NCBI GenBank assembly: GCA_900319855.1
Contig: ONQC01000012.1
Span: forward strand, 1 to 64,000
DNA: 64,000 bases
Reading direction: 5' to 3'
DNA from: an uncultured Bacteroidales bacterium
GTDB lineage: Bacteria > Bacteroidota > Bacteroidia > Bacteroidales > UBA932
Shown here: one piece after another, positions 1-64,000 of the stretch
Numbering within the stretch: the stretch's first letter is position 1
How the letters are laid out: each line of letters begins with the position of its first letter
Translations under genes and position numbers: made by a program
Notes under the pieces: generated by a model
Told to the model about the DNA's origin: nothing
The model's input: only the letters and a program-made list of their open reading frames with translations
The model's database searches: none

Positions 1-1146
1 CCGCGGAAAGTAGGTGAACAATCGGTTTCTCGCGCAGATCCACAGCTGCTCTTTCCCGGAGCATTCCAAGGCGCTGACATCGTCGAACTGGCTGTTGGAA
101 ATCGTTTCATAGCGGCCGGAAGACTCCCGGAAACAGCCCAGGCCGCGGCTGGTCCCCACCCATACGTTGCCGGCCCCGTCATCCGCAATCGCCGTCACCT
201 TTTCGTGCAGGCCCACCGAAAAGCACAGGCGCAGTTTCTCGTCGGAGCGGCGCAGCTCGAACACGTGGTTGTCCTTGTAAAGCAGCGCGCGTTCCGCTCC
301 GGCGCAGGCAATCTGCAGCCCGTGCGGAGCCGGAGCGTCCCCTTCCATGCGCATCGGCGAAAAACCCTTTCCGTGATGATACAGCCATGAATCTCCCCCC
401 AGGAAACAGAGCGTCCCCCAGGGCAGCTGCATGGCGCGGAGCAGGGACCCGGAATATTTCTCCCGGAGGTCGGTCTCCTTGTCCACTAGGACAAAAGGCG
501 TACGGTGCCCGGTGGTGCCGTCCACCAGATAATAACCGTCCATATAGACCGATACCAGCAGGCGCCGCCGGTCGAACCCGGCAATCGAGAGGATCTTTCC
601 TTCACTGCCGTTGAGCCGCGTAAAACGGCCCTCCGATGCGTTCAGCTTGTGAATGCCGCCCCCGTCCGTTCCCACCCACAGGGTGGAATCCTCCTCCCGG
701 AACAGGAAATAGCGCTGGGTGGGCCGCTCGCTAACGACCAGGGTCGACAAGGCATCCACGGGAGCCATGGCGAGCAACCACCTGAAATCCAGGTTGGACA
801 GGATATCCACGTTATGGATCAGGACGCGGGCCCCGTGCAGCAACGGCTCGGCATACAGGAGTCCCCCGCCGGTATCCCGCAGGAAATCCCGTTCATCGGA
901 GACCCGGACCGGCACGCCCCAGTCCCGGGAAGCAAGATACGAGATGATCTGGTCCGGGAAATGATGGACATTTACGACAGCCTCCGTCAGCCGGTCCGCC
1001 TCGCGGCAGGCCAAACTGGAGGTCAGCCGGTCCAGCACATGGCCCAGCAGCGGCTTGCCCGCTACCGGGACCATCGCCTTGGGCATCGTATCCGTCAGCG
1101 GACGGAGCCGGGTACCCAATCCCGCAGCGAAGACCAGCGCTTTCAT
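1..1146 (-). CDS. MurU-like nucleotidyltransferase (N-terminal part) fused in frame to reg_prop beta-propeller; runs off left edge
   Basis: The reading frame opens at ATG 1146, directly after the TAA of the upstream gene, and stays open to base 1. Residues 1-149 are a sugar-1-phosphate nucleotidyltransferase of the MurU type: start MKALVFAAGLGTRLRPLTD, then PKAMVPVAGKPLLGHVL, VNVHHF, SDERD..DTGGGL, HNVDILSN and VSERPTQRYFLF. MurU makes UDP-MurNAc from MurNAc-1-phosphate in the cytoplasm, and homologs usually run about 230-250 residues. From about residue 150 the frame switches to repeats typical of periplasmic two-component propellers (LWVGTDGGGIHKL, VWVGTSRGLGCF). No signal peptide or membrane segment precedes the propeller. 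The conserved second half of the transferase is missing. I read this as a join of two unrelated genes near 690-720, by misassembly or rearrangement; a true fusion is less likely. Confidence 0.75.
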   Translation of the reverse strand, partial: MKALVFAAGLGTRLRPLTDTMPKAMVPVAGKPLLGHVLDRLTSSLACREADRLTEAVVNVHHFPDQIISYLASRDWGVPVRVSDERDFLRDTGGGLLYAEPLLHGARVLIHNVDILSNLDFRWLLAMAPVDALSTLVVSERPTQRYFLFREEDSTLWVGTDGGGIHKLNASEGRFTRLNGSEGKILSIAGFDRRRLLVSVYMDGYYLVDGTTGHRTPFVLVDKETDLREKYSGSLLRAMQLPWGTLCFLGGDSWLYHHGKGFSPMRMEGDAPAPHGLQIACAGAERALLYKDNHVFELRRSDEKLRLCFSVGLHEKVTAIADDGAGNVWVGTSRGLGCFRESSGRYETISNSQFDDVSALECSGKEQLWICARNRLFTYFPR

Positions 1147-2514
1147 TTACAGTTTCTTGACATCCCAGCCGGAGACGATGTCGCCATACGACCAGAAGGA
1201 CACCAGGAACTTCGCACCGGAGACGGCGTCCGCCACCTCATAATCCTTGGTCACATTGAATTCATTCACCAGCTTGTACTCGCCCAGCTGCACCGGCGCA
1301 CCGGCCAGGGAAGCGATCTTCGCCTCAACGAGCTTCATAAGGCCTTCATGGGCGAAAGGATCCGGATCGGCATGGTCCGGAACGGAGACCGCCGGAAGCC
1401 GGCCGCCGTTGGCATCCCGCTGGGCCCGCAGGCTGTCGGCATAGGCCTTGAACCGGGCCTGCATTTCGGGGGTACGCAAATTATTGACCGTAAAGATGGC
1501 GATGCCCTGGGCGCCACCGGCGAAGGCCAGGTCCATGTTCTTGATCAGCTCGTCCATGACCTCATCCTGCGGACGGCCGCCGAAATTTACGCCCAGGCCG
1601 CAATACAGTTCCGTCTTCGGATTCTTGTCCCGGACATTCTCCACCGTGCAGTCATAGGCGAAACTCGGATCGAGCGTATAGAAATCGGTATACACCATCG
1701 GGAAAACGATGTCCAGGTCCCACTTGCTCCAATCCTGGCGCACCATGCGGGAAGCCATCTTCGGGGTCGGGAACGGAGAAGCACCCATCTGCTTGCCATA
1801 GGAATGGATCGTCTCGGCGAACAGGTTGGCCACCTCGGCGATCTGGTCGCAGCGGAACTGGCGCCACTTCACGTCCATGGTCGGATCTTCCTGCTCCCGC
1901 GGGTCATAGCCATACTGGGCCTTGAATTTCTCGATCATCGCCGGATGGTAACCGAAATCCCACTCGGGGTACTCCCGGTCCTGGACCACACCGTAATTCG
2001 GCCAGAGGGTCGTTGGCAGGACTACGTCCACGAAACGGTGGTAGTCCAGCGCAATACCGTCCAGGCCGTCCACCTCGCAATAGGCCTTGATCTTGTCATT
2101 GAGGTATTCCCGCACCTCGGGAAGCGCCGGGCACAGGAACTTGTAATAATCCACATAAGCCGTCGTGTCGGCCAGGCTGCGACCCAGGCGGTTGACACTC
2201 AGCCACTCGGGATGCTCGGAGAGGACCTTCGCCCGGTCGTGTTCGAGGTTCATGGTCCACAGCCAGGCGAACACCTTGATACCATGGGCCTTGGCCACGG
2301 GAACGGCGACCCGGTAGTCATCCGGGGTCGGGGCGTTCAGCATCACGCCGTCGATGCCGGACTGGTTCATCACCGTACAGACGGAGTCGAAATTCATTCC
2401 GGCCCGGTAATCCAGCCAGGTCCAGAACATGGGTTCAGCGTGCTGTTTGGGTCCGCAGGCGGACAGGCAGAGGGTCAGGACGGCGACGGCCGTCAGGATA
2501 AGATTCTTTTTCAT
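1147..2514 (-). CDS. Lipoprotein with glycoside hydrolase-like (GHL10 type) TIM barrel
   Basis: The 455-residue protein starts MKKN, has a hydrophobic signal and a lipobox LSAC with Cys20, so it should be a lipoprotein. The body shows family-10-like glycosyl hydrolase features: an early FWTWLDYRAGM strand, GIDGVMLNAPTPDDYRVAV, GIKVFAWLWTMN, a WLSVNR segment, DGLDGIALDYHRFVD and a late GAQGIAIFTVNN strand, all consistent with a TIM barrel. A C-terminal tail of about 80 residues may be a separate small domain. It sits between an AmgK-type kinase (69 bases upstream) and the MurU-like frame (no gap), so a role in releasing or handling wall-derived sugars is an inference from context. Substrate is unknown. 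Confidence 0.85.
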   Translation of the reverse strand: MKKNLILTAVAVLTLCLSACGPKQHAEPMFWTWLDYRAGMNFDSVCTVMNQSGIDGVMLNAPTPDDYRVAVPVAKAHGIKVFAWLWTMNLEHDRAKVLSEHPEWLSVNRLGRSLADTTAYVDYYKFLCPALPEVREYLNDKIKAYCEVDGLDGIALDYHRFVDVVLPTTLWPNYGVVQDREYPEWDFGYHPAMIEKFKAQYGYDPREQEDPTMDVKWRQFRCDQIAEVANLFAETIHSYGKQMGASPFPTPKMASRMVRQDWSKWDLDIVFPMVYTDFYTLDPSFAYDCTVENVRDKNPKTELYCGLGVNFGGRPQDEVMDELIKNMDLAFAGGAQGIAIFTVNNLRTPEMQARFKAYADSLRAQRDANGGRLPAVSVPDHADPDPFAHEGLMKLVEAKIASLAGAPVQLGEYKLVNEFNVTKDYEVADAVSGAKFLVSFWSYGDIVSGWDVKKL

Positions 2515-2583
2515 AGATTCTTCACTTCGTTCAGAATGACAATTATGGATTCCGGAGGGCTATATTCAATTTGACAGGGGGCA

Positions 2584-4005
2584 TTACATAATCTTTTCAA
2601 TATCCAGCTCGCGGTGGTACACCGTAATGCGCACGTCGAAACGGCGCCGCAGATGTTCGGCGAGGTGCTCCGCGCAATAGACGGAACGGTGCTGGCCGCC
2701 TGTGCAGCCGAACGCCACCTGCAAATGCGTAAACTTCCGCTCGATGAACCGCTTCACATGCGGATCCACCAGCGCATAGGCATGCTCCAGGAACTGCAGG
2801 ATACCGCCGTCATCCTCCAGGAACTTGATGACTTCCGCATCCATGCCGTTGAACTGGCGGTAATATTCAAATTTACCCGGATTGTTGATCGCCCGGCAGT
2901 CGAAGACATAACCTCCGCCGTTGCCGCTGCGGTCCACCGGAATACCTTTCTTGTAGGCGAAACTGAAGATACTGACTTCCAGGCGCCGGTCATCGGCCGT
3001 CTCATAGAACTGGGACATGGTGGTCAGTTTCGTCAGGATCCCGTTCAGGTACGGATAGGCCGTAAACGGTGTGCGGACCAGGGCGCGCAGATTGTCCATG
3101 GCGAAGGGTACGCTGGCCAGGAAATGGGGCTTCTTCTCAAAGTACCCCCGGAAACCGTAGGTACCCAGCACCTGCAGCGTCCGGAAAAGCACGAAGAGGC
3201 GGAGTTTCTCCCGGAAAGCCTCTTCATCCACATCCGGGACATAGGCTTTCAGGGCCTTCAGATAGGCCGCGATCATCTCCTGGCGGAGCGTCTCGGGATA
3301 CCGGGCGCGTGCCTGCCAGACAAAAGAGGCCACGTCATAGTAAATCGGCCCCCGGCGACCGCCCTGGAAATCAATGAAATACAATTCATCATCCCGGACC
3401 ATCACGTTGCGGGCCTGGAAATCCCGGTAGAGGAATGTCTGCCCCATGTCTTCCAGCAGGTCGGCGCGGAAACGGTCGAAATCATCCTGCAGCCGGGCCT
3501 CGTTGAATTCCAGGCCCGTCGCCTTCAGGAAACAGTATTTGAAATAGTTCAGGTCGAAATTGACCATCCGTTCCCCGAACGCCGGTTCCGGATAACAGAC
3601 GGACCAGTCCAGGCCTGCCCCGCCCTCGAACTGGATCTTCGGCAGGGCCGCCATCGCCCGGCAAAGGAGCGCCCGCTCCTGCGGATCGTATTCCCCGCTC
3701 TCACGGCCATGCGCCACCCGGTCGTACAGGAGTTCCATACCCAGGTCTTCCTGCAGGTAGCACATGCCGTCGCCGCTGACGGCCAGCACCTGGGGGACCC
3801 GGATCCCTTTCGAAGCAAAATGATTATCCAGGGCCAGGAAAGCCCGGTTTTCATCGGCATCGGTACCGACGACTCCGACGGCGGTACATTCTCCGGCCGT
3901 CAGGCGGAAATATTGGCGGTGGCTTCCGGAACCGGTCATGGCGACCGCTTCTTCCGGCTCACGGCCGAAGACGCTCCGGAACAAAGGGTAGAGCAGTTTT
4001 TCCAT
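2584..4005 (-). CDS. AmgK-like sugar kinase fused to RapZ C-terminal domain
   Basis: I chose ATG 4005 (MEKLLYPLF) over an upstream TTG because the longer frame would overlap the divergent pncB start. Of 473 residues, about 1-330 form an aminoglycoside-phosphotransferase fold: GSGSHRQYFRL near the start, catalytic loop YRDFQARN with Asp195 and Asn200, and metal-binding IDFQGG with Asp212. The likely reaction is anomeric phosphorylation of MurNAc or GlcNAc in wall recycling, as for AmgK. From about residue 340 the sequence matches the RapZ C-terminal domain (LEVSIFSFAYKKGIP, VFDCRAINNPG, FGCTGGQHRSVY). RapZ C-domains bind glucosamine-6-phosphate in Enterobacteria, so the fusion may couple kinase activity to amino-sugar level; that is inference. 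The RapZ P-loop domain is absent. Confidence 0.88.
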   Translation of the reverse strand: MEKLLYPLFRSVFGREPEEAVAMTGSGSHRQYFRLTAGECTAVGVVGTDADENRAFLALDNHFASKGIRVPQVLAVSGDGMCYLQEDLGMELLYDRVAHGRESGEYDPQERALLCRAMAALPKIQFEGGAGLDWSVCYPEPAFGERMVNFDLNYFKYCFLKATGLEFNEARLQDDFDRFRADLLEDMGQTFLYRDFQARNVMVRDDELYFIDFQGGRRGPIYYDVASFVWQARARYPETLRQEMIAAYLKALKAYVPDVDEEAFREKLRLFVLFRTLQVLGTYGFRGYFEKKPHFLASVPFAMDNLRALVRTPFTAYPYLNGILTKLTTMSQFYETADDRRLEVSIFSFAYKKGIPVDRSGNGGGYVFDCRAINNPGKFEYYRQFNGMDAEVIKFLEDDGGILQFLEHAYALVDPHVKRFIERKFTHLQVAFGCTGGQHRSVYCAEHLAEHLRRRFDVRITVYHRELDIEKIM

Positions 4006-4053
4006 CCATTCAGAATATTGTCCAAAGGTAGCAAAAAAGTCTGAAATAATCCT

Positions 4054-4061
4054 TACATTTG
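4054..4061 (+). promoter_or_regulatory. Bacteroidota -7 element of pncB
   Basis: TACATTTG matches the TAnnTTTG consensus exactly and ends 22 bases before the pncB ATG. No clear -33 TTTG lies at the expected distance. The 77-base gap must also hold the divergent kinase promoter. Confidence 0.7.
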
Positions 4062-4082
4062 CCCCAATCAACACTTGAAACC

Positions 4083-5576
4083 ATGCCAATGCTCAGTCCC
4101 GCTTATTGCAGCGACAAATACCAGTACACCATGGGCAAGTCCTTCTACGAAACCGGACGCGCCCAACAGATTGCCGTGTTCAACATGTTCTACCGCAAGG
4201 CCCCCGAGAACAACAACTGGGCGGTCGTCAGCGGTACCCGCGAAGTCATCGAGATGGTGCAGAACATCGGTAAGATGCCCGCGGATTTCTATGAGAAATT
4301 CCTGCCGGGCGAGGATTATGCCGAATTCCGCAACTACCTCAGCACCATGAAGTTTACCGGCAATGTGTACGCCATGCGCGAAGGCGAGATTGTCTTCCCC
4401 AACCAGCCGGTCATCACCGTTGAAGGCCCGCTCATCGAAGCCCAGATCCTCGAGACCCCGATCCTGTGCATCATGAACCACCAGATGGCGGTCGCCACCA
4501 AGGCCTCCCGCGTCTGCCGTGCCACCAACCGGCCTGTCAGCGAATTCGGTTCCCGCCGGGCCCACGGTCCCTGGGCCGCCCAGTTCGGCGCCAAGGCTGC
4601 GATTATCGCCGGCTGCGCCAGCACCTCCAACATCCTGACCGGCGTGGCCAACGTAGTCCCTTCGACCGGCACCATGGCCCACAGCTACGTCACGTCCTAC
4701 GGCAGCAGCGTCGAAGGCGAGCACAAGGCCTTCTGCGACTACATCAACACCCACCGTGGCGAGAACCTGATCCTGCTGATCGACACCTATGACACCCTTA
4801 AGTGCGGCATCCTCAACGCCATCCGCGCCTTCCGGGAAAACGGCATCGATGACAATTATCCGTATGGCTACGGCATCCGCCTGGACAGCGGCGACCTCGC
4901 CTACCTGTCCATCAAGGTCCGCAAGATCCTCGACGAGCACGGCATGACCGGCTGCAAGATCTTCGCCACCAACTCCCTCGACGAATACCTGATCACCGAC
5001 CTGGAACGCCAGGGTGCCCAGATCGACTCCTACGGCGTGGGCGACGCCATCGCCACCAGCAAGGCGGCCCCGTGCTTCGGCAACGTCTACAAACTGGTCC
5101 AGATCAACGGCGAACCCGTGCTCAAACGCTCCGAGGATACCATCAAGCTCATCAACCCGGGCTTCCAGATCACCTACCGGATCATCAAGAAAGACCCGGA
5201 CCTGGGCGAGGTTTACAAGGCGGACGTCACCTGCCTCCGCGGAGACGCCACGGCCCAGGCCATCGAGGCCGGACAGACGTTCACCATCTATGACGAGCAG
5301 GACCGTTATAAATACAAGACCTTTGAGGCCGGCACCTATTCCTGGCGCCACCTCCAGGACCCGGTCATCCAGAACGGTGAACCCTGCTTCGTCGAGCACA
5401 CCCTGCTCGAGAAGAAGGCTTTCTACAACGATACCCTCCATCATTTCAGCCCGTCCGAGCGCCGTCTGATCAACCCGCACTATTACAAAGTCGACATTTC
5501 GGAAGAGCTCCGCGCCGTCAAGCTGGAGATCCTGGAACGGATCAACCGGCAGATTGCGGATTTCCACATCGACTGA
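4083..5576 (+). CDS. pncB: Nicotinate phosphoribosyltransferase
   Basis: The enzyme converts nicotinate and PRPP, with ATP, to nicotinate mononucleotide in NAD salvage. The start ATG 4083 (MPMLSPAYCSDKYQYTMG) gives 497 residues, normal for the family; an upstream in-frame TTG at 4059 would overlap the promoter. Diagnostic segments include the N-terminal TDxYQ-like CSDKYQYTM, EFGSRRAHG (Glu at about 155), STSNILTGV, and the phosphoribosyl-binding stretch IRLDSGDLAYLS near residue 265. It lies in the same direction as pncA 1.2 kb downstream, so the two salvage steps may be regulated together, although two exported proteins and an internal promoter intervene. Confidence 0.96.
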   Translation: MPMLSPAYCSDKYQYTMGKSFYETGRAQQIAVFNMFYRKAPENNNWAVVSGTREVIEMVQNIGKMPADFYEKFLPGEDYAEFRNYLSTMKFTGNVYAMREGEIVFPNQPVITVEGPLIEAQILETPILCIMNHQMAVATKASRVCRATNRPVSEFGSRRAHGPWAAQFGAKAAIIAGCASTSNILTGVANVVPSTGTMAHSYVTSYGSSVEGEHKAFCDYINTHRGENLILLIDTYDTLKCGILNAIRAFRENGIDDNYPYGYGIRLDSGDLAYLSIKVRKILDEHGMTGCKIFATNSLDEYLITDLERQGAQIDSYGVGDAIATSKAAPCFGNVYKLVQINGEPVLKRSEDTIKLINPGFQITYRIIKKDPDLGEVYKADVTCLRGDATAQAIEAGQTFTIYDEQDRYKYKTFEAGTYSWRHLQDPVIQNGEPCFVEHTLLEKKAFYNDTLHHFSPSERRLINPHYYKVDISEELRAVKLEILERINRQIADFHID

Positions 5577-5622
5577 TGTTGGCAAGCTTTTTGCAGAATC
5601 CATTTACAAAAAGATCATAACC

Positions 5623-5973
5623 ATGAAAAAGACCGTATTGTTTTTCCTCGCCGCATGCCTGACCGCCCTGATGGCGGCCGCCATGCCCGCCTCCGCCCGG
5701 ACCGTCCGGGTCGCAGAGGATGCCGTTACCGTTGCCCAGGACGAGGAGACCTTCGATGTATACCTGAAAGAAGTCGGTGTCAATAAAGTCAAGGTCGTCA
5801 AGATCCTCCGTACCCACCTCGAGGTCGACCTGAAGGTCGCCTATGAAATGGTGCAGGAAGCCCCGACCGTCGTCGGTGAAGGCCTCACCGCCGAGAAGGC
5901 CAAGGCCCTTGAGAAGGAACTCAAGGAAGCCGGCGCGACCGTCGAGCTGAAGGCGCCGAAAGTCAAGAAATAA
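5623..5973 (+). CDS. Exported protein with ribosomal L7/L12 C-terminal-like domain
   Basis: The 116-residue protein begins MKKTVLFFLAACLTALMAAA and has an ASA|R type signal peptidase site, so it should be exported. Residues from about 45 on (ETFDVYLKEVGVNKVKVVK through EAGATVELK) align without gaps over about 68 positions to my memory of the E. coli L7/L12 C-terminal domain, with close to half identical. The factor-contact motif VIKAVR is kept as VVKILR, but the GLGLKEAK helix is changed to EVDLKVAY, replacing a key Lys with Tyr. There is no N-terminal dimerisation or hinge region. A ribosomal stalk role is excluded by export; the fold has probably been reused in the periplasm. Function unknown. 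It follows pncB by 46 bases. Confidence 0.88.
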   Translation: MKKTVLFFLAACLTALMAAAMPASARTVRVAEDAVTVAQDEETFDVYLKEVGVNKVKVVKILRTHLEVDLKVAYEMVQEAPTVVGEGLTAEKAKALEKELKEAGATVELKAPKVKK

Positions 5974-5996
5974 TAGATTGTAACATGCTTATGCGG

Positions 5997-6024
5997 GGAC
6001 CGGTCCTTTTTAAGGGGCCGGTCC
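5997..6024 (+). terminator. Hairpin after the L7/L12-like gene
   Basis: GGACCGG and CCGGTCC form a 7-pair stem, with a further CCTT/AAGG pairing inside the loop. No T-tract follows, so it may be a weak terminator or an RNA end-protecting stem. It separates the pncB/L12-like unit from the next promoter. Confidence 0.5.
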
Positions 6025-6025
6025 T

Positions 6026-6057
6026 CTTGCGTGTATGGGGAAAATTCGATACATTTG
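6026..6057 (+). promoter_or_regulatory. Promoter of the 6064 lipoprotein
   Basis: CTTG at 6026-6029, a 20-base spacer and TACATTTG at 6050-6057 match the Bacteroidota -33/-7 pattern. The -7 element ends only 6 bases before the ATG, so the transcript should start at or next to the start codon. Confidence 0.75.
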
Positions 6058-6063
6058 CACGTA

Positions 6064-6816
6064 ATGAAGGCACGTTTCAAACTTTCTGTGCTGGCAGTCC
6101 TGGCACTGCTGGCCGGCTGCAAGGGAGAAGACGCCGTGGAAGAGCCGGTCGACTTCACCCAGGCAACCTATACGCTCTATAACGGCGGACAGGTCAGCGT
6201 GGGGCTGGCCGTCGTCAATCCGGTTTCCCAAAACCTGACCATTCCCCTGGAAATCGAGGGACCGGCATCGGATGTCACCATCATCCCGCAGGAGATCACC
6301 ATTCCGGCCGGAGAGATTTCCGGCGGGACTGTCATTACGGACAAATCCCTTACCGAAGGAGCACGGCTGATCCTTTCCGTCAACCCGCCCCAGGGATACA
6401 TGGGTGGGAAACGCGGGACCACGACGGTCATTTATGACCCGCGGGAAGCCCTGGATTGCTCCATTCCCGGAACCGAGTATTCATTCACGGAAGGGATGGA
6501 ACTGGCCGTCGTCCTGACCGGAGCGCGCAGCAACGCGGACTTCAAGGCGGAAGCCGACCTGCTCATCCCCGTTTACTACACCGGTGACGGCGGACAGACG
6601 GACGGCAGCAACGAAATCATCTTCAAGGAAGGCGGTTTTGTCGTCAAGAAAGGCAGCAACATCGGCTACGGACACCTGATTCGCAGCCACACCACCGATA
6701 TCGAACGGCCGCTGACCGCCCGCATCGGCATCGCGGATTTCGCTGACACGCGGATCCGTTCCGCCGGACAGCAGGTGACCGTCAACATCCCGAAAACTGA
6801 GAAAAAAGACAAATAA
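6064..6816 (+). CDS. Lipoprotein with DUF1735-like beta-sandwich domain
   Basis: The 250-residue protein starts at ATG 6064 (MKARFKLSVLAVLALLAGC); LAGC is a clear lipobox. After it comes a segment FTQATYTLYNGGQVSVGLAV...VTIIPQEITIPAG, which resembles the N-terminal beta domains (DUF1735/BT_3987 type) of Bacteroidales surface lipoproteins, and a second beta-rich half ending VTVNIPKTEKKDK. No catalytic motif is visible. It stops 4 bases before pncA and likely shares a transcript with it from the promoter just upstream, though a surface protein has no obvious link to NAD salvage. A carbohydrate or adhesin role would be a guess. Confidence 0.82.
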   Translation: MKARFKLSVLAVLALLAGCKGEDAVEEPVDFTQATYTLYNGGQVSVGLAVVNPVSQNLTIPLEIEGPASDVTIIPQEITIPAGEISGGTVITDKSLTEGARLILSVNPPQGYMGGKRGTTTVIYDPREALDCSIPGTEYSFTEGMELAVVLTGARSNADFKAEADLLIPVYYTGDGGQTDGSNEIIFKEGGFVVKKGSNIGYGHLIRSHTTDIERPLTARIGIADFADTRIRSAGQQVTVNIPKTEKKDK

Positions 6817-6820
6817 CGGC

Positions 6821-7408
6821 ATGAAAGACTGTGCATTGGTTGTCGTGGACATGCTCTACGATTTTATCGACGGATCCATGGCCTGCGCCCACGCCGAGGA
6901 GGCGGTGCAGCGTTCCCTGGACTTCATCCGCGAGAAGACCTCCGAGCCGCAGGAGACCGAAGAGGTCATCCGGGGCGCTTTCCCCATCCTCTTCGTCCGG
7001 GATTTCCACCCCGCCGACCACTGTTCTTTCAAAGAGCAGGGCGGTCCCTGGCCGCCGCACTGCGTGCAAGGCACCCATGGCGCCGAAGTGCACGAGGCCC
7101 TCGTCCCGTATACCGACGAAGCCCTGACCTTCTACAAGGGCTACGACCGGGCCGTCGAGCAGTATTCCGGTTTCGAAGGCATCAATGAGGCCGGCCAGAG
7201 CCTGCATGACGTACTGGACATCATGGACATCAAGAATGTCTACGTCTGCGGCATCGCCACCGAGTATTGCGTGCGCAACACCTGCGAAGACCTGCTGAAA
7301 GCCGGATACAATGTCTACCTGCTGCAGGACGCCATCGGCTATGTCGAGGAAGAGGGGCACCGCAAAGCCCTTCCCGAAATGGAAGCGGAAGGCATCCACC
7401 TGGTCTAG
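6821..7408 (+). CDS. pncA: Nicotinamidase
   Basis: The enzyme hydrolyses nicotinamide to nicotinate and ammonia, supplying the substrate of PncB encoded upstream. The 195-residue isochorismatase-fold protein shows the catalytic triad Asp10 (VVVDMLYDF), Lys106 (YKGYDR) and Cys150 (GIATEYCVRNT), and metal-site residues in RDFHPADH. PPHCVQGTHGAE is a family signature. The length is usual. It starts 4 bases after the lipoprotein stop and ends 3 bases before the helicase ATG, so these are co-transcribed. Confidence 0.95.
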   Translation: MKDCALVVVDMLYDFIDGSMACAHAEEAVQRSLDFIREKTSEPQETEEVIRGAFPILFVRDFHPADHCSFKEQGGPWPPHCVQGTHGAEVHEALVPYTDEALTFYKGYDRAVEQYSGFEGINEAGQSLHDVLDIMDIKNVYVCGIATEYCVRNTCEDLLKAGYNVYLLQDAIGYVEEEGHRKALPEMEAEGIHLV

Positions 7409-7411
7409 GCC

Positions 7412-9610
7412 ATGCGCTTCCTGGAGGACCTGAACAGCCGGCAGCGGGAGGCGGTTACCGCCACCGAAGGACGCGTGCGCGTCATCGCCGGTGCCGGAAC
7501 CGGCAAAACCAAGGCCCTCACCTACCGGTACGCCTACCTGGTCAACGTGCTGGGCATCGACCCGGCCAACATCCTCTGCCTGACCTTTACCAACAAAGCG
7601 GCCGCCGAGATGCGCAGCCGCATCGCCCTGATGGTCCACAGCGGTGATTACAACGACTTTGTCTGCACCCTGCACGGGTTCTGCGTGAAATTCCTCCGCA
7701 AGGAAATCTACCGGCTCGGCTTCCCGAAATCCTTCACGATCCTCGACGAAGAAGACGCCAAGGCCCTGGCCAAGGAATGCATGGACGAACTCGGGATCAA
7801 ACGCACCGAAAAGACCGTCAAGAAGTTCCTGGACGGCATCGCGGCGGAAAAAGCCCTGAACGGATACATCGAAGGCTATATGCTCCCGGGCAACGTCATC
7901 ACCGATGCGATGCGACGCACCGGCAACCTGGCCTGTTTCGTGAGCCGCCAGCTGAAGGGCTGGGCCCTGGATTTCGACGACCTGATGAATTTCACCCTCT
8001 TCATCCTCGACCGCTTCCCCGATGCGCGGGAATACTGGCAGGAGCAGCTGAACTACATCATGGTCGACGAGGCGCAGGACTGCAACACCGACGACTGGAA
8101 CCTGATCGAGAAACTGGGTGCGAAACACCGGAACATCTTCGTGGTCGGCGACCCGGACCAGTGCATCTACGAATGGCGCGGGGCCAAACCGGCCCGCTTC
8201 GTGCAGTTCGCTTCGGACAAAGACATCGTGCTGGATGAGAATTACCGCAGCACACCCAAGATCCTGGACATCGCCAACTGCGTGATAGCCAATAATAAAA
8301 ACCGCATTCCAAAGGACCTTTTCACCCGGAGGGCCGAGGGCCGGGCCGTCATCCATTTCCATGGGAAAACCGAAAAGGAAGAGACGGACTGGATCGTCAG
8401 CCAGATCCGGCTGCTCCTGGACGGAGGCGCCTCCCCGCAGGACATCGCCATTCTCTACCGGTCTTCCTGGCAGTCCCGGGCGCTGGAGCAAGCCCTTCTC
8501 TCCGAGCAGCTTGCCTATGTCATCTGGGGCGGCATCCGGTTCTTTGAACGCAAAGAGATCAAAGATACGATCGCCTACCTGCGGCTGCTGGCCAACCCGG
8601 ATGACGACCTTTCCTTCCTCCGCATCATCAATATGCCCTCTCGGAAACTGGGCCGGGCCTTCCTGGACCGGTTGCGCGACCTGGCAGCCGCGGAAGGGGC
8701 ATCCTTGTTCCGGACCCTGGAGAAGCACGCTCCCGAGCTGGGAAAACCGAGTGCAGAAGCCTTCGTCCAGCTGATTACCGAAGGCAGGGAGAGGGTCGGC
8801 CAGGTTACGGTTTCGGACCTGATGAACCAGATGCTGGAGGCATCGGGCCTGAAACGGGTCATCCGCGAGGACCAGGACGAGGACCGGCTGGAGAACCTGG
8901 ACGAGTTGCTGCGTTCGGTGCGGTTCTATGAGCAGGCCCATGCCGAAGAAGAGCCGACCCTGACCGACTGGCTGCAGGATATCGCCCTGTATACCAATGC
9001 CGACTATCGCAAGGAGACCCGGGTCATCAAGCTGATGACCATCCACCAGGCCAAGGGGCTGGAGTTCCCCTATGTGTTCATCACCGGCCTGTCGGAAGGG
9101 ACGTTCCCGAACATGCGCACCATCCGGGAATACAAGAAAAACGGCGAGGAAGAAGAACGCCGGCTCATGTATGTCGCCATCACGCGGGCGGAAAAGGCCC
9201 TTTTCCTGACCGAGAGCGAGGGATATAACGTCGCCACGAAAATGAGCAAATACCCTTCCCGGTTCCTGGCAGAAATCAAGAAGAACATGGTCGTTGTCGA
9301 AGGGACCATCCCCGAAGAACTGTGGCGCGGGACCCGGAACCTGGTGCATGTGCTGGACGAGGAGAATTTCGTGCCGGAGGTCCTGGGAGCGGCCGTGGCC
9401 GCCCGCACCGGGGCGGACGGTTTCGCCGGAGACCGGGCCGAGTACAACAGTCCGTTCCAAGTCGGACAGACGGTCAGCCACGCCATCTTCGGAATCGGAA
9501 CCATCTTGTCGGCCAGCAGCGATTTTTCCACCTTCCAAGTCCGCTTTTCCGATGGGGCGACCCGGCATCTGAGGGCCTCTTTCCTGTCTTTGCCCGACAT
9601 GCCGGAGTAA
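7412..9610 (+). CDS. UvrD/PcrA-type superfamily 1A DNA helicase
   Basis: This is a 732-residue 3'-5' DNA helicase, normal in length for UvrD/PcrA. Motifs in order: Walker A GAGTGKTKAL (about residues 27-36), Ia LTFTNKAAAEM, motif II VDEAQD (about 218-223), motif III VVGDPDQCIYEWRGA, motif IV LDENYRST, motif V TIHQAKGLEFPYVFI and motif VI RLMYVAITRAEKALF. The C-terminal end VGQTVSHAIFGIGTI...FQVRFSDG resembles the Tudor-like domain of PcrA that contacts RNA polymerase. Roles are repair, removal of recombination intermediates or transcription-coupled repair. Bacteroidales often carry more than one UvrD paralog, so I do not assign uvrD or pcrA. Confidence 0.95.
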   Translation: MRFLEDLNSRQREAVTATEGRVRVIAGAGTGKTKALTYRYAYLVNVLGIDPANILCLTFTNKAAAEMRSRIALMVHSGDYNDFVCTLHGFCVKFLRKEIYRLGFPKSFTILDEEDAKALAKECMDELGIKRTEKTVKKFLDGIAAEKALNGYIEGYMLPGNVITDAMRRTGNLACFVSRQLKGWALDFDDLMNFTLFILDRFPDAREYWQEQLNYIMVDEAQDCNTDDWNLIEKLGAKHRNIFVVGDPDQCIYEWRGAKPARFVQFASDKDIVLDENYRSTPKILDIANCVIANNKNRIPKDLFTRRAEGRAVIHFHGKTEKEETDWIVSQIRLLLDGGASPQDIAILYRSSWQSRALEQALLSEQLAYVIWGGIRFFERKEIKDTIAYLRLLANPDDDLSFLRIINMPSRKLGRAFLDRLRDLAAAEGASLFRTLEKHAPELGKPSAEAFVQLITEGRERVGQVTVSDLMNQMLEASGLKRVIREDQDEDRLENLDELLRSVRFYEQAHAEEEPTLTDWLQDIALYTNADYRKETRVIKLMTIHQAKGLEFPYVFITGLSEGTFPNMRTIREYKKNGEEEERRLMYVAITRAEKALFLTESEGYNVATKMSKYPSRFLAEIKKNMVVVEGTIPEELWRGTRNLVHVLDEENFVPEVLGAAVAARTGADGFAGDRAEYNSPFQVGQTVSHAIFGIGTILSASSDFSTFQVRFSDGATRHLRASFLSLPDMPE

Positions 9611-9687
9611 AACGGTTTTGGTTTTAAATCGAAAGTTATTCTATCCGTTTGCCGTATTTTTAAAAGTTTATCGTAATTTTTCGTTAC

Positions 9688-9695
9688 TATTTTTG
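9688..9695 (+). promoter_or_regulatory. -7 element of the butyrate kinase gene
   Basis: TATTTTTG fits TAnnTTTG in an AT-rich 148-base gap between the helicase and the kinase. The predicted leader is about 60 bases. The -33 region is weak. Confidence 0.6.
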
Positions 9696-9758
9696 CGGCC
9701 GGTTCTTGCATATCCCGAAAAAAATCCCGACCTTGTAGCAGATTATGAAAAACATGTT

Positions 9759-10925
9759 ATGAGCGTCATCGGAACCATCAACGGCAAAGCCCCCCAGGGT
9801 ATCGTCCTGGTCGTCAACACCGGGTCCATCACCACCAAATTCGCAGTCTATCGTGACGGAGAACCCATCCTTGACCAGAAACTCGAGCATTCCGTCGAGG
9901 AGCTGTCGCAATTCGCCGACGTCATGGACCAGGACCAGATGCGGACGGACAAGATCCTGGGCGCCCTCCGCGAAAAGGGCATCCGCTTGGAAGACATCGA
10001 CATCGTCATGGCCCGCGGCGGCCTTTTCACCCCCTGCATCACCGGCGTATACAACGTCAACGCCGACATGCGGGAAGTCCTCGCCACCAGCCGGGACGGC
10101 AACCATGCCTGCAACCTCAGCGCCCTGATCGGCGACAACATCGCCCATGAGATCAACGAGCTGCGGGAGAAGGAAGGCCTCACGCCCCGCTTCGGCGCCT
10201 GCGTAGCCTATGTCGCCGATCCGCCGATGGCCGACGAGATGCTCCCGGAATGCCACGTCGGTGGCATCCCGGAATTCCCCCGCAAAACCCTTTTCCACGC
10301 CCTGAACACCCGCGCCATCATGCGCCAGTTCCTGCGTGACTCCGGCCGCAAGGCCGAAGACACGACGGCCGTCATCTGCCACATGGGCGGTGGCGTGACC
10401 ATCTCGCTGCACCGCGGCGGAAGGGTCATCGATACTTCCCACGGTCTGGGCGGAGACGGGCCGATCACCCCGGAACGCGCCGGCTGCTGCCCGCCTTACC
10501 CGCTGATTGACATGTGTTTCAGCGGAAAATATACCAAGGAAGAAATCAAGAAGAAACTCATCGGACACGGAGGTGCGGTCGCTTATTTCGGCACCAATGA
10601 CATGCGCGTCGTCGTCCAGCGGGCGAAGGAAGGCATTCCGGAATATGTCGTTTTCATGAAGGCCTTCGTCCTGAACATCGCCAAATACATCGTCGCCCAG
10701 GCGGCGGTCGTCGACGGCAAGGTCGACGTGATCATCCTCACCGGCGGCGTCGCCTACAGCAAGGACATCACCGACGCCATCACGCGCAAGGTGGAGTGGG
10801 TCGCCCCCGTCAAGGTCTATCCGGGCGAAAACGAACTGAACTCCCTCGCCGAGAACGGCTACATCATCCTGGCCGGCGCGACGAAGATCCATACCTACGA
10901 CAAGAATCGAATCATCGAAGACTAA
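9759..10925 (+). CDS. buk: Butyrate kinase family acyl kinase
   Basis: The enzyme interconverts a short or branched acyl phosphate and ADP with the free acid and ATP. I chose ATG 9759 (MSVIGTING, 388 residues); the frame extends upstream but has no good start and would cross the promoter. The ASKHA fold is visible: phosphate-1 loop VVNTGSITTKFAVY, HSVEELSQF, VMARGGLFTP..GVYNVN, GGIPEFPRKTLFHALNTRA, phosphate-2 ICHMGGGVTISLH, and adenosine motif VIILTGGVAYS. Length is slightly above the usual 355-360. Phosphate butyryltransferase is not in the window. The next genes are ilvE and VorDBAC, so isobutyryl or isovaleryl phosphate is a likely substrate (inference). Confidence 0.93.
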   Translation: MSVIGTINGKAPQGIVLVVNTGSITTKFAVYRDGEPILDQKLEHSVEELSQFADVMDQDQMRTDKILGALREKGIRLEDIDIVMARGGLFTPCITGVYNVNADMREVLATSRDGNHACNLSALIGDNIAHEINELREKEGLTPRFGACVAYVADPPMADEMLPECHVGGIPEFPRKTLFHALNTRAIMRQFLRDSGRKAEDTTAVICHMGGGVTISLHRGGRVIDTSHGLGGDGPITPERAGCCPPYPLIDMCFSGKYTKEEIKKKLIGHGGAVAYFGTNDMRVVVQRAKEGIPEYVVFMKAFVLNIAKYIVAQAAVVDGKVDVIILTGGVAYSKDITDAITRKVEWVAPVKVYPGENELNSLAENGYIILAGATKIHTYDKNRIIED

Positions 10926-10940
10926 AACTGATAATCAATC

Positions 10941-11990
10941 ATGGCCAACAACATTGATTACTCCAAGCGCTCGTTCAGCTACTATCCCACGAACGCGATT
11001 GTATTCTCCAAATGCATCGACGGCAAATGGACCGAGCCCGAGGTGACGGACAATTTCCATTTCAACCTGCACTGCTTCGCCGGCGTATTCCACTACGCCC
11101 CCTCCTGCTTCGAAGGATTGAAAGCATTCGAAGGCGTCGACGGAAAAGTCCGCCTGTTCCGCCCGGACGAGAATGCCAAGCGCATGATCAGCAGCGCCAA
11201 ATACCTGGACATGCCGGCCCCGTCGGTCGAGATGTTCGTCGACCTGTGCGTCCGCTGCGTCCAGGCCAACTGGGAGTTCATTCCCCCGTATGAGAGCGGC
11301 GCCTCCCTGTACCTGCGCCCGGTCCTGTTCGGCATCAACCCGCAGCTGGGTATCAAGTCCGCCAATGACGTGATGTTCGCCGTCATGGCTTCCGGCGTCG
11401 GCACCTATTCCGGCGCGAAGGCCCTGCTCCCGGGCACGGCCGTCATCTCCCGCAACTATGACCGCGCCGCCACCTACGGCTCCGGCGGCTACAAGCTCGG
11501 CGCCAACTACGCCCAGTCCCTGCACGCCTACAACCTGGCCCACAACCTGGGCTACCGCGAGCTCCTCTTCCTCGACACCGCCACCCATACCCACATCGAG
11601 GAATTCGGATCCTCCAACTTCTTCGCCATCAAGGACAACACCTATATCACCCCGGATTCGCACAGCGTCCTTCCGTCCATCACCAACAAGAGCCTCCGCA
11701 CCGTGGCCGAGGAGTTCGGCCTGAAGGTCGAGCGCCGCAAGGTCTTCGTCGAGGAACTGGCCGGATTTGAAGAAGTCAACTCCTGCGGCACGGCGGTCGT
11801 AATCACCCCGATCTGCAGCATCGACGACAAGGAGACCCTCGAGGGCGACAAGATCCTGCACACCTACAAGATCGGTAATCCGGAGCAGTGCGGCCCCGTC
11901 AGCGAAAAGCTCTACCGCCGCATCATCGGCATCCAGAAAGGCATGGAAGAGGACACCTACGGCTGGTGCCTGTTCGTAGACCGGAAATAG
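10941..11990 (+). CDS. ilvE: Branched-chain amino acid aminotransferase
   Basis: This fold-type IV PLP enzyme transfers the amino group between leucine, isoleucine or valine and 2-oxoglutarate. At 349 residues it matches the long BCAT branch. Visible signatures are FHYAPSCFEGLKAFEG, RPDENAKRMISSAK, LYLRPVLFGINP, the PLP lysine in GGYKLGANYAQS, ELLFLDTATHTHIEEFGSSNFF and SCGTAVVITPI. It starts 15 bases after buk. Placement between an acyl kinase and a 2-ketoisovalerate-type ferredoxin oxidoreductase suggests it runs in the catabolic direction here, though biosynthetic use is equally possible for the enzyme. Confidence 0.96.
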   Translation: MANNIDYSKRSFSYYPTNAIVFSKCIDGKWTEPEVTDNFHFNLHCFAGVFHYAPSCFEGLKAFEGVDGKVRLFRPDENAKRMISSAKYLDMPAPSVEMFVDLCVRCVQANWEFIPPYESGASLYLRPVLFGINPQLGIKSANDVMFAVMASGVGTYSGAKALLPGTAVISRNYDRAATYGSGGYKLGANYAQSLHAYNLAHNLGYRELLFLDTATHTHIEEFGSSNFFAIKDNTYITPDSHSVLPSITNKSLRTVAEEFGLKVERRKVFVEELAGFEEVNSCGTAVVITPICSIDDKETLEGDKILHTYKIGNPEQCGPVSEKLYRRIIGIQKGMEEDTYGWCLFVDRK

Positions 11991-11993
11991 TCC

Positions 11994-12263
11994 ATGGAGG
12001 AGAAGGTCAGAGGGCTGCTGGCCCAAAGCAAGGCCGACGAGGCCATCGACCTGCTGACCCGCTACCAGGCGGACGGCGGGGTGATGGATGACACCTTGTT
12101 CTACCTGCTCGGCAACGCGTGGCGGAAGAAGGGCAACTGGCAGATGGCCATGAACAACTACCTGGAGGCCATCCACCGCAATCCCGAAAGCCCGGCCGTA
12201 CAGGCCCTGGAGATCGCCAACGAAATCCTCGCCTTCTACAACAAGGACATGTACAACCAATAG
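11994..12263 (+). CDS. Small TPR protein
   Basis: This 89-residue helical protein starts 3 bases after the ilvE stop. The segments EAIDLLTRYQADGG and LFYLLGNAWRKKGNWQMAMNNYLEAIHRNPES fit one to two tetratricopeptide repeats. There is no signal or membrane segment. From memory, a similar small TPR gene precedes the Vor ferredoxin subunit in Bacteroides genomes, which suggests a conserved accessory function such as assembly, but that is not demonstrated. Confidence 0.82.
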   Translation: MEEKVRGLLAQSKADEAIDLLTRYQADGGVMDDTLFYLLGNAWRKKGNWQMAMNNYLEAIHRNPESPAVQALEIANEILAFYNKDMYNQ

Positions 12264-12273
12264 ATTATTTGGT

Positions 12274-12281
12274 TATCTTTG
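12274..12281 (+). promoter_or_regulatory. -7 element upstream of VorD
   Basis: TATCTTTG matches TAnnTTTG exactly, 25 bases before the VorD ATG and just past the TPR stop. It would let the oxidoreductase genes be transcribed separately from buk-ilvE. Confidence 0.65.
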
Positions 12282-12306
12282 ACATAACAACTAAAACGGA
12301 CACTAT

Positions 12307-12537
12307 ATGGCTAAAATGAAAGGCGCGACAGTTGTCGACATCGAACGCTGCAAAGGCTGCCGCCTGTGCGTGGTCGCCTGCCCCCTGAACGTTCTTGCCC
12401 TGACCACCAAGACCGTCAACCAGAAGGGCTACAACTATGCTGAAGCCGTCCTGGAAGACACCTGCACGGGCTGCTCGTCCTGTGCGATCGTCTGCCCGGA
12501 CGGATGTATCACCGTTTATCGTAAAAAGGAGGCTTAA
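12307..12537 (+). CDS. vorD: 2-oxoacid:ferredoxin oxidoreductase delta subunit (2x[4Fe-4S])
   Basis: The 76-residue ferredoxin-like subunit carries two cluster motifs, CKGCRLCVVACP and CTGCSSCAIVCP, and passes electrons from the TPP site to ferredoxin. It is the first gene of a D-B-A-C order typical of the 2-ketoisovalerate oxidoreductase of Bacteroidales. Its last codons contain AAGGAGG (12526-12532), a rare good Shine-Dalgarno for this window, 7 bases before the next ATG. Confidence 0.93.
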   Translation: MAKMKGATVVDIERCKGCRLCVVACPLNVLALTTKTVNQKGYNYAEAVLEDTCTGCSSCAIVCPDGCITVYRKKEA

Positions 12538-12539
12538 CC

Positions 12540-13622
12540 ATGGCTGAGAAAGAAATCACCTTGATGAAAGGCAATGAGGCCATTGCCCATGCCGCCATCC
12601 GCTGCGGTTGCGACGGATATTTCGGCTACCCGATCACCCCGCAGTCCGAGGTCCTCGAGACCCTCGCCGCGGAGAAACCCTGGGAGACCACCGGCATGGT
12701 CGTCCTCCAGGCGGAAAGCGAGGTCGCTTCCATCAACATGGTCTATGGCGGCGCCGCTTCCGGCAAACGCGTCATGACCTCCTCTTCCTCCCCGGGCATC
12801 AGCCTGATGCAGGAAGGCATTTCCTACATGGCAGGCGCCGAACTCCCGGCCCTGATCGTCAACGTCTCCCGCGGCGGCCCGGGCCTCGGCACAATCCAGC
12901 CCAGCCAGGCGGACTATTTCCAGACCGTCAAGGGCGGCGGTCACGGCGACTACCGGCTGATCACCCTCGCCCCGGCATCCGTCCAGGAAATGGCGGACTT
13001 CGTGGACCTGGCCTTCGAGCTGGCCTTCAAGTACCGCAACCCGGCCATGATCCTGTCCGACGGCGCCATCGGCCAGATGATGGAAAAAGTCGTCCTCCCG
13101 GACTTCAAGCCGCGCCGCACCGAGGCTGAAATCGCCGAGCAGTGCCCCTGGGCCACCACCGGCCGCATCGGCATGCGCAAGCCCAACATCATCACCTCCC
13201 TGGAACTCCGTTCCGAGGAAATGGAAATCATCAACCTCCGTCTCCAGGCCAAATACCGCGAGATCGAAGAGAAGGAAGTCCGTTTCGAAGAGTACATGAC
13301 CGAAGATGCCGAATACCTGATCGTGGCATTCGGTTCCGCAGCCCGTATCTCCAAGAAAGTCATCGCCCTCGCCCGTGAGCAGGGCATCAAGGTCGGTCTG
13401 CTCCGTCCGATCACCCTGTGGCCGTTCCCGACCAAACGCATCGCCGAGCTGGGCAAGCAGGTGAAGGGTATCCTTTCCCTGGAAATCAACGCCGGCCAGA
13501 TGGTCGAGGACATCAAGCTCGCCGTCGAGTGCAACATCCCGGTCAAGTGGTACGGCCGCCTGGGCGGCATCATCCCGGAACCGGAAGAGGTAGTCGAAGA
13601 AATCAAGAAAATGACCCGCTAA
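12540..13622 (+). CDS. vorB: 2-ketoisovalerate (3-methyl-2-oxobutanoate):ferredoxin oxidoreductase alpha subunit
   Basis: This 360-residue subunit supplies the pyrimidine-binding half of the thiamine diphosphate site. GNEAIAHAAIRCGCDGYFGYPITPQSE, VLQAESEVASINMVYGGAASGKRVMTSSSSPG and QPSQADYFQTVKGGGHGDYR agree closely with remembered VorB sequences rather than with KorA, which has a fused gamma domain. The C-terminal part (LIVAFGSAARISKKVI, GLLRPITLWPFP) is the CoA-side domain. The complex oxidises branched 2-oxoacids to acyl-CoA, CO2 and reduced ferredoxin. Distinction from 2-oxoglutarate or indolepyruvate enzymes is by similarity only. Confidence 0.92.
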   Translation: MAEKEITLMKGNEAIAHAAIRCGCDGYFGYPITPQSEVLETLAAEKPWETTGMVVLQAESEVASINMVYGGAASGKRVMTSSSSPGISLMQEGISYMAGAELPALIVNVSRGGPGLGTIQPSQADYFQTVKGGGHGDYRLITLAPASVQEMADFVDLAFELAFKYRNPAMILSDGAIGQMMEKVVLPDFKPRRTEAEIAEQCPWATTGRIGMRKPNIITSLELRSEEMEIINLRLQAKYREIEEKEVRFEEYMTEDAEYLIVAFGSAARISKKVIALAREQGIKVGLLRPITLWPFPTKRIAELGKQVKGILSLEINAGQMVEDIKLAVECNIPVKWYGRLGGIIPEPEEVVEEIKKMTR

Positions 13623-13635
13623 ACGAAGACGCCTT

Positions 13636-14400
<765 letters not shown>

Positions 14401-14416
14401 TAATACGCAAGGCACT

Positions 14417-14959
14417 ATGACACACGAAATTATCATTTCCGGATTCGGAGGACAGGGCGTCCTCTCGATGGGCAAGATCCTCGCCTATTCCGGCCTTATG
14501 GAAGACAAGGAGGTGACCTGGATGCCGGCGTACGGACCGGAGCAGCGCGGCGGTACCGCCAACGTGACCGTCATCGTCAGCGATGAGCCGGTTTCCTCTC
14601 CGATCCTGAGTTCCTATGACACGGCGATCGTCCTCAACCAGCCTTCCCTCGAGAAGTTCGAAGGCAAGGTCAAGCCGGGTGGTACCCTCATCTACGACGG
14701 CTACGGCATTAACGTCCCGCCGACCCGCAAGGACATCAACGTCTACCGGATCGACGCGATGGACAAGGCGGCCGAAATGAACATGATCAAGGTCTTCAAC
14801 ATGATTGTGCTCGGCGGCCTGCTGAAAGTGCATCCGATCGTTTCCATCGAGAGCGTGCTCAAGGCCCTCCGCAAGACCCTGCCGGAGCGCCACCACCACC
14901 TCATTCCGATGAACGAAGAGGCCATCCGCCTGGGCATGGACATCATCGAGCAGCAGTAA
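14417..14959 (+). CDS. vorC: 2-ketoisovalerate:ferredoxin oxidoreductase gamma subunit
   Basis: The 180-residue subunit has the gamma-domain signature GFGGQGVLSMGKILAYSG, followed by VTWMPAYGPEQRGGTANVTVIVSD and a closing helix MNEEAIRLGMDIIEQQ. It forms the core of the Vor complex with VorB and VorA. It is the last gene of the operon and is followed by a strong intrinsic terminator. Confidence 0.93.
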   Translation: MTHEIIISGFGGQGVLSMGKILAYSGLMEDKEVTWMPAYGPEQRGGTANVTVIVSDEPVSSPILSSYDTAIVLNQPSLEKFEGKVKPGGTLIYDGYGINVPPTRKDINVYRIDAMDKAAEMNMIKVFNMIVLGGLLKVHPIVSIESVLKALRKTLPERHHHLIPMNEEAIRLGMDIIEQQ

Positions 14960-14980
14960 CTCCCTTATTTATTCCCATTT

Positions 14981-15017
14981 AAAAGCGGTTCCGGTTTCCT
15001 GCCTGGACCGCTTTTTT
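14981..15017 (+). terminator. Intrinsic terminator of the vor operon
   Basis: AAAAGCGGT and ACCGCTTTT pair around a GC-rich loop and run into six T residues. It closes the transcript of the Vor genes; the -33 of the next promoter overlaps its T-tract. Confidence 0.85.
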
Positions 15018-15046
15018 GGCGTTGTCCGGAAAAGTGCGTAAATTTG
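15015..15046 (+). promoter_or_regulatory. Promoter of the putative porin gene
   Basis: TTTG at 15015-15018, a 20-base spacer and TAAATTTG at 15039-15046 give one of the best -33/-7 matches in the window. The leader before ATG 15074 is about 22 bases. Confidence 0.78.
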
Positions 15047-15073
15047 TAGGTTTATTGCCGGTAACGCTTCATT

Positions 15074-17755
15074 ATGAAGAATTTTTGGAGAAAAGCAGCC
15101 TTCCCGCTGGCCGTGGTCATCTTAGCCGCGGCCCAGACGTTCGGAATGGACATCGCGCGCCGGGGCGTATCGTGGAGCGAGCTCATCGGTCCGGTTTTTA
15201 CGCCGGACACGGTCACCTATGACAACTCCAAGGTATTCACGAAGTTCCGCACGGGCGCAGACAAGGCGACCGGCGATTCGGCCGCTTTGCTGGGCGAGTT
15301 GTCTCCGGAGGATACCCTCCCCCGCCTGACCGCCCGCGACACGATCATCCCGCCGGATTCCCTCAAACTGACCGACCCGTTCCGCTACCGGTATTATGTC
15401 GCCCTCAAGGACTCCCTGACCCATAAACAGACCATCGACTCGCTCAAGGCAGCCGGGGATTCCCTCGACTGGCCCCGCCTGGACTCGCTGTATTATGCCG
15501 ATTCCACCATCGAGGCCAAGCGCAAGTTCGATGAGTGGTATGCCGGACTGGACAAGGCCGCCCGCAAGCGCTACGACGCCGACCAGAAATTCAAGCGCCA
15601 GCAGAAAGAGATGGACAGCCTGTTTGCCATCAAAGACAGCCTGAAGGCCATCAAGGACAGCATCCGGGAGAATACGCCCCGCATCCTCGAGACCTTCGCC
15701 CTGCCCGACAGCCTGTTCTACAAGCGGCTGGTCACCTGGAACCGGGATCCGCTCTTCGCCAAGGCGACGGCCATCCCGAAGGATACGAGTTTCAACTACA
15801 CCTTCAACGACTATCCTTTCCAGCGCAACGATGTGGGTGCCAGCTATCTGGGTATCATCGGATCCCCCGTGCAGACCTATGATTTCTTCAAGCGGGCGTC
15901 CGTCGACAGGATCTCTTTCTACGAGCCCTACGAAGTCTACAGCTACAGCCCGTCGACCCTGCCGATGTACAATACCAAGACCCCGTACACCGAACTGGCC
16001 TACTGGGGCACCAACTTCGCCAACACCGAACGGGAAGAGTCCGAGCTGCACATCCTGACGACCCAGAACATCTTCCCGCAGCTCAACCTCATGCTGGAGT
16101 ATGACCGATTCGGCGCCAACGGCATGTTCGAAAGCGAGAATGCCGACAACCGCACCTTCGTGGCGGCGGCCAACTGGATTGGCAAGCGGTACCAGGCCCA
16201 TGGCGGTTACATCTTCAACAAGATCGAGAAGGCCGAGAACGGCGGTATCACCGACAATTTCTGGATCCGGGATACCACGGTCAATTCCCGCGAAATCGCC
16301 GTCAACCTGACCGATGCGGACACCAAGGTCGTCAAGAACACCGTGTTCCTCGACCAGACCTACCGCATCCCGCTGACCTTCATCAAAGACCTCTTCCACA
16401 AGAAGGACACGACCCAGGCCGGAAAGACGGAAACCCTGGATACGGATGTCACGACCTTCTTCATCGGCCACAGCAGCGAGTTCTCCACGTTCCGGAAGAT
16501 TTATACCGACAACATCGCCACGACCGACGAGGTCGGCCGCGCCTTCTACAACGGCAATTTCTTCCTCAACCCGACACACAGCAACGACTCCCTCCGGGTC
16601 ATGCGCCTGGAGAACCGCATCTTCGCCAAATTGCAGCCCTGGTCGGCCGACGCCTTCGTTTCCACCCTCGACGTCGGTATCGGCAACCGGATCCAGAAGC
16701 ACTACCTCTTTACTCCGGACACCTACCTGACCGGCCCGTCCAATACGGTTTGGAATTCCACCTACCTGTACGGCGGAGTCGGCGGCCAGCTGCGGAACGC
16801 CGTCCACTGGAACGCCCAGGGTGACTTTACCTTCCTGGGGCAGGAAATCGGAGACATGGGCATCCGCGCCGACGCCCGGCTGGACTTGTATCCGTTCCGG
16901 CGCCACCGCAAGAGCCCGATCAGCCTGAGTGCCCATTTCGAAACCAGCCTCCGCGAACCGGACTTCTATGTCCAGCACATGCATGCCAACCACTATCGGT
17001 GGGACAATGATTTCGGCAAGATTTCCACGACCCAGGTCGAAGGCAAACTGGCCATCCCGCACCTGGACTTCGAGCTGGCCGCAGGATATGCCCTGTTGGA
17101 CAAGAATATCTATTACGGCACAGACGGCATCGTCCGGCAGAATACGACGCCGATGAGCGTGGCTAAGGTCTCGCTGATGAAGAATTTCCGGCTCTGGTTG
17201 TTCCATTTCGACAACCGCGTCCTGTTCCAGGTCTCCTCCAACGAGGATGTCATGCCGCTGCCGATGGTCGCAGCCAACCTGCGCTGGTACCTCCAGTTTA
17301 ACATCGTCAGCAAGGATGTCATGAAGATGCAGATCGGTGCCAACGTGACCGGAACGACGCAGTGGTACGCTCCTGCCTACAGTCCGGCCCTCGGGCAGTT
17401 CCATAACCAGACCGAGGAGAAATACGGCATGAGCCCGTATATCGACGCCTTCGTCAATGTCCAGTGGAAACGCGCCACCATCTTCGTCAAGCTGGTCAAC
17501 GCCGGCATGGGCTGGCCGCTGGAATCCGCCGATTATTTCAGCGCCCACCATTTCATCCGGCCGCAGCGCGCCCTCAAGTTCGGCATCTGGTGGCCCTTCT
17601 ATCTCCAGCCGCACAAGAACCAGAGCGCCAGCAGCCGCGCCGGATCGGGCGGCGGATCTTCCGCCAATGGCAGTCCCCGCAGCAGCGGCGGCGGGCTCGG
17701 CAACTTCGGTGGCGGACTGGGCGGCATGACCCAAGGCATGGGCGGCGGTTTCTAA
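15074..17755 (+). CDS. Putative outer-membrane porin (Bacteroidota putative porin family)
   Basis: The 893-residue protein starts MKNFWRKAAFPLAVVILAAAQTFG, a signal peptide. A charged helical N-terminal region (about 90-230) with several DSL and DSLKAIKDS runs precedes a long beta-rich body. Segments such as YEVYSYSPSTLPMYNTKTPYTELAYWG, LTTQNIFPQLNLMLEYDRFGANGM and KNTVFLDQTYRIPLTF match remembered putative porin proteins (PF14121 type). The C-terminus is unusual: after the last strands comes a Gly/Ser-rich tail of about 40 residues, GSGGGSSANG...GGMTQGMGGGF. Outer-membrane location is inferred; substrate is unknown. Confidence 0.88.
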   Translation: MKNFWRKAAFPLAVVILAAAQTFGMDIARRGVSWSELIGPVFTPDTVTYDNSKVFTKFRTGADKATGDSAALLGELSPEDTLPRLTARDTIIPPDSLKLTDPFRYRYYVALKDSLTHKQTIDSLKAAGDSLDWPRLDSLYYADSTIEAKRKFDEWYAGLDKAARKRYDADQKFKRQQKEMDSLFAIKDSLKAIKDSIRENTPRILETFALPDSLFYKRLVTWNRDPLFAKATAIPKDTSFNYTFNDYPFQRNDVGASYLGIIGSPVQTYDFFKRASVDRISFYEPYEVYSYSPSTLPMYNTKTPYTELAYWGTNFANTEREESELHILTTQNIFPQLNLMLEYDRFGANGMFESENADNRTFVAAANWIGKRYQAHGGYIFNKIEKAENGGITDNFWIRDTTVNSREIAVNLTDADTKVVKNTVFLDQTYRIPLTFIKDLFHKKDTTQAGKTETLDTDVTTFFIGHSSEFSTFRKIYTDNIATTDEVGRAFYNGNFFLNPTHSNDSLRVMRLENRIFAKLQPWSADAFVSTLDVGIGNRIQKHYLFTPDTYLTGPSNTVWNSTYLYGGVGGQLRNAVHWNAQGDFTFLGQEIGDMGIRADARLDLYPFRRHRKSPISLSAHFETSLREPDFYVQHMHANHYRWDNDFGKISTTQVEGKLAIPHLDFELAAGYALLDKNIYYGTDGIVRQNTTPMSVAKVSLMKNFRLWLFHFDNRVLFQVSSNEDVMPLPMVAANLRWYLQFNIVSKDVMKMQIGANVTGTTQWYAPAYSPALGQFHNQTEEKYGMSPYIDAFVNVQWKRATIFVKLVNAGMGWPLESADYFSAHHFIRPQRALKFGIWWPFYLQPHKNQSASSRAGSGGGSSANGSPRSSGGGLGNFGGGLGGMTQGMGGGF

Positions 17756-17766
17756 ATTCCGGCACC

Positions 17767-18813
17767 ATGTCCCCCCGGCAATTCGCAAGATACTTGATAC
17801 TCAGCTTAGTGGCGCTTCCCGTCACGGGTTTTCTGCAGCCCCGGCAACCGGAACGCACCCCGCCGGCCGAAGAAGAATTCGTCCGTTGTGCCCTGGCCCT
17901 GCGAGGCTGGTCCTCCCCCGTCATGACCTATAGCGCCGGATTCAATTATGAATTGCTGGAAAACCTTGGAGAAGAGACCCCCTGCACCCCGGATATTTTC
18001 CTGACCCGACATGACTATCCGCTGGACAGCCTGATGGCCGACAGTGTCGATATGGTCATCCTTCCCTTCACGGATTCCCTCGACATTCCCGAGACTTTTT
18101 TCTCCACGCCGGTCCTGCCCGACAGTACGGTCTGGATTATCCGGGACAGCCGGGAAAACCTGATCCGCACCGTCAATGTCTGGCTCGGACAATTCCAGGG
18201 GACGAAGGCTTTCAGCAGCATCCAGCAGCGGTTCAAGCCCTCCTATGAGCCGTTTAAACGGGTAGAGAATGAGCGCATCGGAACACCCCTCAGCCCGTAT
18301 GACGAATTGCTCCGCCAATATGCCAAAGGGATCGGCTGGGACTGGCGCATGCTGACCGCCCTGGTCTGGAACGAATCCAAGTTCCACATCGAACTGCGCT
18401 CCCCCCGCGGAGCCGAAGGCCTGATGCAGATGATGCCCCACACGGCCCGGAAACACCATACGGACGACATGCTCAATCCGGAGGAGAACCTGCGCGCCGC
18501 CTGCGAATACCTGCAGCGGTTGCAGAACATGTTTGACGACGACGCAGCGGATCCGCAGGAACTGATGCGCTTTACCCTGGCCGCTTACAACGCCGGCGAG
18601 GGCCGTTTGCAAGACATCCTCAACTACGCCGCCTATGCCGGCAAACCCCACGCCCGGTGGTCGGAGCTGCTCGAGGTCATCCCGGATATGCGGGAAGAAT
18701 CGATCCTGCAGGTTGATACGGTCAAACTGGGCATCTTCCAAGGCTTCGAGACCATCAAGTACATCGAAGACATCGAAGCGCTCTACCAGGCCTTCTGCAC
18801 GCTGGCGCCGTAA
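17767..18813 (+). CDS. MltF-like membrane-bound lytic transglycosylase
   Basis: I chose ATG 17767 (MSPRQFARYLILSLVALP), 11 bases after the porin stop, giving 348 residues with an N-terminal hydrophobic anchor or signal. Residues about 40-170 form a degenerate solute-binding-like domain as in MltF. The SLT domain follows: YDELLRQYAKGIGWDWRMLTALVWNESKFH, where the Glu of the NES motif should be catalytic, then SPRGAEGLMQMMPHTA and TLAAYNAGEGRLQDI. It cleaves the MurNAc-GlcNAc bond of peptidoglycan to 1,6-anhydro products. Its stop abuts the stop of the convergent permease gene with no gap. Confidence 0.93.
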   Translation: MSPRQFARYLILSLVALPVTGFLQPRQPERTPPAEEEFVRCALALRGWSSPVMTYSAGFNYELLENLGEETPCTPDIFLTRHDYPLDSLMADSVDMVILPFTDSLDIPETFFSTPVLPDSTVWIIRDSRENLIRTVNVWLGQFQGTKAFSSIQQRFKPSYEPFKRVENERIGTPLSPYDELLRQYAKGIGWDWRMLTALVWNESKFHIELRSPRGAEGLMQMMPHTARKHHTDDMLNPEENLRAACEYLQRLQNMFDDDAADPQELMRFTLAAYNAGEGRLQDILNYAAYAGKPHARWSELLEVIPDMREESILQVDTVKLGIFQGFETIKYIEDIEALYQAFCTLAP

Positions 18814-19968
18814 TTATTGGGCCCGGACGGTCTTGGCCGGGTCGACGCGGGAAATAAACAAGCTCGGAAGCAACAAGAACAGCAGGATGACCAGGAACGA
18901 GGCCAGGTCGGCCCCGATAATCAGCCACGGGTTCACGTGCACCGGTACGAAAGAAACGAAATAATTGTCCGGATTGAGCCGGATGAAATGGGTGGTCCCC
19001 TGCACCAGACACAGCAGCAGGGCGATGGCGTTGCCGATCAGCATCCCTTTGAGCACCAGGTTCGCCGCCACGCGGACGAAGACTTCGGAAATGGCCCGGT
19101 CGGTCATGCCCATGGATTTGAGCGTACCGATGGTGGAAATGTTGCGGAACAGCAGGATCAGCAGGCCGGAAATCATGTTGAACCCGGCCACGATGGTCAT
19201 CAGGACCAGGATCATCACGACATTCAGGTCGATCAGGTCCAGCCACGAAAAAATCGAAGGGTATTTGTTCTGGGCGGAAGAGGCCAGCGGGGCTTCCTCC
19301 TCCTGCGGAGTGGACAGCAGGACCAGGGTTCCGACCCGGTTGGTCATGTCCTCCAGGGCGGCGTTGCTCTTATCGGTCAGGGAGTATTCCACGGCCGAGA
19401 CCTCGTCGGAAGACCAGCCGTTGAGCCGCTGCATGTCGGACAGGCCCGCGAAAACGACCAGGTTTTCGTCGCCGGACAGGATGCTCGGATAGACTTCCGT
19501 GACATGGAAATTCCTGACCTTCACCCGTTCCCCGACAAAATACGCCAGCAGCCGGTCTCCTTCGGACAGGTTCAGCATCCGGGCCAGGCGGGACGGGACC
19601 CGCACCCCCAGGCTGTCCGGTCCGTCCGGGACGCCCTTGAACAGCACCCCGTGGATATTGTCGCCGCTGCGCACGATTCCCGCACGGTAGACGGCGGGAA
19701 TCACCGCCTCGATCCCCGGAAGCGCGGCCGTGGATTCCATCCAGGACGCCTCAAGGGAGATCGGATCGGTTTCGCCCACATAATTCAGGTCCGGGGGCGT
19801 GAGCTGGATATCCCCGGAGATGGCCGTAATCCCCTTGCGGAGTTCCTTCCGGAAACCGCCGGAAATGGCGACGGCCAAAATCATGACAAGAAAGGAGATC
19901 GCGATCGAAATGACCGCGATCTTCCCTTCAAAACGGATTCTGCGCGATATGAACCGCGGAGCGTTCAT
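18814..19968 (-). CDS. ABC transporter permease, LolC/LolE (FtsX-like) family
   Basis: The start ATG 19968 (MNAPRFISRRIRFEGKIAVISIAIS) gives 384 residues. There is one N-terminal membrane segment (about 13-38), a large periplasmic MacB-like domain (about 45-250) and three C-terminal segments: VVMILVLMTIVAGFNMISGLLILLF, the region around LVLKGMLIGNAIALLLCL, and LIIGADLASFLVILLFLLLPSLF. IGTLKSMGMTDRAI is the FtsX/LolC coupling-helix type motif. The likely role is lipoprotein release or a related envelope export with an ATPase encoded elsewhere. The ATG overlaps the TAA of the M13 peptidase gene by one base (TAATG), indicating translational coupling. Confidence 0.9.
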   Translation of the reverse strand: MNAPRFISRRIRFEGKIAVISIAISFLVMILAVAISGGFRKELRKGITAISGDIQLTPPDLNYVGETDPISLEASWMESTAALPGIEAVIPAVYRAGIVRSGDNIHGVLFKGVPDGPDSLGVRVPSRLARMLNLSEGDRLLAYFVGERVKVRNFHVTEVYPSILSGDENLVVFAGLSDMQRLNGWSSDEVSAVEYSLTDKSNAALEDMTNRVGTLVLLSTPQEEEAPLASSAQNKYPSIFSWLDLIDLNVVMILVLMTIVAGFNMISGLLILLFRNISTIGTLKSMGMTDRAISEVFVRVAANLVLKGMLIGNAIALLLCLVQGTTHFIRLNPDNYFVSFVPVHVNPWLIIGADLASFLVILLFLLLPSLFISRVDPAKTVRAQ

Positions 19969-21983
19969 TACCAGATATGGACGCGTTCCTCTTCGGGCCG
20001 CCACATCGGATCCCCTTCCTTGATGCCGAAGGCATCGAAGAATTCACCGAAGTTGCGGATGGAAACATTGACACGGTTCACGGCCAGGGAGTGGACATCC
20101 ATGTTGGTCAGGCGCTCCTTCTCCTGGTCGGTGATGTTCTGGGCCCAGATGGCACCATAGGACAGCCAGAAACGCTGCTCCGGCGTGAAGCCGTCGATCA
20201 GGCCCGGACGGTTGTCCTTGATAGCGTTCTGCATGGCGGTCCAGGCGATGCTGATGCCACCGTGGTCACCGATGTTCTCGCCCATGGTATAGGCACCGTT
20301 GGCATGGAGGCCCGGGAGGATCTCCACCGCGTCGAACTGGGCGCCGAGCTTGGCAGCCTTCTCGTTGAACTTGGCCTTGTCCTCGTCGGTCCACCAGTTG
20401 ACCATGTTGCCTTCCGCGTCGAACATGCTGCCCTGATCGTCGAAACCATGGCTCATCTCATGACCGATCACCACGCCGATACCACCGTAGTTGACGGCCT
20501 CGTCGGCCTCCGGATCGAAGAACGGCTTCTGGAGAATAGCGGCCGGGAAGCAGATCTCGTTGGTCGTCGGGTTGTAGTAGGCGTTGACCGTCTGCGGGGT
20601 CATGCCCCATTCGGTCTTGTCGGTCGGTTCGCCGAGCTTGGACAGGTTGTCGGCGGTATACCAGGCGCTGGCTGCACGTAGGTTCTCATAATAGGTCTTG
20701 GACGGATCGATGTCCAGGGTGCTGTAATCCTTCCACTTGTCCGGATAGCCGATCTTGACGGTAAAGGCCGCCAGTTTCTCGCGGGCGCGGGCCTTGGTGG
20801 CATCGCTCATCCAATCCAGGCTGTCGATATGCTCGCCCAGGGCGGTGCGGAGGTTCTCCACCAGCTTGACCATCTTCTCCTTGGAGGAAGCCGGGAAATA
20901 CTTCTGGACATACATTTCGCCGACGGCTTCGCCGAGCAGGCTGTTCGGAACGGACATGGCACGCTTCCAACGCGGGCGCTGCTCCTGGGCACCGGCCATC
21001 TGGTGGCTGAAGAACTCCCAGCTGGCGGTGTAGAAATCATCGCTCAGGGAACCGCAGGAACCGCTGATGAAATTCGCCAGCAGATAAGCCTTCAGGCCCT
21101 CAAGGTCGCAATTCTTGAAGATCTGGTCCAGGCCGTCGAAATAGGAAGGCTGCTGGACGATCACTTTCTCCTGGGCCGGGATGCCCAGTTCCTGCATGGT
21201 CAGGTCAATGTGCAGGTTCGGCCAGTTCTTGAAGATCTGGTCGGTAGACATCGGGTTGTAGATTGCCGCCATGTCGCGGTTCTTCTCGCGCGTCCAGGAG
21301 ACCTGGGCCATCGCATCCTCGACAGCGAGGTCCTTGGTGGCCAGTTCTTCGGCATTCTCCAGACCGGCAAGTTCGAAGACCTTGACAAGGAAGTTCTTGT
21401 ATCCGGCCTTGAGCTCGGCGTTCTTCGGGTCGAGGTAGTAGTCACGGTCGCCCATGCCCAGGCCGCCCTGGCCCAGGTAGAAGATCTGCATGTTGCTGTC
21501 CATCAGGTCAGCGTCCACGCCGCCGCCATAGAAACCGCCTTCACCGACCTTGTTCATGCGGCCCAGCAGGCGGGCCAGGTCCTCCTTGGAGGAAACGGCC
21601 TGGATCTCGGCGATGTAAGGCTTGATCGGCTCGGCACCCAGCTGGTTGCGGGTCAGGGAGTCAAGGGCCATCTTATAGAGGTCGGAGATTTTCTGGTCCA
21701 CGGAGCCTTTCTCGGCCGTCATCTTCGCCATCTCGGCAAAGAGGTCGTTCAGCTGTTTCTGGGTGTTCTCGCCGATGGCGTCGAAGGAGCCGTAACGGGA
21801 ATACTCGGCCGGAAGCGGATGGGCTTTCTGCCAACCGCCGGTGGCATACTGGTAAAAATCCTGGCCCGGGCTCACGGACGTATCCAGGGAGGCCAGGTCG
21901 AGGGCAGGAAGTTTCTCCTGCTTCTGGCCGCAGGCGCTTGCCAGCACGGCAGCGGCCATCATCATGATCATCGTTTTTTTCAT
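19968..21983 (-). CDS. M13 (neprilysin/PepO) family zinc metallopeptidase, lipoprotein
   Basis: The 671-residue protein starts MKKTMIMMMAAAVLASAC, with a lipobox at Cys18. It has the M13 layout: an N-terminal domain opening LDTSVSPGQDFYQYATGGWQ, a mostly helical middle, and a catalytic C-terminal part with NAYYNPTTNEICFPAAIL, zinc site HEMSH (His508, Glu509, His512), the third-ligand motif ENIGDHGGISIA, and a closing DPMWRPEEERVHIW where the family usually ends CxVW. It should degrade peptides in the periplasm or at the surface. The 5' leader is about 65 bases with a weak -7 TATCTTCG (22058-22051). Confidence 0.95.
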   Translation of the reverse strand: MKKTMIMMMAAAVLASACGQKQEKLPALDLASLDTSVSPGQDFYQYATGGWQKAHPLPAEYSRYGSFDAIGENTQKQLNDLFAEMAKMTAEKGSVDQKISDLYKMALDSLTRNQLGAEPIKPYIAEIQAVSSKEDLARLLGRMNKVGEGGFYGGGVDADLMDSNMQIFYLGQGGLGMGDRDYYLDPKNAELKAGYKNFLVKVFELAGLENAEELATKDLAVEDAMAQVSWTREKNRDMAAIYNPMSTDQIFKNWPNLHIDLTMQELGIPAQEKVIVQQPSYFDGLDQIFKNCDLEGLKAYLLANFISGSCGSLSDDFYTASWEFFSHQMAGAQEQRPRWKRAMSVPNSLLGEAVGEMYVQKYFPASSKEKMVKLVENLRTALGEHIDSLDWMSDATKARAREKLAAFTVKIGYPDKWKDYSTLDIDPSKTYYENLRAASAWYTADNLSKLGEPTDKTEWGMTPQTVNAYYNPTTNEICFPAAILQKPFFDPEADEAVNYGGIGVVIGHEMSHGFDDQGSMFDAEGNMVNWWTDEDKAKFNEKAAKLGAQFDAVEILPGLHANGAYTMGENIGDHGGISIAWTAMQNAIKDNRPGLIDGFTPEQRFWLSYGAIWAQNITDQEKERLTNMDVHSLAVNRVNVSIRNFGEFFDAFGIKEGDPMWRPEEERVHIW

Positions 21984-22098
21984 ATCGAAAAATTATGAGT
22001 TTCAATTCACTGCTTCCGCCGCTCACGCGCGGGCGAGAGCGAAAACCTTGCGAAGATAGGAATTTTTGCGATATTTGCATCCTAATAACCTGGCAAAT

Positions 22099-22785
22099 AT
22101 GGCCAAAAAGACCTTGAAGAATATCATAATCCGCTACGGTGTCGCCACTTTCGGCCTGATCCTGGTCGCGATTGGCGTAGCCCTTTCCCTGAAATCCAAC
22201 CTCGGCACCGCCCCGGTTTCCTGCCCGCCGGCCGTCCTCAACCTCAAATGGGGCGCCATCAGCGTGGGTACCTTCACCTGGATGATGCATATCATTTTCA
22301 TCCTGACGCAGATGATCCTGCTCGGCCGTAAGTTCAAGGCCGAATACCTCATGCAGATCCCGGCCGCCTTTGTCTTCGGCTACCTCTGCGATGCGGCCAT
22401 CTGGGCCTGCCAGGGTATCCCGGCCGCAACCTACGCCGCCCGGATGGCGCTCTGCCTGGCCAGCGTCCTGCTGACTGCCGTGGGTATCCACATCGAAGTC
22501 GTCGCCGGCGCCTGGATCCTAGCCGGCGACAAGCTGACCGATGTCATCGCCCAGGTAACCGGGACCAAGTTCAGCAATGTCAAGATTGTCATCGACGTTG
22601 TCCTGGTGCTGCTGTCCGCAGGGTTCGCCTGGCTGTCGTTCCGCAGTTTCTTCGGAGACGGCGCGGACATCGTCATCCGCGAAGGCACCCTGATCCTGGC
22701 CCTGCTGACGGGGCTTTGCATGAAACTGACCGACCCCATCGTGGACCGGCTGTTCTTCCCTATCCTAAAGAAAGCCGATGAATAA
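22099..22785 (+). CDS. YitT/YczE-like integral membrane protein (DUF6198 type)
   Basis: I chose ATG 22099 (MAKKTLKNIIIRYG); a start 11 codons earlier would read through the promoter region. The 228-residue protein has about five membrane segments, beginning YGVATFGLILVAIGVALSLKSNLGTAPVSC, the typical opening of YczE/YyaS-like proteins. It lacks a soluble domain. Function is unknown. A near-consensus GATATTTG lies 22 bases upstream. It overlaps the next gene by 8 bases, so the two are translated as a pair. Confidence 0.85.
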   Translation: MAKKTLKNIIIRYGVATFGLILVAIGVALSLKSNLGTAPVSCPPAVLNLKWGAISVGTFTWMMHIIFILTQMILLGRKFKAEYLMQIPAAFVFGYLCDAAIWACQGIPAATYAARMALCLASVLLTAVGIHIEVVAGAWILAGDKLTDVIAQVTGTKFSNVKIVIDVVLVLLSAGFAWLSFRSFFGDGADIVIREGTLILALLTGLCMKLTDPIVDRLFFPILKKADE

Positions 22786-23734
22786 GGCCGTCCGGTTCCT
22801 CAAGGAATGGATGCTGCCCGTGGCCATGGTCACCGGCGCAACCCTCTACCTGCTCTATTACTTCATCCCGGCCCTGAAGCCGCTGGGACCCGTGCTGGGG
22901 CCAATCGCCTCGGAAGGCCAGCGCTGGGTCATCGCCATCCTGCTGTTCTTCCAGTTCGTCAAGACCTCTCCGCACGACCTGAAACTCCGCCGCTGGCACC
23001 TGTGGGTCCTGCTCTTCCAATGCCTGGCCTTCGTGGCCTTCGGCCTGGCGGCCGCCTTCACCGAACCCGGAGACATCCGCATCCTGCTGGAATGCGCCAT
23101 GCTCTGCCTGATATGTCCCACCGCTTCGGCGGCGGGGGTCATCACGGACAAGCTGGGCGGAGACCTGCACGGGACCGTGACCTACCTGCTGCTGATCAAT
23201 TCGGCCGCGACCCTGTTGATCCCGACCGTCATCCCGATGGTCAATCCCCACGCCTCCCTGGGTTTCTGGGAATACGTGTTCTCGCTGGCCCTGCGGATCT
23301 TCCCGCTGCTAATCGGACCCTGCATCCTGGCCTGGATCATCCGCTATACCACGAAAAAACTCCAGCGCACGCTGATGCGCTGGAGCAGCAACTCTTTCTA
23401 TGTCTGGGGAATCGGGCTTACCCTGGCGATCCTGCTGTCCACCAAGGCTTTGCTGCACAGCCACCTGGGAATCGGCACCATCCTCTGCATCATCCTCGTC
23501 TCCCTCGCCTGCACCGCCGTCCAGTTCCTCTTCGGCCGCAAGTCCGCCAAGGGACACGTGGACAAGATCACGGCCGGACAGGCCCTCGGCCAAAAGAACA
23601 CCGGCTTCCTGATCTGGCTCGGCTATACCTACATGACCCCGGTCACCTCCATCGCCGGCGGCCTCTACGCCATCTTCCAGAACCTCTTCAACTCCTGGGA
23701 GTTATACCAGCACAGCCACGGCCGGGAAGTATAG
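22778..23734 (+). CDS. Membrane transporter, bile acid:sodium symporter (BASS)-like
   Basis: The 318-residue protein has eight to ten hydrophobic segments and starts within the stop region of the previous gene (ATGAATAA overlap). Features that point to the BASS/SBF superfamily are the CAMLCLICPTASAAGVITDKLGG segment, with small residues and Pro in a broken helix, and the repeat of that pattern near LIWLGYTYMTPVTSIAGGLYAIFQN. The substrate cannot be inferred, and the family call is moderate. It could also be described only as a multi-pass transporter. Confidence 0.72.
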   Translation: MNKAVRFLKEWMLPVAMVTGATLYLLYYFIPALKPLGPVLGPIASEGQRWVIAILLFFQFVKTSPHDLKLRRWHLWVLLFQCLAFVAFGLAAAFTEPGDIRILLECAMLCLICPTASAAGVITDKLGGDLHGTVTYLLLINSAATLLIPTVIPMVNPHASLGFWEYVFSLALRIFPLLIGPCILAWIIRYTTKKLQRTLMRWSSNSFYVWGIGLTLAILLSTKALLHSHLGIGTILCIILVSLACTAVQFLFGRKSAKGHVDKITAGQALGQKNTGFLIWLGYTYMTPVTSIAGGLYAIFQNLFNSWELYQHSHGREV

Positions 23735-23737
23735 GGG

Positions 23738-24670
23738 TTATTTCTTCTTGCCGCTGAGGAATTCCAGACGGGCACGAGCCGCGGCCTTGTCGGTCTCTGT
23801 CTCGGCGTACTGGGCCAGCATCGGCAGGTATTTCTTTTCGAGCTTGGTATCCTTGCTGTTGCGGGCCAGCAGGACGCAGTTGCGGATGGCCGTGATGTCA
23901 TCCTTCTTGATTTTCAGGACTTTGTTGTAGTACTTGAGCGCGTTCTTGTCATCCCGCTTGGCCACCAGGTAATAGGAACCCAGGTTATCCAGGAAAAGCG
24001 TGTTGTTCGGCTCGTAGTCCAGCATTTTCTGCGACAGGTCGCGGAAAGCGTCGTAGCAGCGCGGGGTCGCATACTTGAAGAACACAAAGCAGTACTCCTG
24101 GATGGCGGCGTCGAAATAGTCCTTGTCAACCGTAATACCCGGATACTGCCACTTCGGCTTCTGCGAAGCGTTGTAGTCGATCAGTGACTTCAGGTCGGAA
24201 AGGGCCATGTCCGGGCTCTCCTTTTCATAGCCGACCAGGGCCGCGACCTTGTTGAACCGAAGGTCCAGCCGCTCCGGCGCCAGCTGGATGGCCTTCTCAA
24301 TGTAACGGATACCTTGTCCGAACAACTCGTCATCGTAGAAGGTCTCCTGGAAATAGTTGACATCCTTGCCCAGGCTGTCCTTCAGCGCCAGGGTCGGCGC
24401 CTGGCCCAGGAACCGGGCCTGTTCGCGGGCGACCATCTGCACGCTTTGGGATTTGTCGAAACAGAACAGGAACCGGGCCTGGAGCATGTCCAGGTCTTCC
24501 GGCCAGTCAGCCTCCCACTTGTCCAGCAGGGTCTCGACACCCAGGCCGGATGTTCCGACACGGGAGACCAGGTTCTCATAGCGTTTCATGTATTCTTCCG
24601 CCGTCTGGCTCTGGGCCAGTGCCGGGAAAACGGCCAGGACGAGGGCGGCCGTCAGAAGGATTTTCTTCAT
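23738..24670 (-). CDS. Secreted TPR-containing protein
   Basis: The 310-residue protein starts MKKILLTAALVLAVFPALAQ, a signal peptide ending ALAQ. The rest is helical, with TPR-like units around ELFGQGIRYIEKAIQLAPERLDLRFNKVAAL, MLDYEPNNTLFLDNLGSYYLVAKRDDKNALKYYNKVLKIKKDD and AIRNCVLLARNSKD. It overlaps the methyltransferase gene by ATGA, so it ends the pyrE operon. Binding partner is unknown. The pairing of a periplasmic TPR protein with a cytoplasmic rRNA methylase in one operon probably reflects shared expression only. Confidence 0.87.
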   Translation of the reverse strand: MKKILLTAALVLAVFPALAQSQTAEEYMKRYENLVSRVGTSGLGVETLLDKWEADWPEDLDMLQARFLFCFDKSQSVQMVAREQARFLGQAPTLALKDSLGKDVNYFQETFYDDELFGQGIRYIEKAIQLAPERLDLRFNKVAALVGYEKESPDMALSDLKSLIDYNASQKPKWQYPGITVDKDYFDAAIQEYCFVFFKYATPRCYDAFRDLSQKMLDYEPNNTLFLDNLGSYYLVAKRDDKNALKYYNKVLKIKKDDITAIRNCVLLARNSKDTKLEKKYLPMLAQYAETETDKAAARARLEFLSGKKK

Positions 24671-25809
24671 AATTTGATATCCATTTTAATTCTGCGCTCC
24701 CTGGGATACAGGTTGTTGCACCGAATTCCCAGGTTTTTGGCGGGTCCGAGCGGATGGCCCTGATACGTCAGGATCAACATTCCTTTCGGAGCATCCTCCG
24801 GCAGAAGCAACGCATCGCCATGCAAGTACCGGAGCGCCGTGGGACGGTCTACTTCAAAATGCGGACCGGGCAGGGTCACCACCGGGAAATCCACCCGGTA
24901 CTCCTGCACGAAATCTCCTTTATAAGGTCTCGATGCCGGCGCCGTCTTCCGCAGGGCGGCAGCATACTGGCCCTCGCCCGGGACCAGCCCCGGCAGGAGC
25001 GCGTAGCCATGCTCGGTGCGAAGAACGCCCGCAATATCCCCGGAATCAAGGATTTCCGCACCCAGTTCTTCAGCGATCCAGGCAACATTTTCGTCGTTCT
25101 CGCGACGGTTGAAGGTACAGGTCGAATAAATCAGCAATCCGCCTTCTTTCAGGCTCGGCCAGACATCGGCCAGGATCCGCCGCTGCCGGGCCGCACAGAA
25201 ATCCACGGTCTGGAGCGACCAGTCCGCAACGGCCTTGGCATCCTTGCGGAACATGCCCTCGCCGGAGCAAGGAACGTCCGCTACGATGGCGTCGAAAACC
25301 GGATGTCCGGGGAAAGCGGCGGGATCCCGGGACAGGACGCCGACCCAGGGATCGCCCCAGACGCTCACGTTCTGCCGCAGGACTTTGCAGCGTCCCCGCA
25401 TCACCTCGTTGGCAATCAGCGTGAAGGGTTCGTCGCTGAGTTCCCGCAGGCTGGCGGCCAGGTCGGTGGTCTTCCCGCCGGGAGCCGCACACAGGTCCAG
25501 CACCATCCGCACGTCGGGTCCAGCCGTCCGGCGGAACAGTTCGCCTACGAACATGGCCGAGGAATCCTGCACATAATAGCAACCGGCATGGAACAGCGGA
25601 TCCATCGTGAAAGAAGGACGCTCAGCCAGCAGCCAACCATAGGGGCTCCAGGGAACAGGCCGGGCTCCGGAGAAGGGACAATCTTTGATTTTCAACGGGT
25701 TGAGACGGATCGACACGGAAGGATCCCGGCCCAGGGCATCCAAGACGATGCGGGCCTTCTCCTCGCCGACAGCCTCCGTCAGCAGCGCAATGAAATCCGG
25801 ACTAAACAT
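24667..25809 (-). CDS. RsmF/NOL1-type RNA (cytosine-5)-methyltransferase
   Basis: The start ATG 25809 (MFSPDFIALLTEAVG) overlaps the previous stop by 8 bases and yields 380 residues. The methyltransferase core has the SAM motif LDLCAAPGGKTTDLAASL, motif IV DVPCSGEGMF and motif VI STCTFNRRENDENV with the two catalytic cysteines, preceded by SIRLNPLK and YVQDSSAMF. The C-terminal domain (about 290-380) resembles the RsmF PUA-like end. The expected target is cytosine in 16S rRNA or tRNA; the exact position cannot be told from sequence. Residue 24 of the open frame is preferred because upstream residues look untranslated. Confidence 0.92.
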   Translation of the reverse strand: MFSPDFIALLTEAVGEEKARIVLDALGRDPSVSIRLNPLKIKDCPFSGARPVPWSPYGWLLAERPSFTMDPLFHAGCYYVQDSSAMFVGELFRRTAGPDVRMVLDLCAAPGGKTTDLAASLRELSDEPFTLIANEVMRGRCKVLRQNVSVWGDPWVGVLSRDPAAFPGHPVFDAIVADVPCSGEGMFRKDAKAVADWSLQTVDFCAARQRRILADVWPSLKEGGLLIYSTCTFNRRENDENVAWIAEELGAEILDSGDIAGVLRTEHGYALLPGLVPGEGQYAAALRKTAPASRPYKGDFVQEYRVDFPVVTLPGPHFEVDRPTALRYLHGDALLLPEDAPKGMLILTYQGHPLGPAKNLGIRCNNLYPRERRIKMDIKL

Positions 25810-26257
25810 GCATGTCCTTGAACATCTCCGGATCGAAGCCTTCCGGCATACGGCCTTCGGAAGCGGCCGCCATGCCATCCACCATCTTGTCGAGGGCTTC
25901 CTTGATCTTGCCGCCGATCAGCATCTTCATCATGAAATTCAGGTCCGCGGCGACATTGATGTGGAACTCGGTCTTATTGGGGTCGCCGCCGGCCGCGTCG
26001 AAAAAGAAATCGACGTTGAATCGGAACGGCGCCCCGTCGTCGACCAGGGATATCCGGGAGTACGGGAGCCGGGTAGCCACCCGCACGCCGATGTTGAAGC
26101 CCTGCACGGTGGCATGGAGGGTATCGTAATCAGCCACGATGTCTTTCCGTTTGTCTTCCGGCAGGTACTGCAGGAAGTTCCGCATGTCCACGAAGGCCAT
26201 GTAGAGCTGATAGGGCGGCCGGCTCACGACCGCGGTCTTGCTTTGGTATTCAGTCAT
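25802..26257 (-). CDS. SRPBCC (polyketide cyclase-like) fold protein
   Basis: The 151-residue protein has an SRPBCC/START-type profile: a beta strand YQSKTAVVSRPPYQLYMAF, paired strands VGVRVATRL to ISLVDDGAPFRFNVDFFFD and TEFHINVAADLNFMMKMLIGG, and a long C-terminal helix KIKEALDKMVDGMAAA. The fold binds hydrophobic ligands; no ligand can be assigned. It follows pyrE by 10 bases, an arrangement I recall from other Bacteroidales, and overlaps the methyltransferase start. Confidence 0.8.
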   Translation of the reverse strand: MTEYQSKTAVVSRPPYQLYMAFVDMRNFLQYLPEDKRKDIVADYDTLHATVQGFNIGVRVATRLPYSRISLVDDGAPFRFNVDFFFDAAGGDPNKTEFHINVAADLNFMMKMLIGGKIKEALDKMVDGMAAASEGRMPEGFDPEMFKDMHV

Positions 26258-26267
26258 TTCTTCTTTC

Positions 26268-26903
26268 CTATTTATTCCAGGTGGACGGGGATTCCCGCCA
26301 CGCCTGCAGGGTCTTGAACCCCTCTTGGTCTATATAGCCCCGGTCCCGGGCCTCCTCGGCCAGCACGCTGTAGCAGGACAGGGTCGTCAGGCGCACGCCA
26401 GCCTTCTCAAAGGCTTCCCGGGCCACGTCGAAGCCATAGGTAAATATCGCAACCATACCCAGTACGTCCGCTCCGGCCTTCCGCAGGGCATCCACGGCCG
26501 CCAGGCTGCTCATGCCGGTCGAAATCAGGTCCTCGATGACCACGACCTTGCGGCCGGGTTCCAGGACGCCCTCGATCTGCGATCCGGTGCCATGGTCCTT
26601 CGGCTTCGGACGGACATAGACAAAAGGCTTGCCAAGCCGGTCGGCCGCCAGCACGCCATGGGCGATCGCCCCCGTCGCCACGCCGGCGACGCCCTCCGCC
26701 TCCGGATACAGCCGGGCCGCCTCATCGGCGAGGGCCTGCGCGACGAAAGAGCGGACCTCGGGAGAGGACAGGATCCGGCGGTTGTCGCAATAGATCGGGG
26801 AATGCCAGCCGGAAGCCCAGGTAAACGGGGCCGAAGGCCGCAGCAAGACGGCGCCGAGGTCCATCAGGGACCGGGCCAGCAATCTGTCAACTTGTCCTGT
26901 CAT
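26268..26903 (-). CDS. pyrE: Orotate phosphoribosyltransferase
   Basis: The enzyme joins orotate and PRPP to form OMP in pyrimidine synthesis. ATG 26903 (MTGQVDRLLARSLMDLGAV) gives 211 residues; an in-frame start 20 codons upstream would include the promoter palindrome. Signatures: FTWASGWHSPIYCDNR, GVAGVATGAIAHGVLAA, YVRPKPKDHG, and the PRPP loop VVVIEDLISTGMSSLAAV. The gene heads a four-gene operon with very short spacing. Confidence 0.96.
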   Translation of the reverse strand: MTGQVDRLLARSLMDLGAVLLRPSAPFTWASGWHSPIYCDNRRILSSPEVRSFVAQALADEAARLYPEAEGVAGVATGAIAHGVLAADRLGKPFVYVRPKPKDHGTGSQIEGVLEPGRKVVVIEDLISTGMSSLAAVDALRKAGADVLGMVAIFTYGFDVAREAFEKAGVRLTTLSCYSVLAEEARDRGYIDQEGFKTLQAWRESPSTWNK

Positions 26904-26919
26904 AATCGGGATTTTTGCG

Positions 26920-26937
26920 TTATCTTTGCAAAGATAA
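26920..26937. promoter_or_regulatory. Perfect 18-base palindrome with overlapping divergent -7 elements
   Basis: TTATCTTTGCAAAGATAA is its own reverse complement. It places TATCTTTG on the plus strand (26921-26928) for the Nudix gene and on the minus strand (26936-26929) for pyrE. The two elements abut head to head, so polymerase could use only one orientation at a time. Confidence 0.75.
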
Positions 26938-26955
26938 GCGATTTTTGCCGAAGTC

Positions 26956-27567
26956 ATGCACAAGATCTATTTCGAAAAGCGCAGCATCGCCATCTGCACC
27001 CCGCGCGAAGCGGCGCTGGCCGATCCGAACTCCGTGGAATTCCACCTCGGGAACAAACTCGACATCCACGCCCTGGTCGGCCTGTTCGAGGCCTCCGCAA
27101 CCCTGAGCCGCATCTATATCCCCTCGGATGACGTCCATGCCACCTACCGGCGGATCTGCGGCGAATTCAAGGAGGTCAACGCCGCCGGCGGACTGGTTTC
27201 CAACCGGCGCGGCGACTATCTGCTCATCAAGCGGGACGGCCTGTGGGACCTGCCGAAAGGACATCAGGAGCCCGGCGAGGACATTCGGGTCACGGCCATC
27301 CGGGAGGTCCAGGAAGAGACCGGCGTGGATGCCCTGCAGCTGCGCGAGCTGATCTGCATCACCGACCACTGCTACCGCCGGGGCGGCGTTTGGCACCTCA
27401 AGCACACCTGGTGGTACGACATGCTCTACACCGACCCCGTCGACCTGACCCCGCAGACTGAGGAAGACATCTCCAAGGCGGCCTGGGTGGCCAAATCCAG
27501 CCTCCCTCCTTTTCTGAAGAACACGTATCCTTCCATCGCTGAAGTTTTCCGGGAAGCCAAAGTATAA
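26956..27567 (+). CDS. Nudix hydrolase
   Basis: The 203-residue protein has a complete Nudix box at about residues 102-124, beginning GHQEPGED and ending REVQEETGV, which binds Mg and cleaves nucleoside diphosphates linked to another group. The box is preceded by NRRGDYLLIKRDGLWDLPKG. The first 70 residues (HKIYFEKRSIAICTPRE...LDIHALVGLFEA) are an N-terminal extension seen in Bacteroidales homologs. Substrate is unknown. Divergent promoters shared with pyrE suggest a nucleotide-related role, but that is weak evidence. Confidence 0.93.
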   Translation: MHKIYFEKRSIAICTPREAALADPNSVEFHLGNKLDIHALVGLFEASATLSRIYIPSDDVHATYRRICGEFKEVNAAGGLVSNRRGDYLLIKRDGLWDLPKGHQEPGEDIRVTAIREVQEETGVDALQLRELICITDHCYRRGGVWHLKHTWWYDMLYTDPVDLTPQTEEDISKAAWVAKSSLPPFLKNTYPSIAEVFREAKV

Positions 27568-27586
27568 GTTTTTCTGCACGTTTTCA

Positions 27587-27618
27587 GGCTGCCGGTGAAA
27601 CAAAATCCATCGGCAGCC
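27587..27618 (+). terminator. Strong hairpin between the Nudix gene and queA
   Basis: GGCTGCCGGTG pairs with CATCGGCAGCC (11 pairs, one wobble) around an A-rich loop. No T-tract follows directly, so it could be a terminator of modest strength or a structured leader of queA. Confidence 0.5.
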
Positions 27619-27663
27619 GTATAATATTTAGTTGTCGCCTTTTTGACAACCCCTATAGACGTT

Positions 27664-28713
27664 ATGAAACTTTCCCAGTTCAACTTCAACCTGACCAAGG
27701 ACAAGATCGCCTCCGAACCCCCGAGATGGCGAGATGAATGCCGCCTGATGGTCCTCCACAAGAAGACCGGCGAAATCGAGCACAAGCTTTTCAAGGACAT
27801 CATCCAGTATTTCGGCAAGGATGACACCTTCGTCCTCAACGATACCAAGGTCTTCCCGGCCCGCCTGTACGGCAACAAGGAGAAGACGGGCGCCGACATC
27901 GAGGTCTTCCTGCTGCGTGAACTCAACAAGGAGCAGCGCCTGTGGGACGTCATCGTGGACCCGGCCCGCAAGATCCGCATCGGCAACAAACTCTACTTCG
28001 GAGAAGACGAGAGCCTGGTCGCCGAAGTGATCGACAACACGACCTCCCGCGGCCGCACCCTCCGTTTCCTGTTCGACGGCAGCTATGAGGAGTTCAAGCA
28101 GGCCCTGTTCGCCCTCGGCGAGACGCCGATCCTTCCCTGGGTCAAGGAGAAAGTGACACCGGAAGACCGGGAGAATTTCCAGACCATCTTCGCCAAGCAT
28201 GAAGGCGCCGTCTCCGCCCCGGCAGCCGGACTCCACTTCAGCCGCGAACTGTTCAACCGAATGATCCTCAAGGATATCAACAAGACCTTCATCACCGTGC
28301 ACATGGGCCTCGGCCATTTCCGCAAGGTCGATGTCGAGGACCTGTCCAAGCACAAGATGGACTCCGAGCGGCTCATCATCAGCCAGGAGAGCGCGGACCT
28401 GATCAACAAGACCAAGCGCAGCGGCCACCAGGTACTGGCCGTCGGCGCGACCGTCATGCGCGGCCTCGAGACCTATGTCACCACCAACGACGAGGTCAAT
28501 GCCTACGACGGATGGACCAACAAGTTCATCTTCCCGCCGTACCGTTTCGCCATCCCGACGGCCATCGTCTCGAACTTCCACCTTCCCTGCTCGACCATGC
28601 TGATGTCCGTGGCGGCCTTCGGCGGCTACGAGGCCGTCATGCACGCCTACAACGTAGCGCTCGAAGAAGGGTACAAGTTCGGTCCCTACGGCGACGCCCT
28701 CCTCATATTGTAG
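27664..28713 (+). CDS. queA: tRNA preQ1(34) S-adenosylmethionine ribosyltransferase-isomerase
   Basis: QueA transfers and isomerises the ribosyl group of SAM onto preQ1 in tRNA to give epoxyqueuosine. ATG 27664 ([10 protein letters not shown]) gives 349 residues, the usual size. Motifs: [77 protein letters not shown] and [28 protein letters not shown]. No preQ1 riboswitch is evident upstream. A terminator follows the gene. Confidence 0.96.
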
Positions 28714-28757
28714 GTCCCAGGCAATAAAAAGACATTCCCTCCATAAGATTTATGGAA

Positions 28758-28790
28758 AAGTGGCCGGTCCCGAGCAAGTCCGGCCGCTTT
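28758..28790 (+). terminator. Intrinsic terminator of queA
   Basis: AGTGGCCGG and CCGGCCGCT form a 9-pair stem (one wobble) followed by seven T residues. Confidence 0.88.
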
Positions 28791-28824
28791 TTTTGTCTGC
28801 GTTTCCTTATTTTCGCGGACAAAA

Positions 28825-29991
28825 ATGGCAGATGCATTCGAAGAGAAGGCGGCCTGGTGCGCCTTGAATACGGTTTTCGGTTTCGAGCCCCAGACGGGGC
28901 ACCGGCTGGCGGAAGCCCTGGAGGGTCCGGGCGCCGTTTTCCACCTGACGGTCCAGGAGCGCAGGCAGCTCCTCGGCCCTTCCAAATTCCTCCCGCAGCT
29001 CTCGCTCCGGACCCTGGACGAGGCCGCGGAAAGCCTCCGGCGGCTTCAGGCGGACGGCTATCGGTTTGTCGGATATGGCGAGCCGGAGTACCCCGGACTG
29101 CTCCGTGAATGCGAAGACCCGCCGCTGGGCCTGTATATCCGCAGCGAGTCCCCGCTTCCGGAATTGTTCGACGCGCAGCCGGCGGTCGCCGTCGTCGGCA
29201 CCCGGGACATCAGTCCCTATGGGAAAGAGTGGTGCCAGCGCATCGTCATGGCCCTGGCCCGGGCGGCACAGAAGCCGCGGATCGTCAGCGGGCTGGCCCT
29301 CGGGACGGACGGTATCGCCCATCAGACCGCCCTGGAATGCGGACTCCCGACCATCGGGGTCATGGCCACCGGCATCGACCGCGTCTACCCTTTCCGGCAC
29401 GAAGCCCTGGCCGATACCATCGCACGCACACCCCGGAGCGGACTGGTCACCGACTATCCGCCCGGCACCGCACCGCTGGCCATCCATTTCATCCGCCGCA
29501 ACCGGATCATCGCCGGCCTGTGCGGTGCCACCATCCTGGTCGAATCCAAAAGCAAAGGCGGCGGAATGATCACCGCCCGTCTGGCCGCTTCTTACGACCG
29601 GACCGTCCTGGCCCTGCCCGGCCGGATCGACGACCGCCGGTCCGCCGGCTGCAACCACCTGATCCGGGAACAGATCGCAGAACCGCTGACAGACCTGGAC
29701 CGGCTGGCGGAACAGCTGGGGCTCGGAGCTGGCAAACCATTGAGAAAAAGAGACCTATACCAGGAAGTGCTCGATTTCTACGGGGCCTCGTGTCCGGAGG
29801 AGGAAGTCCGCCGGATGGCCGGGGTAGCCCGTCTGATCCAGCAGAACCGGGGCATCGCCCTCGAAGAGATTGCCCGGCGCGCGGGGATCTCCTGGCCCGA
29901 GGCCGCCGCCGGAGCCGGCATCCTCGAAAGCGACGGTTTTATTTGCATGGACCTGCTCGGGAACTGTACAATCAAGCCGAAAAATATGTAA
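28825..29991 (+). CDS. dprA: DNA-processing protein DprA
   Basis: DprA loads RecA on incoming single-stranded DNA during transformation. The 388-residue protein has an N-terminal helical SAM-like part, the extended Rossmann domain with VAVVGTRDISPYG, IVSGLALGTDGIAH, GVMATGIDRVYPFRHEAL, FIRRNRIIAGLCGATILVES and GGGMITARLAASYDRTVLALPG, and a C-terminal winged-helix (DprA_WH) from about residue 320. A near-consensus TATTTTCG at 28808-28815 may be its -7. No other competence gene is in the window. Confidence 0.95.
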   Translation: MADAFEEKAAWCALNTVFGFEPQTGHRLAEALEGPGAVFHLTVQERRQLLGPSKFLPQLSLRTLDEAAESLRRLQADGYRFVGYGEPEYPGLLRECEDPPLGLYIRSESPLPELFDAQPAVAVVGTRDISPYGKEWCQRIVMALARAAQKPRIVSGLALGTDGIAHQTALECGLPTIGVMATGIDRVYPFRHEALADTIARTPRSGLVTDYPPGTAPLAIHFIRRNRIIAGLCGATILVESKSKGGGMITARLAASYDRTVLALPGRIDDRRSAGCNHLIREQIAEPLTDLDRLAEQLGLGAGKPLRKRDLYQEVLDFYGASCPEEEVRRMAGVARLIQQNRGIALEEIARRAGISWPEAAAGAGILESDGFICMDLLGNCTIKPKNM

Positions 29992-29996
29992 ATTTG
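29989..29996 (+). promoter_or_regulatory. -7 element of tatD inside the end of dprA
   Basis: TAAATTTG matches the consensus exactly and ends 6 bases before the tatD ATG, so transcription should begin at or beside the start codon. Confidence 0.6.
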
Positions 29997-30002
29997 TCCG
30001 AC

Positions 30003-30773
30003 ATGCTCCGTTTCATCGACACCCATACCCATTTTTACGATGAAGCTTTCGCCCAGGACGCGGAGGCTGCCATCGGACGGGCCCGGGAAGCAGGGGTATT
30101 CAAAATGATCCAGCCGGATGTGGACAGCCGGGAGCGGCAGGCCCTGTTCGACCTTACCGCCCGGTATCCCGGCGAGTTGTATCCGATGCTCGGGCTCTAC
30201 CCCGGCTCGGTGGACGCAGGCTGGGAAAAAGAGGTGGAAGCGCTGGAAGGCTGGCTGGACCGAAACCCCGTCGCCATCGGCGAGATCGGCCTGGATTACC
30301 ACTGGTCGACGGAATACACCAAGGAGCAGAAACGGGCCTTGAAAGTCCAGCTGGAAATGGCCGACCGGCTCGCCCTGCCGGTCAACATCCACCTGCGGGA
30401 TGCCACGGAGGACTTCCTGGGCGTCCTGCACGAATGCCGCCACCTGTCCCTGCGGGGCAACATGCACGCCTATAGCGGCAGTTATGAGACCTTCCTGCGC
30501 CTGCAGGATTACGGAGAGTGGTCGCTGGGGATCGGCGGGGTCGTGACCTACAAGAACGCCAAACTCGCCGAAGTCGTCCGGAAGGTCCCGCTGGAGCGGA
30601 TCCTGCTGGAAACCGACTCACCGTATCTCCCGCCGGTCCCCCACCGCGGGGAACGCAACGAAAGCGCCTATATCCCCCTGATCGCGGCCAAGATCGCCCA
30701 GGTCAAGGATATTACCATAGAAGAGGTTGCCCTGGCAACCACCCAGAACGCAGAGAAACTGTTCCGCCTATGA
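30003..30773 (+). CDS. tatD: TatD family metal-dependent hydrolase
   Basis: The 256-residue TIM-barrel hydrolase starts at ATG 30003 (MLRFIDTHTHFYDEAF). HTH at the start gives the HxH metal ligands. Further sites are AIGEIGLDYHWS (Glu ligand), VNIHLRDA, HAYSGSYE and the closing LETDSPYLPP with its Asp ligand. TatD enzymes are 3'-5' exonucleases or DNases. The frame is open far upstream, but that part overlaps dprA and carries no homology. It overlaps ansA by ATGA. Confidence 0.95.
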   Translation: MLRFIDTHTHFYDEAFAQDAEAAIGRAREAGVFKMIQPDVDSRERQALFDLTARYPGELYPMLGLYPGSVDAGWEKEVEALEGWLDRNPVAIGEIGLDYHWSTEYTKEQKRALKVQLEMADRLALPVNIHLRDATEDFLGVLHECRHLSLRGNMHAYSGSYETFLRLQDYGEWSLGIGGVVTYKNAKLAEVVRKVPLERILLETDSPYLPPVPHRGERNESAYIPLIAAKIAQVKDITIEEVALATTQNAEKLFRL

Positions 30774-31819
30774 ACCCGAACGACCTGACCAAATCGTCCT
30801 TGCTGCTGATCTACACCGGCGGCACCATCGGCATGAAGGAAGATCCCCAGGACCAGACCCTCAAGCCTTTCGACTTCAGCCAGATCCTCGACGAAGTGCC
30901 GGAGATCCGGAAATTCGCCTTCCGCATCGACTCCTATACCTTCGACCCGCTGATTGACTCCTCGGATGTCGAACCCAGCCTGTGGCAGCGCCTGGCCGAA
31001 CTCATCTACCAGCGGTATGACGAGTATGACGGCTTCATCATCCTGCACGGCACGGACACCATGTCCTACTCCGCCTCGGCCCTGAGTTTCATGCTGGACG
31101 GCCTGACCAAACCGGTGGTCTTCACCGGCAGCCAGCTGCCGATCGGCGTACCGCGGACCGACGGGAAGGAGAACCTGATCTCCGCCGTGGAGATCGCCTC
31201 GGCCAAGGATGCCGAAGGCCACGCCCTGGTCCCGGAAGTCTGCGTCTGCTTCGATTCGCTGCTGATGCGGGGCAACCGTACGACCAAGGTCAATGCAGAA
31301 GTGTTCCGGGCTTTCCAAAGCCCGAACCTGCCGCCTCTGGCCGAGGCGGGCATCAGCATCCGCTACAACAAGGACATCATCCGCAAGCCCCTCGACTGGT
31401 ACCAGAACCTGTCAATCAACACGAAACTCGACACGCGCGTTTCCATCCTGAAGATCCATCCCGGCATCACGGCTCCGCTCGTACGGGCCATCCTCTGCGC
31501 TCCGGAGACCCGCGCCGTCATCCTGGAGACCTACGGGGCCGGGAACGCCCCGACGGCTCCCTGGTTCACCGACATCGTCCGGGAAGCCTGTGCGGCCGGC
31601 AAGGTGGTGGTCAACGTTACCCAGTGCCTGGCCGGTTCGGTCAACATGGGCCTGTATGCCACCGGGAAGGCGCTGCAGGACGCGGGGGTTATCAACGGGT
31701 ATGATTCCACCACGGAAAGCGCGCTGGCGAAACTGTTTTTCCTGATGGGGAAGAGCAGCGACAACCGCTGGGTCGCCGCCATGATGGGACGGAACCTCAA
31801 AGGAGAAATCAGCAAATAA
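30770..31819 (+). CDS. ansA: Type I (cytoplasmic) asparaginase
   Basis: The enzyme hydrolyses asparagine to aspartate and ammonia. ATG 30770 overlaps the tatD stop (ATGA) and gives 349 residues. The first threonine motif is YTGGTIGM (Thr16 to Thr19), the second GFIILHGTDTMSYSASALSFM, followed by KPVVFTGSQLPIG and LETYGAGNAPT. There is no signal peptide, which fits type I. The run of very short spacing from tatD indicates co-transcription. Confidence 0.95.
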   Translation: MNPNDLTKSSLLLIYTGGTIGMKEDPQDQTLKPFDFSQILDEVPEIRKFAFRIDSYTFDPLIDSSDVEPSLWQRLAELIYQRYDEYDGFIILHGTDTMSYSASALSFMLDGLTKPVVFTGSQLPIGVPRTDGKENLISAVEIASAKDAEGHALVPEVCVCFDSLLMRGNRTTKVNAEVFRAFQSPNLPPLAEAGISIRYNKDIIRKPLDWYQNLSINTKLDTRVSILKIHPGITAPLVRAILCAPETRAVILETYGAGNAPTAPWFTDIVREACAAGKVVVNVTQCLAGSVNMGLYATGKALQDAGVINGYDSTTESALAKLFFLMGKSSDNRWVAAMMGRNLKGEISK

Positions 31820-31821
31820 TT

Positions 31822-31851
31822 ATTGCCGTTTGAAAATAATTTGCTAAATTG
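31822..31851 (+). promoter_or_regulatory. Promoter of the exbB operon
   Basis: ATTG at 31822-31825, a 19-base spacer and TAAATTG at 31845-31851 approximate the Bacteroidota pattern with one base less in the -7. The leader to ATG 31949 is about 95 bases and very AT-rich, unlike the rest of the window. Confidence 0.6.
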
Positions 31852-31948
31852 CACCGAATTTGACGGTGTACCATAAACGCCTCCGAATCCGTAAACAATT
31901 ATATTAAACTTTAATACAATTTATTATTTCAAACACACAAAAACAATT

Positions 31949-32737
31949 ATGAAAAAGTTTTTCATGTTTTTGGCAGTTGCAGGTCTTATGACCCTCTCTG
32001 CAAGCATTGCTTCCGCACAGGATGCCGCTGAGGCTGCTCCTGCCGCTACTGAAGTAGCTACTCCTTCCAATCCGCAGGATCTTTTCGCCGGTTCCGGTGA
32101 GGAAGTTCCGCTGCACCAGGCCCTCAAGACCAAGTTCATCGAAGGTGGCGCCGGCTTCATGTCCCTGATTATCATCTGCTTGATCATCGGTCTCGCCCTC
32201 GCTATCGAGCGCATCCTCTACCTGACCTTTGCCAAGACCAACACCAAGAAGCTCCTCGCCGCTGTCGAGAAAGCCCTTGAGGAAGGTGGCATCGAGAAAG
32301 CCAAGGAAGTCTGCCGCAACACCCGCGGTCCTGTCGCCAGCATCTTCTATCAGGGTCTCCTCCGTTACGACCAGGGCCTTGACACCGTTGAGAAGAGCAT
32401 CGTTTCCTACGGCTCCGTCCAGATGAGCAACATGGAGAGCGGCCTGAGCTGGATCTCCCTGTTCATCGCCATCGCCCCGTCCCTCGGATTCCTCGGTACC
32501 GTTATCGGTATGATCCAGGCCTTCGACGCCATCCAGGCTGCCGGTGATATCTCCCCGAACGTCGTTGCTGGCGGTATGAAGGTCGCCCTTATCACCACCG
32601 TCGCGGGTCTTATCGTCGCTATGATCCTCCAGGTTTTCTACAACTATATCCTTGCGAAGATCGACTCCCTCTCCATCGATATGGAGGACGCTTCCATCTC
32701 CCTCGTTGACATCCTGACCAAATACAACAAGAAATAA
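31949..32737 (+). CDS. exbB: ExbB/TolQ/MotA family proton channel with cleavable signal
   Basis: ExbB forms the pentameric channel that powers TonB with ExbD. The 262-residue protein has an N-terminal signal (MKKFFMFLAVAGLMTLSASIASAQ) and a 40-residue Ala/Pro/Glu-rich linker before the first canonical membrane segment GFMSLIIICLIIGLALAIERILYL. The conserved cytoplasmic part (GPVASIFYQGLL, NMESGLSWISLFIAIAPSLGFLGTVIGMIQAF) and the last helix ALITTVAGLIVAMILQVFYNY follow. Codons ending in T are noticeably commoner here than in neighbours, consistent with high expression. It opens a four-gene operon. Confidence 0.95.
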   Translation: MKKFFMFLAVAGLMTLSASIASAQDAAEAAPAATEVATPSNPQDLFAGSGEEVPLHQALKTKFIEGGAGFMSLIIICLIIGLALAIERILYLTFAKTNTKKLLAAVEKALEEGGIEKAKEVCRNTRGPVASIFYQGLLRYDQGLDTVEKSIVSYGSVQMSNMESGLSWISLFIAIAPSLGFLGTVIGMIQAFDAIQAAGDISPNVVAGGMKVALITTVAGLIVAMILQVFYNYILAKIDSLSIDMEDASISLVDILTKYNKK

Positions 32738-32763
32738 TTGACCCTTTAGCCAACCTTTGAATA

Positions 32764-33210
32764 ATGAAAAATCTCAATAAAATATTCAAATGGCTCATGT
32801 TGGCGCTGATCCTCATCGGTGTTGCTATCCTCGTATGGGGTTTCATGAAGGGTTATCCGGGAACTCCTGCCGCCGATAACGGCACGGTCGATCCCCTCCT
32901 GTATTGGGCTTACGCGCTTGTCGGCATCGCGATCTTCTGCATCGTGGTGTTCGGAGTCGCCATCGCCGCCGTCAACAATCCCAAGAGCCTTGTGAAGCTC
33001 GGCATCGGCCTCGTAGCGGTCGCCGCCATCTGCTTCGTTGTGTACCTTGTTTCCCCGGGTGCCCCGGCCGTCGGTCTGCTGACCGAGCAGCCTTCCGCAT
33101 CCACCCTCAAACTTACGGACACCATCCTGAATCTCACCTACCTCGCCGGTGGTCTCGCGATCCTGGCCATCATCGTCGGTGAAATCCTCAGTGCCGTCCG
33201 TAACAAATAA
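32764..33210 (+). CDS. Small integral membrane protein of the ExbB-ExbD operon
   Basis: The 148-residue protein has about four hydrophobic segments: IFKWLMLALILIGVAILVWGF, LLYWAYALVGIAIFCIVVFGVAIAAV, LGIGLVAVAAICFVVYLVS and LTYLAGGLAILAIIVGEIL. No enzymatic motif is present. A similar small membrane gene lies between exbB and exbD in other Bacteroidales operons as I recall, so it is probably a conserved subunit or assembly factor of the energising complex; this is inference. Confidence 0.85.
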   Translation: MKNLNKIFKWLMLALILIGVAILVWGFMKGYPGTPAADNGTVDPLLYWAYALVGIAIFCIVVFGVAIAAVNNPKSLVKLGIGLVAVAAICFVVYLVSPGAPAVGLLTEQPSASTLKLTDTILNLTYLAGGLAILAIIVGEILSAVRNK

Positions 33211-33218
33211 CATCGGAT

Positions 33219-33797
33219 ATGGCTAAGAGATCAACACCAGCGTTAAATACAAGTTCCACGGCGGACATCGCGTTCCTCCTGCTCTGCTACTTCCTCATGA
33301 CTACGACCATGGGGTCCCAGACAGGTCTGTCGCGCCGTCTTCCGCCGATGCCTGACCAGAATCAGAAGCAGGTGGACCAGAAGGTCAATCGTCGCAATAT
33401 CATCATTGTGAAGATCAACTCCGCTGACAGGATTCTCGCCGGTAGTGAGCCTATCGAAGTTAGCCAGCTTAAGGACAAGATCAAGGAATTCCTTTCCAAC
33501 CCTGCCGACGATCCGAATCTCCCGGAAAAGGAGAACCAGGAAATCGAAGGTTTCGGTCAGTATCCGGTCTCCAAGGGCGTTATCTCCCTACAGAATGACC
33601 GTGGTACCAGTTACCGGGCGTACATCGCCGTTCAGAACGAGCTCGTCAAGGCCGTCAACGAACTGCGTGATGAATTCTCCCGGAACAATTATGGAAAACC
33701 GTTTGCCAGTCTCAGCGAGGACAAGCAGGACATCGTAAAGAAAGCGATCCCGCAGAACATCTCCGAAGCCGAGCCTAAGGACGTATCCAAGAAATAA
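33219..33797 (+). CDS. exbD: ExbD-type biopolymer transport protein, first copy
   Basis: The 192-residue protein has one membrane segment near the N-terminus, STADIAFLLLCYFLMTTTM, whose Asp is the proton-carrying residue of the ExbD/TolR family. A periplasmic domain follows with RRNIIIVKINSADRILAGSE and a long C-terminal region. It is longer than classical ExbD (about 140), as usual for the first ExbD of Bacteroidales pairs. Confidence 0.92.
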   Translation: MAKRSTPALNTSSTADIAFLLLCYFLMTTTMGSQTGLSRRLPPMPDQNQKQVDQKVNRRNIIIVKINSADRILAGSEPIEVSQLKDKIKEFLSNPADDPNLPEKENQEIEGFGQYPVSKGVISLQNDRGTSYRAYIAVQNELVKAVNELRDEFSRNNYGKPFASLSEDKQDIVKKAIPQNISEAEPKDVSKK

Positions 33798-33813
33798 ATA
33801 GGAGGATAGAATT

Positions 33814-34281
33814 ATGTCAAAATTCGGAAAAAGTGGTAAAAAAGAGACGCCGGGAATCACTTCCGGTTCCCTCTCCGACATCGTGTTCATGCTTCTGTTC
33901 TTCTTCATGGTTACGACCCAGATGCGCGACACTGAGAACAAGGTTATGGTCAAGCTTCCTGAAGCTTCAGAAGTTGTGAAATTGGATAGAAAAGACCTCG
34001 CTTCTTACATCAACATCGGCCCGCCTACCCGCATGCTGCAGGCCCAGTACGGTACCGATGCCCGTATCCAGCTGAACGATTCTTTCAAGACCGTCGACGA
34101 CATCCGCGACTTCATCGCCGCCGAGCGTGATGCGATGAGCGAAGGTGACCGCGCATTCATGACGACTGTTATCAAGGGTGACTCCGAAGTCCGTATGGGT
34201 ATCATCACGGATGTGAAGCAGGAGCTCCGTCGTTGCTCCGCACTCAAGATCATGTACCAGGCCAGAAGGGCAGAAGAATAA
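33814..34281 (+). CDS. exbD: ExbD-type biopolymer transport protein, second copy
   Basis: The 155-residue paralog has SGSLSDIVFMLLFFFMVTTQM, again with the membrane Asp, and a periplasmic domain closing VRMGIITDVKQELRRCSALKIMYQARR. It is clearly diverged from the first copy, so the two likely form a heteromeric pair in the channel. AGGAGG at 33800-33805, 8 bases before the ATG, is one of the few Shine-Dalgarno-like sites in the window. A terminator follows. Confidence 0.93.
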   Translation: MSKFGKSGKKETPGITSGSLSDIVFMLLFFFMVTTQMRDTENKVMVKLPEASEVVKLDRKDLASYINIGPPTRMLQAQYGTDARIQLNDSFKTVDDIRDFIAAERDAMSEGDRAFMTTVIKGDSEVRMGIITDVKQELRRCSALKIMYQARRAEE

Positions 34282-34298
34282 GCTGCCTCGCCATATGA

Positions 34299-34330
34299 GA
34301 AAAGCAGTTCCTCCGGGGACTGCTTTTTTT
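34299..34330 (+). terminator. Intrinsic terminator of the exb operon
   Basis: AAAAGCAGT and ACTGCTTTT form a stem around TCCTCCGGGG and end in a T-tract of seven or more. Confidence 0.9.
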
Positions 34331-34373
34331 GTGTATTCAGCGGGGTGCATGGGGGATTTCGGAGGAAAATGAC

Positions 34374-34381
34374 TATATTTG
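34374..34381 (+). promoter_or_regulatory. -7 element of asnS
   Basis: TATATTTG matches TAnnTTTG exactly. The predicted leader before ATG 34421 is about 34 bases. No -33 match is seen. Confidence 0.68.
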
Positions 34382-34420
34382 CACGATATAGAATCTATCT
34401 CCGTAAGAACCGATACAAAC

Positions 34421-35824
34421 ATGGACAAACTCGTCAGAACGAAGGTCAAGGACCTGCTCGCCGGAGAGCCGGGTCAGGAAGTGCTCGCCAAAGGTTGGGT
34501 GAGAACAAAAAGAGGTAACAAACAGGTCAAATTCATCGCCCTTAACGACGGTTCGACCGTAAACAATATCCAGGTCGTCGCAGAAACCTCCCTCTTCGAT
34601 GAGGAACTGATCAAGAAGATCACCACCGGCGCCAGCATCGGCGTGACCGGCACTCTGGTCGCCTCCGTCGGCAGCGGACAGGCTGTCGAGATCCAGGCCA
34701 AAGCCATCGAAGTCTACGGTGAATGCGATCCGATGCGCTTCCCGCTCCAGAAGAAAGACACATCCCTGGAGTACCTGCGCACCGTCGCCCACATGCGTCT
34801 GCGCACCAATACCTTCGGCGCCGTGCTCCGCATCCGCCATGCCATGGCTTTCGCCATCCACAAATTCTTCAACGACAAGGGATTCGTCTATCTGCACACT
34901 CCGCTGATCACGGAATCCGATGCGGAAGGCGCTGGCGACATGTTCCAGGTCACGACGATGGACCTCAAGAACATCCCGCTCGACAAGAAGGGCAACGTGG
35001 ATTTCTCCCGTGATTTCTTCGGCAAGAAGACCAGCCTGACCGTGAGCGGCCAGCTCGAAGGCGAACTCGGTGCGACAGCCGTCGGCGAAATCTATACCTT
35101 CGGACCGACGTTCCGGGCTGAGAATTCCAACACCCCGCGTCACCTGGCCGAATTCTGGATGATCGAGCCGGAAATGGCCTTCTATGACATCAACGACAAC
35201 ATGGTCCTCGCCGAGGAATTCGTCAAGTATCTGGTCCAGTATGCCCTGGATCACTGCATGGACGACCTGAAGTTCCTCAACGACAAATATGATGACGGCC
35301 TGATCGCCCGCCTGCAGAGCGTGCTGGGCATCGCATTCGAACGCGTCACTTACACCCAGGCCGTCGAGATCCTCGAAAAGGCCATCGCCGAAGGCCAGCA
35401 GTTCGAGTACCCCGTACACTGGGGCACGGACTTCCAGAGCGAGCATGAGCGTTACCTGGTCGAGAAACATTTCGGCAAACCGGTCATCCTCATCGACTTC
35501 CCGAAGGAAATCAAGGCGTTCTACATGAAGCAGAACGAGGACGGCAGAACGGTCCGCGGCATGGACGTCCTCTTCCCGAAGATCGGCGAGATCATCGGCG
35601 GCAGCGAGCGTGAGGCCTCCTTGGAGAAACTCGAGAAACGCATCGAGGAACTGGGTATGAGCCGCAAGAACCTGGAATGGTACATTGACACCCGCCGCTA
35701 TGGCACCGTGCCGCACAGCGGTTTCGGCCTGGGCTTCGAGCGCCTGCTGCTCTTCGTGACCGGCATGGCCAACATCCGGGACGTCATCCCGTTCCCGAGA
35801 ACTCCGAAGAACGCTGAATTTTAA
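34421..35824 (+). CDS. asnS: Asparaginyl-tRNA synthetase
   Basis: The enzyme charges tRNA-Asn. ATG 34421 ([13 protein letters not shown]) gives 467 residues, the normal size; a longer frame would include the promoter. The N-terminal OB fold ([25 protein letters not shown]) binds the anticodon. The class II core has motif 1 around [23 protein letters not shown], motif 2 [23 protein letters not shown] and motif 3 [15 protein letters not shown]. It heads an operon with udk and a TonB-like gene. Confidence 0.97.
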
Positions 35825-35836
35825 TCACCCCATATC

Positions 35837-36454
35837 ATGTTAGTCATCGGCATCGCCGGCGGATCCGGCTCTGGAAAAACCACGGTCGTCAAGGCCATCA
35901 CCAAACAGTTGGACGGCAGGGTCGTCGTCATCCCGCAGGACTCCTACTACAAGGACAGCAGCCATCTGCCGATGGAAGAGCGCCTGAAGATCAATTTCGA
36001 CCACCCGGATGCCATTGACTGGAAACTGCTCTGCCAGCAGATTCGCGAGCTCAAGCAAGGCAAGACGGTCCAGCAGCCGGTCTATTCTTACCTGACCTGC
36101 TCCCGTTCCAAGACGGAGACCGTGACGGTCGAGCCGGCGGACGTGATCATCGTGGAAGGCATCCTGATCTTCACCTGCAAGGAATTGCGCGACCAGATGA
36201 ACATGAAGGTCTTCGTGGATGCCGATGATGATGACCGCCTGATGCGCATCATCGTACGGGACATCGCCGAACGCGGCCGTACCATCGAGACGGCGATCGA
36301 CCATTATACCGAGACCGTCAAGCCGATGCACCTGCAGTTCATCGAGCCGAGCAAGCGGTACGCCGACATCATCGTCCCGCAGGGCGGACACAACAAGGTG
36401 GCGATCGAAGTCATGTCCGCGACCATCGAGCGCTATCTGGGGCCCAGGAAATAA
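35837..36454 (+). CDS. udk: Uridine kinase
   Basis: The enzyme phosphorylates uridine and cytidine to UMP and CMP in salvage. The 205-residue P-loop kinase has GIAGGSGSGKTTVVKAI (Walker A), VIPQDSYYKD, INFDHPDAIDW, PVYSYLTCSRSKTE, VIIVEGILIFTCKELRDQM and RIIVRDIAERGRTIE. It starts 12 bases after asnS. Confidence 0.96.
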   Translation: MLVIGIAGGSGSGKTTVVKAITKQLDGRVVVIPQDSYYKDSSHLPMEERLKINFDHPDAIDWKLLCQQIRELKQGKTVQQPVYSYLTCSRSKTETVTVEPADVIIVEGILIFTCKELRDQMNMKVFVDADDDDRLMRIIVRDIAERGRTIETAIDHYTETVKPMHLQFIEPSKRYADIIVPQGGHNKVAIEVMSATIERYLGPRK

Positions 36455-36460
36455 CCACAG

Positions 36461-37189
36461 ATGAAACTGTCGGGCGAAGATAAGGCAGGACTGTATATCA
36501 CCGTGATCGTCCATCTCACGGTGATTATTGTTTTGCTGCTGGCGCAGATCGGGACGCTCCTCCAGCGGGAGAACTCGTTCGTGCTGGACTTTACACGGCA
36601 GGAAGAGGAAGAGCGGCTGGCCGAGATCGAACGGCAGCAGCAAGAAGAAGAGAATTTCGAGGGCGAGATCAACCGCCGGGTCATGGAACTGCTGGCCGGC
36701 CAGTCCGGGACGACTTTCCGGAGCATTGTCACCGACCGGGGACAGCTTAAGGATGACCGCGGGACGGACGCCGCCCAGTTGTACGAAGATGCGGAGCGGC
36801 TCGCCCAGGAACTTAAGGACGGCATCGTCCCGGAGGAGCCGGACCAGGATTATGTGGCGGTCAGCAAGCCGTCAGAGCCGGTCAAGAAAGTAGTCCGCGA
36901 GTATAGCGGTCCCTCCGTCGTCTCTTATTATCTGGAAGGCCGTAAGGCTAGCAAATTGCCGATTCCGGCGTATCGCTGCTACGGTGGCGGGATGGTCACG
37001 GTGCTGATCAGTGTGGACAATGCCGGAAACGTCATGGCAGCCAAGATCCAGGAGGAGGCATCGACCGATGACCGGTGCCTGCGAGAATTCGCAGTCCGGG
37101 CGGCCCGGATGTCCAAATTCTCCTCCGACCCGAAGGCCCCGGCCCGTCAGGCAGGCAACATCGTCTATCAGTTCATCGCCCAGCGATAA
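36461..37189 (+). CDS. TonB-like energy transducer protein
   Basis: The 242-residue protein has an N-terminal membrane helix YITVIVHLTVIIVLLLAQIGTLL, preceded by a short cytoplasmic stretch, then a Glu/Arg-rich helical linker (EEEERLAEIERQQQEEENF). The C-terminal part, SYYLEGRKASKLPIPAYRCYGGGMVTVLISVDNAGNVMAAKI, resembles the TonB C-terminal domain (the family usually shows G.V.v.f.vd..G.v...v). It lies 2.2 kb from the exb operon, which it would use for energy. The linker is Glu-rich instead of the classical Pro/Lys-rich type. Confidence 0.82.
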   Translation: MKLSGEDKAGLYITVIVHLTVIIVLLLAQIGTLLQRENSFVLDFTRQEEEERLAEIERQQQEEENFEGEINRRVMELLAGQSGTTFRSIVTDRGQLKDDRGTDAAQLYEDAERLAQELKDGIVPEEPDQDYVAVSKPSEPVKKVVREYSGPSVVSYYLEGRKASKLPIPAYRCYGGGMVTVLISVDNAGNVMAAKIQEEASTDDRCLREFAVRAARMSKFSSDPKAPARQAGNIVYQFIAQR

Positions 37190-37215
37190 ACTGACATCTT
37201 TCCTTTTCTAAAAAG

Positions 37216-38817
37216 CTACAGATCGACTTTGGAGGGCGCGTCGAGGGCGATGCGGACGGTCTCGTCGACCGGGAGGTAGAGCTTGTAGAAAGCATTGTCA
37301 CCCAACTTGCTGTAACGACCGACCAGGGCGCGGAGCTGAGGCTCCAGGTAAGGGGCCGTTTCCGCCCACTCGCCCGGCTTGGCCTTGATCCCGTCCTTGA
37401 CGGCAGCGAACTGCAGGAAGCGCTGAGGCAGGTTCAATCTGTCGAGATAGGTAACCAGCCGGTCATAATCATCGATTTCCAGAAGGTCAGCCTTGAACTG
37501 GTCAAACACGGCGGAAGCGAAACGCATCTGCGTCGCCTTGCGGTTGCACGCAATGAAGAAATCCGTGGCACGGGTCGTATCCATCGGGACGAAGACGTCC
37601 GGGATGATACCGCCGCCACCATAGACTTTCCGGCCGCCGGCCGTACTGAAAACGGCGGATGTATCAATCTTGACCGAATCCTTCTCAAACATTTCACCGT
37701 CGGAATAACGGCGGAGGATATCATATTGGTAGTCCTCTTCCGAATTACCGTAAGGTTTCTGGATACAGCGGCCGGAAGGGGTATAGAACCGGGCCACCGT
37801 CAGCCGGATGGCGGAACCGTCCGTAAAATAACGCGGTTCCTGTACCAGGCCTTTGCCAAAGGAGCGGCGGCCGACGATCACGCCACGGTCGTTGTCCTGG
37901 ATGGCGCCGGCGAAAATCTCGCTGGAAGAGGCGCTGGCCTCATTGATCAGCACGGAGAGGGCGACATCCCGGAGCAGACCCTTTCCATCGGCGGTATAAT
38001 TCTCTCGTTTGTGATGGAGTCCTTCCAGATAGACGATTTCATCGCCACGGTCGAGGAAGAGATTGGAGAGCAGGAGGGCCTGGTCGAAATAACCGCCGGA
38101 ATTGTCCCGCAAATCAAAGATGAGGCGCGTCATCCCCTTCCCCAGCAGTTCCAGGGCGGCCATGCTGACTTCCTGGAAGGTCGTACGGGAGAATTTGGTC
38201 AGGCGGATGTAACCCGTCGTATCATTGACCATGAAAGAGGCGTCCACGCTATGGACCGGAATCTTTCCGCGGGTGATTTCAAACTTCGTATCTTCCCCAT
38301 TGCGACGGACCGTCACATTGACTTTCGTCCCGGCAGGACCTTTCAGCCGGCGCACCATGCTGTCCTGCGGAAACTGGACGCCCGCGATGACTTTGTCATT
38401 CACCTTGATGAGCCGGTCTCCCGGCTGAAGCCCGACTTTCTCGGAAGGACCGCCGGGAATGACTTCCAGCACGATGGCCGTATCATTCGGGACATTGAAC
38501 TGGATGCCGATACCGTCGAAATTCCCGGCCAGCTCGGTTTCGGACTCTTCGAGCTCTACAGGGGGAAGATAAATGGAATGCGGATCCAGCTTGGCCAAAG
38601 CCGCCACGACGGCCGCATCGGTCATGCCCTTGACATCGATGGTATCGACATAGTTCTTCTGGACCTCATCCAGGATCAAGTTGAGTTTCTGCCAGTTGGC
38701 ATACCCTGCCCTGACACGTCCCGCCTCGCAGCTCCGGACCAGGAACAACGCCAGCAGTAGGCCGATCACCACGCCCAGCAGGGCGGCGACGAGACCGCTC
38801 CGATCCATCCGCTCCAT
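37216..38817 (-). CDS. S41 family C-terminal processing peptidase
   Basis: This CtpA/Prc-type periplasmic serine protease cleaves near protein C-termini. The 533-residue protein has an N-terminal membrane anchor (LVAALLGVVIGLLLALFLV), a PDZ domain (about 95-190: GIGIQFNVPNDTAIVLEVIPGGPSEKVGLQPGDRLIKVND) and the S41 core with RLIFDLRDNSGGYFDQAL. The catalytic dyad is Ser297 in NEASASSSEIF and Lys322 in SFGKGLVQ, 25 residues apart as in Prc. An extra C-terminal domain of about 120 residues is typical of Bacteroidales homologs. A start at the second Met (38808) is possible. It begins 3 bases after the deaminase gene. Confidence 0.95.
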   Translation of the reverse strand: MERMDRSGLVAALLGVVIGLLLALFLVRSCEAGRVRAGYANWQKLNLILDEVQKNYVDTIDVKGMTDAAVVAALAKLDPHSIYLPPVELEESETELAGNFDGIGIQFNVPNDTAIVLEVIPGGPSEKVGLQPGDRLIKVNDKVIAGVQFPQDSMVRRLKGPAGTKVNVTVRRNGEDTKFEITRGKIPVHSVDASFMVNDTTGYIRLTKFSRTTFQEVSMAALELLGKGMTRLIFDLRDNSGGYFDQALLLSNLFLDRGDEIVYLEGLHHKRENYTADGKGLLRDVALSVLINEASASSSEIFAGAIQDNDRGVIVGRRSFGKGLVQEPRYFTDGSAIRLTVARFYTPSGRCIQKPYGNSEEDYQYDILRRYSDGEMFEKDSVKIDTSAVFSTAGGRKVYGGGGIIPDVFVPMDTTRATDFFIACNRKATQMRFASAVFDQFKADLLEIDDYDRLVTYLDRLNLPQRFLQFAAVKDGIKAKPGEWAETAPYLEPQLRALVGRYSKLGDNAFYKLYLPVDETVRIALDAPSKVDL

Positions 38818-38820
38818 GGC

Positions 38821-39225
38821 TCAATCGACTTTTTCCACCTCGATACCAGCCCGGCGGAGCAGGTCGATCCCATCCGTCAGCCGGTATTCATCCCGATAAA
38901 CAACCCGGCGGATCCCGGACTGGATGATCAGTTTGGCACATTCCAGGCAAGGGGACGCGGTCACGTAAAGGGTGGCCCCTTCGCTGCTGTTTCCGGATTT
39001 TGCAACCTTGGAGATGGCGTTGGCTTCGGCATGGAGGACATAGGGTTTGGTCGCCCCACTCTCATCCTCGCAGATGTTCTCAAACCCGGACGGCGTACCG
39101 TTGTAGCCGTCCGAGATGATCATCCGGTCCTTGACGAGCAATGCACCGACCTGACGCCGCTTGCAGTAAGAATTGCGGGCCCAGACCGTCGCCATGTCCA
39201 GATAGCTCTGATCGAATTTCTGCAT
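38821..39225 (-). CDS. dCMP deaminase family protein
   Basis: The enzyme deaminates dCMP to dUMP for thymidylate synthesis. The 134-residue protein has the zinc and proton-shuttle motif HAEANAISK and PCLECAKLI, plus RRQVGALLVKDRMIISDGYNGTP at the N-terminus. Length is usual for the ComEB/dCMP type. It starts 1 base after the acyl-CoA ligase stop and leads into the protease, an arrangement I recall in Bacteroides. Confidence 0.94.
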   Translation of the reverse strand: MQKFDQSYLDMATVWARNSYCKRRQVGALLVKDRMIISDGYNGTPSGFENICEDESGATKPYVLHAEANAISKVAKSGNSSEGATLYVTASPCLECAKLIIQSGIRRVVYRDEYRLTDGIDLLRRAGIEVEKVD

Positions 39226-39226
39226 A

Positions 39227-40879
39227 TTAGTTGCGCTGATAGAGGTAACGTTTGATGCTGCGCTTCGGCGTACGTTCGAAGTCCTCGGGAAGGAATTCGA
39301 TCTTCTTGATCTGCGCGTAGTTCGGAATCTCCTTGTTGATCTCCGGCAACGTGCCGGAAATACGGGCTTCGAGGGCGGCGCGGTTCATCCCGTCCAGTTC
39401 GCCCTGATGGTAATCCGGATAGACGAGGGCCGTCAGGCCGCCGCCATCTTCGATGACCAGGGAATCGACCACGTAGTTGACGTTATTGATGACCGCCTCC
39501 AGCTCTTCCGGATAGATGTTCTGGCCGGAAGGACCGAGGATCATGCACTTGGAACGGCCGCGCAGGAAGAGATAGCCATCGCTGTCCATGATGCCCATGT
39601 CGCCGGTACGGAACCAACCGTCATCCGTAAAGGACTGGCGGGTCGCCTCCTCATTCTTGTAATAGCCCAGGAAGACATTGGCGCCGCGTACCTGGACCTC
39701 ACCCGGAATCCGCTCGGGATCGGTAGAATCGATGCGGATTTCAATGTTCGGGGCCGCCTTTCCGCAGGAACCCAGTTTCACCGTATTCCAGTGGGCATAT
39801 CCGATAATCGGGGCACATTCGGTCATGCCATAACCGACCGTATACGGGAACCCGATCTTCTTGAAGAAAGCCTCGACCTCCGGATTGAAGGCAGCGCCGC
39901 CGAGGATGACTTCCTCGAACTTGCCGCCGAAGGTATTGACGAGTTCTTCGCGGAATTTCTTCATGATCACCTTGTCCAGTCCCGGGATCTTGAAAAAGAG
40001 CTTGTTCTTGTCAATGATGGGCTTGAGCTTGTTCTTGTAGATTTTCTCAATGATCAGCGGAACGGCGATGATGATGCTCGGATGGATCTCGGAGAAGGCC
40101 TTCATGATGATCTTCGGACTCGGGACGCGGGTCAGGAAATGGACATGGGCGCCGAGGGTCATCTCAAACAAGAACTCGAACATCATGCCGTACATGTGCG
40201 CGGAAGGAAGCATGGAGACGACCTCCGCTTCGCAATCCATCTGCGGCTCGGCATACCAGGCCAGTTCGAAATTGGAATACAGGGCACGGTACGGGATCAT
40301 GACGCCTTTCGAGAAGCCTGAGGTTCCGGAGGTGTAGTTGATCATGGCCAGTTCGTCCGCGGAATCCTCGTAGTAATCCAGGTCTTCCGGACCGAAATGG
40401 TTCGGATACTTGTGGCCGAAGCTCTCGTTGAGATGCTCGCGGACATCCCACAGTTCCTTGCTGCGGGCATAGAGGAACTTGAAGGTATTGATCTGGACGA
40501 CCACATGGAGGTCCGGCATCTCGTCTGCGGAAAGACCTTCCCAGATGACCTCGTCCACGAAAAGGACCTTGGCCTCGGAATGGTTGACCAGGTAATGGAT
40601 GTTGCCGGGCTTGAACTCGTGGAGGATCGGGACCGGAACGGCGCCATAGGTCATGGCCGCCAGGAAACTGACGCCCCAGTTGGCCTGGTTACGGGAGCAA
40701 ATGGCAACCTTGTCGCCCTTCTGTAGTCCGCACTGTTCAAAGGCGATATGGAGTTTGGCCATCCGCCGGGCCACATCGCTGTATTTCAGGGTCGCGCCCT
40801 GGTAATTGGACAGCGCCGGGCGGTCCCAGTGCTTCCGGATACTCTCTTCGAGGATCTTGTTAACCGATTTGAATTGCAT
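39227..40879 (-). CDS. Long-chain fatty acid--CoA ligase (AMP-binding family)
   Basis: The enzyme activates a carboxylic acid as acyl-AMP and transfers it to CoA. I chose ATG 40879 (MQFKSVNKILEES), 550 residues; the earlier TTG adds three residues only. The adenylate-forming motifs are YTSGTSGFSKGVMI (P-loop), VGYGMTECAPIIGYAHW, GEVQVRGANVFLGYYKNEEATRQSFTDDGWFRTGDMG, LRGRSKCMILGPSGQNIYPEELE, and the C-terminal lysine in TPKRSIKRYL. Substrate chain length cannot be read. It follows the preceding anchored protein by 24 bases. Confidence 0.94.
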   Translation of the reverse strand: MQFKSVNKILEESIRKHWDRPALSNYQGATLKYSDVARRMAKLHIAFEQCGLQKGDKVAICSRNQANWGVSFLAAMTYGAVPVPILHEFKPGNIHYLVNHSEAKVLFVDEVIWEGLSADEMPDLHVVVQINTFKFLYARSKELWDVREHLNESFGHKYPNHFGPEDLDYYEDSADELAMINYTSGTSGFSKGVMIPYRALYSNFELAWYAEPQMDCEAEVVSMLPSAHMYGMMFEFLFEMTLGAHVHFLTRVPSPKIIMKAFSEIHPSIIIAVPLIIEKIYKNKLKPIIDKNKLFFKIPGLDKVIMKKFREELVNTFGGKFEEVILGGAAFNPEVEAFFKKIGFPYTVGYGMTECAPIIGYAHWNTVKLGSCGKAAPNIEIRIDSTDPERIPGEVQVRGANVFLGYYKNEEATRQSFTDDGWFRTGDMGIMDSDGYLFLRGRSKCMILGPSGQNIYPEELEAVINNVNYVVDSLVIEDGGGLTALVYPDYHQGELDGMNRAALEARISGTLPEINKEIPNYAQIKKIEFLPEDFERTPKRSIKRYLYQRN

Positions 40880-40903
40880 GGTTATCAATACACGTTTTAT
40901 ATT

Positions 40904-43051
40904 CTACTTATCCAGGGCCTTCAAGACCTTGCGCGACTCGCCCTTGCCCACCGGTTCCCCACCATAGAAACCGTAGACAACGGACTGACCCGCCGTCTTG
41001 ATGACCCAATATTTCTTACCCTCCGCCGTAACGAGTTGCGGAAGGGCGGTAATTTGCGTTTCCGGGGAAATCCCCTGCCAGCCTTCGCGGACTTTCCCGT
41101 GAAGGTCGTACATTCCGATGGTATTGTCCTTGTGCAGGATCATGGCCGTGTAGCCATGGGCGCCCGTAAAATCATACACCCCCGGTCCCAGGAGGACTTC
41201 CTTGCCCAATTCAGCCGGAAAACCGGATACCATCCGGCCAAGACGGTCGACCAGATACAGCTTGGAACCGGCGGCAAAAAGAAACTGGATCTTGCCGTTG
41301 GCGTAATAATCAATATCTTCGACATAGCCGCAAAGGGCGTCTTTGAACGGAAGGCTCCAAAGCGTCTTTCCCTTTTCATCCCGCAGCTGCAGCGCCAGGT
41401 TCGGTGCCTGTGAGAAAGTATTGTCCTTGCCGGTGCCGCTGTTCCGGACCTGGAACGGGCCTTGCGGAACCGCAATGTCAACCGGGGTTTCCGCGACAAC
41501 CGCGGATTCCGCGGCACGGCCGTTGCGACGGCTGCGGACCTTGGCCCGGTCGACGGTCAACAGGCCGCTTCCGGCGGACAGGTTCAGGATTGCAGGTTCG
41601 AACGCGATGCCTTCAAGGGTCTGCTTCCAGGCTGAAGACACCTCGGGACGGAACACTTCGTCGCTCAGGGACGGCGTCATGGAAACATAAACGGTCAGAC
41701 CCCGCTCCGGCAGCCGGCCGTCCAGTCCGTAATCGGAAAGGTAGGAACGAAGGTCCTGTCCGGGCAAGGTCCCGGAAACAACGGCGGCGACAGCCTTCTC
41801 GTCACCGATTACCATCCAGCCATCCTTCCAGGTGAACATGCTGTCATCCGGCAGGTTGAAGAGTCCACCGAACAGCAGGGACGGGATGCCTTTCCAGGCG
41901 AAAGGCAGTACGGCATCCTTATACTCTTTGAAAGAAGTCAGTCCGGTCCCGCGAAGGATCAGGTCGGCGTCCGCCTTGCCGGGACGGATATACAGCAGCG
42001 GATGACGCGTCTCCCCGTCAAGCACGACGGCTTTGGCGACTTCCTTGAGATCCAGCCGCTGGGCCCATTGTTCCGCAGTCATGCCGACGGATTTCTGGAA
42101 ATTGCTGTTCCCGGACTTGTAACGGCCCAGCTTCTTATTGGCATCCAGGTATTTCCGGTAGGATTCCATCCATGCGCCGATATCCGCGACCGGAAGGTCT
42201 ACGACAAAGGAGGTCGATGCCGGAAGGACAGAAGCGGCCTTGGTTTCACCCGTAGTCGGGACATGGAAATAGTAGGCGGTACTTCCGCCATGGATAGCGG
42301 CCGCCTTCATCTTCACCGCTTCGCCGGCCGACGGGAGGGTAAAAGCGGACCATTGGGCCAGCGTAGAGAAAAACCCGGAAGTCTGGCTATAGGTCCGGTT
42401 CAGCCAAGCGGAGAAAAGTTTCCCGGCATAGACATTCGAGAAGAAGAGCGCATCCTCTCCGCCCAGGTTCTCCAGGGCATCTGAAAAGCCATCCTTGTCC
42501 AGGATGGACAGACCCCCGTCCAGATGACGGGCAGCTGTCTTGACCAGGGTTTCAGAGGGCGAGACCAGCAAGACGGAAGACAGGAAACGGCTGCTCATGC
42601 GGGCGGAATCCGCCGCCGCGAGCAAATTCTTCACATCCGCCGTCGTATCGGAAGGGGCGGACAGAACCATCAAAGGGACAAGGTCTCCGCTAAAATGCAG
42701 GGAGACGGTCATGGGTGATTTTTCCAGGGAGCGGAACCGGCCGGAAACCAGCCGGTCAAGGAACGGACGGAATCCGCGTTTCGCTGCGCCTTCCACCAAG
42801 GTCCCGAAAACCTTCGTCGTATCGGAGAACAGGCGGACGCCATCGTCCATACTGTTGAAATACAACAACATTGCCGCATCGGAAGGGACGGCGCCCAATA
42901 AGGGATAACGCTGCTGGGCCGACAAATGGCCGTCCGGCGTGTTGGTCCTGCCGCTTCCCGAACCCGAGTAGAGGAGACCCACAGATGTCGCAATTCCCGC
43001 CACCAGAAGGATCAGCAGGACGATACAGGCAATTAAGGTTTTTTTATTCAT
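40904..43051 (-). CDS. Membrane-anchored protein of unknown function, DUF3352-like with C-terminal propeller-like region
   Basis: ATG 43051 (MNKKTLIACIVLLILLVAG) gives 715 residues with one N-terminal membrane helix and the rest probably periplasmic. The first part (YPLLGAVPSDAAMLLYFNSMDDGVRLF onward) resembles DUF3352-like domains. The last 200 residues have spaced strands (LALQLRDEKGKTLWSLPFKDALCGYVEDIDYYANGKIQFLFAAGSKLYLVDRLGRMVSGFP, YDLHGKVREGWQG) that look like PQQ-type propeller blades. No catalytic motif is seen. Its position between argR and an acyl-CoA ligase gives no clear function. Single-copy housekeeping context suggests an envelope role. Confidence 0.82.
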   Translation of the reverse strand: MNKKTLIACIVLLILLVAGIATSVGLLYSGSGSGRTNTPDGHLSAQQRYPLLGAVPSDAAMLLYFNSMDDGVRLFSDTTKVFGTLVEGAAKRGFRPFLDRLVSGRFRSLEKSPMTVSLHFSGDLVPLMVLSAPSDTTADVKNLLAAADSARMSSRFLSSVLLVSPSETLVKTAARHLDGGLSILDKDGFSDALENLGGEDALFFSNVYAGKLFSAWLNRTYSQTSGFFSTLAQWSAFTLPSAGEAVKMKAAAIHGGSTAYYFHVPTTGETKAASVLPASTSFVVDLPVADIGAWMESYRKYLDANKKLGRYKSGNSNFQKSVGMTAEQWAQRLDLKEVAKAVVLDGETRHPLLYIRPGKADADLILRGTGLTSFKEYKDAVLPFAWKGIPSLLFGGLFNLPDDSMFTWKDGWMVIGDEKAVAAVVSGTLPGQDLRSYLSDYGLDGRLPERGLTVYVSMTPSLSDEVFRPEVSSAWKQTLEGIAFEPAILNLSAGSGLLTVDRAKVRSRRNGRAAESAVVAETPVDIAVPQGPFQVRNSGTGKDNTFSQAPNLALQLRDEKGKTLWSLPFKDALCGYVEDIDYYANGKIQFLFAAGSKLYLVDRLGRMVSGFPAELGKEVLLGPGVYDFTGAHGYTAMILHKDNTIGMYDLHGKVREGWQGISPETQITALPQLVTAEGKKYWVIKTAGQSVVYGFYGGEPVGKGESRKVLKALDK

Positions 43052-43102
43052 CGATGCACACTTCGACAAAGTATGCAAATATAGTCAGAAAACAGGAAAA
43101 GG

Positions 43103-43573
43103 TCAATATCTAACCAGTTTATCTTCGATGCCCGGCAAGAAGCGGGAAAGCGTAGTCAGCAAGGCCGCCTCGCCCGTATCCTGACGGAGGATCAGCAGAA
43201 GGGTATCATCGCCGGCAATCGTTCCCATGACGCCGGCTCCCACCGAGGCATCCACGACGGCGCCCAGCATGTTGGCATAACCCGGGCGGGTACGGATGAC
43301 GGCCATCTGGCCGGAGATTTCAAGGGAAACGATTCCGGAAACCGAATGGACGGCATCCGGCACGACATGCATCGATTCGACCGGAAGAGAGAAAAAATAA
43401 CCGCCGTCCGGCCGGTGCAGCTTGACCACCCGCATCTCCTTCAGATCGCGGGAGAGGGTCGCCTGGGTGGTTGCAATGCCATCCTCTGCCAGCAGATTCA
43501 ACAATTCATCTTGATTTTGGACCTGTCTCTTGCTGAGGATCTTACGAATGGTCCGTTGTCTGATTTCCTTCAT
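43103..43573 (-). CDS. argR: Arginine repressor
   Basis: The start ATG 43573 (MKEIRQRTIRKIL) gives 156 residues, the normal length. The N-terminal winged helix has QNQDELLNLLAEDGIATTQATLSRDLKEM, with ATLSRDL as the recognition helix. The C-terminal oligomerisation and arginine-binding domain includes MLGAVVDAS and VMGTIAGDDTLLLI, where GTIAGDDT is the arginine-site motif. No arginine genes are in the window. The AT-rich 75 bases upstream (43574-43650) may hold its own operator. Confidence 0.95.
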   Translation of the reverse strand: MKEIRQRTIRKILSKRQVQNQDELLNLLAEDGIATTQATLSRDLKEMRVVKLHRPDGGYFFSLPVESMHVVPDAVHSVSGIVSLEISGQMAVIRTRPGYANMLGAVVDASVGAGVMGTIAGDDTLLLILRQDTGEAALLTTLSRFLPGIEDKLVRY

Positions 43574-43647
43574 ATGGCGTATAAAAATCCAATTACGCGA
43601 ATATAAATGAAATTTATGATTATTCAAATAAAAATCAATTATCCCTC

Positions 43648-44802
43648 TTATTTATTCAACGAACTGGTTTTTTCTTCATCGTATTTGCGGTCCCATTCCC
43701 GGTAATAGGCCATCTTGGGATCTTCGAAAAGGGACAGCTGCTCATAAGGGTCATGCGTCAGTTTCGACACGCCCAGACCGACCTGCCGGATGGGTGTCCG
43801 TCCATCCCAGACATCCGGAAGCAGCCCCCGTGCAGCATTGAGAATCACGGCCGTCACATCGGTCGGCTCGGCAAGGCTGCACTGTCGTTGGGATGTAGAA
43901 AAATCCCGATATTTAACAAAAACGGATACACAACTGGCACGGAACTTCTCCCTTCGGATCCGATGGGCGACAATACAGGCGACCCGAAACAACGCCCGGT
44001 CGATATCCTTCGGGTCAGAAAGGTCTTTCTCGAAAGTACGTTCCGCACTGCAGCTTTTGGCCTCCTGAAATTCAGTCTCCACCGGAGAGTCATCGCGTCC
44101 GTTGGCATTTTCATGCAGCCCTGCCGCATACTTCTTCCCCACCAGACGGGCCAGGACCGCCGGATCCAGCTGCGCCAGGTCCCCGATGGTCCGGATTCCG
44201 TACATCACCAGGCGTTCTTCCGTTTTCTTCCCGACCCAGAGCAGGTCCCGCACGCCCAACGGCCACATCTTTTCCGGCACCTCTTCGAGCCAGAGCGTAT
44301 GGACCTTGTCCGGCTTCTCGAAATCGGAAGCCATCTTCGCCAGCAGTTTGTTGGAACCGATGCCGACATTGACCGTAAATCCCAACGAATCCCGGATCTC
44401 GTCTTTCAGCCGCGTGGCGATGGCCACCGGATCATCTCCGTAGCAGCGGAAGGTCATGTCGATAAAACACTCATCGATAGAGAATTGCTGGAGCACCGGA
44501 GAATACTTCCGGCAAATGGAGATAAACCCCTCCGAGCATGCCCGGTACCAGGCCCAGTCCCCTTGTACGATCACCAGTGACGGACAGGTCCGAAGCGCCA
44601 TGGATACAGGCTGGGCGGTCTTGATTCCCAGCTTCTTGGCAGGGATGGACGCCGCTGTAATGATGCTGCGCCGGTCTTTCGGATCCCCCGATACGACCGA
44701 AGGGACCAGCCGGATATCCCCCCCTCCTTCGCGCACCATCTTGACCGCCGTCCAGGACAGGAAGGCGGAATTCACGTCGATATGGAAGATGATGCGCTTC
44801 AT
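43648..44802 (-). CDS. dinB: DNA polymerase IV (Y family)
   Basis: This translesion polymerase starts at ATG 44802 (MKRIIFHIDVNSAFLSW), 384 residues. Catalytic acidic residues lie in HIDVNSAF and SIDECFIDMT. The thumb has the helix-hairpin-helix VRDLLWVGKKTEERLVMYGI and IGDLAQLD. The little-finger domain follows, and the end EQLSLFED is a sliding-clamp binding motif (QLSLF). Compared with classical Pol IV the catalytic region SVVSGDPKDRRSIITAAS is of the Bacteroidales type. It is preceded by a terminator of the tRNA, so it has its own promoter or reads through. Confidence 0.95.
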   Translation of the reverse strand: MKRIIFHIDVNSAFLSWTAVKMVREGGGDIRLVPSVVSGDPKDRRSIITAASIPAKKLGIKTAQPVSMALRTCPSLVIVQGDWAWYRACSEGFISICRKYSPVLQQFSIDECFIDMTFRCYGDDPVAIATRLKDEIRDSLGFTVNVGIGSNKLLAKMASDFEKPDKVHTLWLEEVPEKMWPLGVRDLLWVGKKTEERLVMYGIRTIGDLAQLDPAVLARLVGKKYAAGLHENANGRDDSPVETEFQEAKSCSAERTFEKDLSDPKDIDRALFRVACIVAHRIRREKFRASCVSVFVKYRDFSTSQRQCSLAEPTDVTAVILNAARGLLPDVWDGRTPIRQVGLGVSKLTHDPYEQLSLFEDPKMAYYREWDRKYDEEKTSSLNK

Positions 44803-44835
44803 AAAGTAAAAATACGGATTCTCCCTGAATAAACG

Positions 44836-44866
44836 AAAAAGCACCGCCCGAAGGCAGTGCTTTTTT
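44836..44866 (-). terminator. Terminator downstream of tRNA-Arg
   Basis: On the minus strand GCACTGCC and GGCGGTGC pair around TTCG-like loop bases (one wobble) and end in a T-tract. Flanking A and T runs on both sides make it work in either direction. Confidence 0.85.
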
Positions 44867-44868
44867 CG

Positions 44869-44940
44869 TAGCCCGACGTGGAATCGAACCACGATCAAAA
44901 GTTTAGGAAACTTCCGTTCTATCCGTTGAACTATCGGGCC
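44869..44940 (-). tRNA. tRNA-Arg (CCT)
   Basis: The 72-base sequence folds as a full cloverleaf: acceptor GGCCCGA with TCGGGCT, D-arm GTTC/GAAC, anticodon arm GAAGT/ACTTT with loop TTCCTAA (anticodon CCT, reading AGG), T-arm CGTGG/CCACG with loop TTCGATT, discriminator A. CCA is not encoded. It is followed by a terminator. Confidence 0.96.
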
Positions 44941-44983
44941 GGAGCGCCGGTTGTTTCACGGCGGAAATTACGCCAGGGACCGT

Positions 44984-45166
44984 TTATTCGACTTCCTTGA
45001 CGACGATCTGACGTCCACGGTAGTAGCCGCACTCAGGGCATACACGGTGATAAATCACGGTAGCGCCGCAGTTCGGGCAGGTAGCCAGGGTCGGAACGGC
45101 TGCGTGGTCGTGCGTTCTTCTCTTATCTCTCCGCTGCTTGGAGAGTTTGTGTTTCGGATGTGCCAT
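44984..45166 (-). CDS. rpmF: 50S ribosomal protein L32
   Basis: The 60-residue protein starts MAHPKHKLSKQRRDKRRTHD and carries a zinc ribbon CPNC and CPEC. It is the zinc-binding form of L32. It follows the YceD gene by 12 bases, the classical yceD-rpmF pair. Confidence 0.97.
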   Translation of the reverse strand: MAHPKHKLSKQRRDKRRTHDHAAVPTLATCPNCGATVIYHRVCPECGYYRGRQIVVKEVE

Positions 45167-45178
45167 TGTTATTTGTAT

Positions 45179-45715
45179 TTAATTATTTTCTTTATCAAAC
45201 AGTCCTTTCAACGCTGAGAAAGGGCTGTCAGTGAGTTCCTCGCGGTCTTCGACTTCCCCCTGGGAAAGATACCGTGCCGCAGCCGGATTGCACGCCCCGT
45301 CGGGATGTACCCGCTGCATGGGCAAGGCCAGGCAGGCATAATCGTACACCACCTGGGACAAGTCGATGTCCGATCCGTCCGCGGGCAGGTAAACGGTCTC
45401 CCGCTCCCCTTCCGCCGCCTGCGCGTCGCCGTCGGCCGGTTCTTCGCCGAATTTGATGCTGAGCAGGACGGTTTCGTCCACCGGCATTCCGAGATCTTCC
45501 AGACAGCGGTCGCAAGCGACCGTCAGCGTACCTGTCAAATACAGGTCAACGCCCAGGTAACTGCCTGATTTCTCGACATCCGCACGGACAGCAAGGTCCG
45601 CGTCCAGGATTTCAGTATTACCGAAAGCCTCAAAGAACTCTTTCCCAACATGCCAGGAAAACGGGGTTTTCCCGGCAGGCAATCCATTCAAAGGGATGAT
45701 AATCAAATCCATCAT
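45179..45715 (-). CDS. yceD: YceD/DUF177 family protein (23S rRNA accumulation)
   Basis: The 178-residue protein belongs to DUF177, linked in E. coli and plants to 23S rRNA accumulation. It carries the conserved GTLTVACDRCLEDLGMPV motif and a second pair of cysteines in the region YACLALPMQRVHPDGACNP. There is an alternative start at the second Met (45712). It shares its transcript with rpmF from the promoter at 45742-45772. Confidence 0.9.
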   Translation of the reverse strand: MMDLIIIPLNGLPAGKTPFSWHVGKEFFEAFGNTEILDADLAVRADVEKSGSYLGVDLYLTGTLTVACDRCLEDLGMPVDETVLLSIKFGEEPADGDAQAAEGERETVYLPADGSDIDLSQVVYDYACLALPMQRVHPDGACNPAAARYLSQGEVEDREELTDSPFSALKGLFDKENN

Positions 45716-45741
45716 AACCTATAAACAGATTTTAAGGGTTG

Positions 45742-45772
45742 CAAAGGTAAGAAAAAGATTTGAAATATCAAT
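45742..45772 (-). promoter_or_regulatory. Promoter of yceD-rpmF
   Basis: On the minus strand ATTG (45772-45769), a 19-base spacer and TACCTTTG (45749-45742) match the -33/-7 pattern. The upstream part overlaps the last codons of typA. The leader is about 20 bases. Confidence 0.75.
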
Positions 45773-47570
45773 CTTCTTGGTCACTTTTTCTCTTCCGGTC
45801 CAGCGGATCCAGCATAATCTTGCGGATACGCATGAAGTGCGGCGTCACCTCGACCAGCTCATCTTCCTGGATATATTCCAAGGCTTCCTCCAGGCTGAAT
45901 TTGATGGCCGGAGGCAGGACGACCTTCTCATCGCTGCCGGAAGCACGGACGTTGGTCAGCTTCTTGGTCTTGCAGATATTGACATTCAGGTCGCGCTCGC
46001 GGGTATGTTCGCCCACGACCATGCCGCAGTAAATCTCCTCGCCCGGCTCGACGAAGAACCGGCCGCGGTCCAGCAGCTTGTTCATGGAATACGCGATGGC
46101 TTCGCCGGTCTCCAGGGAAACCAGGGAACCGTTGTTGCGGCGCTCAATTTCACCCTTGAACGGCTGGTACTCCTTGAAACGGTGGGCCATGACGGCTTCG
46201 CCCTGGGTAGCAGTCAGCATGTTGCTGCGAAGACCCATGATACCGCGGGTCGGAATCTCGAACTCGAGCACCGTACGGTCTCCGCGCGGTTCCATCCTGA
46301 GCAAGGCGCCCTTGCGACGGGTGGAAAGCTCGATCGCCGTTCCCACGAATTCCTCCGGGACCTCGATGGTCAGTTCCTCGATCGGCTCGCAACGCTGTCC
46401 GCCGATGGTCTTGTCGAGGACCTTCGGCTGGCCGACCTGGAGTTCGAATCCCTCGCGGCGCATGGTCTCGATCAAGACCGAAAGATGCAGAACGCCACGG
46501 CCATAGACCACGAAGGAATCCGCGTTCAGGCCGGGTTTGACCCGCAGGGCCAGGTTCTTCTCCAGTTCCTTGTCGAGGCGGTCCTTGATGTGACGGGAAG
46601 TCACATACTTGCCGTCCTTTCCGAAGAACGGGGAGTTGTTGATGGAGAAGAGCATGCTCATGGTCGGTTCGTCGATGGCGATCGGCGGAAGGGCTTCCGG
46701 GTTCTCGATATCCGCGATGGTGTCGCCGATCTCGAAGCCTTCGATGCCCACGACGGCGCAGATGTCGCCGCACTGGACCTCGTCCACATTCTTCTTGCCG
46801 AGACCGTCGAAGGTCATGAGCTGCTTGATCTTATGTTTCTCAATGACATCGTACCGCTTGCACAGGCTGACCGGCATGCCGGTCTTCAGGGTGCCGCGGG
46901 TAACGCGTCCGACCGCGATCCGGCCCACATACGGGGAATACTCCAGCGAAGAGATCAGCATCTGCGGCGTACCTTCGTTCACGGCCGGAGCCGGGATGAC
47001 CTCCAGGATGGCGTCGAGCAGCGCGGTGATATCGTTGGTCGGCTGCTTCCAGTCGGTCGACATCCAGCCCTGCTTCGCACTGCCGTAGATAGTGGTGAAA
47101 TCCAGCTGTTCTTCGGTAGCACCCAGGTTGAACATCAGGTCGAAGACCTCTTCCTGGACCTCGTCCGGACGGCAGTTCGGCTTGTCCACCTTATTGATGA
47201 CGACGATCGGTTTCTTGCCCATCTCGATGGCTTTGTTGAGCACGAAACGGGTCTGGGGCATGCAGCCTTCGAAAGCATCAACCAGCAGCAGCACGCCGTC
47301 GGCCATGTTCAGCACACGTTCCACCTCGCCGCCGAAATCACTGTGCCCCGGAGTGTCGATGATGTTGATCTTTACATCCTTGTACATCACGGACACGTTC
47401 TTGGCCAGGATGGTGATACCTCTTTCACGTTCGAGGTCGTTGTTGTCGAGGATGAGCTCGCCCAGGTTTTCGGGGCGGCGGACCAGGTTGGCCTGGTAGA
47501 TCATCCGGTCCACGAGCGTCGTCTTGCCGTGGTCGACGTGGGCGATAATCGCAATGTTCCTAACGTCCAT
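45768..47570 (-). CDS. typA: Translational GTPase TypA/BipA
   Basis: This ribosome-binding GTPase acts in 50S assembly and stress adaptation. ATG 47570 ([19 protein letters not shown]) gives 600 residues. G-motifs: AHVDHGKTT (G1), the switch [18 protein letters not shown] (G3), NKVDKP (G4) and GSAKQGW (G5). Domain II ([19 protein letters not shown]), domain III, domain V ([33 protein letters not shown]) and the BipA-specific C-terminal domain ([40 protein letters not shown]) are all present. Confidence 0.97.
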
Positions 47571-47597
47571 ATACTTCTGTTCCAAAAATAAATCCTG

Positions 47598-47605
47598 CAA
47601 AAGTA
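47598..47605 (-). promoter_or_regulatory. -7 element of typA
   Basis: TACTTTTG on the minus strand (47605-47598) matches TAnnTTTG. The leader is about 28 bases. No -33 at normal spacing is clear. Confidence 0.65.
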
Positions 47606-47638
47606 CGGATTTCCGGCCACAATATGAATTTTTTGTCG

Positions 47639-47646
47639 TATTTTTG
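47639..47646 (+). promoter_or_regulatory. -7 element of guaA
   Basis: TATTTTTG matches TAnnTTTG and ends 19 bases before the guaA ATG. It is divergent from typA in a 95-base gap. Confidence 0.68.
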
Positions 47647-47665
47647 TATTTCTAAACCCACCGAC

Positions 47666-49249
47666 ATGACAGAAAGGATCATTATTCTCGATTCCGGGTC
47701 CCAGGTGACCCAGCTGATCGGCCGCCGGCTGAGAGAACTCAATGTCTTCTGTGAAATCTACCCTTATAATAAAATACCCGCGCTGGACGCATCCGTCAAA
47801 GGCGTCATCCTGTCAGGCAGCCCCTGCTCGGTCCGCGATGCCAATGCGCCCCAGATGGACCTCTCCGGAATCAAAGGGAAACTGCCGCTGCTCGGCATCT
47901 GCTACGGGGCCCAGTACCTCGCCCACAAGTTCGGGGGCCGGGTTGAAGGATCCATCGCCCGGGAATACGGGCGGGCCATGCTGGACGTCGTCCGTCCCGA
48001 CTCTCCCCTGCTGCAGGGCGTCAGCGCCCATTCCCAGGTCTGGATGTCCCACGGCGATACCATTTCCGTCCTGCCGGATGGCGGCCAGGTGATCGCCTCG
48101 ACCGCCGATGTCGTCAACGCGGCTTTCCAGATTGTCGGTGAACCGACCTATGCGGTCCAGTTCCACCCGGAGGTATTCCATACCGCCGAAGGATCCAAGA
48201 TACTGGCCAACTTTGCCTTGGGCATCTGCGGATGCAAGGGCGACTGGACGCCGGACTCTTTCATCGAGACCACCATCGAAGCCCTCCGCGCACAGATCGG
48301 AGATGAAAAAGTCATCCTGGGCCTGAGCGGCGGCGTGGATTCGACCGTTGCCGGCGTGCTCCTCAACAAGGCCGTCGGCCACAACCTGACCTGCATCTTC
48401 GTCAATAACGGCCTGCTACGGAAAAACGAGTATGAAGACGTACTCGAGTCCTATAAGGACATGGGCCTCAATGTCATCGGGGCCGATGCCTCGAAAGAAT
48501 TCCTTACCGCCCTGGCGGGTGTTTCCGAGCCGGAGGCCAAACGCAAGATCATCGGCCGGCTCTTCGTCGAGACCTTCGACAAATATGCCCGGCGCATCGA
48601 AGGCGCGCGGTGGCTGGCCCAGGGGACCATTTATCCGGACGTCATTGAATCGGCCGGTATCCCCGGCATCGCCTCCAAGATCAAGTCCCACCACAACGTG
48701 GGCGGCCTCCCGGAGGAGATGCACCTGCAAATCGTCGAACCGCTGCGGATGCTCTTCAAGGATGAGGTGCGCCGTGTCGGCCGCGCCCTCGGCATCAAAG
48801 AAGAACTGGTCGGACGCCATCCTTTCCCGGGACCGTCCCTGGCCGTCCGCATCCTCGGGGACATCACCGAAGAGAAACTGCGTGTCCTCCGCGATGCGGA
48901 TGACATCTTTATCCGCGGGTTGCGCGCGTATGACTGCTCCGGCATGGGCTTTCCGTCCGCATCGGATCCGCGGGTCATGGCGACCAACCTGTACGACGCC
49001 ATCTGGCAGGCGGGCGTGATCCTGCTGCCGGTCAAGAGCGTCGGGGTCATGGGCGACGAACGCACCTACGAGAACCCGGTCGCGCTGCGCGCCGTCGTCT
49101 CGACCGATGCCATGACCGCCGACTGGTTCCCCCTTCCCTACGACTTCCTGTCGGCAGTCTCCAACGAAATCATCAACAAGGTCCGCGGGGTCAACCGGGT
49201 CGTCTATGACGTCTCCTCCAAACCGCCGGCAACCATTGAATGGGAATGA
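47666..49249 (+). CDS. guaA: GMP synthase (glutamine-hydrolysing), full length
   Basis: The enzyme converts XMP to GMP using glutamine and ATP. ATG 47666 ([21 protein letters not shown]) gives 527 residues. The class I glutaminase domain has [15 protein letters not shown] with the nucleophile Cys79 and [10 protein letters not shown] with the His and Glu. The ATP pyrophosphatase domain starts [15 protein letters not shown], and the dimerisation domain ends [19 protein letters not shown]. It is followed after 27 bases by a second GMP synthase gene. Confidence 0.97.
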
Positions 49250-49276
49250 TAGTCAATCATTAACACCTTATAGAAT

Positions 49277-50260
49277 ATGACAACAGGCAACGTTCGGCCC
49301 GCGGACATGGAGCGAATCACGACCCCCGCACTGGCCCAGAAATTCATTGATGAACAAATTCATGAGCTTCGCGCGCAGATCGGCGACAAGAAAGTGTTGC
49401 TGGCCCTGTCCGGCGGCGTTGACTCCTCGGTGGTAGCGGCCCTGCTCATCAAGGCGGTGGGCAAGCAGCTCGTCTCCGTCCATGTCAACCATGGTCTCCT
49501 CCGCAAGGGCGAACCGGAGCAGGTCGTCCACGTGTTCCGCGACGAACTCGACGCCAATCTGGTGTATGTCGATGCGACCGACCGTTTCCTCGACAAGCTC
49601 GCCGGCGTTGCGGATCCGGAGCAGAAACGGAAAATCATCGGCGCGGAATTCATCCGCGTATTCGAAGAAGAGGCCCGCAAGCTCGAAGGCATCAGCTTCC
49701 TGGCCCAGGGTACGATCTATCCGGACATCGTTGAATCCGGCCCGGTCAAGTCCCACCACAACGTGGGTGGCCTGCCGGAGGACCTGCAGTTCGAACTCGT
49801 TGAGCCGATCAAGCTGCTGTTCAAGGACGAAGTCCGTGTCGTCGGCAAACAGCTCGGCCTGCCGGACAACATGGTGTACCGCCAGCCGTTCCCGGGTCCC
49901 GGCCTGGGTGTCCGCTGCACGGGTGCCATCACCCGCGACCGCCTCGAGGCCCTTCGCGAGAGCGATGCGATCCTACGCGAGGAATTTGCAAAGAACGGCC
50001 TGGAAGGCAAGGTCTGGCAGTATTTCACCATCGTCCCGGACTACAAGTCCACGGGCGTCAAGGATAACAAGCGCAGCTGGGACTGGCCGGTCATCATCCG
50101 TGCCGTCAACACCCGCGACGCCATGACCGCCACCATCGAGGAGATTCCCTACGAACTCCTGCACCACATTACGCAGCGCATCATCACCGAGGTCCCGGGC
50201 GTCAACCGCGTGCTCTACGACCTCACGCCGAAGCCGACCGGCACGATCGAGTGGGAATAA
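49277..50260 (+). CDS. GMP synthase ATP-pyrophosphatase subunit without glutaminase domain
   Basis: The 327-residue protein has only the synthetase half: [94 protein letters not shown] and the C-terminal GVNRVLYDLTPKPTGTIEWE. It aligns with the second half of GuaA but differs strongly in the middle (GAITRDRLEALRESDAILREE), so it is not a recent duplicate; it looks like the short GMP synthases of Clostridia or the archaeal GuaAb subunit. It could use free ammonia or the glutaminase of its neighbour. A start at Met11 (49307) is possible. It is co-transcribed with guaA. Confidence 0.93.
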   Translation: MTTGNVRPADMERITTPALAQKFIDEQIHELRAQIGDKKVLLALSGGVDSSVVAALLIKAVGKQLVSVHVNHGLLRKGEPEQVVHVFRDELDANLVYVDATDRFLDKLAGVADPEQKRKIIGAEFIRVFEEEARKLEGISFLAQGTIYPDIVESGPVKSHHNVGGLPEDLQFELVEPIKLLFKDEVRVVGKQLGLPDNMVYRQPFPGPGLGVRCTGAITRDRLEALRESDAILREEFAKNGLEGKVWQYFTIVPDYKSTGVKDNKRSWDWPVIIRAVNTRDAMTATIEEIPYELLHHITQRIITEVPGVNRVLYDLTPKPTGTIEWE

Positions 50261-50285
50261 TCCTCCTTCAATTCATATTGGACCG

Positions 50286-51836
50286 CTACTTCAAGGCAAT
50301 GAGGTAGCGGTCTTTTTCGCGGGTACGGCTGAGGCGGACCTTGTCCATGAGGCGGTTTTTCTCCCGGTAGACCATCTGCAGGTCCTTCCAGCCGAACAAC
50401 AGGGCGATCAGCGGCGGGTCGAATCCGGCCACCAGGCAGGCCGCCAGGCGGTATTTCGTTTCTGTCAGGCGGTCCCCGAAATCCCGTCGGAAATCATGCA
50501 TCAGGCCATCCAATTCGTCGTTGATCCGCTTTTCCAGTGCATGGAAACTCTTGTCGTCCCGCCCGATTTTGGAAGCCAGGTCCATGACCTTGTTGTAGAT
50601 CAGGTTCCGCGCCTGCGGATCCGCATAGGTCACATGATACTCATGGCATAAGTCGGCCAGGGTCTGCCATTCCCGCCGGAAACTGGCAACGAACCGGCGC
50701 ATTCCCTCTTCCTTCTCGGCCTGCAACGTCCGCTGCCGGTCTTCCGCGAGGCGTCGGAGCCGCTGCGCCTCACCCGCGATGAATTCCAGCCGGCGCTCCC
50801 GCTCGGCATGCAGCCGTCTTTGGCGCTGGAGCAGCCATTCTGAGAGGAATATGAGGGAAGCCAGCAAGACGATCAATAAGAATATCACCAGTTTACGGAT
50901 CTTCGCGCGGTCCCTTGCCTCCCGGGCAGCCTGCGCCTGATACTGCTCCATGGACGTCTGGACGCTATGACGCTGCAGGGCCGTATGGAGCGAGTCATTG
51001 TACGCCTCCGTCTCCACCAGGTAGCGCAACGCTTCTTCCGTTTCACCCCGGACATCGGCCACCATATACCCGTATCGTGCCAAATCCCCTGACAGGTCCA
51101 GGATGCCCAGCAGCGAATCCGCCCGTCCCCGCTGGCCCGTCAGTTCACAGGCATAGGCCCACTCGCCGATATCGCGGGACGTAAAATCAAATCCGGATGC
51201 AGCCAGTTCCTCAAACAGACGGACGGACACGGCCGGGTCCGGATCGGGACGGTAGAGGGCGATGGCCGCCAGATCATTCTTTGCACGCATGGCGATCAAC
51301 GTGTCCGGGACAGAAACGAGAGAGGCAAAAAGTTCGGAAGCAATGTCCCAATGATGCATGTTATAGTGCTGCAGGGCAAGGTTATAAAGGGCACCTCTCT
51401 CATAATGAATATTCCCGGTACGGCGGAAATCCGCTAGCGCCAAGGAATCGTATTGCAAGGCTTCGGCGTCGTAGAAACACCAGCGATAGGTATCCGCAAT
51501 GCCAGAACAGACAAAACCCCTGAAAGAATAATCTGATTTATATAAACGCGTTTCGGAAGCAAGTGCATAGGATAATATCGCTCCATTATAATCCCCGGCA
51601 TTATACCGAAGCCTTCCCAAATAATACAACGACCAGGCATACAATGATCTGGGCCCATGACGGCGATAATATTCAACGGCAGGTAGGAGAAGCGAATCAT
51701 TCGTCTCGTCGATAAACCGGCTGTCGGCATCGGCAACCTTGGCAAGCATGATATCTGCCCGTATCCGGGGTCCGGGAGATAGGATACAACCCGAAAACAG
51801 GAACAAAAAGGGAAGAAACCACAGAAATCGTATCAT
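50286..51836 (-). CDS. TPR protein with membrane segment, coiled coil and C-terminal HTH-like region
   Basis: The 516-residue protein starts MIRFLWFLPFLFLFSGC, a lipobox-like signal (or first membrane anchor). TPR-like helices span about 40-290 (YAWSLYYLGRLRYNAGDYNGAILSYALA, ALYNLALQHYNMHHWDIASELFASL). A membrane helix IRKLVIFLLIVLLASLIFLSEWLL lies near residue 325, followed by a basic and acidic coiled coil, and a C-terminal helical domain (RLAACLVAGFDPPLIALLFGWKDLQMVYREKNRLMDKVRL) that resembles a helix-turn-helix. This layout fits the Bacteroidales TPR membrane regulators: sensing outside, DNA contact inside. Regulator function is inferred. A separate transcription unit encoding a small peptide lies just upstream. 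Confidence 0.85.
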   Translation of the reverse strand: MIRFLWFLPFLFLFSGCILSPGPRIRADIMLAKVADADSRFIDETNDSLLLPAVEYYRRHGPRSLYAWSLYYLGRLRYNAGDYNGAILSYALASETRLYKSDYSFRGFVCSGIADTYRWCFYDAEALQYDSLALADFRRTGNIHYERGALYNLALQHYNMHHWDIASELFASLVSVPDTLIAMRAKNDLAAIALYRPDPDPAVSVRLFEELAASGFDFTSRDIGEWAYACELTGQRGRADSLLGILDLSGDLARYGYMVADVRGETEEALRYLVETEAYNDSLHTALQRHSVQTSMEQYQAQAAREARDRAKIRKLVIFLLIVLLASLIFLSEWLLQRQRRLHAERERRLEFIAGEAQRLRRLAEDRQRTLQAEKEEGMRRFVASFRREWQTLADLCHEYHVTYADPQARNLIYNKVMDLASKIGRDDKSFHALEKRINDELDGLMHDFRRDFGDRLTETKYRLAACLVAGFDPPLIALLFGWKDLQMVYREKNRLMDKVRLSRTREKDRYLIALK

Positions 51837-51856
51837 TTATTATACATTTCTACTCA

Positions 51857-51864
51857 CAAAGATA
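51857..51864 (-). promoter_or_regulatory. -7 element of the TPR regulator-like gene
   Basis: TATCTTTG on the minus strand (51864-51857) is an exact match; the leader is about 15 bases. Confidence 0.65.
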
Positions 51865-51900
51865 CAATTTCCCTACTGAATCCAGCACATTGGATGCACA

Positions 51901-51938
51901 AAAAAAGGCGGCAGAACCACCTTTAACTGCCGCCTTTT
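51901..51938 (-). terminator. Strong intrinsic terminator after the small peptide gene
   Basis: AAAAGGCGGCAG and CTGCCGCCTTTT pair perfectly over 12 bases. On the minus strand a T-tract follows. It insulates the peptide gene from the TPR gene. Confidence 0.92.
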
Positions 51939-51959
51939 CACTCAGATTTGCTTTTCAGA

Positions 51960-52133
51960 TCATTTCTCTGAAACAACCGGTAGAGGAAGGACAATGATAG
52001 GTCCTCCTCCCGGACGCAAAACGGATTGAGGAGTATTTCCACGATTCGTGTTACCCGGAGAATTCTCGGAAAAACCGCCAGCAAAAGAAAGGGCCATAGC
52101 CCCCATCAAACATACAGTCAACACTTTTTTCAT
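51960..52133 (-). CDS. 57-residue exported peptide
   Basis: The short open frame starts at ATG 52133 (MKKVLTVCLMGAMALSFA), a convincing signal peptide. The predicted mature part of about 39 residues is polar and Gly/Asn/Pro-rich, GGFSENSPGNTNRGNTPQS, then ends hydrophobic with GGGPIIVLPLPVVSEK. It has its own -33/-7 promoter 20-30 bases upstream and a 12-pair terminator right after the stop, which argues it is a real, independently expressed gene. No family is recognised. A longer frame upstream reads through the promoter and is rejected. Confidence 0.75.
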   Translation of the reverse strand: MKKVLTVCLMGAMALSFAGGFSENSPGNTNRGNTPQSVLRPGGGPIIVLPLPVVSEK

Positions 52134-52157
52134 ACCGTAAAGATTTTGGTTACGGCA

Positions 52158-52189
52158 CGAAAATAGAGTCAGAAAAAAGGCAAAACAAA
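52158..52189 (-). promoter_or_regulatory. Promoter of the small peptide gene
   Basis: On the minus strand TTTG (52189-52186), 20 bases, then TATTTTCG (52165-52158), one mismatch to TAnnTTTG. The leader is about 20 bases. Confidence 0.68.
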
Positions 52190-52195
52190 AATAGA

Positions 52196-52225
52196 AGCCT
52201 CCTGAATCTCCCAATTCAAGAGGCT
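52196..52225 (-). terminator. Hairpin terminator between the dehydrogenases and the peptide gene
   Basis: AGCCTC and GAGGCT pair, with inner TGAAT/ATTCA pairing. On the minus strand the stem is followed by a T-rich run, which fits termination of the dehydrogenase pair. Confidence 0.8.
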
Positions 52226-52307
52226 GTTTTTCAACGTGTTACAAGTTAGTAAATATCCAGAGTTCGCTCTACGCCGGCTTTTATGGGAGAACCCGGCGAA
52301 CGAAAGG

Positions 52308-53243
52308 TCACAAACCCTCGCTCCAAGCGCGGATATTGGCGGCGATTCCCTCAACCAGACGGGTGCGGGCCTCCTCGCTGCCCCATCCGATGTGGGGTGT
52401 AAAGCGGAACCGTTCCGGGTGTTTCGCCTGCATGTAGACATGATCCAACGGAAGCGGTTCCTTGGTAAAGACATCGATGGCAGCCCCGGCGATTACGCCG
52501 CCGTCCACGGCCTCGACCAGCGCAGCCTCATCCACGATGCCGCCGCGTCCCATGTTGACCAGGAAAGCCGTCGGCTTCATCTGCCGGAGTTCTTCCGCTC
52601 CGATCAGGCCACGGGTCCGGTCGCTCATCGGGGCATGGATGGTCAGGACATCACTCCGACGGAGCAACTCCGCCAGGGAAACCTCCTCGAAGTCCGCCGT
52701 ATGGTTCTTGCCCGAAGCGGAATAATAGATGACCTGCATATCCATCGCCTGCGCGATCCGGGCCACCTGCCGGCCGATGGCACCCAGGCCGATGATTCCC
52801 AGCGTCTTGCCTGCGGCTTCAACGAAAGGCGTGAAGACCTCGGTCAGGATCTTGCTCCGGGAATAGGCACCGGACTTGACCGCCTGGTCGAAATGCGGGG
52901 CATCGCCCATGAGGGACAGGATATGCATGAACGTCGTCTGCGCCACTGTCGCCGTGGAATAAGCAGCCACGTTCCGTACCGGGATTCCCCGCTGCGTACA
53001 GGCATCCACGTCAATGTTATTCATCCCGGTACCGGATTCGCAGACCAGCCGCAGCCGGGGTGCCGCATCCAGCAAAGCCGGCGTCACCTTGAACTTGTTG
53101 ACAATCAGGACATCGCAATCCCTAACGCGGGACAGGCCCTCTTCCGGCGTCGAATCCCCGTATCCCACGAATTCGCCCAGCGCCTCCAGCGCGGCAAACG
53201 AACCGGCCCCGAGGGTCAGGGCATCCAAAAAGACAATCTTCAT
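52308..53243 (-). CDS. D-isomer-specific 2-hydroxyacid dehydrogenase, copy 2 of tandem pair
   Basis: ATG 53243 (MKIVFLDALTLGAGS) gives 311 residues. It has the NAD-binding Rossmann motif GKTLGIIGLGAIGRQVARIA, the signature MKPTAFLVNMGRGGIVDEAAL with the catalytic Arg region upstream in ESGTGMNNIDVDA, and the closing HIGWGSEEARTRL, where His is the proton donor. The family reduces 2-ketoacids or oxidises D-2-hydroxyacids such as glycerate, lactate or phosphoglycerate; substrate is not defined. It begins 1 base after its paralog and ends near a terminator. Confidence 0.92.
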   Translation of the reverse strand: MKIVFLDALTLGAGSFAALEALGEFVGYGDSTPEEGLSRVRDCDVLIVNKFKVTPALLDAAPRLRLVCESGTGMNNIDVDACTQRGIPVRNVAAYSTATVAQTTFMHILSLMGDAPHFDQAVKSGAYSRSKILTEVFTPFVEAAGKTLGIIGLGAIGRQVARIAQAMDMQVIYYSASGKNHTADFEEVSLAELLRRSDVLTIHAPMSDRTRGLIGAEELRQMKPTAFLVNMGRGGIVDEAALVEAVDGGVIAGAAIDVFTKEPLPLDHVYMQAKHPERFRFTPHIGWGSEEARTRLVEGIAANIRAWSEGL

Positions 53244-53244
53244 G

Positions 53245-54171
53245 TTACCAGCCTTTAGCGATGTTATCGGCGATGATGGCGACCAGGCGTTCCCGCGCCT
53301 CAACGCTAGCCCATGCCGTATGCGGGGTGAAGCGGAAGCGTTCCGGATGCTTTACCTGCAGGAAAGGATGGTCCAAAGGCAGCGGTTCCACCGTAAATAC
53401 ATCCAGTGCGGCGCCCGCGATCACGCCTTCGTCCACTGCGGCGGCCAGGTCGGCCTCGTCCACGATCCCGCCCCGGCCCATGTTGATCAGGAAGGCCGAG
53501 GGCTTCATCTTGCGCAGTTCCGCCATTTTCAACAGTCCCTGCGTCCGGGCATTGAGCGGCGCATGGATGGAAACGACATCGGATTCTGCAAGCAGGGTAT
53601 CCAGATCCACACAAGGATAATCTTTGCAATGACCGGTCCCGGAAGTCGAGAAATAGATGACCCGCATCCCGAAAGCCGAAGCCACGCTGGCCACTTTCTG
53701 CCCGATGGTCCCCATGCCGATGATACCCAGCGTCTTGCCGGTGATCTCGATGAAGGGATGGCTGACGTCCGTAAACAGGCCGCTGCGGCTGTAGGCACCC
53801 GACTTGACCGCTCCATCGAAATAAGGGGCCTTGCCCAGCAGGGACAACAGGTGCATGAAGGTCTCCTGCACCACGGAATCGGTCGAATAACCGGCTACGT
53901 TCCGTACCGGGATCCCCCGTTTCTCACAAGCCTCGACGTCAATGTTGTTGACACCCGTCGCCGCCTCGCAGATCAGTTTCAACGCCGGCGCCGCATCCAG
54001 CAGGTCGGAATCCACCCGGACCTTGTTGACGATCAGCACATCGCAGTCACCCACCCGTTCCCGGGCCTCGGCCGGCATAGACCGGTCATAACAGATGAGT
54101 TCACCCAGGCGGGCAATCGGAGCCAGGGAGGTATCGCCCACCGTGGCGGCATCCAGAAATACTATCTTCAT
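53245..54171 (-). CDS. D-isomer-specific 2-hydroxyacid dehydrogenase, copy 1 of tandem pair
   Basis: The 308-residue paralog of the next gene shares its layout: MKIVFLDAATVGD, VLIVNKVRVDSDLLDAAPALKLICEAATGVNNIDVEACEKRGIPVRN, GKTLGIIGMGTIGQKVASVA, MKPSAFLINMGRGGIVDEADL and HTAWASVEARERL. Similarity runs end to end, so the pair arose by tandem duplication, but the two have diverged in many positions of the substrate domain (YDRSMPAEARERV against YGDSTPEEGLSRV). The likely reaction is NAD(H)-dependent reduction of a short 2-ketoacid. It lies 13 bases after the GH3 gene start-side neighbour stop and is likely in one transcript with it. Confidence 0.92.
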   Translation of the reverse strand: MKIVFLDAATVGDTSLAPIARLGELICYDRSMPAEARERVGDCDVLIVNKVRVDSDLLDAAPALKLICEAATGVNNIDVEACEKRGIPVRNVAGYSTDSVVQETFMHLLSLLGKAPYFDGAVKSGAYSRSGLFTDVSHPFIEITGKTLGIIGMGTIGQKVASVASAFGMRVIYFSTSGTGHCKDYPCVDLDTLLAESDVVSIHAPLNARTQGLLKMAELRKMKPSAFLINMGRGGIVDEADLAAAVDEGVIAGAALDVFTVEPLPLDHPFLQVKHPERFRFTPHTAWASVEARERLVAIIADNIAKGW

Positions 54172-54184
54172 CGGAATCTTCTGA

Positions 54185-56524
54185 TTAATCGTTATTCACT
54201 TTTCCCAAGGCCGCACCGGCATGCACCGGATAGGTTTTCGCGTCACGGATCTTCAGCGACGCACGGGCCCGGACATCGCGTACATTCGCGGCGAAAAGTA
54301 CGGAATACATACCGGCTTCCGTCTCCCACTGTGAAACCGCCTCGTTGAAAGAAGCCAGTTCGTAATTGGACACGGTGAAGGTCAGCACCTGGCTCTCCCC
54401 CGGCGCCAGCAGGCGGGTCTTCCCGAAAGCCTTGAGTTCTACCGCCGGTTTCTCCAGGGTCACGCCCGGAGCCTGTACATACACCTGTACGACCTCTTTC
54501 CCGGCCACCGAACCCGTATTCCTGACGGTAATGCTCGCGGTGAAGCCGCCATCCGCCGTGGGTTTCACCACCGGGTTGGAATAGGCGAACGTGGTATAAC
54601 TCAGGCCGAAACCGAACGGATAGGACACTTCCGTCCCCCGGGTCTCGAAATACCGGTATCCCACCCAGATCCCTTCGTTGTACTCCGTGTAGTCCACGTT
54701 CTTCTCATGGGAGCCGGCAGGACGGGCCGTACCGAAGGGCGTATTGGTTTTCACCTGATTGTAAGGGAAGTCGGCGGAAGAAGGATGGTCCATGAAATCG
54801 ATCGGGAAGGTCATCGGGAGTTTGCCCGAAGGATTGACCTTGCCGGTCATGACATCCGCGACGGCATTCGCCCCCTCCTGTCCCGGAAGCCAGGGAAGGA
54901 TGATGGCATCCGCCATCCGTTTCCAGGAATTGGTTTCGATCACGCCGCCGACGTTCAGCACGACAATGACCTTTTTGCCCAGGGCGTGGAAAGCCGAATG
55001 GACATCGGAAAGCAACTGACGTTCAATATCGGTCAGGTTGAAATCGTTGTTCATGTTCCGGTCCGAACCCTCTCCGGAGATGCGGCCCAGCACAACCACG
55101 GCCAGGTCATTGTTGGCCGCATGCAAGTCAATGGCCGAGCGGTCCACCGCCGGATCGTCGAACTTCGAAATCCCATAGCGATAGGTCCGCTGGGTCCCCC
55201 GCAGCGCCAGCAAGGCATCATTGTACCGGACATACTCATCATAATAGTCCGTAATGGACTTGTCCAGGGTAAAGCCGGCGTCGGTCAGGGCCTCCACCAT
55301 GTTTACGCAATACGCCTTGTTGACCGTTCCCGATCCGGTGCCGCCTGCCACGAAATCCACCGTAGACTCGCCATACAAGGCCACCTTCTGCCCCTTTGCG
55401 GCAATCGGGAGGACTCCGCCTTCATTCCGAAGCAGGACGATGCTTTCGCCCGCGGCCTTCCGTGCAACCTGGGCATGGGCCTTCAGGTCAGGGCGGTCCG
55501 AATGCTTGTAGCCTTTGAACGAAGGCGTTTTGACGATGTATTCCAGGATGCGCCGCACGTTCCGGTCCAGGTCCGCCTCACTGAGGGTTCCATTGGCGAT
55601 GGCCGCCAGGATGCGCTCCTTTTCCGACACATTTCCGGGTTCCATCAAATCGTTGCCGGCCCAAACCGCCTTCGGCGTATCCGCCTTGTTGCCCCAGTCC
55701 GTCATCATGATGCCGTCGAAGCCCCATTCATCGCGGAGGATGGTCGTCAGGAGGTCGCGGCTTTGCTGCGTATATTCGCCGTTCAGTTTGTTGTAGGAAG
55801 ACATGACCGTCCAGGGCTTGGCCTCCTTGACGGTGATTTCGAAATTCTTCAGATAGATTTCCCGAAGCGCCCGTTCGCCTACGAGGGCGTCGTTTTCATT
55901 GCGGTTCGTTTCCTGGTTGTTCAGGGCGAAATGCTTTACGGAAGTCCCGACGCCATTCGACTGGACGCCCCGGACATACGCCGCGCCCATCTTTCCCGAG
56001 AGCAAGGGATCTTCGGAGAAGTATTCATAATTTCGCCCGTTCAACGGATTCCGGTGGATATTCTGACCGGGAGCCAGCAACACGTCCACTCCGTATTCAA
56101 GGACTTCATTACCAATGGCTGCCGTTACCTGCTCGACCGTCTGTTCATCCCAGGAAGAGGCCAGCAGCGTACCGATGGGGAACGCCGTCGCATAATACGT
56201 ATGGGAATCGCCTTCCCGCGTCGCATCGATCCGGAGTCCGGCCGGGCCGTCCGCCAGGACGGTGGCCGGAATGCCCAGCCGCTCGTTTTTCCGCGTACTG
56301 CCGGCCGCTCCCCTGACCAGGTCGGTAATGCCCATCGAGACGCCGCCGGTCGTCACGGCGCGGCCGCCCCCGATACACAGCGTCACCTTTTCGTCGAGGG
56401 TCATGGCCTTCAGGACCTCGTCAATGTTGTCCGCCGAAAGTTTCGGCTGAGCCTGGACGGTCATTCCGCCCAGCAGCAGACCTGCTGCGAGCAACAGGCT
56501 GCGCGTGAGATAAGTCCGTTTCAT
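54185..56524 (-). CDS. GH3 family beta-glucosidase-like glycoside hydrolase
   Basis: ATG 56524 (MKRTYLTRSLLLAAGLLLGGMTVQAQ) gives 779 residues with a signal peptide, so it is periplasmic. The GH3 N-terminal barrel has LADGPAGLRIDATREGDSHT, VDVLLAPGQNIHRNPLNGRNYEYFSEDPLLSGK, SVKHFALNNQETNR and the nucleophile Asp276 in GIMMTDWGNKAD. The C-terminal alpha/beta domain (DLAVVVLGRISGEGSDRNMNNDFNLTD) holds the acid/base Glu region, and a fibronectin III-like domain ends the protein (FGFGLSYTTFAYS onward). The bond specificity is not certain. Its promoter carries an inverted repeat in the leader. Confidence 0.95.
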   Translation of the reverse strand: MKRTYLTRSLLLAAGLLLGGMTVQAQPKLSADNIDEVLKAMTLDEKVTLCIGGGRAVTTGGVSMGITDLVRGAAGSTRKNERLGIPATVLADGPAGLRIDATREGDSHTYYATAFPIGTLLASSWDEQTVEQVTAAIGNEVLEYGVDVLLAPGQNIHRNPLNGRNYEYFSEDPLLSGKMGAAYVRGVQSNGVGTSVKHFALNNQETNRNENDALVGERALREIYLKNFEITVKEAKPWTVMSSYNKLNGEYTQQSRDLLTTILRDEWGFDGIMMTDWGNKADTPKAVWAGNDLMEPGNVSEKERILAAIANGTLSEADLDRNVRRILEYIVKTPSFKGYKHSDRPDLKAHAQVARKAAGESIVLLRNEGGVLPIAAKGQKVALYGESTVDFVAGGTGSGTVNKAYCVNMVEALTDAGFTLDKSITDYYDEYVRYNDALLALRGTQRTYRYGISKFDDPAVDRSAIDLHAANNDLAVVVLGRISGEGSDRNMNNDFNLTDIERQLLSDVHSAFHALGKKVIVVLNVGGVIETNSWKRMADAIILPWLPGQEGANAVADVMTGKVNPSGKLPMTFPIDFMDHPSSADFPYNQVKTNTPFGTARPAGSHEKNVDYTEYNEGIWVGYRYFETRGTEVSYPFGFGLSYTTFAYSNPVVKPTADGGFTASITVRNTGSVAGKEVVQVYVQAPGVTLEKPAVELKAFGKTRLLAPGESQVLTFTVSNYELASFNEAVSQWETEAGMYSVLFAANVRDVRARASLKIRDAKTYPVHAGAALGKVNND

Positions 56525-56526
56525 CT

Positions 56527-56554
56527 GGAATCGTATTGCATAAGAACCGATTCC
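56527..56554 (-). repeat. Inverted repeat in the GH3 leader
   Basis: GGAATCG and CGATTCC (7-base arms, 14-base spacer) lie between the GH3 -7 element and the ATG, with one arm touching the -7. It could be an operator or an RNA stem. Confidence 0.5.
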
Positions 56555-56585
56555 AAATGTAACGATAAAAACGCAGAGAAACAAA
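56554..56585 (-). promoter_or_regulatory. Promoter of the GH3 gene
   Basis: On the minus strand TTTG (56585-56582), 20 bases and TACATTTG (56561-56554) match the consensus fully. Confidence 0.75.
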
Positions 56586-56592
56586 AGACGGC

Positions 56593-57798
56593 CTATGACC
56601 GGCGGAGATTCTTGTTGGCCAGGTTCAACCTGACCTTGAACGTCGTACGGCCTTTATAGTAGAACAGATCCAGGGTATTGCCGTTCTCGAAATAGATTGT
56701 GTTGAGCAGCTGGTCGCGGTTGCGGTTCTTGCAGACCGGCTCACACCAGACGAGGATATAATCCTTGGTGGATTTGGAATAGGCGCAGATCATCGTATAG
56801 CCGCGAAGGTCGAATAGGGCGGCGTTGAAATTCGTCCCGTTTTCCTTCTTGGACTTCTTGTACATTTCCACGATGGAACTTTCCGGGTCGAGTGCGCCGA
56901 AGCGGACGGTGCGGGCCGTCGTCTGGGCGGAAGGATTCTTGTCGAGCCACCAGGCGATGGATTCATCGGTAAGCAGGTCGGCCTTGGAAATCTGTTTCAG
57001 GAACGGATTCTCCTTGATTTTTCCCAGCAGCCAGGTCAGCTGGGGCGTCATCAATCCGCCGGACAGTTCCTCCAGGCACTGGCCTTCGATCACCGGACCG
57101 GCCTTGGTCGACAACTCTTTCCCGTAGAACATCGCATTGTAGAGGACATCCGCATCGGCGTCATACAGGGCGTCAACCCATTCTTTTTCAGAAGATCCGC
57201 CTTCATTCAGGTAGGAGAAGGACAGGTAATTCCTGCTGCCGAGGGTGACCGTTTCAAGGCCGCCATCCAACCGGGAAGGGACCAGGTCGGACAGCGTATG
57301 GATCTGAACGGGAACCGCCTCCGCATCCGGGGTGCCCTGGAGCGAAAGGCGCTGCAGGCTGATCCTTCCCTCATCCAGGCGGATCGCCATCACATGATCG
57401 ACGTTGTCCCGGCGCCAGCCGACGGCATCGGCATACTCCGCAGCGATTTTCTTCGCCTCTTCCTTGGAAAGCGGGCTAGTGTTGTGGGAAAGGATCAGCG
57501 CGGCGACTTCTCCGGAGATCGGAGAGTCCGGATGGGCCTGCGCGAAAGCCTTCACCGCCTGTGCATCCTCCTTGTTTACCTTGGCAAACAGTTCCGTATC
57601 CCGCAACCGCAGGATTTCCAGGGAATAGAACCCGTCCGGATATTTCTTCAGGAACTTATCGTATGCCTTGACGGAAGGTTTCTTCAAGGTCTTGTTATAC
57701 AACTTGGTTTCAGCAGGGGTCTGTGCAGAAAGACCGCCGGGTGCGGCCATCTGTAAAAGGGCGGCGGCAGCGACGGCCGCAAATAATCTGATTCTCAT
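56593..57798 (-). CDS. Exported protein of unknown function
   Basis: ATG 57798 (MRIRLFAAVAAAALLQMAAPGGLSAQ) gives 401 residues with a clear signal peptide. Residues 26-130 are helical and Lys-rich (KKPSVKAYDKFLKKYPDGFYSLEILRLRD), then a mixed beta region with LETVTLGSRNYLSFSYLNEGGSSEKEWVDALYDADADVLYN, and a C-terminal beta domain ending TFKVRLNLANKNLRRS. I do not recognise the family and see no catalytic motif. It ends 68 bases before the GH3 ATG, and GATATTTG (57836-57829) is a near-consensus -7. Confidence 0.8.
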   Translation of the reverse strand: MRIRLFAAVAAAALLQMAAPGGLSAQTPAETKLYNKTLKKPSVKAYDKFLKKYPDGFYSLEILRLRDTELFAKVNKEDAQAVKAFAQAHPDSPISGEVAALILSHNTSPLSKEEAKKIAAEYADAVGWRRDNVDHVMAIRLDEGRISLQRLSLQGTPDAEAVPVQIHTLSDLVPSRLDGGLETVTLGSRNYLSFSYLNEGGSSEKEWVDALYDADADVLYNAMFYGKELSTKAGPVIEGQCLEELSGGLMTPQLTWLLGKIKENPFLKQISKADLLTDESIAWWLDKNPSAQTTARTVRFGALDPESSIVEMYKKSKKENGTNFNAALFDLRGYTMICAYSKSTKDYILVWCEPVCKNRNRDQLLNTIYFENGNTLDLFYYKGRTTFKVRLNLANKNLRRS

Positions 57799-57867
57799 CT
57801 CCGTAATTAATCGTTCACTTTCGGACAGCAAATATCGTGCTTTATCTGACGACATGCAAACAGGGCA

Positions 57868-57897
57868 CAAAAAAAGGACGGCTTCGGAAAGCCGCCC
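57868..57897 (-). terminator. Terminator after tRNA-Leu
   Basis: On the minus strand GGGCGGCTT pairs with AAGCCGTCC (one wobble) around a TCCG loop, followed by a seven-T run. Confidence 0.88.
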
Positions 57898-57900
57898 TTG

Positions 57901-57985
57901 TGCGCGAGATCAGACTCGAACTGACACGCCAGTAATAGGCACTACCTCCTGAGAGTAGCGCGTCTACCAATTTCGCCACTCGCGC
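57901..57985 (-). tRNA. tRNA-Leu (CAG)
   Basis: The 85-base sequence has acceptor GCGCGAG with CTCGCGC, anticodon stem CTACT/GGTAG and loop CTCAGGA (anticodon CAG), a long variable arm as in class II tRNAs, T-arm with TTCGAGT loop, and discriminator A. CCA is not encoded. A terminator follows. Confidence 0.95.
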
Positions 57986-58040
57986 TCAGAATGGATTGCA
58001 AATATACGAATCATTTTTGAATCCGCAAGGTTTTCCCCGA

Positions 58041-58808
58041 TTAAATTACAACATTGAAACGGAAAGTTTCCGACCAACCCCGGTATCGGAGCGTCAAGGA
58101 TGTCCGGGTGTAGTCGACCGCCACGGTCGTATCTTCCAGATTCTCAGCCGTCCAGTCGTAGCCTGCCGCTGCCAGGAATTCTCCCAGGGCAAAAGAGGTG
58201 ACCGGACTCCCGTCCAACAGGATTTCCAGCATCAGGGAGGCATCCGGCTGCCGGGGCAGGCAGATCCGGCAACGCCCGGATGCATCGGGGCGGACCTGGC
58301 AGCGGAACGTTCCCGGCACGGGTCGTCCTTCCGCCTCCAGGCCGGCCACGCCGCCCGATACCGCAAACGCATAGGGAACCCCGTTCCTGCAGTCGATCCG
58401 CAATTCCAGCCGGCAGAAATGTTTGCGCCAGCCCAGGGAATCGCGGCATGATTCGCCGGAGAGGTCGTACTTCCTGGAAAAAAGCAGGACCTCCGGACAA
58501 TCGGCGTCCGGAGGCACCGGAAGCCGCGACGTCCCTGTTTCGAAACCCTCCGGCGGACAGGCCGCCGATACCCGTACCGGGCCGCGCGGGACCAGGGTCC
58601 GGAAGTCCCGGCTCCCGGCAGCCAGGGTGTCGACGGAACGTCCCTTCGACGATTCGACGACAACGACGGCCGGAGCGTCCAGCGGCGGGAACTGCAGCAA
58701 CAGCTGCGTCGGACACAAATCCCGGTCCTCCAGGACCGAGCATCCGGGGAGAGAGACAAGCATTAGGATGCCGGCGAGAACCGGGATTCGAGGAAAAGTC
58801 TTCATCAT
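58041..58808 (-). CDS. FimB/Mfa2-like lipoprotein
   Basis: The 255-residue protein starts MMKTFPRIPVLAGILMLVSLPGC, with a lipobox and then SVLEDRDLCPTQLLLQF, the opening of FimB/Mfa2 anchor proteins (family form: C..EDR..CP..L.L.). The rest is two beta-sandwich-like halves, with SSKGRSVDTLAAGSRDFRTLVPRGPVRVSAACPPEG and a C-terminal FRFNVVI. Known family members anchor fimbriae at the cell surface. No fimbrillin gene is next to it. It overlaps the DUF3575 stop by one base (TGATG). Confidence 0.8.
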   Translation of the reverse strand: MMKTFPRIPVLAGILMLVSLPGCSVLEDRDLCPTQLLLQFPPLDAPAVVVVESSKGRSVDTLAAGSRDFRTLVPRGPVRVSAACPPEGFETGTSRLPVPPDADCPEVLLFSRKYDLSGESCRDSLGWRKHFCRLELRIDCRNGVPYAFAVSGGVAGLEAEGRPVPGTFRCQVRPDASGRCRICLPRQPDASLMLEILLDGSPVTSFALGEFLAAAGYDWTAENLEDTTVAVDYTRTSLTLRYRGWSETFRFNVVI

Positions 58809-59356
58809 CAGAATATCAGGCTCAGGGCGATCCGGATATCATCCGGAAGGAAAAACAGGGTCCGGCCCCTGTCCAGGGTCAGTCCGCAGACCGGGCATTC
58901 GTATACCGCGTAACGGTCCAGCCCGCCCCAGACGCCGACACCCAGGTCCAGGTTCAGCCAAGGGGTCAGCATGTAGGAATAGCCGCCCGCGATTCCGGCG
59001 CCGACCCGCTCCCCCTCCCGCGTCTCGGGAGAACGGATGCCGCCCCGGTTATACTCCTGGTACTGCGCCCGGCCGGCCAACCACCAGCCGGAATAGATAT
59101 GCCAGGGCCAATACCGCGCACCCGCGGCGAAGGTCCGCTGACGGCTCTGCACCGGCTCTCCGTCCGATTCGAAAGTGAAAGGATTATAGCGGACAGCGGC
59201 GGCAGCATTCCAGTGCCGGGAGAAGGCATACCCCACCTCCGCATTCAGCGTCCCGAAGTCTGCATACGCGGCGATGTTTGTCGAAAGGCTCCAATCCTGG
59301 GCCTTGAGCGTACCGGCCGTCATGGCGGCCAGCAGCAGGATCATCAGCCGTTTCAT
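58808..59356 (-). CDS. DUF3575 outer-membrane beta-barrel-like protein
   Basis: The 182-residue protein starts MKRLMILLLAAMTAGTLKAQ, a signal peptide, then WSLSTNIAAYADFGTLNAEVGYAFSRHWNAAAAVRYNPFTF, the recognisable opening of DUF3575. About eight amphipathic strands (YWPWHIYSGWWLAGRAQYQEYN, GAGIAGGYSYMLTPWLNLDLGVGVWGG) suggest a small barrel, and CPVCG is a Cys pair near the end. It overlaps both neighbours by 1-4 bases, so it is in a coupled operon. DUF3575 genes commonly accompany FimB/Mfa2-type genes in Bacteroidales. Confidence 0.88.
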   Translation of the reverse strand: MKRLMILLLAAMTAGTLKAQDWSLSTNIAAYADFGTLNAEVGYAFSRHWNAAAAVRYNPFTFESDGEPVQSRQRTFAAGARYWPWHIYSGWWLAGRAQYQEYNRGGIRSPETREGERVGAGIAGGYSYMLTPWLNLDLGVGVWGGLDRYAVYECPVCGLTLDRGRTLFFLPDDIRIALSLIF

Positions 59357-60864
59357 TTCGCGTAACGGTCAAAAACCTGGTCGGTCAAAGCCTTGAAAAT
59401 CTCCGCCCGCGTCATTCCCCGTTCATCCAGATACCGGAGGATCTGCGGAGCGAACCAATAAGAAGAGCCCGCCACCGGCATGATCCCGCCATAGCGGTCA
59501 TTGAACATCCGGTTTTGCATATAATAGGCCCACATCTCTCCGACCGCACAATAGCCGGCATTCTCCCCGGAACCGTTGCCATAGGTCTCGCCGGTCGACA
59601 CATAAGCGGTCAGGATATAGAAAATGAATTTGTCCCACCAGTCTTTCCCGACTTGCATGAAATGCGAGGCATGGGCCAGTTCGTGACAGGTGATGGAATA
59701 AATGTCTGCATAGGATTCCGCCCCCTTCAGGCCCAGGGTGATATCCGGCAGGAACAGCTTGACCAGCGAACCATATTCGCCCAGGAATTGCTTCAGGACG
59801 GAATGATCGATGACCGCGCCCTGGCGCAGCATGCAGGCGCTGCTGACCTTGAGTTTCTGGAACAGCCAGATCCGCAGGTTCTTCGGCGGGCAGGGAAGGT
59901 CCATGTCATCTTCATTGCACCGTTCCAGATATTCATAGACGGCGTTGTTGACGACGCAGCGGGTAAAGAGTTTCCGGTCTGAATCCTTTGTGATCTCGAC
60001 GTCCAATCCTTCCGAAGGGCCCTTTCCCAACGCCGACATCGAGGCCGGGATCAAGATTAGATTGACGCCGATGGCGAAACCCTTTTCATTCTTGAATAGC
60101 AGGCGGTAGCGGACTTTCGACGAATACTTTTTGGAGACTTCATAGTAGCCGTCCCGGTCCGTGTAACCCGAGGAGAACTTAACGAAGGAATTGCAGACGA
60201 CCTTCACGCCGGACACCCCGAACGCCTTGCCGCCGTTCGCATCATCATCCACGACGGTTATCCGGCCCTGCGGCTTGGCCTTCGCCTTGGTCTGGGGCAG
60301 CAGCAGGTCTTCATTCCCGGTCAGGCGGAAGGCCTCCCGCTCGACCGCTTCCCAATCAATCCCCTCCCCACCCGCGCGGGTCGCCGGGTCATGCTCGGAA
60401 ATATAGCATCGGTCCAGGACTTCGTACCGGATATCCTCCGGGAAGACGTAATCCCGCGGAACGACGGCATACTGCCAGGTAATGTCATCTTCGGCCACGC
60501 CGGGATCGTGGTACCAATCTCCGTCCCGGACGATCCGGTAGTCCAGGGGATGGTCCATCATTTCCAGGCCGGACGCAACCAGTCGGAAATACTGGTCTTC
60601 ATCGGCCGGCAGGAAACGCACATAGTAATCCGTTTCGGCCACTTCCACCCGGTCCGCTTTGGTCGGATAGAGGACAGCCAGCGCTTTCGTCACGTTTTCA
60701 ACGGAATAAGGGTCGTCCAGTTTCTCCCCCAGCACGATCTGTTCATGGGACAGTTCCCCGAAATCAGTTTCATCCGTCAGGTAAGGATCCGACGCCTCCT
60801 TTTGGCAAGAGCCGGCCGCCACGATCGCCAGCAGCACGGCCATGATTCTTTTGCAGGTTTTCAT
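59353..60864 (-). CDS. Lipoprotein with zincin-like HELAH motif
   Basis: The 503-residue protein starts MKTCKRIMAVLLAIVAAGSC, a lipobox at Cys20. It has an N-terminal half of unknown fold, then a carboxypeptidase-regulatory-like domain near 215-290 (GRITVVDDDANGGKAFGVSGVKVVC..YTDRDGYYEV), and a C-terminal part with SITCHELAHASHFMQVGKDWW, where His394, Glu395 and His398 form an HExxH zinc site. ENAGYCAVGEMWAYY about 50 residues on could give the third ligand Glu. It looks like a surface metalloprotease, activity not proven. Operon with DUF3575 by ATGA overlap. Confidence 0.85.
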   Translation of the reverse strand: MKTCKRIMAVLLAIVAAGSCQKEASDPYLTDETDFGELSHEQIVLGEKLDDPYSVENVTKALAVLYPTKADRVEVAETDYYVRFLPADEDQYFRLVASGLEMMDHPLDYRIVRDGDWYHDPGVAEDDITWQYAVVPRDYVFPEDIRYEVLDRCYISEHDPATRAGGEGIDWEAVEREAFRLTGNEDLLLPQTKAKAKPQGRITVVDDDANGGKAFGVSGVKVVCNSFVKFSSGYTDRDGYYEVSKKYSSKVRYRLLFKNEKGFAIGVNLILIPASMSALGKGPSEGLDVEITKDSDRKLFTRCVVNNAVYEYLERCNEDDMDLPCPPKNLRIWLFQKLKVSSACMLRQGAVIDHSVLKQFLGEYGSLVKLFLPDITLGLKGAESYADIYSITCHELAHASHFMQVGKDWWDKFIFYILTAYVSTGETYGNGSGENAGYCAVGEMWAYYMQNRMFNDRYGGIMPVAGSSYWFAPQILRYLDERGMTRAEIFKALTDQVFDRYAK

Positions 60865-60886
60865 GGTTCTTCAGTTTTACTCACCG

Positions 60887-60894
60887 CAAAAGTA
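60887..60894 (-). promoter_or_regulatory. -7 element of the HELAH operon
   Basis: TACTTTTG on the minus strand (60894-60887) matches TAnnTTTG; the leader is about 17-20 bases. Confidence 0.65.
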
Positions 60895-60992
60895 CTTTGC
60901 CGGATCCGTTTTCCGCCGAAAGAAACGTTTATCTGCAAAAACGGCCTCCTGTGCATGCAGAAGGCCGACAGGGAAAGCCGTTTTACAGGAAA

Positions 60993-61025
60993 ACCAGGCG
61001 CCCGCCGTCAAAACGGGCACCTGGT
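60993..61025. terminator. Hairpin between deoC and the HELAH gene
   Basis: ACCAGG-GCCCG and CGGGC-CCTGGT pair around a short loop. No T-tract follows in either direction; with a second partial stem (60944-60984) it fills the 209-base gap after deoC. Confidence 0.45.
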
Positions 61026-61073
61026 TCATTCAAAATCAGCACGTTGGCAGACGGGCCGCCGAAGAGCCGTTTC

Positions 61074-61967
61074 CTAGAAAACCGTGACGGTTTTCTGTTC
61101 GATCGAGGATAACAGGCTGTTGGCGAGGCGGCTGACGCCGAAACGGAAATACCGCTTGTCCAGCCACTCCTTGCCCAGGATGGAAGACACGATGCTGTAG
61201 TAGCAGACCGCATCCATGGTCGTGGAGATGCCACCCGCGGCCTTGAAACCGACCTTGCGTCCGGTCTTCTCATAGAAGGCCTTGATACACTGGCACATGA
61301 CATAGGCGGCCATCGGCGTGGCGTTCACGTCGACCTTGCCGGTGGAGGTCTTGATGAAATCGGCGCCCTCTTCCATGGCCAGGAAAGAGGCGTTCGCAAT
61401 CCGCTCCGGTGTCACGAGCAGACCGGTCTCCAGGATCACCTTGAGGATGACCTGGCGTCCCTGGGCGGCCGCAGCCTTGTCGATGCACTGGCGCATCGCA
61501 TGGATCTCTTCGCCGGCCGTCCGGAAATCATCCGCCAGGAAGGCATTGAGCGCCAAGACGATGTCAATCTCGTCAGCACCTTCCTGCACAGCCTTTTCGC
61601 ACTCGTGCATCTTGACTTCCAGGAAACTCTGGGAGGTCGGGAAGCAGCCGGCGACCGTGGTCACGTGCAACTCCGGACTGCACCGGTGCGCCTTCACAAC
61701 GGAGGCGAAATTCGGATAAACGCAGACCGAAGCGGGAAGCGGATAATCCGGATAAGCCTTGTGGAAAGCCGTCACCTTCTCGGTCAGCTTGACAATGGAA
61801 GCGACCGTATCCTGGTTCCGCAACGAGGTCAGGTCCATGATGGAGAAACAGTCTTTCAGCACCTGGGGCGATACCGCGTTCTCCAGGTTCCGCGCAATGA
61901 TGCCCAAACTCCGGTCAATCGCTTCCTTGTCGGGAGCGTAGCCGTACTTATTAAATAATTCAGCCAT
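61074..61967 (-). CDS. deoC: Deoxyribose-phosphate aldolase
   Basis: The enzyme cleaves 2-deoxyribose-5-phosphate to glyceraldehyde-3-phosphate and acetaldehyde. The 297-residue protein has SVCVYPNFASVVKAHR, EIDIVLALNAFLADDF, ILKVILETGLL, the Schiff-base Lys206 in DFIKTSTGKVDV and GFKAAGGIST. It is slightly longer than the E. coli enzyme (259). It follows the radical SAM gene by 16 bases and closes the operon. Confidence 0.96.
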   Translation of the reverse strand: MAELFNKYGYAPDKEAIDRSLGIIARNLENAVSPQVLKDCFSIMDLTSLRNQDTVASIVKLTEKVTAFHKAYPDYPLPASVCVYPNFASVVKAHRCSPELHVTTVAGCFPTSQSFLEVKMHECEKAVQEGADEIDIVLALNAFLADDFRTAGEEIHAMRQCIDKAAAAQGRQVILKVILETGLLVTPERIANASFLAMEEGADFIKTSTGKVDVNATPMAAYVMCQCIKAFYEKTGRKVGFKAAGGISTTMDAVCYYSIVSSILGKEWLDKRYFRFGVSRLANSLLSSIEQKTVTVF

Positions 61968-61983
61968 ATATCAATAGTATGTA

Positions 61984-62739
61984 TTATCCTTTTATCTGTA
62001 TCCGGAAACCTTCGTCCAGCAGCGGCTGTACCAGTTCCCGCATCTGATCTACCGTCATTTTCTGCAGACCCTTCATCGGCGTCTCCCGGTCGATGGTGTA
62101 AACCATGATCTCACGGGGCCTTAGATCCCGCACGATCCGCATCCAGCCTTCCAATACTTCCGGCGAGGAGGAATCGAACTCCGGCGCCTTCAGGAACATG
62201 GTCTGAAGGACAAAGTTCCCTTCGAAGCGGCGCAGGTCCTCAACCACCTGATCGACATCGTAGTCACACTGGGGCTGGTTGATTTTTGCGGCCAGGGCGG
62301 CCGTCGGGGCATCGATCTTCAGGATCGGGTTGTCCACCTTGCGCAAGGCCTGGAAGACATCTTCCCGGCCGATCCGGGTCGCATTGGACAGCACCGAGAC
62401 CTTGGCATCTGGATAATAGCGGTCCCGCAGTTCCAGGGTAATGTCGATGATGGCCGCGAAATCCGGGTTCAGCGTCGGTTCCCCGTCACCGGAGAAGGTG
62501 ATGGAGTCAATCGGCGTCCCGTCGGCGAGACACTGCTGCAACTTGGCGGTCAACGTCTGGCGAAGGTCTTCCGCAGTCGGCAATTGCCGGTCGCCGCGGC
62601 CGTCTTTGTTCCAGCCGCATTCGCAATAAATGCAGTCGAAATTACAGATCTTTCCCTGTTGCGGCAGCAGATTGATTCCCAGGGAGGAACCCAGCCGCCG
62701 GCTATGAATGGGCCCGAATACCAATGTTTCCCGCATCAT
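61984..62739 (-). CDS. Radical SAM domain protein
   Basis: The 251-residue protein has the [4Fe-4S]-binding CNFDCIYCECG (CxxxCxxC) after GPIHSRRLGSSLGINLLPQQGKI, then SITFSGDGEPTLNPDFAAII and VSVLSNATRIGREDVFQAL, typical of small TIM-barrel radical SAM enzymes near MoaA-like or COG0731. The substrate is unknown. There is a double start (MM, 62739 or 62736). It lies 3 bases after the amidohydrolase stop. No SPASM domain is present. Confidence 0.9.
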   Translation of the reverse strand: MMRETLVFGPIHSRRLGSSLGINLLPQQGKICNFDCIYCECGWNKDGRGDRQLPTAEDLRQTLTAKLQQCLADGTPIDSITFSGDGEPTLNPDFAAIIDITLELRDRYYPDAKVSVLSNATRIGREDVFQALRKVDNPILKIDAPTAALAAKINQPQCDYDVDQVVEDLRRFEGNFVLQTMFLKAPEFDSSSPEVLEGWMRIVRDLRPREIMVYTIDRETPMKGLQKMTVDQMRELVQPLLDEGFRIQIKG

Positions 62740-62742
62740 AGG

Positions 62743-63930
62743 CTACACAATTCGGTAAGAAGCGCTCGCGGTCGTCAGGCGGCCTTCGGGCGACAGGTGG
62801 TCAATCAGTACAAGGCCCGGCCGTTTCCCCGGTTCCAAGGTGCCGAAAACGGCCTCCTTGCCCAGGAATTCAGCGCCGTTCCGACAGGCCCAACCCAGCA
62901 TTTCACCCAGCGGTACCTGCGGGAAATTCTCCTGGAGGCAGAACAGTTCTGCCACCGGATCCAGGTCATCGTTGCTCGACAGCGAATCGGTGCCGATGGT
63001 AAGTTTCATTTCGTTGGAACGCAGCAGCTCCACCGGAGGCAAGGCATTGTGGATAAAGAGGTTGGAAAGCGGGCAAAGCGCGATGAACGGATGATTCAGG
63101 ACCGCTTTGACCGCATCGATGCCTTCCTGGTCCATGCAGACCTCATGCACCAGCAGGATGTGCTCGTCAAAAGGCGCGGCATGCACCTGCTGCAAACGTT
63201 CCAGGAAATACTGCAGGGAAGAAGTCCCCGTCACGGGCGGCGTAGACATTCCCGCACGCTTGCGGTTCTCCCACATCGGGCCGCTGCCGCTGCGGATCAT
63301 CTCGTCCTCCTCCGGGGTCTCCTCGCTGTGGTAGGAAAGATAGCCGGAACGAAGGCCTTCCGCACTGGCGGCGGTCAGGAGTTCCGGACTCATGGTATAA
63401 CAGGCATGCGGCGTGGGAGCGGCATCCAGGCCGCAGGCAAGCGCCTGTTCCTGAAGTGCCTTGACATCCCGGATCACAACTGCGCAGTCTTGCGGCTCCG
63501 TCCCGAAAACCTCCAGGAACGTCCGCGTATACATCGGAGAGGCCGCCTTGATGGCGAAGGAATCCGCGCAGTTGCTGATATCCGCCATCGCAGTGACGCC
63601 CCGCTGCCAGAGCCGGTCCATCCAGGTCTGGATGTCGGCGAGCTTGTCTTCAAGGCTGGCCGTATCGCGAAGGGCGTTGATCTGGTCGATGAACCCTGCC
63701 ATCCCCGTACCTTTGCGGAACAGTTTCCACATATAGGACAGCTCGATATGGCAGTGCGCATTCACGAAACCCGGGATGACCGCCCCGTCCAGGAACACTT
63801 CCTCCTCAGCCGGGTCGGCACATACGCCCGTCTGCAGGATGGTCCCGTCGTCATCGTATTCCACGAAACCGTTCCGGATCGGTTCAGCCGCGGTCAGCGG
63901 ATACAGGTATTTCGCTGCTACTCTCTTCAT
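62743..63930 (-). CDS. Amidohydrolase family metalloenzyme (possible aminodeoxyfutalosine deaminase-like)
   Basis: The 395-residue protein starts at ATG 63930 (MKRVAAKYLYPLTAAEPIRN). Metal ligands appear in GFVNAHCHIELSYMWK (HxH), in HACYTMSPELLTA and LSYHSEETPEEDEMI, and in LTIGTDSLSSNDDLDPVAEL (Asp), as in ATZ/TRZ deaminases. Bacteroidota amidohydrolases of this kind have been called aminodeoxyfutalosine deaminases, and they also resemble guanine or chlorohydrolase-type enzymes; I cannot choose. The start lies 70 bases from the right edge, and another minus-strand gene may end between 63955 and 64000. Confidence 0.85.
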   Translation of the reverse strand: MKRVAAKYLYPLTAAEPIRNGFVEYDDDGTILQTGVCADPAEEEVFLDGAVIPGFVNAHCHIELSYMWKLFRKGTGMAGFIDQINALRDTASLEDKLADIQTWMDRLWQRGVTAMADISNCADSFAIKAASPMYTRTFLEVFGTEPQDCAVVIRDVKALQEQALACGLDAAPTPHACYTMSPELLTAASAEGLRSGYLSYHSEETPEEDEMIRSGSGPMWENRKRAGMSTPPVTGTSSLQYFLERLQQVHAAPFDEHILLVHEVCMDQEGIDAVKAVLNHPFIALCPLSNLFIHNALPPVELLRSNEMKLTIGTDSLSSNDDLDPVAELFCLQENFPQVPLGEMLGWACRNGAEFLGKEAVFGTLEPGKRPGLVLIDHLSPEGRLTTASASYRIV

Positions 63931-64000
63931 TTTCAACAGTTTTAACCGAGTCTCTCAAGTGGAAAACAGGACCGTCATACAACGTATCCGGCAGGACCCG

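Follow-up and report, generated by a model that had tools for sequence, protein, structure and literature searches.

A predicted exported C-terminal domain of ribosomal protein L7/L12 in an uncultured Bacteroidales bacterium and its relatives within one genus

The C-terminal domain (CTD) of ribosomal protein L7/L12 (bL12) is a classic translation fold. On a contig of an uncultured Bacteroidales bacterium (ONQC01000012.1, assembly GCA_900319855.1), of which a stretch of 64,000 nucleotides, hereafter the window, was analysed, a short gene appeared in an initial annotation to place this domain behind a signal peptide. The question raised by this locus is whether a domain of the translation stalk is sent out of the cytoplasm, and what it might do there. 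The gene, its relatives, its upstream region and its neighbours were examined by sequence comparison and structure prediction.

The window gene and its predicted product

The features of the locus are listed in Table 1. The protein begins with MKKTVLFF, and its residues 44-110 match the complete PF00542 profile (positions 1-67 of 67) with 61.9 bits against a Pfam cut-off of 25.9 (E 7.4e-17). The gapless homology to the L7/L12 CTD claimed at the outset was borne out by this match and by phmmer, which aligned E. coli L7/L12 with the window protein gap-free over residues 22-110 (E 3e-13). The dimerisation and hinge regions are missing, as had been stated: the match to the L12 equivalog model TIGR00855 begins at profile position 36 of 125 and reaches 50 bits, below the cut-off of 84.4, a result of the missing dimerisation half. 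In place of the N-terminal dimerisation/L10-binding domain and hinge, the protein has a signal sequence and then a short linker. A normal rplL gene is found on another contig (C58) of the same genome, beside an rpoB-like gene, and its CTD scores 101 bits; the window gene lies outside this rplL-rpoB cluster, between pncB and a lipoprotein gene.

Table 1. Coordinates of the features at the locus of the predicted exported L7/L12 domain
Feature	Position	Strand	Basis and remarks
pncB, nicotinate phosphoribosyltransferase, upstream neighbour	4083..5576	+	NF006695, 489.2 bits (cut-off 469)
sigma54-type -24/-12 promoter candidate, TGGCA-N6-TTGCA	5580..5595	+	10/10 consensus positions; directly after pncB stop, 43 nt before ATG
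CDS of L7/L12 C-terminal domain, predicted exported	5623..5973	+	ATG at 5623, stop ends at 5973, 116 aa
Predicted Sec signal sequence, residues 1-25	5623..5697	+	feature scripts; cleavage-like ASA-R; no conserved lipobox
PF00542 Ribosomal_L12 domain	5752..5952	+	full profile 1-67; model pLDDT 82.4; 1ctf match
Terminator-like hairpin	5991..6032	+	60-nt fold, MFE -28.2 kcal/mol, z -4.33; poor U-run after stem
Putative lipoprotein, downstream neighbour	6064..6816	+	lipobox by eye; no Pfam match
Isochorismatase-family nicotinamidase-like gene, called pncA	6821..7408	+	PF00857, 94.5 bits; NF008623, 92.8 bits, under cut-off 174

The signal features of the window protein consist of an MKK n-region, a hydrophobic stretch and the cleavage-like site at residues 23-26. 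A simple rule, in which a positive n-region, a hydrophobic stretch and a small-x-small site had to be present together, was passed by all 13 exported-type proteins of the family described below, by none of 85 rplL products and by nine of 50 window ORFs of at least 150 aa. The exported-type members have an n-region charge of +2 and cleavage-like sites. The proposal of a Sec signal is thus strengthened by the conservation of signal features plus domain across the family of 13, and the window protein is predicted to be exported from the cytoplasm. The objection raised in the initial annotation, a downstream start that would remove the signal from the homologues, failed: in three members (G607, G631 and G706) no ATG, GTG or TTG follows the first codon until the domain motif is reached. 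In two further members (G208 and G613) the domain comes almost straight after the signal, so that the mature form would have hardly anything besides the CTD. Lipobox-like sequences were noted by eye in the window protein (LAAC at residues 9-12) and in G091 (IIAC), with hydrophobic residues coming after them; a conserved lipobox cysteine is absent across the 13 members.

The predicted fold of the domain has the order beta-alpha-alpha-beta-alpha-beta. Foldseek returned 1ctf as the best PDB match of the model, with TM-scores of 0.90 (target) and 0.78 (query) and an rmsd of 1.2 A, and the top 13 matches, which include every match with E <=0.001, were all L7/L12-type chains, in agreement with the expected L7/L12 CTD fold. 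Below them ranked a chain of PBP2x (E 1.7e-3, rmsd 3.8 A) and, with TM of about 0.6-0.7, chains of ClpS. The model was made with no templates from an alignment (A2) of the window domain, the sequence L032 and ten L12 domains from viral contigs; since this alignment contains ordinary L12 domains, the fold match counts as support and not as independent proof. A single-sequence fold of the whole protein was all-helical and poor (pLDDT 55) and was discarded.

The residues that we take to be the factor-docking residues of bL12 are K65, K70, R73 and K84 (E. coli mature numbering, used throughout), and contacts of the L7/L12 CTD with translation factors are, to judge by its title, reportedly the subject of a 2007 study by Helgstrand. 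Within the family, K65, V68, K70 and L80 are present in 13 of 13 members, R73 and K81 each in 12 (R73 being K in the remaining one), and position 67 is K in 10. Position 84, which is K in all 61 rplL sequences compared, is Y in five members, H in five, F in two and K in one, so that K84 is replaced in 12 of 13. At position 82 the members have E (five), D (four), V (three) or A (one) against E in 60 of 61 rplL sequences, and at position 66 they have V or I against L in 60 of 61. The Tyr reported at the position of K84 in the window protein is indeed there. The broader statement that the factor-contact helix is changed holds for positions 82 and 84 and fails for K65, K70, R73 and K81, which the window protein keeps. 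The retention of basic residues while K84 and others change suggests a docking face that is kept but re-tuned. The net charge of the domain at pH 7 varies from -7.5 to +2.5 among the members, a spread that gives no hint of a single shared ligand.

A family of 13 members in one genus

A profile of five members was searched against a sample of 400 genomes, drawn from the larger set for the genus, at a threshold of E 1e-18. A total of 26 genomes were matched, 13 with an exported-type protein as confirmed by translation and 13 through rplL; the latter were checked against rplL ORFs, five by their own locus and eight by another locus at the same place. PF00542 and TIGR00855 match all 13 members at E <=0.001 (the TIGR00855 cut-off was compared for the window protein alone). 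On a tree built from 70 columns, the exported members form one side of a branch with support of 98/99, against 52 rplL CTDs.

The ratio dN/dS of the domain (Nei-Gojobori) was 0.023-0.050 in the three pairs among G607, G631 and G706, and 0.056-0.082 in G000/G670, G091/G670 and G016/G084, where dS is near or past saturation; it was computed in six of seven pairs, G000/G091 giving no ratio. For the first 40 residues it was 0.20-0.41 in six pairs, with no ratio for G091/G670. Judged by these ratios, purifying selection acts on the domain. The idea that the gene is a chance ORF, a pseudogene or a misassembly without function, which the patchy distribution (13 of 400 genomes) might invite, is hardly credible, being contradicted by the domain dN/dS of 0.02-0.08, the promoter-like site, the hairpin and the family clade.

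The search was extended to the order and the phylum. Among 393 genomes of the order, 356 gave a match at 1e-12, and among the matches listed the best score of the non-window genomes was 1.3e-20 or weaker; no genome other than that of the window was distinct from rplL by best score among these matches. Two matches were found in the genome of the window and in G253 only, the second copy of G253 being an ordinary full-length rplL. Within the phylum, PF00542 was detected in 387 of 392 genomes, 14 of which, including that of the window, had at least two matches. The second copies were searched again in 12 of the 13 other multi-match genomes and in G253 (G1102, with two equal-scoring copies, was left out), and no signal-bearing whole CTD was recognised among the readable second matches (L159 left out), which were pieces of long open frames, proteins of half-domain repeats, an EF-Ts-like protein by our own reading, and an rplL duplicate. 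The search for signal-bearing PF00542 proteins in Bacteroidota that the initial annotation had recommended was therefore positive within the genus (13 of 400 genomes) and gave nothing recognisable beyond the window's own among the second matches read in the 392 genomes of the phylum. In the samples searched, the exported-type family was thus recognised in a single genus. The family of 13, its restriction to one genus in these samples and the recurrent sigma54-type promoter candidate described below are new relative to that annotation.

No match was found in plasmid and phage records, and no relative was found in viral contigs with the queries A1 and L032. The E. coli L7/L12 query detected 18 L12-type loci in viral contigs; among the contigs classed as viral, L174-L179 carry near full-length relatives of bL12 with 41-53% identity to the E. 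coli protein, for which host contamination is possible. A search of genome contigs with the window protein, which reaches close relatives only, gave one relative, the rplL of a WOR-3 bacterium.

Several other uses of L12-like sequences were met on the way. A 795-aa protein of G076 (L073:2849-5236) has an L12-CTD-like domain near its N-terminus, 27% identical to the window domain, and no obvious signal sequence. An open frame of 3165 codons on contig C72 of G960 (L158 and L170) has two PF00542 matches (72 and 65 bits) and would be an unusual, very large fusion. Small proteins at L162, L163, L164 and L165 carry two half-L12 repeats, with a motif like KIEAIKLLRExTGLGLKEAKE, and by eye one of their ends is hydrophobic; in them the L12 helix pair is put to a non-ribosomal use. 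Among the half-domain repeat proteins, L163 and L167 start with a hydrophobic segment.

A recurrent sigma54-type promoter candidate

The sequence TGGCAAGCTTTTTGCA upstream of the window gene is a full match to TGGCA-N6-TTGCW, which we take to be the sigma54 -24/-12 consensus. The identical 16-mer is located at the same distance in G091, a 10/10 site is found in G729, and 9/10 sites in G670, G702 and G208, the last in another gene neighbourhood. In shuffled sequence such a site is expected 0.12 times per window and was present in 11 of 100 shuffles. Sites of at least 9/10 occur upstream of six of the 13 members against two of 139 control upstream regions (Fisher p 2.8e-6, uncorrected for kinship), the controls being taken upstream of mechanical ORFs of at least 150 aa in the window and the member loci, some of which are surely non-genes. 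The six members belong to four separate branches of the tree, G000, G091 and G670 being close kin and the other three separate. Seven of the 13 members have no sigma54-type site of at least 9/10; in G607, G631 and G706 a TTG...TAnnTTTG element was seen by eye instead. This promoter type and the SusC/SusD-like genes of relatives, likewise read by eye, suggest a Bacteroidales affiliation. Among 27 pncA loci that lack the exported gene, no such site was found within 250 nt upstream of the pncA match, with starts estimated from the BLAST match and with two distant homologues (L231 and L232, about 33% identity) included.

The gene for sigma54, rpoN, is present in the genome of the window together with one strong enhancer-binding protein, the N-terminus of which looks receiver-like by eye. 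The exact sigma54 pattern showed no clear enrichment over this genome (11 matches against seven for the reversed control), and an attempt to define a sigma54 regulon from the bare pattern was given up on these counts, several matches lying inside ORFs. One genomic site, TGGCAGAAATATTGCA (L200; G000:C46:24939-24954), is located 62 nt before a gene for class II fructose-bisphosphate aldolase (by eye).

Owing to the hairpin that follows it, the window gene looks like a one-gene unit, and a comparable hairpin is found 3' of the gene in G091. The gene is located a few bases behind another gene in G016, G084 and G663.

Gene neighbourhoods and possible functions

The explanation that we favour, with chances put a little above even, is that the window protein is a paralogue of the bL12 CTD, with a Sec signal and without the half that anchors bL12 to the ribosome, and that it has been exapted as a binding module of the cell envelope in a minority of the species of the genus. 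It builds on properties established at the level of sequence, namely the homology, the predicted fold, the signal features, the single clade, the purifying selection on the domain and the recurrent sigma54-type promoter candidate. If this explanation is correct, the signal sequence would work and the product would be a small periplasmic or secreted protein-binding module; it would bind its partner through the alpha4-alpha5 face, by which bL12 docks translation factors and which would here have been re-tuned by replacement of K84 and often of E82 too. Where the sigma54-type site is present, RpoN together with an NtrC-type activator would switch on production of the protein when it is needed.

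The neighbouring genes bear on what such a module might serve. A role in the periplasm as accessory to, or adaptor for, an enzyme of the cell wall, notably an L,D-transpeptidase to which it would be translationally coupled in one subclade, is unlikely. It is suggested by G607, G631 and G706, in which the end of the exported L12 gene and the start of the gene for a signal-bearing YkuD L,D-transpeptidase share 4 nt, within the order divIC, exported L12, YkuD, prfB and murI-like (murI by eye), so that a DivIC gene stands before the pair and release-factor and murI-like genes after it. One copy each of divIC, YkuD (that of G706) and prfB was checked with Pfam, and the other YkuD copies are 78 and 84% identical to that of G706. 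The related fold of ClpS, an adaptor, points in the same direction. Against this stand the confinement of the coupling to one tight subclade and the lack of any YkuD match in G000, the genome of the window, and in G016, G084, G613 and G670, of which five genomes three are less than 80% complete. YkuD as a universal partner was rejected on its co-occurrence, which is not significant (8/13 against 15/43, p 0.11), and on the lack of a match in the genome of the window.

It is quite unlikely that the signal is weak or a mere membrane anchor and that the protein acts in the cytoplasm as a sigma54-induced decoy which binds EF-G, EF-Tu or IF2 and slows translation. The protein retains the docking residues at the positions of K65, K70, R73 and K81, and in bL12 it is the CTD alone that makes contact with IF2, EF-Tu, EF-G and RF3, as described in PMC12548414. 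The signal features found in 13 of 13 members, with their +2 n-regions and cleavage-like sites, argue against a cytoplasmic decoy, as do the variability or loss of E82 and K84, conserved in 60 and 61 of 61 rplL sequences, and the 4-nt overlap with the gene of a signal-bearing enzyme in three members. By the positive-inside rule, moreover, even an uncleaved domain would face outside.

The genes pncB and pncA are the most frequent company of the family. The exported L12 gene follows pncB in G000, G091, G670, G702, G729 and G663, and in G016 and G084 it stands immediately before pncA; one or the other is thus the immediate neighbour in eight of 13 members (assigned mostly by eye, by BLAST for three). 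Homologues of the window lipoprotein adjoin the gene in G670 (54% identity) and G016 (25%) in BLASTP comparison, and SusC/SusD-like genes, a lipoprotein gene, the exported L12 gene and pncA follow each other in G016 and G084 (by eye). Such an arrangement would fit a route for capture or uptake of NAD precursors to which pncB, pncA and the lipoprotein would contribute, joined in two genomes by SusC/SusD; this we consider distinctly improbable. A search with the pncA protein matched 54 of 61 genus genomes and returned 30 loci, and pncB stands beside pncA in 23 of the 27 returned loci without the exported gene, in two of them on the opposite strand. The linkage to NAD salvage was therefore set aside as evidence of function; it speaks for location, and the position may be that of a neutral insertion. 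The remaining five of 13 members are elsewhere: besides the three with YkuD, G208 and G613 have cytochrome-c-assembly and Na/Pi-cotransporter or 5'-nucleotidase-type genes as neighbours. At L137:935-4766 of G613, the member gene is flanked by genes for a Na/Pi cotransporter-PhoU protein on one side and a 5'-nucleotidase-type enzyme on the other. No partner gene is constant across the 13 members.

A bolder thought, and a long shot, is that the stalk domain has become an exported effector under sigma54 control which, through the retained alpha4-alpha5 face, still docks a translational GTPase, or a protein resembling one, beyond the cytoplasm of its own cell; the target might be EF-Tu exposed on a surface, or the factors of an adjacent cell.

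For the favoured explanation, an exapted envelope binding module, the first candidates for a partner are the envelope proteins encoded next to the gene in relatives: the L,D-transpeptidase, and the lipoprotein with or without SusC/SusD. Compared with known systems, the family is like the bL12 CTD (PF00542, 1CTF) in its full-length gapless match, the same predicted fold and most of the basic docking residues, and unlike it in its signal sequence, the replacement of K84 in 12 of 13 members and its own clade; bL12 differs from the window protein, which stays below the TIGR00855 cut-off, in its dimerisation/L10-binding domain, its hinge and its rplL locus. ClpS resembles the window domain as a small single-domain binding module of related fold, whereas identity is 12-20% in the Foldseek matches listed; ClpS is cytoplasmic, and Pfam scans of the window and the 13 members gave no match to its family. 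L7/L12 itself has reportedly been seen outside the cytoplasm, going by the titles of exoproteome and surface-proteome reports ("moonlighting"). The window protein is like these in being an L12 protein placed outside the cytoplasm, and unlike them in that they are, by the same titles, ordinary cellular proteins and not the product of a dedicated signal-bearing gene, the 85 rplL products being signal-free by our rule. Non-ribosomal membrane proteins with ClpS-L7/L12 domains are described in PMC12419801 as adjoining Skillet-2 lipocone genes. They share with the window protein an L12-type domain in a membrane-linked, non-ribosomal protein, and differ in that, according to that paper, they are single-TM proteins with HTH fusion in which the domain faces the cytoplasm, whereas the window protein is by prediction wholly exported. 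An exported single L12 domain was not encountered among the titles and abstract openings of the literature matches listed.

The family thus hints at the re-use of a part of the translation machinery in the cell envelope. If annotated by PF00542 alone, such proteins would be named ribosomal L7/L12. If a CTD has indeed been detached, provided with a signal for export and maintained in the envelope by strong selection, it would show the re-use of a ribosomal interaction module and would offer a simple system for asking what the docking face binds besides GTPases.
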